NCBI GenBank assembly: GCA_937872275.1
Contig: CALMSE010000085.1
Location: 1 to 8,413 of the forward strand
Source: an uncultured Leucobacter sp.
GTDB taxonomy: Bacteria > Actinomycetota > Actinomycetes > Actinomycetales > Microbacteriaceae
DNA: 8,413 nucleotides
Direction of reading: 5' to 3'
Shown here: one piece after another, positions 1-8,413 of the stretch
Position numbering within the stretch: position 1 is the first letter of the stretch
Layout of the letters: each line of letters begins with the position of its first letter
Notes under the pieces: model-generated
Databases searched by the model: none
What the model was told of the DNA's origin: nothing
Seen by the model: the letters and a program-made list of their open reading frames with translations, nothing else
Translations under genes and position numbers: made by a program

Positions 1-24
1 TCGCGGCGCGGCGCGGGGAGAGAC

Positions 25-39
25 CCGGCCGCGCGCCGG
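25..39 (-). terminator. Short GC hairpin abutting the stop of the 96-residue gene (weak terminator candidate)
   Basis: CCGGC (25-29) pairs with GCCGG (35-39) around a 5-base loop, directly after the TAG stop (42-40) of the minus-strand gene. Downstream on that strand the bases are pyrimidine-rich but contain no run of T, so it is at best a weak or factor-assisted terminator. Such short GC stems are common by chance in DNA of this composition. Confidence 0.25.
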
Positions 40-330
40 CTACGCGGGGTCGGCGGCGAGCGCCTCCTCACGGCCTGCCAGCTGCTGCGCCCAGCTCCTC
101 GTGTCCGGGAGCTCGTGCTCGTCGAGGTAGGCGCGGATCACCTCGGCCGTCGCGCGTATCCGCGACTCGCGACCCATGGCGGCCTGCATCATGCCGGTGT
201 CGGGGGCGGGCGCCCCGTCGACGCGCTCGAGCGCCGCGCGAACGATCTCATCGTGCGCGCTCCGCCCCATGGCGCGCTGCATGGTGCCGTTCAGATTGCG
301 GTCGTACTCTTGGGGGTGTTCGTGACTCAT
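40..330 (-). CDS. Small protein of unknown function with an internal tandem duplication (96 aa)
   Basis: I do not recognise a family. The start (MSHEHPQEYD) is set by a strong Shine-Dalgarno, AGGAGG, six bases upstream; the reading frame continues further upstream but only as antisense to catalase. The 96-residue product is soluble, charged and probably mostly helical, with no signal peptide or membrane segment. Two copies of a module are visible: GTMQRAMGR at residues 15-23 and GMMQAAMGR at 46-54. They are 31 residues apart, and each is followed by a charged helix (SAHDEIVRAAL; ESRIRATAEVI). It lies downstream of catalase on the same strand, 104 bases away with hairpins in the gap, so it may be a separately translated or stress-linked gene. 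Function is unknown; the neighbourhood only hints at oxidative stress. Confidence 0.75.
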   Translation of the reverse strand: MSHEHPQEYDRNLNGTMQRAMGRSAHDEIVRAALERVDGAPAPDTGMMQAAMGRESRIRATAEVIRAYLDEHELPDTRSWAQQLAGREEALAADPA

Positions 331-369
331 GAGAGCCTCCTGTCCTGGATGGTTGTGTGGGAGCGAACG

Positions 370-421
370 GCGGTGTCGGGGTTGCCGCCCCGGCACCGCA
401 TCCTCATCCGCGCCGGATGAG
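370..421 (-). terminator. Tandem hairpins downstream of catalase
   Basis: Two strong stems lie between the catalase stop and the small downstream gene. The first met on the minus strand pairs CTCATCCG (403-410) with CGGATGAG (414-421) around a 3-base loop, 8 bp perfect. The second pairs 370-381 with 388-399 (GCGGTG and CGGGG arms, one G-U pair) around a 6-base loop. Neither is followed by a T tract. They fit a factor-assisted terminator, an mRNA-stabilising 3' end or a processing site; which of these is inference. Confidence 0.45.
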
Positions 422-434
422 TGCGCCCGAGGGT

Positions 435-1928
435 TCATTCTGCGACGCCGACGAGTTCCGTCGCCTCGCGCGAGGCCTCCGACGTCTCTGCGAGCCGGAT
501 CCGGAGCGCCTGGCCGAGGGGGGCGTCGACGTTGGTCCAGTACTGGATGGCGCGCTCGCGGATCTCGCTGCTCTTCACGCCGCCCACGGCACCGGTGATG
601 GTGTCGAGGAACCGGGCCCGGGCGGCGTCGTCGAACACCTCGCGGTAGAGGGTGCCGGCCTGGCCGAAGTCGTCGTCCTCGGCGTGCAGGGTGGCCGCGG
701 CGCGCACCAGGGCGCCGTCCGACTCCCAGGTTCCGGCTCCGGCGAGCGCCTCGTCGGCGACGGGGCCGCCCTGCGAGTTCGGTGCGTAGACGGGCTCCGA
801 GGCCGGCTTGAAGCCGTGGCGGGCCGCGCCGTCCTGCGAGTAGTTGTGCGTCGGGGCGACCGGGGCGTTCACCGGGATCTCGTTGTAGTTGGTTCCGACG
901 CGGTACCGCTGGGCGTCCGGGTACGAGAACACTCGAGCCATCAGCATCTTGTCGGGGCTGATGTCGATGCCGGGCACCGTGTTTGCCGGGGAGAAGGCGG
1001 CCTGCTCGATCTGCGCGAAGAAGTTCTCGGGGTTGCGGTCGAGCGTGTGGACGCCGACCTCGATGAGCGGGTAGTCGCCGTGCGGCCACACCTTCGTCAG
1101 GTCGAAGGGGTTGAAGCGGTAGTCCGTGGCGTCCTCGTAGGGCATCACCTGCACGGAGAGCCGCCAGGCCGGGAACTCGCCGCGCTCGATCGCCTCGTAG
1201 AGGTCACGGCGATAGTAGTCGGCATCCGCGCCGGCGATGGCCTCGGCCTCGGCGCCCTCCAGCTCCGCCTTGCCCTGCAGCGGGTGGAAGTGGTACTTCA
1301 CCCAGAAGCGCTCGCCGGCCGCGTTGATCCACTGGTACGTGTGCGATCCGTAGCCGGACATCTCCCGCCACGACCGCGGGATGCCGCGGTCGCCCATCAG
1401 ATAGGTGACCTGGTGCGCCGACTCGGGGGAGAGGGTCCAGAAGTCCCACTGCATGTCCGCATCGCGGAGCCCGGAGCCCGGGAGCCGCTTCTGCGAGTGG
1501 ATGAAGTCGGGGAACTTGATGCCGTCGCGGATGAAGAACACGGGGGTGTTGTTGCCGACGATGTCGTAGTTGCCCTCGCTGGTGTAGAACTTGACCGAGA
1601 AGCCGCGGACATCGCGCCATGTGTCGGGGGAGCCCTGCTCGCCGGCGACGGAGGAGAACCGCTGGAGGGTGCCGGTCCTCGCGCCGGGCTGGAAGACGGC
1701 CGCCTTCGTGTAGGCGCTCACGTCGCCGGTGACGACGAACTCTCCGAACGCCCCGCCGCCCTTGGCGTGCACGACGCGCTCGGGGATGCGCTCCCGGGCG
1801 AACTGGGCGAGCTTCTCGACCAGGTAGCGGTCGTGCAACGCGATCGGGCCGTCGGCTCCGACACTCATCGAGTGGGAATCGCTGGGCACCGGGGTGCCCG
1901 TCTGGGTGGTCGTGGGTGCTTCGGACAT
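435..1928 (-). CDS. katA: Monofunctional haem catalase (small-subunit type)
   Basis: Converts hydrogen peroxide to water and oxygen in the cytoplasm. The 497-residue length is typical of small-subunit, clade-3 catalases. The distal haem pocket is intact: RVVHAKG puts the catalytic His at residue 54, and [11 protein letters not shown] supplies the distal Asn at 127. The proximal ligand is Tyr336 in [24 protein letters not shown] (272-282) and NYNEIPVN (347-354) are further family signatures. The C-terminal helical segment (about 395-497) is present, without the extra flavodoxin-like domain of large-subunit catalases. The start is backed by AAGGAG seven bases upstream. It follows the Fur-family gene by 85 bases on the same strand, so peroxide-responsive co-expression is likely. 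The symbol is given by family type; orthology was not tested. Confidence 0.97.
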
Positions 1929-1963
1929 GGTTCTCCTTCGTTTTTCGGGTACGACGAATCACC

Positions 1964-1980
1964 CCGCCTCGGGGAGGCGG
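1964..1980 (-). promoter_or_regulatory. Hairpin in the regulator-catalase intergenic gap
   Basis: CCGCCTC (1964-1970) and GAGGCGG (1974-1980) form a perfect 7-bp stem with a GGG loop (read on the plus strand). It sits between the regulator stop and the catalase Shine-Dalgarno. There is no T tract after it on the minus strand, so a partial terminator, a processing site or a stabiliser of the catalase message are all possible. I see no second Fur-type dyad in this gap. Confidence 0.35.
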
Positions 1981-2013
1981 CGCGAACGACGATATGGGTG
2001 GGGTCTGTGGCCG

Positions 2014-2436
2014 TTAGGGGGCGGCGGCCTGGCAGGCGGGGCAGAGGCCCCAGAACGTGACCTCGGCGGTGCTGACGGCGAACCCGCTGGTCGAGGACGG
2101 GTCGAGGCAGGGCGCGTGCCCCACGACGCAGTCGACGTCGTCGACCTTGCCGCAACGCGTGCACACGACGTGGTGATGGTTGTCGTGGATGCGTCGTTCG
2201 TAGAGGCCCGCGGAACCCGCCGGCTCGATGCGCCGGATCAGGCCCGCCGTCGTCAGGTCGGCGAGGATGTTGTGCACGGATTGGATCGAGGTGGTGGGCA
2301 GCCCGGCCGAGACCGCTTCGAACACCTCTTCGGCACTGGAGTGCGCCATCGACTCCAGTGCCTCCAGCACCGCCATCCGGCCGGCGGTCACCCTCAATCC
2401 GGCCTTGCGCAGCGCCGCCTCGAGTGTCTGGTCCAT
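2014..2436 (-). CDS. Fur-family transcriptional regulator, CatR/PerR-like (140 aa)
   Basis: A metal-dependent repressor paired with catalase. The N-terminal winged helix (about residues 1-82) includes GLRVTAGRMAVLEAL and a recognition helix near TTSIQSVHNILADLTTAGLI. The dimerisation and metal domain follows. His32, Asp85, His87 and His89 (HDNHHH) line up with the regulatory metal site of PerR-type proteins. Cys92/Cys95 and Cys132/Cys135 form the two CxxC pairs of the structural zinc site. The chosen ATG (2436) fits family N-termini; an in-frame ATG at 2466 would add ten residues but would overlap the operator-promoter. There is no Shine-Dalgarno, but a TACGGT -10 lies seven bases before the ATG, suggesting a leaderless message. 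Adjacency to catalase matches the Streptomyces catR-catA and mycobacterial furA-katG arrangements, so peroxide sensing is the best guess; iron sensing is the alternative. Confidence 0.9.
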   Translation of the reverse strand: MDQTLEAALRKAGLRVTAGRMAVLEALESMAHSSAEEVFEAVSAGLPTTSIQSVHNILADLTTAGLIRRIEPAGSAGLYERRIHDNHHHVVCTRCGKVDDVDCVVGHAPCLDPSSTSGFAVSTAEVTFWGLCPACQAAAP

Positions 2437-2443
2437 GTGAATC

Positions 2444-2471
2444 ACCGTAGCACTTGTTTTTAGCAATTCAA
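2444..2471 (-). promoter_or_regulatory. Promoter of the Fur-family gene (leaderless start)
   Basis: Read on the minus strand, TTGAAT (2471-2466) serves as -35 and TACGGT (2449-2444) as -10, with a 16-bp spacer. Seven bases separate the -10 from the ATG at 2436, so transcription would begin at or beside the start codon. The -35 and spacer are AT-rich against a GC-rich background. Confidence 0.55.
2454..2471. promoter_or_regulatory. Fur/CatR-type operator overlapping the promoter
   Basis: An 18-bp imperfect dyad, TTGAATTGCTAAAAACAA on the minus strand, has the symmetry TTGnnTTnnnnAAnnCAA. It covers the -35 hexamer and most of the spacer of the regulator promoter, so binding would block RNA polymerase. 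Its position directly upstream of a Fur-family gene and its AT-rich symmetric form suggest autoregulation. The exact consensus for this organism is unknown. Confidence 0.5.
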
Positions 2472-2496
2472 AATAGATGCTCGGGCCGTGTCGCGG

Positions 2497-2529
2497 CGCG
2501 GCAGAACGCGGCAGGGTAGTGCGCGGCAG
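2497..2529. repeat. Three direct copies of CGCGGCAG between transferase and regulator genes
   Basis: CGCGGCAG occurs at 2497-2504, 2507-2514 and 2522-2529, with start-to-start spacings of 10 and 15 bases; a related CGCGGCGC follows at 2537. The 127-base gap they occupy (2437-2563) holds no gene I can support beyond the regulator promoter. Confidence 0.4.
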
Positions 2530-2563
2530 TGCATGACGCGGCGCGACCGTCCGCCGGGTCTCC

Positions 2564-4243
2564 TCACCGCCAGCCCGGCAGCCACAGATGCGCGCGCCAG
2601 AACCACTCGGCGATCGGCATCCCGCTCCAGACGGGGAAGAAGAGCACCCCCAGCACCAGGGCCGCGATCACGAAGACGGCGACGGCCAGCCGCCGGCCGC
2701 GCACGGCCGCGGGAGAGGGATCCGGGCGGATCCCCGCGAGCGCGAGCACGCTCGGAGCGGCCGTCCCGGGCCGCTCGCCTCCGGCGGAATGGGTCGCGAA
2801 CGGGGGGTGGAGGGTGCCCGAAACCCCCATTCGCGACCCATCGCGAGCGCTGCGGGGGGCGACGGGCGGGGGCACGCAGGCGAGGGCGCCCAGCACGAGC
2901 GCCAGGGCGAGGGCCGCGAACGGGGTCAGTACGACCGCGTAGAACTGGAACACCGCCGAGCGCGAGAAGGTGAGCACCCAGGGCAGCCATCCCGAGAGGT
3001 AGCCGGTGAGCACGAAGGCCGCGGCCCAGAAGGCCGGTGCCCGGAAGGCCCGGCCCGCGGGGGACGGTCGGGCCCCGGCGACGGATCGGGCCCCGCGCCG
3101 AGCCGCGATCCACCCGCTCCGCAGCACGACCCAGACGAGCAGCGCCAGCGCGAGCACCCCGCCCCAGGTGACGAGTGGATTCGGCAGCGGCGAGATCGCC
3201 GACACGCAGCCCGAGGCCCAGCGGCACCCCTGCTCGGCGCCCCAGGAGGCCTCGTACATCGCAGTGGGGCGCAGGGCGAGCGGCCAGCTGAGCGGATTCG
3301 CCTGATACGGATGCGGGGCCGAGAGGCTCGAGTGCCAGTTCAGCGCGTCGGCGTGCCAGCGGGCGAGGGAGGTCCACCAGGCCTCGCCGGTCGTGCGCTC
3401 CTGCGCACCCGGGTTCGCGATCCACCCCGCCCAGCTCGCGAGGTAGGTCGCGAAGGCGGCGGGCAGCGCGATCGCCGCCGTCGCGAGCGCCTGCACCGCA
3501 GCCCCGGCGAGCGGTCGCCGCAGGAGCCCCGCGCGGCGCTCCCGGCGGCGCAGCCACCAGTCGCGGAGCGTGATGAGCACGAGGAAGCCGGCGAGGGCGT
3601 AGAGCCCCGACCACTTGACCGCGGCGGCCGCTCCGAAGGCGATGCCCGCTGCGATCAGCCAGGGGCGGCGCCAGGCGATCCGCCCGAGTGCGCCGCGGCG
3701 CAGGAAATCGCGCGGCGACGCCTGATCCCGCCACACGAACAGCGCGCCGAGCACGACGAAGAGCGTGAGGAAGCCGTCGAGCAGCGACACCCGCGAGAGC
3801 ACCACGTGCACGCCGTCGACCGCGAGCAGCAGCCCGGCCAGACATGCGATCCACATGCTGCGGCTCATGAGCCAGCCGAGGCGCATCGTGAGCCCGACGG
3901 TCGCGACCCCGGCGAGGGCCGCGGCGATCCGCCACCCCCAGCCGCTGTCGGGGCCGAGCAGCAGGATGCCGAGCGCGATGAGCCACTTGCCGAGCGGCGG
4001 GTGCGCGATGGCGTTCGGCTGGTCGGAGAAGAGCGTCGCGCGCTCGCCGCCGAACGCCGGGTCGTCGTCGGGCCAGGTCGTGGTGAAGCCGTGCGCGAGC
4101 TGGCTCACCGCGTCGCGCACGTAGTAGAGCTCGTCGAAGACGAGCGAGTCGGGGCGGCCCAGCGCCCACAGCCGCAGCAGCGCCGCGAGCGCGAGCACCG
4201 CGACGGGCGCGATCCAGCGCAGGCGGTGCAGGGCGGTGCTCAC
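2564..4243 (-). CDS. pmt: Protein O-mannosyltransferase, GT39 family (559 aa)
   Basis: Transfers mannose from polyprenyl-phosphomannose to Ser/Thr of proteins being exported through Sec; a multi-spanning membrane enzyme. FDELYY at residues 36-41, just after the first membrane helix, carries the acidic pair characteristic of the PMT family. HPPLGKW (81-87), RVSLLDGF (151-158) and AAVKWSGLY (207-215) are further conserved elements. Roughly ten hydrophobic segments follow, ending in the typical actinobacterial tail PVWSG...[12 protein letters not shown]. Translation starts at GTG (4243), with GGTGG just upstream. The loop before the last membrane helix (about residues 455-510) is long, Pro/Arg-rich and contains an in-frame palindromic repeat, unlike the compact loop I would expect. 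The gene is divergent from proS. Confidence 0.93.
2789..2841. repeat. Long palindromic repeat inside the pmt coding sequence
   Basis: ATGGGTCGCGAA at 2789-2800 is perfectly complementary to TTCGCGACCCAT at 2830-2841. Pairing continues through a G5/C5 run, giving 18 matches over 20-base arms (2789-2808 and 2822-2841) and a 13-base loop. It falls in frame over about residues 468-485 of the transferase, in a hydrophilic loop. The shape is that of a REP or MITE-like dispersed element; whether other copies exist cannot be seen here. Confidence 0.6.
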
Positions 4244-4269
4244 GCCACCAGCCTAGGGCGCACGCGGGA

Positions 4270-4284
4270 GGGGCGATCCGCCCC
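4270..4284. promoter_or_regulatory. GC palindrome in the pmt-proS divergent region
   Basis: GGGGCG (4270-4275) and CGCCCC (4279-4284) form a perfect 6-bp stem with a 3-base loop. On the plus strand it sits upstream of the proS -10, in the spacer zone; on the minus strand it would lie in the pmt leader. It could be an operator or an mRNA hairpin, or be chance in GC-rich DNA. Confidence 0.3.
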
Positions 4285-4286
4285 CG

Positions 4287-4295
4287 CTACGATAG
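4287..4295. promoter_or_regulatory. Near-symmetric -10 element for proS and possibly pmt
   Basis: CTACGATAG gives TACGAT (4288-4293) on the plus strand and TATCGT (4294-4289) on the minus strand, both fitting TAnnnT. On the plus strand it ends seven bases before the proS GTG, so the proS message should be leaderless. On the minus strand it would give pmt a leader of about 38 bases. No convincing -35 hexamer is visible in either direction. Confidence 0.55.
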
Positions 4296-4300
4296 AAGCC

Positions 4301-6076
4301 GTGCTGACACGCCTCTCCAACTACTTCCTGAAGACCCTCCGCGAAGACCCCGCCGACGCCGAGGTCGCGAGCCACAGGCTGCTCGTGCGGGCGGGGTACA
4401 TCCGCCGGCAGGCGCCGGGCGTCTTCGCGTGGCTGCCGCTGGGGCTGCGCGTGAAGGAGCGGATCGAGGGGATCGTCCGCGAGGAGATGGCCGCCGCGGG
4501 CGCGCACGAGGTGCACTTCCCGGCGCTGCTGCCGCGCGAGCCCTACGAGGCGACGGGTCGGTGGGAGGAGTACGGCGACGCGCTGTTTCGGCTGAAGGAT
4601 CGCCACGGCGCCGACTATCTGCTCGCGCCGACGCACGAGGAGGCCTTCACGATGCTCGTGAAGGACATCGTGAACTCGTACAAGGACCTGCCGCTCACGA
4701 TCTACCAGATCCAGGACAAGTACCGCGACGAGGCCCGGCCGCGCGCGGGCCTGCTGCGCGGGCGCGAGTTCACGATGAAGGACGCGTACTCCTTCGACGC
4801 CACCGACGAGGGCCTCGATGCGAGCTACCAGGCGCAGCGCGACGCCTACGAGCGCATCTTCTCCCGCCTCGGGCTCGACTACGCCATCGTCTCGGCCGAC
4901 GCCGGGGCCATGGGCGGCTCGAAGAGCGAGGAGTTCCTGCTGCCGATCGAGATCGGCGAGGACACCTTCGTGCGCTCCGAGGCCGGCTACGCGGCCAACG
5001 TCGAGGCCTACCAGGCGCCGTCGCCCGATCCGCTGCCGGTCGACGGACAGCCCGAGGCGCTCGTCTTCGATTCGCCCGACACCCCCACCATCGAGACCCT
5101 CGTCGCGCACACGAACGCCGTGCTGCCGCGCGCGGACCGGCCGTGGGAGGCCGCCGACACGCTGAAGAACGTCGTGCTCGCGGTGACGCCCGTCGCCGGG
5201 GAGCACGCGGGGGAGCGCTCGCTCGTCGTCGTCGGCATCCCCGGCGACCGCGACGCCGACCTGAAGCGCGCCGAGGTGGCGTTCGCCGGCTGCGAGGTCG
5301 AGCCCGCCACCCCCGAGGACTTCGAGAGGCACCCCGGGCTCGTGAAGGGCTACATCGGACCGGGCTCCGCGGGCGCACGGGTGCTGGGGCTCGAAGGGTC
5401 GACCGGCATCCGATTCCTGCTCGACCCGCGCGTGGTGCCCGGCACCGCGTGGGTCACGGGTGCGAACGAGCACGAGAAGCACGTCGCTCATCTCGTCGCG
5501 GGACGCGACTTCGAGGCCGACGGCGTCGCCGACATCGCGACCGTGCGCGACGGCGACCCGGCGCCCGACGGCTCGGGGCCGGTGACGCTCGCGCGCGGCA
5601 TGGAGATCGGGCACGTGTTCCAGCTCGGGCGCAAGTACGCCGAGGCGCTGGGGCTGAAGGTGCTCGACGAGAACGGCAAGCTGGTGACGGTCACGATGGG
5701 CTCGTACGGCATCGGGGTCACGCGCATCCTCGCGATCCTCGCCGAGCTGCACCACGACGATCGCGGGCTCGTGTGGCCCCGCGCCGTGGCGCCCTTCGAC
5801 GTGCACCTCGTGGCCACGGGCAAGGATCCCGCCGTATTCGAGATCGCCGAATCGCTCGCCGCCTCGCTCGATGCGGCGGGGCTGGAGGTTCTCTTCGACG
5901 ATCGCCCCAAGGTATCGCCCGGGGTGAAGTTCGGCGACGCCGAGCTGCTGGGCATGCCGCGCGTCGTGGTCGTGGGCCGAGACGCCGTGGAGGGCTTCGC
6001 GGAGGTGTGGGATCGCGCCTCCGGGACGAGGGACCGCGTGGCGATCGCCGAGGTGCCGGCGCTTCTCGGCGCGTAG
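4301..6076 (+). CDS. proS: Prolyl-tRNA synthetase, bacterial type with editing domain (591 aa)
   Basis: Class II aminoacyl-tRNA synthetase that charges tRNA-Pro in the cytoplasm. Motif 1 lies around residues 41-75 ([14 protein letters not shown], ending HFPAL). The TxE substrate loop is LAPTHEEAF (108-116), motif 2 runs from [21 protein letters not shown] (141-161), and motif 3 is [11 protein letters not shown] (467-477). Between motifs 2 and 3 the INS editing domain (about 225-410) is present, with [10 protein letters not shown] (286-295) holding the usual editing lysine (Lys289), and [12 protein letters not shown]. The [17 protein letters not shown] segment (431-447) precedes motif 3, and the anticodon-binding domain closes the protein. 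The length matches the bacterial type. GTG at 4301 is chosen because [10 protein letters not shown] is the standard N-terminus; there is no Shine-Dalgarno, only a -10 seven bases upstream. Confidence 0.97.
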
Positions 6077-6095
6077 CGGGCCGGGCCCGGTCTTT
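6077..6095 (+). terminator. Probable proS terminator
   Basis: CGGGC (6077-6081) pairs with GCCCG (6085-6089) over a 3-base loop immediately after the TAG stop, followed by GTCTTT. The stem is short and the T run imperfect, so it is a weak intrinsic terminator; further hairpins downstream may help. Confidence 0.4.
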
Positions 6096-6380
6096 CGAGC
6101 GGCTCCGGCCTGCGCGCAGACCCGGCCTCAGGGGTTCCGGTCTGCGAGGGGTTGCTCCCCTTCGGGTCGCTCCGCCGTCCTTCGGGCTCCGAGGCTGCTT
6201 CGCGCTCGAGCGCCTGCTCCCGCCTCGCTTCGACCCCTGCGCCGGCTCTCGGGTCGGGGCGGTCCTTCCGCCCCTGCGATAGGGCAGGAGTCGCAGGTGT
6301 TCGTCGGTCTTGCCCGCAACCACTGCCCGACTGCGGGGCGTGTATGGATGCCTTGTGCTCTCTATCGCCGTGCACAGCTG
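6096..6380. other. Gene-free, hairpin-rich stretch after proS
   Basis: I find no credible gene here: open frames lack Shine-Dalgarno sequences and read as low-complexity Arg/Pro/Ser protein. Several stems are visible: 6116-6125 with 6137-6145 (one bulge), 6147-6151 with 6157-6161, the 12-base palindrome GCGCTCGAGCGC (6202-6213), and the 7-bp perfect stem GGGGCGG/CCGCCCC (6256-6262, 6268-6274). CTTCGGG is repeated near 6160 and 6180. The G+C content drops from about 6290 onward, marking the change to the secretion cassette. Confidence 0.5.
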
Positions 6381-6436
6381 CCATAGGCGCATGATTTGGA
6401 TGAGTTATCCACATATTCGTTGTTCATCGCCTATGG
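6381..6436. promoter_or_regulatory. Inverted repeat flanking a DnaA box, upstream of the secretion cassette
   Basis: CCATAGGCG (6381-6389) and CGCCTATGG (6428-6436) are perfect 9-base inverted arms. ATGA/TCAT extends the match after a one-base bulge. The 38-base interval is AT-rich and contains a perfect DnaA box. It could be a looped operator or a cruciform-prone site. Confidence 0.45.
6405..6413 (+). promoter_or_regulatory. Perfect DnaA box TTATCCACA
   Basis: TTATCCACA matches the consensus TTATNCACA exactly. It is a single box, so this is not an origin; it could allow DnaA to influence the adjacent promoter, or be chance in the locally AT-rich segment. Confidence 0.4.
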
Positions 6437-6457
6437 GTTATGCAGGCCTGATAACGT
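6437..6457 (+). promoter_or_regulatory. Operator-like palindrome overlapping a putative -10 of the cassette
   Basis: GTTATGCAGGCCTGATAAC (6437-6455) is symmetric: GTTAT and ATAAC flank the perfect 8-base palindrome CAGGCCTG, with a single extra G. Its right half overlaps TAACGT (6452-6457), a TAnnnT -10 candidate that would start transcription near 6464. No good -35 is visible, which would suit an activator-dependent promoter. The promoter assignment is inference. Confidence 0.45.
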
Positions 6458-6463
6458 AACTCA

Positions 6464-6484
6464 CATCACCTGGGGGAGGTGATG
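6464..6484 (+). promoter_or_regulatory. Hairpin sequestering a near-perfect Shine-Dalgarno
   Basis: CATCACCT (6464-6471) and AGGTGATG (6477-6484) pair perfectly, 8 bp around a GGGGG loop. The right arm and loop contain GGAGGTGAT (6475-6483), a nine-base complement of the conserved 3' end of 16S rRNA. The left arm thus mimics the anti-Shine-Dalgarno. In RNA it would block ribosome loading on the leader peptide; as DNA it could also be a repressor dyad. Confidence 0.6.
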
Positions 6485-6487
6485 CGT

Positions 6488-6541
6488 ATGAAACTGAATA
6501 TCCTGCGAACCGGGGGCTCTTCGCGACCTACACCCCGATAG
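6488..6541 (+). CDS. Possible 17-residue leader peptide of the secretion cassette
   Basis: A short frame, MKLNILRTGGSSRPTPR, starts at ATG 6488, with the nine-base Shine-Dalgarno GGAGGTGAT ending four bases upstream; ATG 6482 is in frame but sits inside that site. Its TAG stop (6539-6541) is part of TAGGAG, the Shine-Dalgarno of the WXG100 gene, so terminating ribosomes would be delivered to that gene. The peptide is basic, with no run of one amino acid that would indicate classical attenuation. Whether it is translated is inference; the alternative is that the strong site is only a spurious match in a DNA operator. Confidence 0.45.
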   Translation: MKLNILRTGGSSRPTPR

Positions 6542-6553
6542 GAGAACCCCATC

Positions 6554-6847
6554 ATGGCCAACATCAATGTGTCGTACGGCGAGATCGAGCAGGCTGCGGC
6601 GCAGCTCGGCACCGGTCGCGAGGAGATCACCGCGAAGCTGCAGAGCCTGCAGCAGCAGATCGCCAATCTGGTGGCCTCCGGCTTCGTCACCGACCAGGCC
6701 TCGGTGAAATTCAACAACGCCTACACCGAGTACACCACGAGCGCGAACACCGTGGTGAACAAGCTGAACGAGATCCAGAGCTTTCTCACGCAGACGGCGA
6801 ACGCGATGCGCGACATGGACGCGCAGATCGCCGCTCGCATCGGTTGA
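6554..6847 (+). CDS. WXG100-family type VII secretion protein lacking the W-x-G motif (97 aa)
   Basis: A small helix-turn-helix protein of the ESAT-6/CFP-10 superfamily, secreted through or acting as partner in a type VII (ESX) system. Its length, the NVSYGEIEQAAAQL start, a first helix to about residue 40, a turn, and a second helix ending QIAARIG all fit. At the turn, where W-x-G is expected, it reads SGFVTDQAS (42-50), with Phe replacing Trp and Thr replacing Gly, followed by the expected hydrophobic VKFNNAY. I see no C-terminal YxxxD/E secretion signal (it ends AMRDMDAQIA), so it may be exported with a partner carrying the signal. AGGAG lies nine bases upstream of the ATG. First structural gene of the cassette. 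Confidence 0.88.
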   Translation: MANINVSYGEIEQAAAQLGTGREEITAKLQSLQQQIANLVASGFVTDQASVKFNNAYTEYTTSANTVVNKLNEIQSFLTQTANAMRDMDAQIAARIG

Positions 6848-6849
6848 TC

Positions 6850-6877
6850 CCTCCTCTCTGCCTGTTCTGAGAGGAGG
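6850..6877 (+). promoter_or_regulatory. Perfect hairpin masking the Shine-Dalgarno of the second cassette gene
   Basis: CCTCCTCTC (6850-6858) pairs perfectly with GAGAGGAGG (6869-6877), 9 bp with a 10-base loop. The right arm is the Shine-Dalgarno of the gene starting at 6883. The left arm begins two bases after the WXG100 stop (6845-6847), within the footprint of a terminating ribosome, which would melt it. This is the geometry of translational coupling. Confidence 0.65.
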
Positions 6878-6882
6878 AATTC

Positions 6883-7212
6883 ATGGCGGAGAGCCTTTGC
6901 CTTGACGAGCATCGCCTCGTTCTCGCTCGATCGGAACTCGTGCGGGCAAGCGAAGAATTGCGCTCGGTCGGCTCGAGGGTGCCCTGCGTAGCGATGCAGA
7001 GCCTCACCGGGATCGGTGGTGAGGTGCAGGAGTACCTCGAGACCGTGCGGGTGGCGAGTCAGCTCCTTGCCGAGGGCGCGAATGCCGCAGGTGCTGCGGC
7101 GAGCACTGCCATTCAGGTGAGCACCGACACGGATCGATCCGTCGCCGCAGCGTTGAACCTGGGCGCTGAAGGGGCATCGGTCAGCTTCCAGATCGGGCAG
7201 GAGAAGACATGA
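6883..7212 (+). CDS. Helical type VII secretion-associated protein, EspC-like (109 aa)
   Basis: The family is not certain. The product is about 100 residues and predicted helical, with a first helix LDEHRLVLARSELVRASEEL (7-26), a Gly/Pro-containing break (30-47), a second helix EVQEYLETVRVASQLLAEGA (47-66), and an Ala-rich segment ending TDRSVAAALN (83-92). That plan resembles the EspC/ESX-target small proteins encoded beside WXG100 genes. There is no signal peptide. It carries two Cys (6, 35). The Shine-Dalgarno AGAGGAGG is strong but lies in a hairpin. The stop overlaps the next start (ATGA), so it is probably made in a fixed ratio with the large downstream protein and may be its chaperone or co-secreted partner. 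That role is inferred from position only. Confidence 0.8.
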   Translation: MAESLCLDEHRLVLARSELVRASEELRSVGSRVPCVAMQSLTGIGGEVQEYLETVRVASQLLAEGANAAGAAASTAIQVSTDTDRSVAAALNLGAEGASVSFQIGQEKT

Positions 7213-8413
7213 GCCATGTGCCGGCTTCTGCTACGGAACTGCTCGTGCCAGGGACACTGGTCGCCGGGGACTCCGATGAGCCGCTTGCAGTCGCGCACTA
7301 CCTGAGTTCGGTGTCGGGTGAGGGCGGGGTCTTCGCCGCTCGCCTGCGCTCGGCGCAGGCGCAGTTCGATGCCCAACGGGGTTTGGCGGTGACCGCTATT
7401 CGGATGCGACTCGAGAGTGATCCGCTTCCCGGAGCAAGGACCCTTGCCATGAGTGCCGGATCTTCTCGGGAAGCATTCGTCAGGTACGCCGAAGCCGTTC
7501 GAGACTTGAATCGTCAGGGAAGCATGCTCCTGGAGCGAGTTGATGCGCACCTTCACATGATTCGGGTGCAGAAGGGGGAAATCGAGACCATCGCTGGCAG
7601 GATCGGAGTCCGAGGAGAGTACATCTGGAATGAGGGTGCCCCGTTGCATATACCGGAGTCGCGTTATTCAGGGGCGCCTACCGCGATGGAGCCCTCGGCC
7701 CAGCTCTCCGAACTGGAGCGGCTGAGACAGGCCTACGAGTCGCACTGGCAGACCGCCGCTCTGCGCTGGGCGGGGGCTCTCGCCGACATCGACAGCGAAC
7801 GCAGTCGGTGGGCCGGACTGATCGACTTGCGTCGAGTCGCTGAGCGGGACCTCATCGCTTCACTCCGGCGCACCGACGTCGGAAATCTTGCCTTCTCTCC
7901 CGGAGCCCGCGGCGGTGATCTCCGGGGAGTGATCGCCATGAGCTTCTTCGGCTCCCGGGTGATGATGGACGACGGTCCGTTTGAACCTCCGACCAGCCAT
8001 CAGCTTCTGACGAAGCTCATCGGTACCGACGACGGTCGTGACATCTGGAACAATCCGCCGAGCCCGATGACGGTCGCCGCGAATTGGGCGAAGCTCACGA
8101 CGGAGGAGCAGAGCATCCTGATCGCTCAGGTGCCCTGGGTCATCGGAAACCTGCCCGGTCTGCCGTTCACGCCGCGCGACCTCGCCAATCAGAAACTCGC
8201 CGACTTCTACGACGCGAATCGGGACCGGCTCGATCCTCGTTCCTTGGCCGCACTCGATGAGGTGATGGGGCTTATGGACCGGCGCAAGGCCGGAATGCCG
8301 CCGGTCTACATCGTGGCGCTCAACCTGCAGAAGGGCGAGGTGCCGATGGTCGCCGTCGGATACGGAGATCTGGACTCGGCCGACAACCTGACCTGGGAGG
8401 TGCCCGGGATGGA
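7209..8413 (+). CDS. Type VII-associated protein: helical N-terminal region plus DUF1023 alpha/beta-hydrolase domain (partial, 401 aa visible)
   Basis: Translation starts at ATG 7209, overlapping the upstream stop by four bases, with AGGAG five bases before it; the frame is open to the window end. Residues 1 to about 220 are alpha-helical and lack a Sec signal. They include two RWAG motifs (186-189, 200-203) in a long amphipathic helix, suggestive of a WXG/LXG-like delivery domain. From about residue 290 the sequence fits the DUF1023 (Abhydrolase_8) family: NWAKLTTEEQ, then IGNLPGLPFTPRDLAN (312-327), and VAVGYGDLDSADNLTW ending VPGM (381-401). The nucleophile Ser and the rest of the fold lie beyond the window, so activity cannot be judged. 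Its position behind a WXG100 gene makes an exported hydrolase, possibly an effector, plausible; a housekeeping envelope enzyme is the alternative. Confidence 0.85.
   Translation, partial: MSHVPASATELLVPGTLVAGDSDEPLAVAHYLSSVSGEGGVFAARLRSAQAQFDAQRGLAVTAIRMRLESDPLPGARTLAMSAGSSREAFVRYAEAVRDLNRQGSMLLERVDAHLHMIRVQKGEIETIAGRIGVRGEYIWNEGAPLHIPESRYSGAPTAMEPSAQLSELERLRQAYESHWQTAALRWAGALADIDSERSRWAGLIDLRRVAERDLIASLRRTDVGNLAFSPGARGGDLRGVIAMSFFGSRVMMDDGPFEPPTSHQLLTKLIGTDDGRDIWNNPPSPMTVAANWAKLTTEEQSILIAQVPWVIGNLPGLPFTPRDLANQKLADFYDANRDRLDPRSLAALDEVMGLMDRRKAGMPPVYIVALNLQKGEVPMVAVGYGDLDSADNLTWEVPGM

Follow-up and report, generated by a model that had tools for sequence, protein, structure and literature searches.

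The window, meaning the whole stretch of 8,413 nucleotides that was analysed, is contig 85 of an uncultured Leucobacter genome (2.57 Mb, 77% complete) and runs to the contig end at position 8413. Near that end lies a cassette of three plus-strand genes, the first of which encodes a WXG100 protein by two profiles (PF06013, 66 bits against a cut-off of 27.3; TIGR03930, 56.1 bits against a cut-off of 44.85), while the second gave no match above any cut-off in a family search. The nearest relative of the WXG100 protein is found in Candidatus Leucobacter sulfamidivorax GP (91% identical; locus L032, the same as L080), where two further features lie beyond the homologous cassette: first another WXG100 cassette, then an FHA protein whose partial sequence resembles EssC (E 5.5e-32) and EccCa (E 5e-30), in both cases under the curated cut-offs. 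Because of that second cassette and the EssC/EccCa-like FHA protein, the original prediction was right in kind to call the locus a type VII secretion cassette, though no EssC/EccC-type ATPase is encoded in the window before the contig stops at 8413. The same prediction had proposed that translation of the cassette is gated serially, through a hairpin over the Shine-Dalgarno (SD) sequence of a leader peptide, a leader stop codon inside the WXG100 SD, a second hairpin over the SD of gene 2 and an ATGA overlap between genes 2 and 3. All four features are present on direct reading of the sequence and are listed here with the other features of the window.

2564-4243, minus strand: protein O-mannosyltransferase gene (PF02366)
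6449-6457, plus strand: predicted extended -10 box, TG-a-TAACGT, from the sequence, with the hexamer at position -102 relative to the WXG100 start
6464-6484, plus strand: 5′ stem-loop, CATCACCT (6464-6471) with AGGTGATG (6477-6484), 8 bp, loop GGGGG
6482-6541, plus strand: putative leader ORF of 19 amino acids, proposed in the original prediction and not conserved
6504-6525, plus strand: hairpin S1, TGCGAA (6504-6509) with TTCGCG (6520-6525), loop CCGGGGGCTC, supported by covariation
6512-6550, plus strand: pairing S2, which buries the WXG100 SD in the minimum-free-energy (MFE) folds of the window and L032
6540-6544, plus strand: WXG100 SD, AGGAG, from the sequence, with the ATG at 6554 following at 9 nt
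6554-6847, plus strand: WXG100 gene, 97 amino acids (PF06013, E 3.7e-18)
6850-6877, plus strand: stem-loop over the gene-2 SD, CCTCCTCTC (6850-6858) with GAGAGGAGG (6869-6877), 9 bp, 10-nt loop
6883-7212, plus strand: gene 2, 109 amino acids, 67% identical to its L032 counterpart
7209-7212, plus strand: ATGA, the stop-start overlap between genes 2 and 3, from the sequence
7209-8411, plus strand: gene 3, truncated where the contig stops; its L032 relative, at 71% identity, is an Abhydrolase_8-domain protein

Two perfect stems in so short a region had been judged improbable by chance, and this was borne out: when we counted perfect Watson-Crick stems of at least 8 bp with loops of up to 10 nt in the region 6380-6900, 1 of 200 dinucleotide shuffles matched the real sequence. 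Folding energies set the two hairpins apart. The first was unusual, being equalled by 4 of 200 shuffles of 6455-6500, but the second was ordinary (34 of 200; z -1.0 for 6840-6895 against 200 shuffles).

We then turned to related leaders. Of 54 Leucobacter genomes, 43 gave WXG100 matches in a same-genus search, which makes 50 places with the window counted. The window and the 49 other loci yielded 44 non-redundant leaders, the window among them, after six near-identical ones (L036, L041, L042, L062, L068 and L074) had been removed before counting; the distant or broken copies L035, L078 and L079 were retained. At L035 (G041:C16:31061-31348) the WXG100 copy, 88% identical to that of the window, has an in-frame TAG at codon 30, which suggests either a broken copy or a sequencing error. 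Tests on gene 2 used 35 loci with a gene-2 candidate, L035 being omitted; the set for unbroken stems on the gene-2 SD includes L036 and leaves out L071, and the set for gap stems and SD opening includes L071 and leaves out L036.

The 5′ stem-loop recurs across these leaders. Relative to shuffled sequences, hairpins were strongly enriched at -100 to -55 (z -6.5) and at -90 to -45 (z -7.8) from the WXG100 start in the 44 loci, and farther upstream z ranged from -1.7 to +1.3, except for -2.7 at -110 to -65. A -10-like word (TANNNT) occurred at -100 to -75 in 28 of the 44 loci, against 8.4 ± 2.5 in shuffles, the window's own word lying just outside this bin. In 33 loci the strongest hairpin after TANNNT began at a median distance of 8 nt, an offset calculated without a null; in the window, where TG occupies 6449-6450 and TAACGT 6452-6457, the stem-loop begins 6 nt on, at 6464. 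Although the arm sequences vary among species, the folds of the window and L032 show two compensated pairs (A-U to G-C and U-A to C-G) and one broken pair. The stem-loop at 6464-6484 is therefore the local version of a structure found genus-wide, and because it directly follows the predicted -10 box it probably caps the mRNA at its 5′ end. Hairpin 1 of the original prediction is accordingly conserved as a structure genus-wide, but it sits at the predicted transcript start.

A hairpin that is absent from the features first noticed, S1, lies between this stem-loop and the WXG100 gene. Many Leucobacter leaders carry a hairpin of this type (GCGAA...UUCGC closing a loop that contains GGGG) just 5′ of the WXG100 start, and hairpins with a GGGG loop were present in 23 of the 44 leaders, as compared with 4.3 ± 1.7 in shuffles. 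Among 23 motif-bearing leaders of the 50, picked by S1 plus a G-rich loop, the covariation score for the six pairs of S1 was 0.412. Shuffles gave 0.215 ± 0.034, with 0 of 500 reaching the real value, and slid controls gave at most 0.136. S1 in these leaders is a hairpin stem with compensatory changes: 20 cells showed two-sided change, as compared with 9.2 ± 2.8 in shuffles, and the number of pairs showing such change, four, was not unusual (reached by 87 of 500 shuffles). Structure in the S1 region was biased towards the sense strand (sense z -6.2, antisense z -2.2), which favours a role as RNA, and S1 makes use of G-U pairs. The exact core pattern occurred in 7 of the 54 genomes, once in each, six times right before a WXG100 gene and once inside an open frame, and a reversed control pattern had no matches in the 54 genomes. 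S1 does not form in the nested MFE fold of the window's own leader. Beyond the genus, GGGG-loop hairpins were no more frequent than chance in WXG100 leaders (13 of 64, as compared with 9.2 ± 2.5), and five other-genera leaders (L133, L137, L143, L173 and L175) carry them 17–29 nt before the WXG100 start.

In many of the loci the G-rich loop is complementary to the ribosome-binding site (RBS). In pairing S2, GGGG (6512-6515) faces CCCC (6547-6550) and CTCTT (6517-6521) faces AGGAG (6540-6544), so that in the window S2 uses two of the S1 bases. The complementary loop and RBS sequences differ among loci: GGGGCUC/GAGCCCC in L056, GGGGAUC/GAUCCCC in L038, GGGGCGUU/AACGCCCC in L073, GGGGGAC/GUCCCCC in L039 and GGUGA/UCACC in L064. 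A pseudoknot finder that demands both helices, with a geometry picked after inspecting these same leaders, gave a mean of -16.1 for the 60 nt before the WXG100 gene, compared with -8.0 for shuffles in which the final 12 nt were preserved (z -7.5 across 44 loci); real stretches shifted upstream (-11.4) or into the gene (-10.5) also scored below shuffles, and 8 of the 44 leaders had no candidate. The strict H-type geometry was found in 16 of the 44 loci, against 2.55 in shuffles (maximum 5); of 356 crude control sites, 43 had it as well, these being ORF starts largely in coding or antisense DNA that were later replaced by a gene-called intergenic set. When each sequence was compared with its own shuffles, 17 of 44 leaders reached p ≤ 0.05, compared with 4 of 51 stretches upstream of other called genes (Fisher 3e-4), one of the 51 being the L032 WXG100 leader itself, which did not reach p 0.05. 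None of 11 extra controls with short gaps reached p ≤ 0.05. Raw energies differed weakly from the intergenic controls (p 0.06), and S2 alone was not above the crude control sites (p 0.24).

Swapping the partners provided a test of the loop–RBS complementarity itself. Loops paired better with their own RBS than with swapped ones, whether scored as a perfect helix (p 0.003) or as a duplex (p 0.011). Automatic picking of S1 had settled on a different hairpin in the window and in some further loci; on 21 loci curated by S1 and loop only, the corresponding values were p 0.02 and 0.04. The window's loop ranked its own RBS 11th of 21. A generic version of the swap test on 27–40-nt stretches was set aside, giving p 0.004–0.04 for the leaders and 0.05–0.5 for controls. 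S2 was missing in five of the 21 curated loci (L052, L058, L059, L065 and L067, with ranks of 18–21), all of which retained the G-rich loop. That the loop outlasts its RBS counterpart is a hint of a partner in trans. In the L. komagatae-type loci L058, L059 and L065, an AAUCUG/CAGAUU-type hairpin beside the SD replaces the loop–RBS helix and the G-rich loop stays.

Nested folding also pointed to the WXG100 SD: the energy needed to open it exceeded that in shuffles (z +3.25 over 44 loci), with 11 of 44 at p ≤ 0.05. For the window alone SD opening was no higher than in shuffles (p 0.40), and for L032 p was 0.05. Once a Dirks-Pierce-type penalty was applied, the pseudoknot was the better fold in no more than 8 of 36 candidates, and in the window the nested fold was favoured (-13.9 versus -9.6 for the pseudoknot). 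RNAalifold on A2 returned 0 pairs and no consensus structure. Outside Leucobacter the pseudoknot signal was not clear, standing at z -0.5 in 55 loci of other genera taken from named records and at z -1.9 in 22 loci of the family, partly the same ones.

Comparison of the leaders thus showed both predicted hairpins to be kept genus-wide despite sequence change, S1 to covary and the WXG100 SD to be hidden in excess of expectation. The notion that RNA structure buries an SD in this operon appears to hold, mainly for the WXG100 SD and by way of the loop of a hairpin that had gone unlisted, but not in the form of serial gating. The model we favour is a structured leader that hides the WXG100 RBS, its G-rich loop doing the masking and its 5′ stem-loop standing at the end of the message, and we put the chance of this at about even; the estimate had stood slightly higher and was lowered because of the rank that the window's loop gave its own RBS and because S1 falls outside the window's MFE fold.

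According to this model, the WXG100 gene would be transcribed with a leader of ~90 nt, predicted to consist of the 5′ stem-loop followed by the hairpin whose G-rich loop is complementary to its own RBS. The loop would pair with the SD and the SD–AUG spacer, either alongside S1 as an H-type pseudoknot or by replacing part of S1, and a 30S subunit would have to open this pairing before initiation, so that the leader likely limits WXG100 translation. The 5′ stem-loop may shield the message or time its folding, and the RBS may be released when a trans-acting factor binds to the conserved GGGGGCUC loop. Genes 2 and 3 would be translated through ordinary reinitiation. We infer the transcription start, the pairing in the cell, the effect on translation and the trans factor from the sequence comparison. 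A bolder version is possible, and we hold it with clearly less than even confidence: the 5′ stem-loop and an RBS-clasping pseudoknot, with GGGGGCUC as a sensor loop opened by some factor, may constitute a new family of cis-acting RNA switches that sets the amount of WXG100 protein.

We considered whether the leader might instead act on mRNA stability, with the 5′ stem-loop and second hairpin stabilising the message and stem-loops in the gap between the WXG100 gene and gene 2 slowing decay from the 3′ side, so that WXG100 protein exceeds the downstream protein. Stem-loops at the 5′ terminus of mRNAs like ompA stabilise the message, and the Leucobacter stem-loop likewise lies at the predicted 5′ end. 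Its position right after the predicted start and the retention of S1 in loci lacking S2 both fit this explanation, as do unbroken gap stems of at least 9 bp in 6 of 35 loci (2.65 in shuffles, maximum 6), the longest being 19 bp in L061. However, stems of this length were found just as often ahead of other genes (8 of 51), 17 of the 35 loci had no gap stem of at least 6 bp, and stability leaves both the loop–RBS complementarity and the excess hiding of the SD unexplained; we therefore regard this explanation as doubtful, though the most credible of the alternatives. Gap stem-loops as a general rule were rejected, their excess being modest and matched upstream of other genes. Unbroken gap stem-loops of 9–19 bp stand ahead of the gene-2 SD in L061, L048, the second cassette of L032, L045 and L064, and these are possible decay barriers or partial terminators.

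The dyads could also be read as DNA operators for a repressor, the first of them at +1. The 5′ dyad is nearly as strong on one strand as on the other (sense z -4.8, antisense z -4.5) and adjoins the predicted -10 box, as an operator might. Its arms nevertheless vary between species, unlike a shared operator, and the sense bias and G-U pairs of S1 speak for RNA, making this reading unlikely.

The serial scheme, in which the ribosome translating one frame would open the next in the order leader peptide, WXG100, gene 2 and gene 3, drew on features that do exist, and two of them, the leader stop TAG (6539-6541) overlapping the WXG100 SD and the ATGA overlap, fit coupling. The leader ORF, however, is not conserved: an ORF of at least eight codons ending near the WXG100 start was present in 12 of 44 loci (9.6 ± 2.4 in shuffles), and L032 has a shifted frame whose stop lies 68 nt beyond the WXG100 start. 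The proposed leader-peptide gate is not supported by this result, and neither is leader-peptide attenuation, which would call for a conserved short ORF.

The gate at the gene-2 SD fared no better. The 6850-6877 stem begins two bases past the WXG100 TGA (6845-6847) and looks striking in the window, but across 35 loci the unbroken stems onto this SD were weaker than in shuffles (z +1.07; window p 0.06), and full folding showed the SD to be hidden no more than by chance (z -1.34, with none of the 35 reaching p ≤ 0.05; p was 0.60 for the window and 0.95 for L032). L032 has an unbroken stem of 5 bp here, compared with 9 bp in the window, and can still form a bulged hairpin over the SD, but 117 of 200 shuffles equalled that fold. 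By this comparison, the 6850-6877 hairpin is not a conserved gate. A striking SD-covering hairpin can be incidental, and genus-wide comparison is what tells a conserved hairpin apart.

The last link, the ATGA overlap, is present and is ordinary coupling; an NTGA overlap into a long ORF was found in 25 of 35 loci. The same kind of stop-start overlap occurs at cpnT-ift, where coupling is called likely (PMC7810871). Most of the proposed chain of gates is, on the sequences compared, not common to related species, and we consider serial gating the least probable of the explanations, despite the widespread overlap of genes 2 and 3.

Masking of an RBS by a leader is already known. In the rpsO (S15) leader pseudoknot and the preQ1 class I riboswitch, the RBS region is bound up with the loop of a hairpin by base pairing, and the fold governs initiation. 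The Leucobacter leader would likewise pair a hairpin loop with the RBS region, its pseudoknot form being a candidate, but the sequences of both helices drift and neither a ligand pocket nor a protein site was identified. The Leucobacter leader would be new by its place, its sequence drift and its two-part build. A riboswitch is not supported, as neither an Rfam family nor a conserved ligand-binding core was found and the helix sequences drift; Rfam gave no match at the gathering score on 14 sources, nor any for 6380-6920 of the window up to E 5. Because the architecture is kept while the sequence drifts, family-based RNA searches can miss such a leader. In our literature searches, judged by title and the start of the abstract, we found no study of a WXG100 mRNA leader, and no paper joining WXG100 and pseudoknot was found.

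Within type VII secretion, the nearest parallel is the 6C/B11 sRNA of Mycobacterium abscessus, which represses ESX-4 genes at their RBSs (PMC10470900). The two have in common post-transcriptional control of a type VII locus through RNA pairing at RBSs; B11 is a trans-acting sRNA with C-rich loops (PMC10470900), whereas the Leucobacter partner would be in cis. We rejected 6C/B11 as what pairs in trans with the G-rich loop, as 0 of 54 Leucobacter genomes had a 6C gene at E ≤ 1e-3 under strict filters, in a search of limited sensitivity whose control genomes gave a match in C. glutamicum only, below the cut-off; a relaxed search of 30 genomes, 19 of them Leucobacter, gave a best E of 2.2. If the masking model is true, a WXG100 gene outside the mycobacteria is under RNA control in cis, through a leader with an architecture kept while its sequence drifts, and post-transcriptional control of type VII secretion substrates becomes directly testable.

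The remainder of the window offered two minor observations. Within the protein O-mannosyltransferase gene, an imperfect inverted repeat seen by eye at 2791-2839 (GGGTCGCGAACGGGGG ... CCCCCATTCGCGACCC) looks like an inserted repeat unit. A catalase gene with a Fur-like regulator is a usual pairing, and on the minus strand, with both genes named from reading the sequence, a Fur-like regulator (2014-2466) is followed downstream by a catalase-like gene (435-1928).
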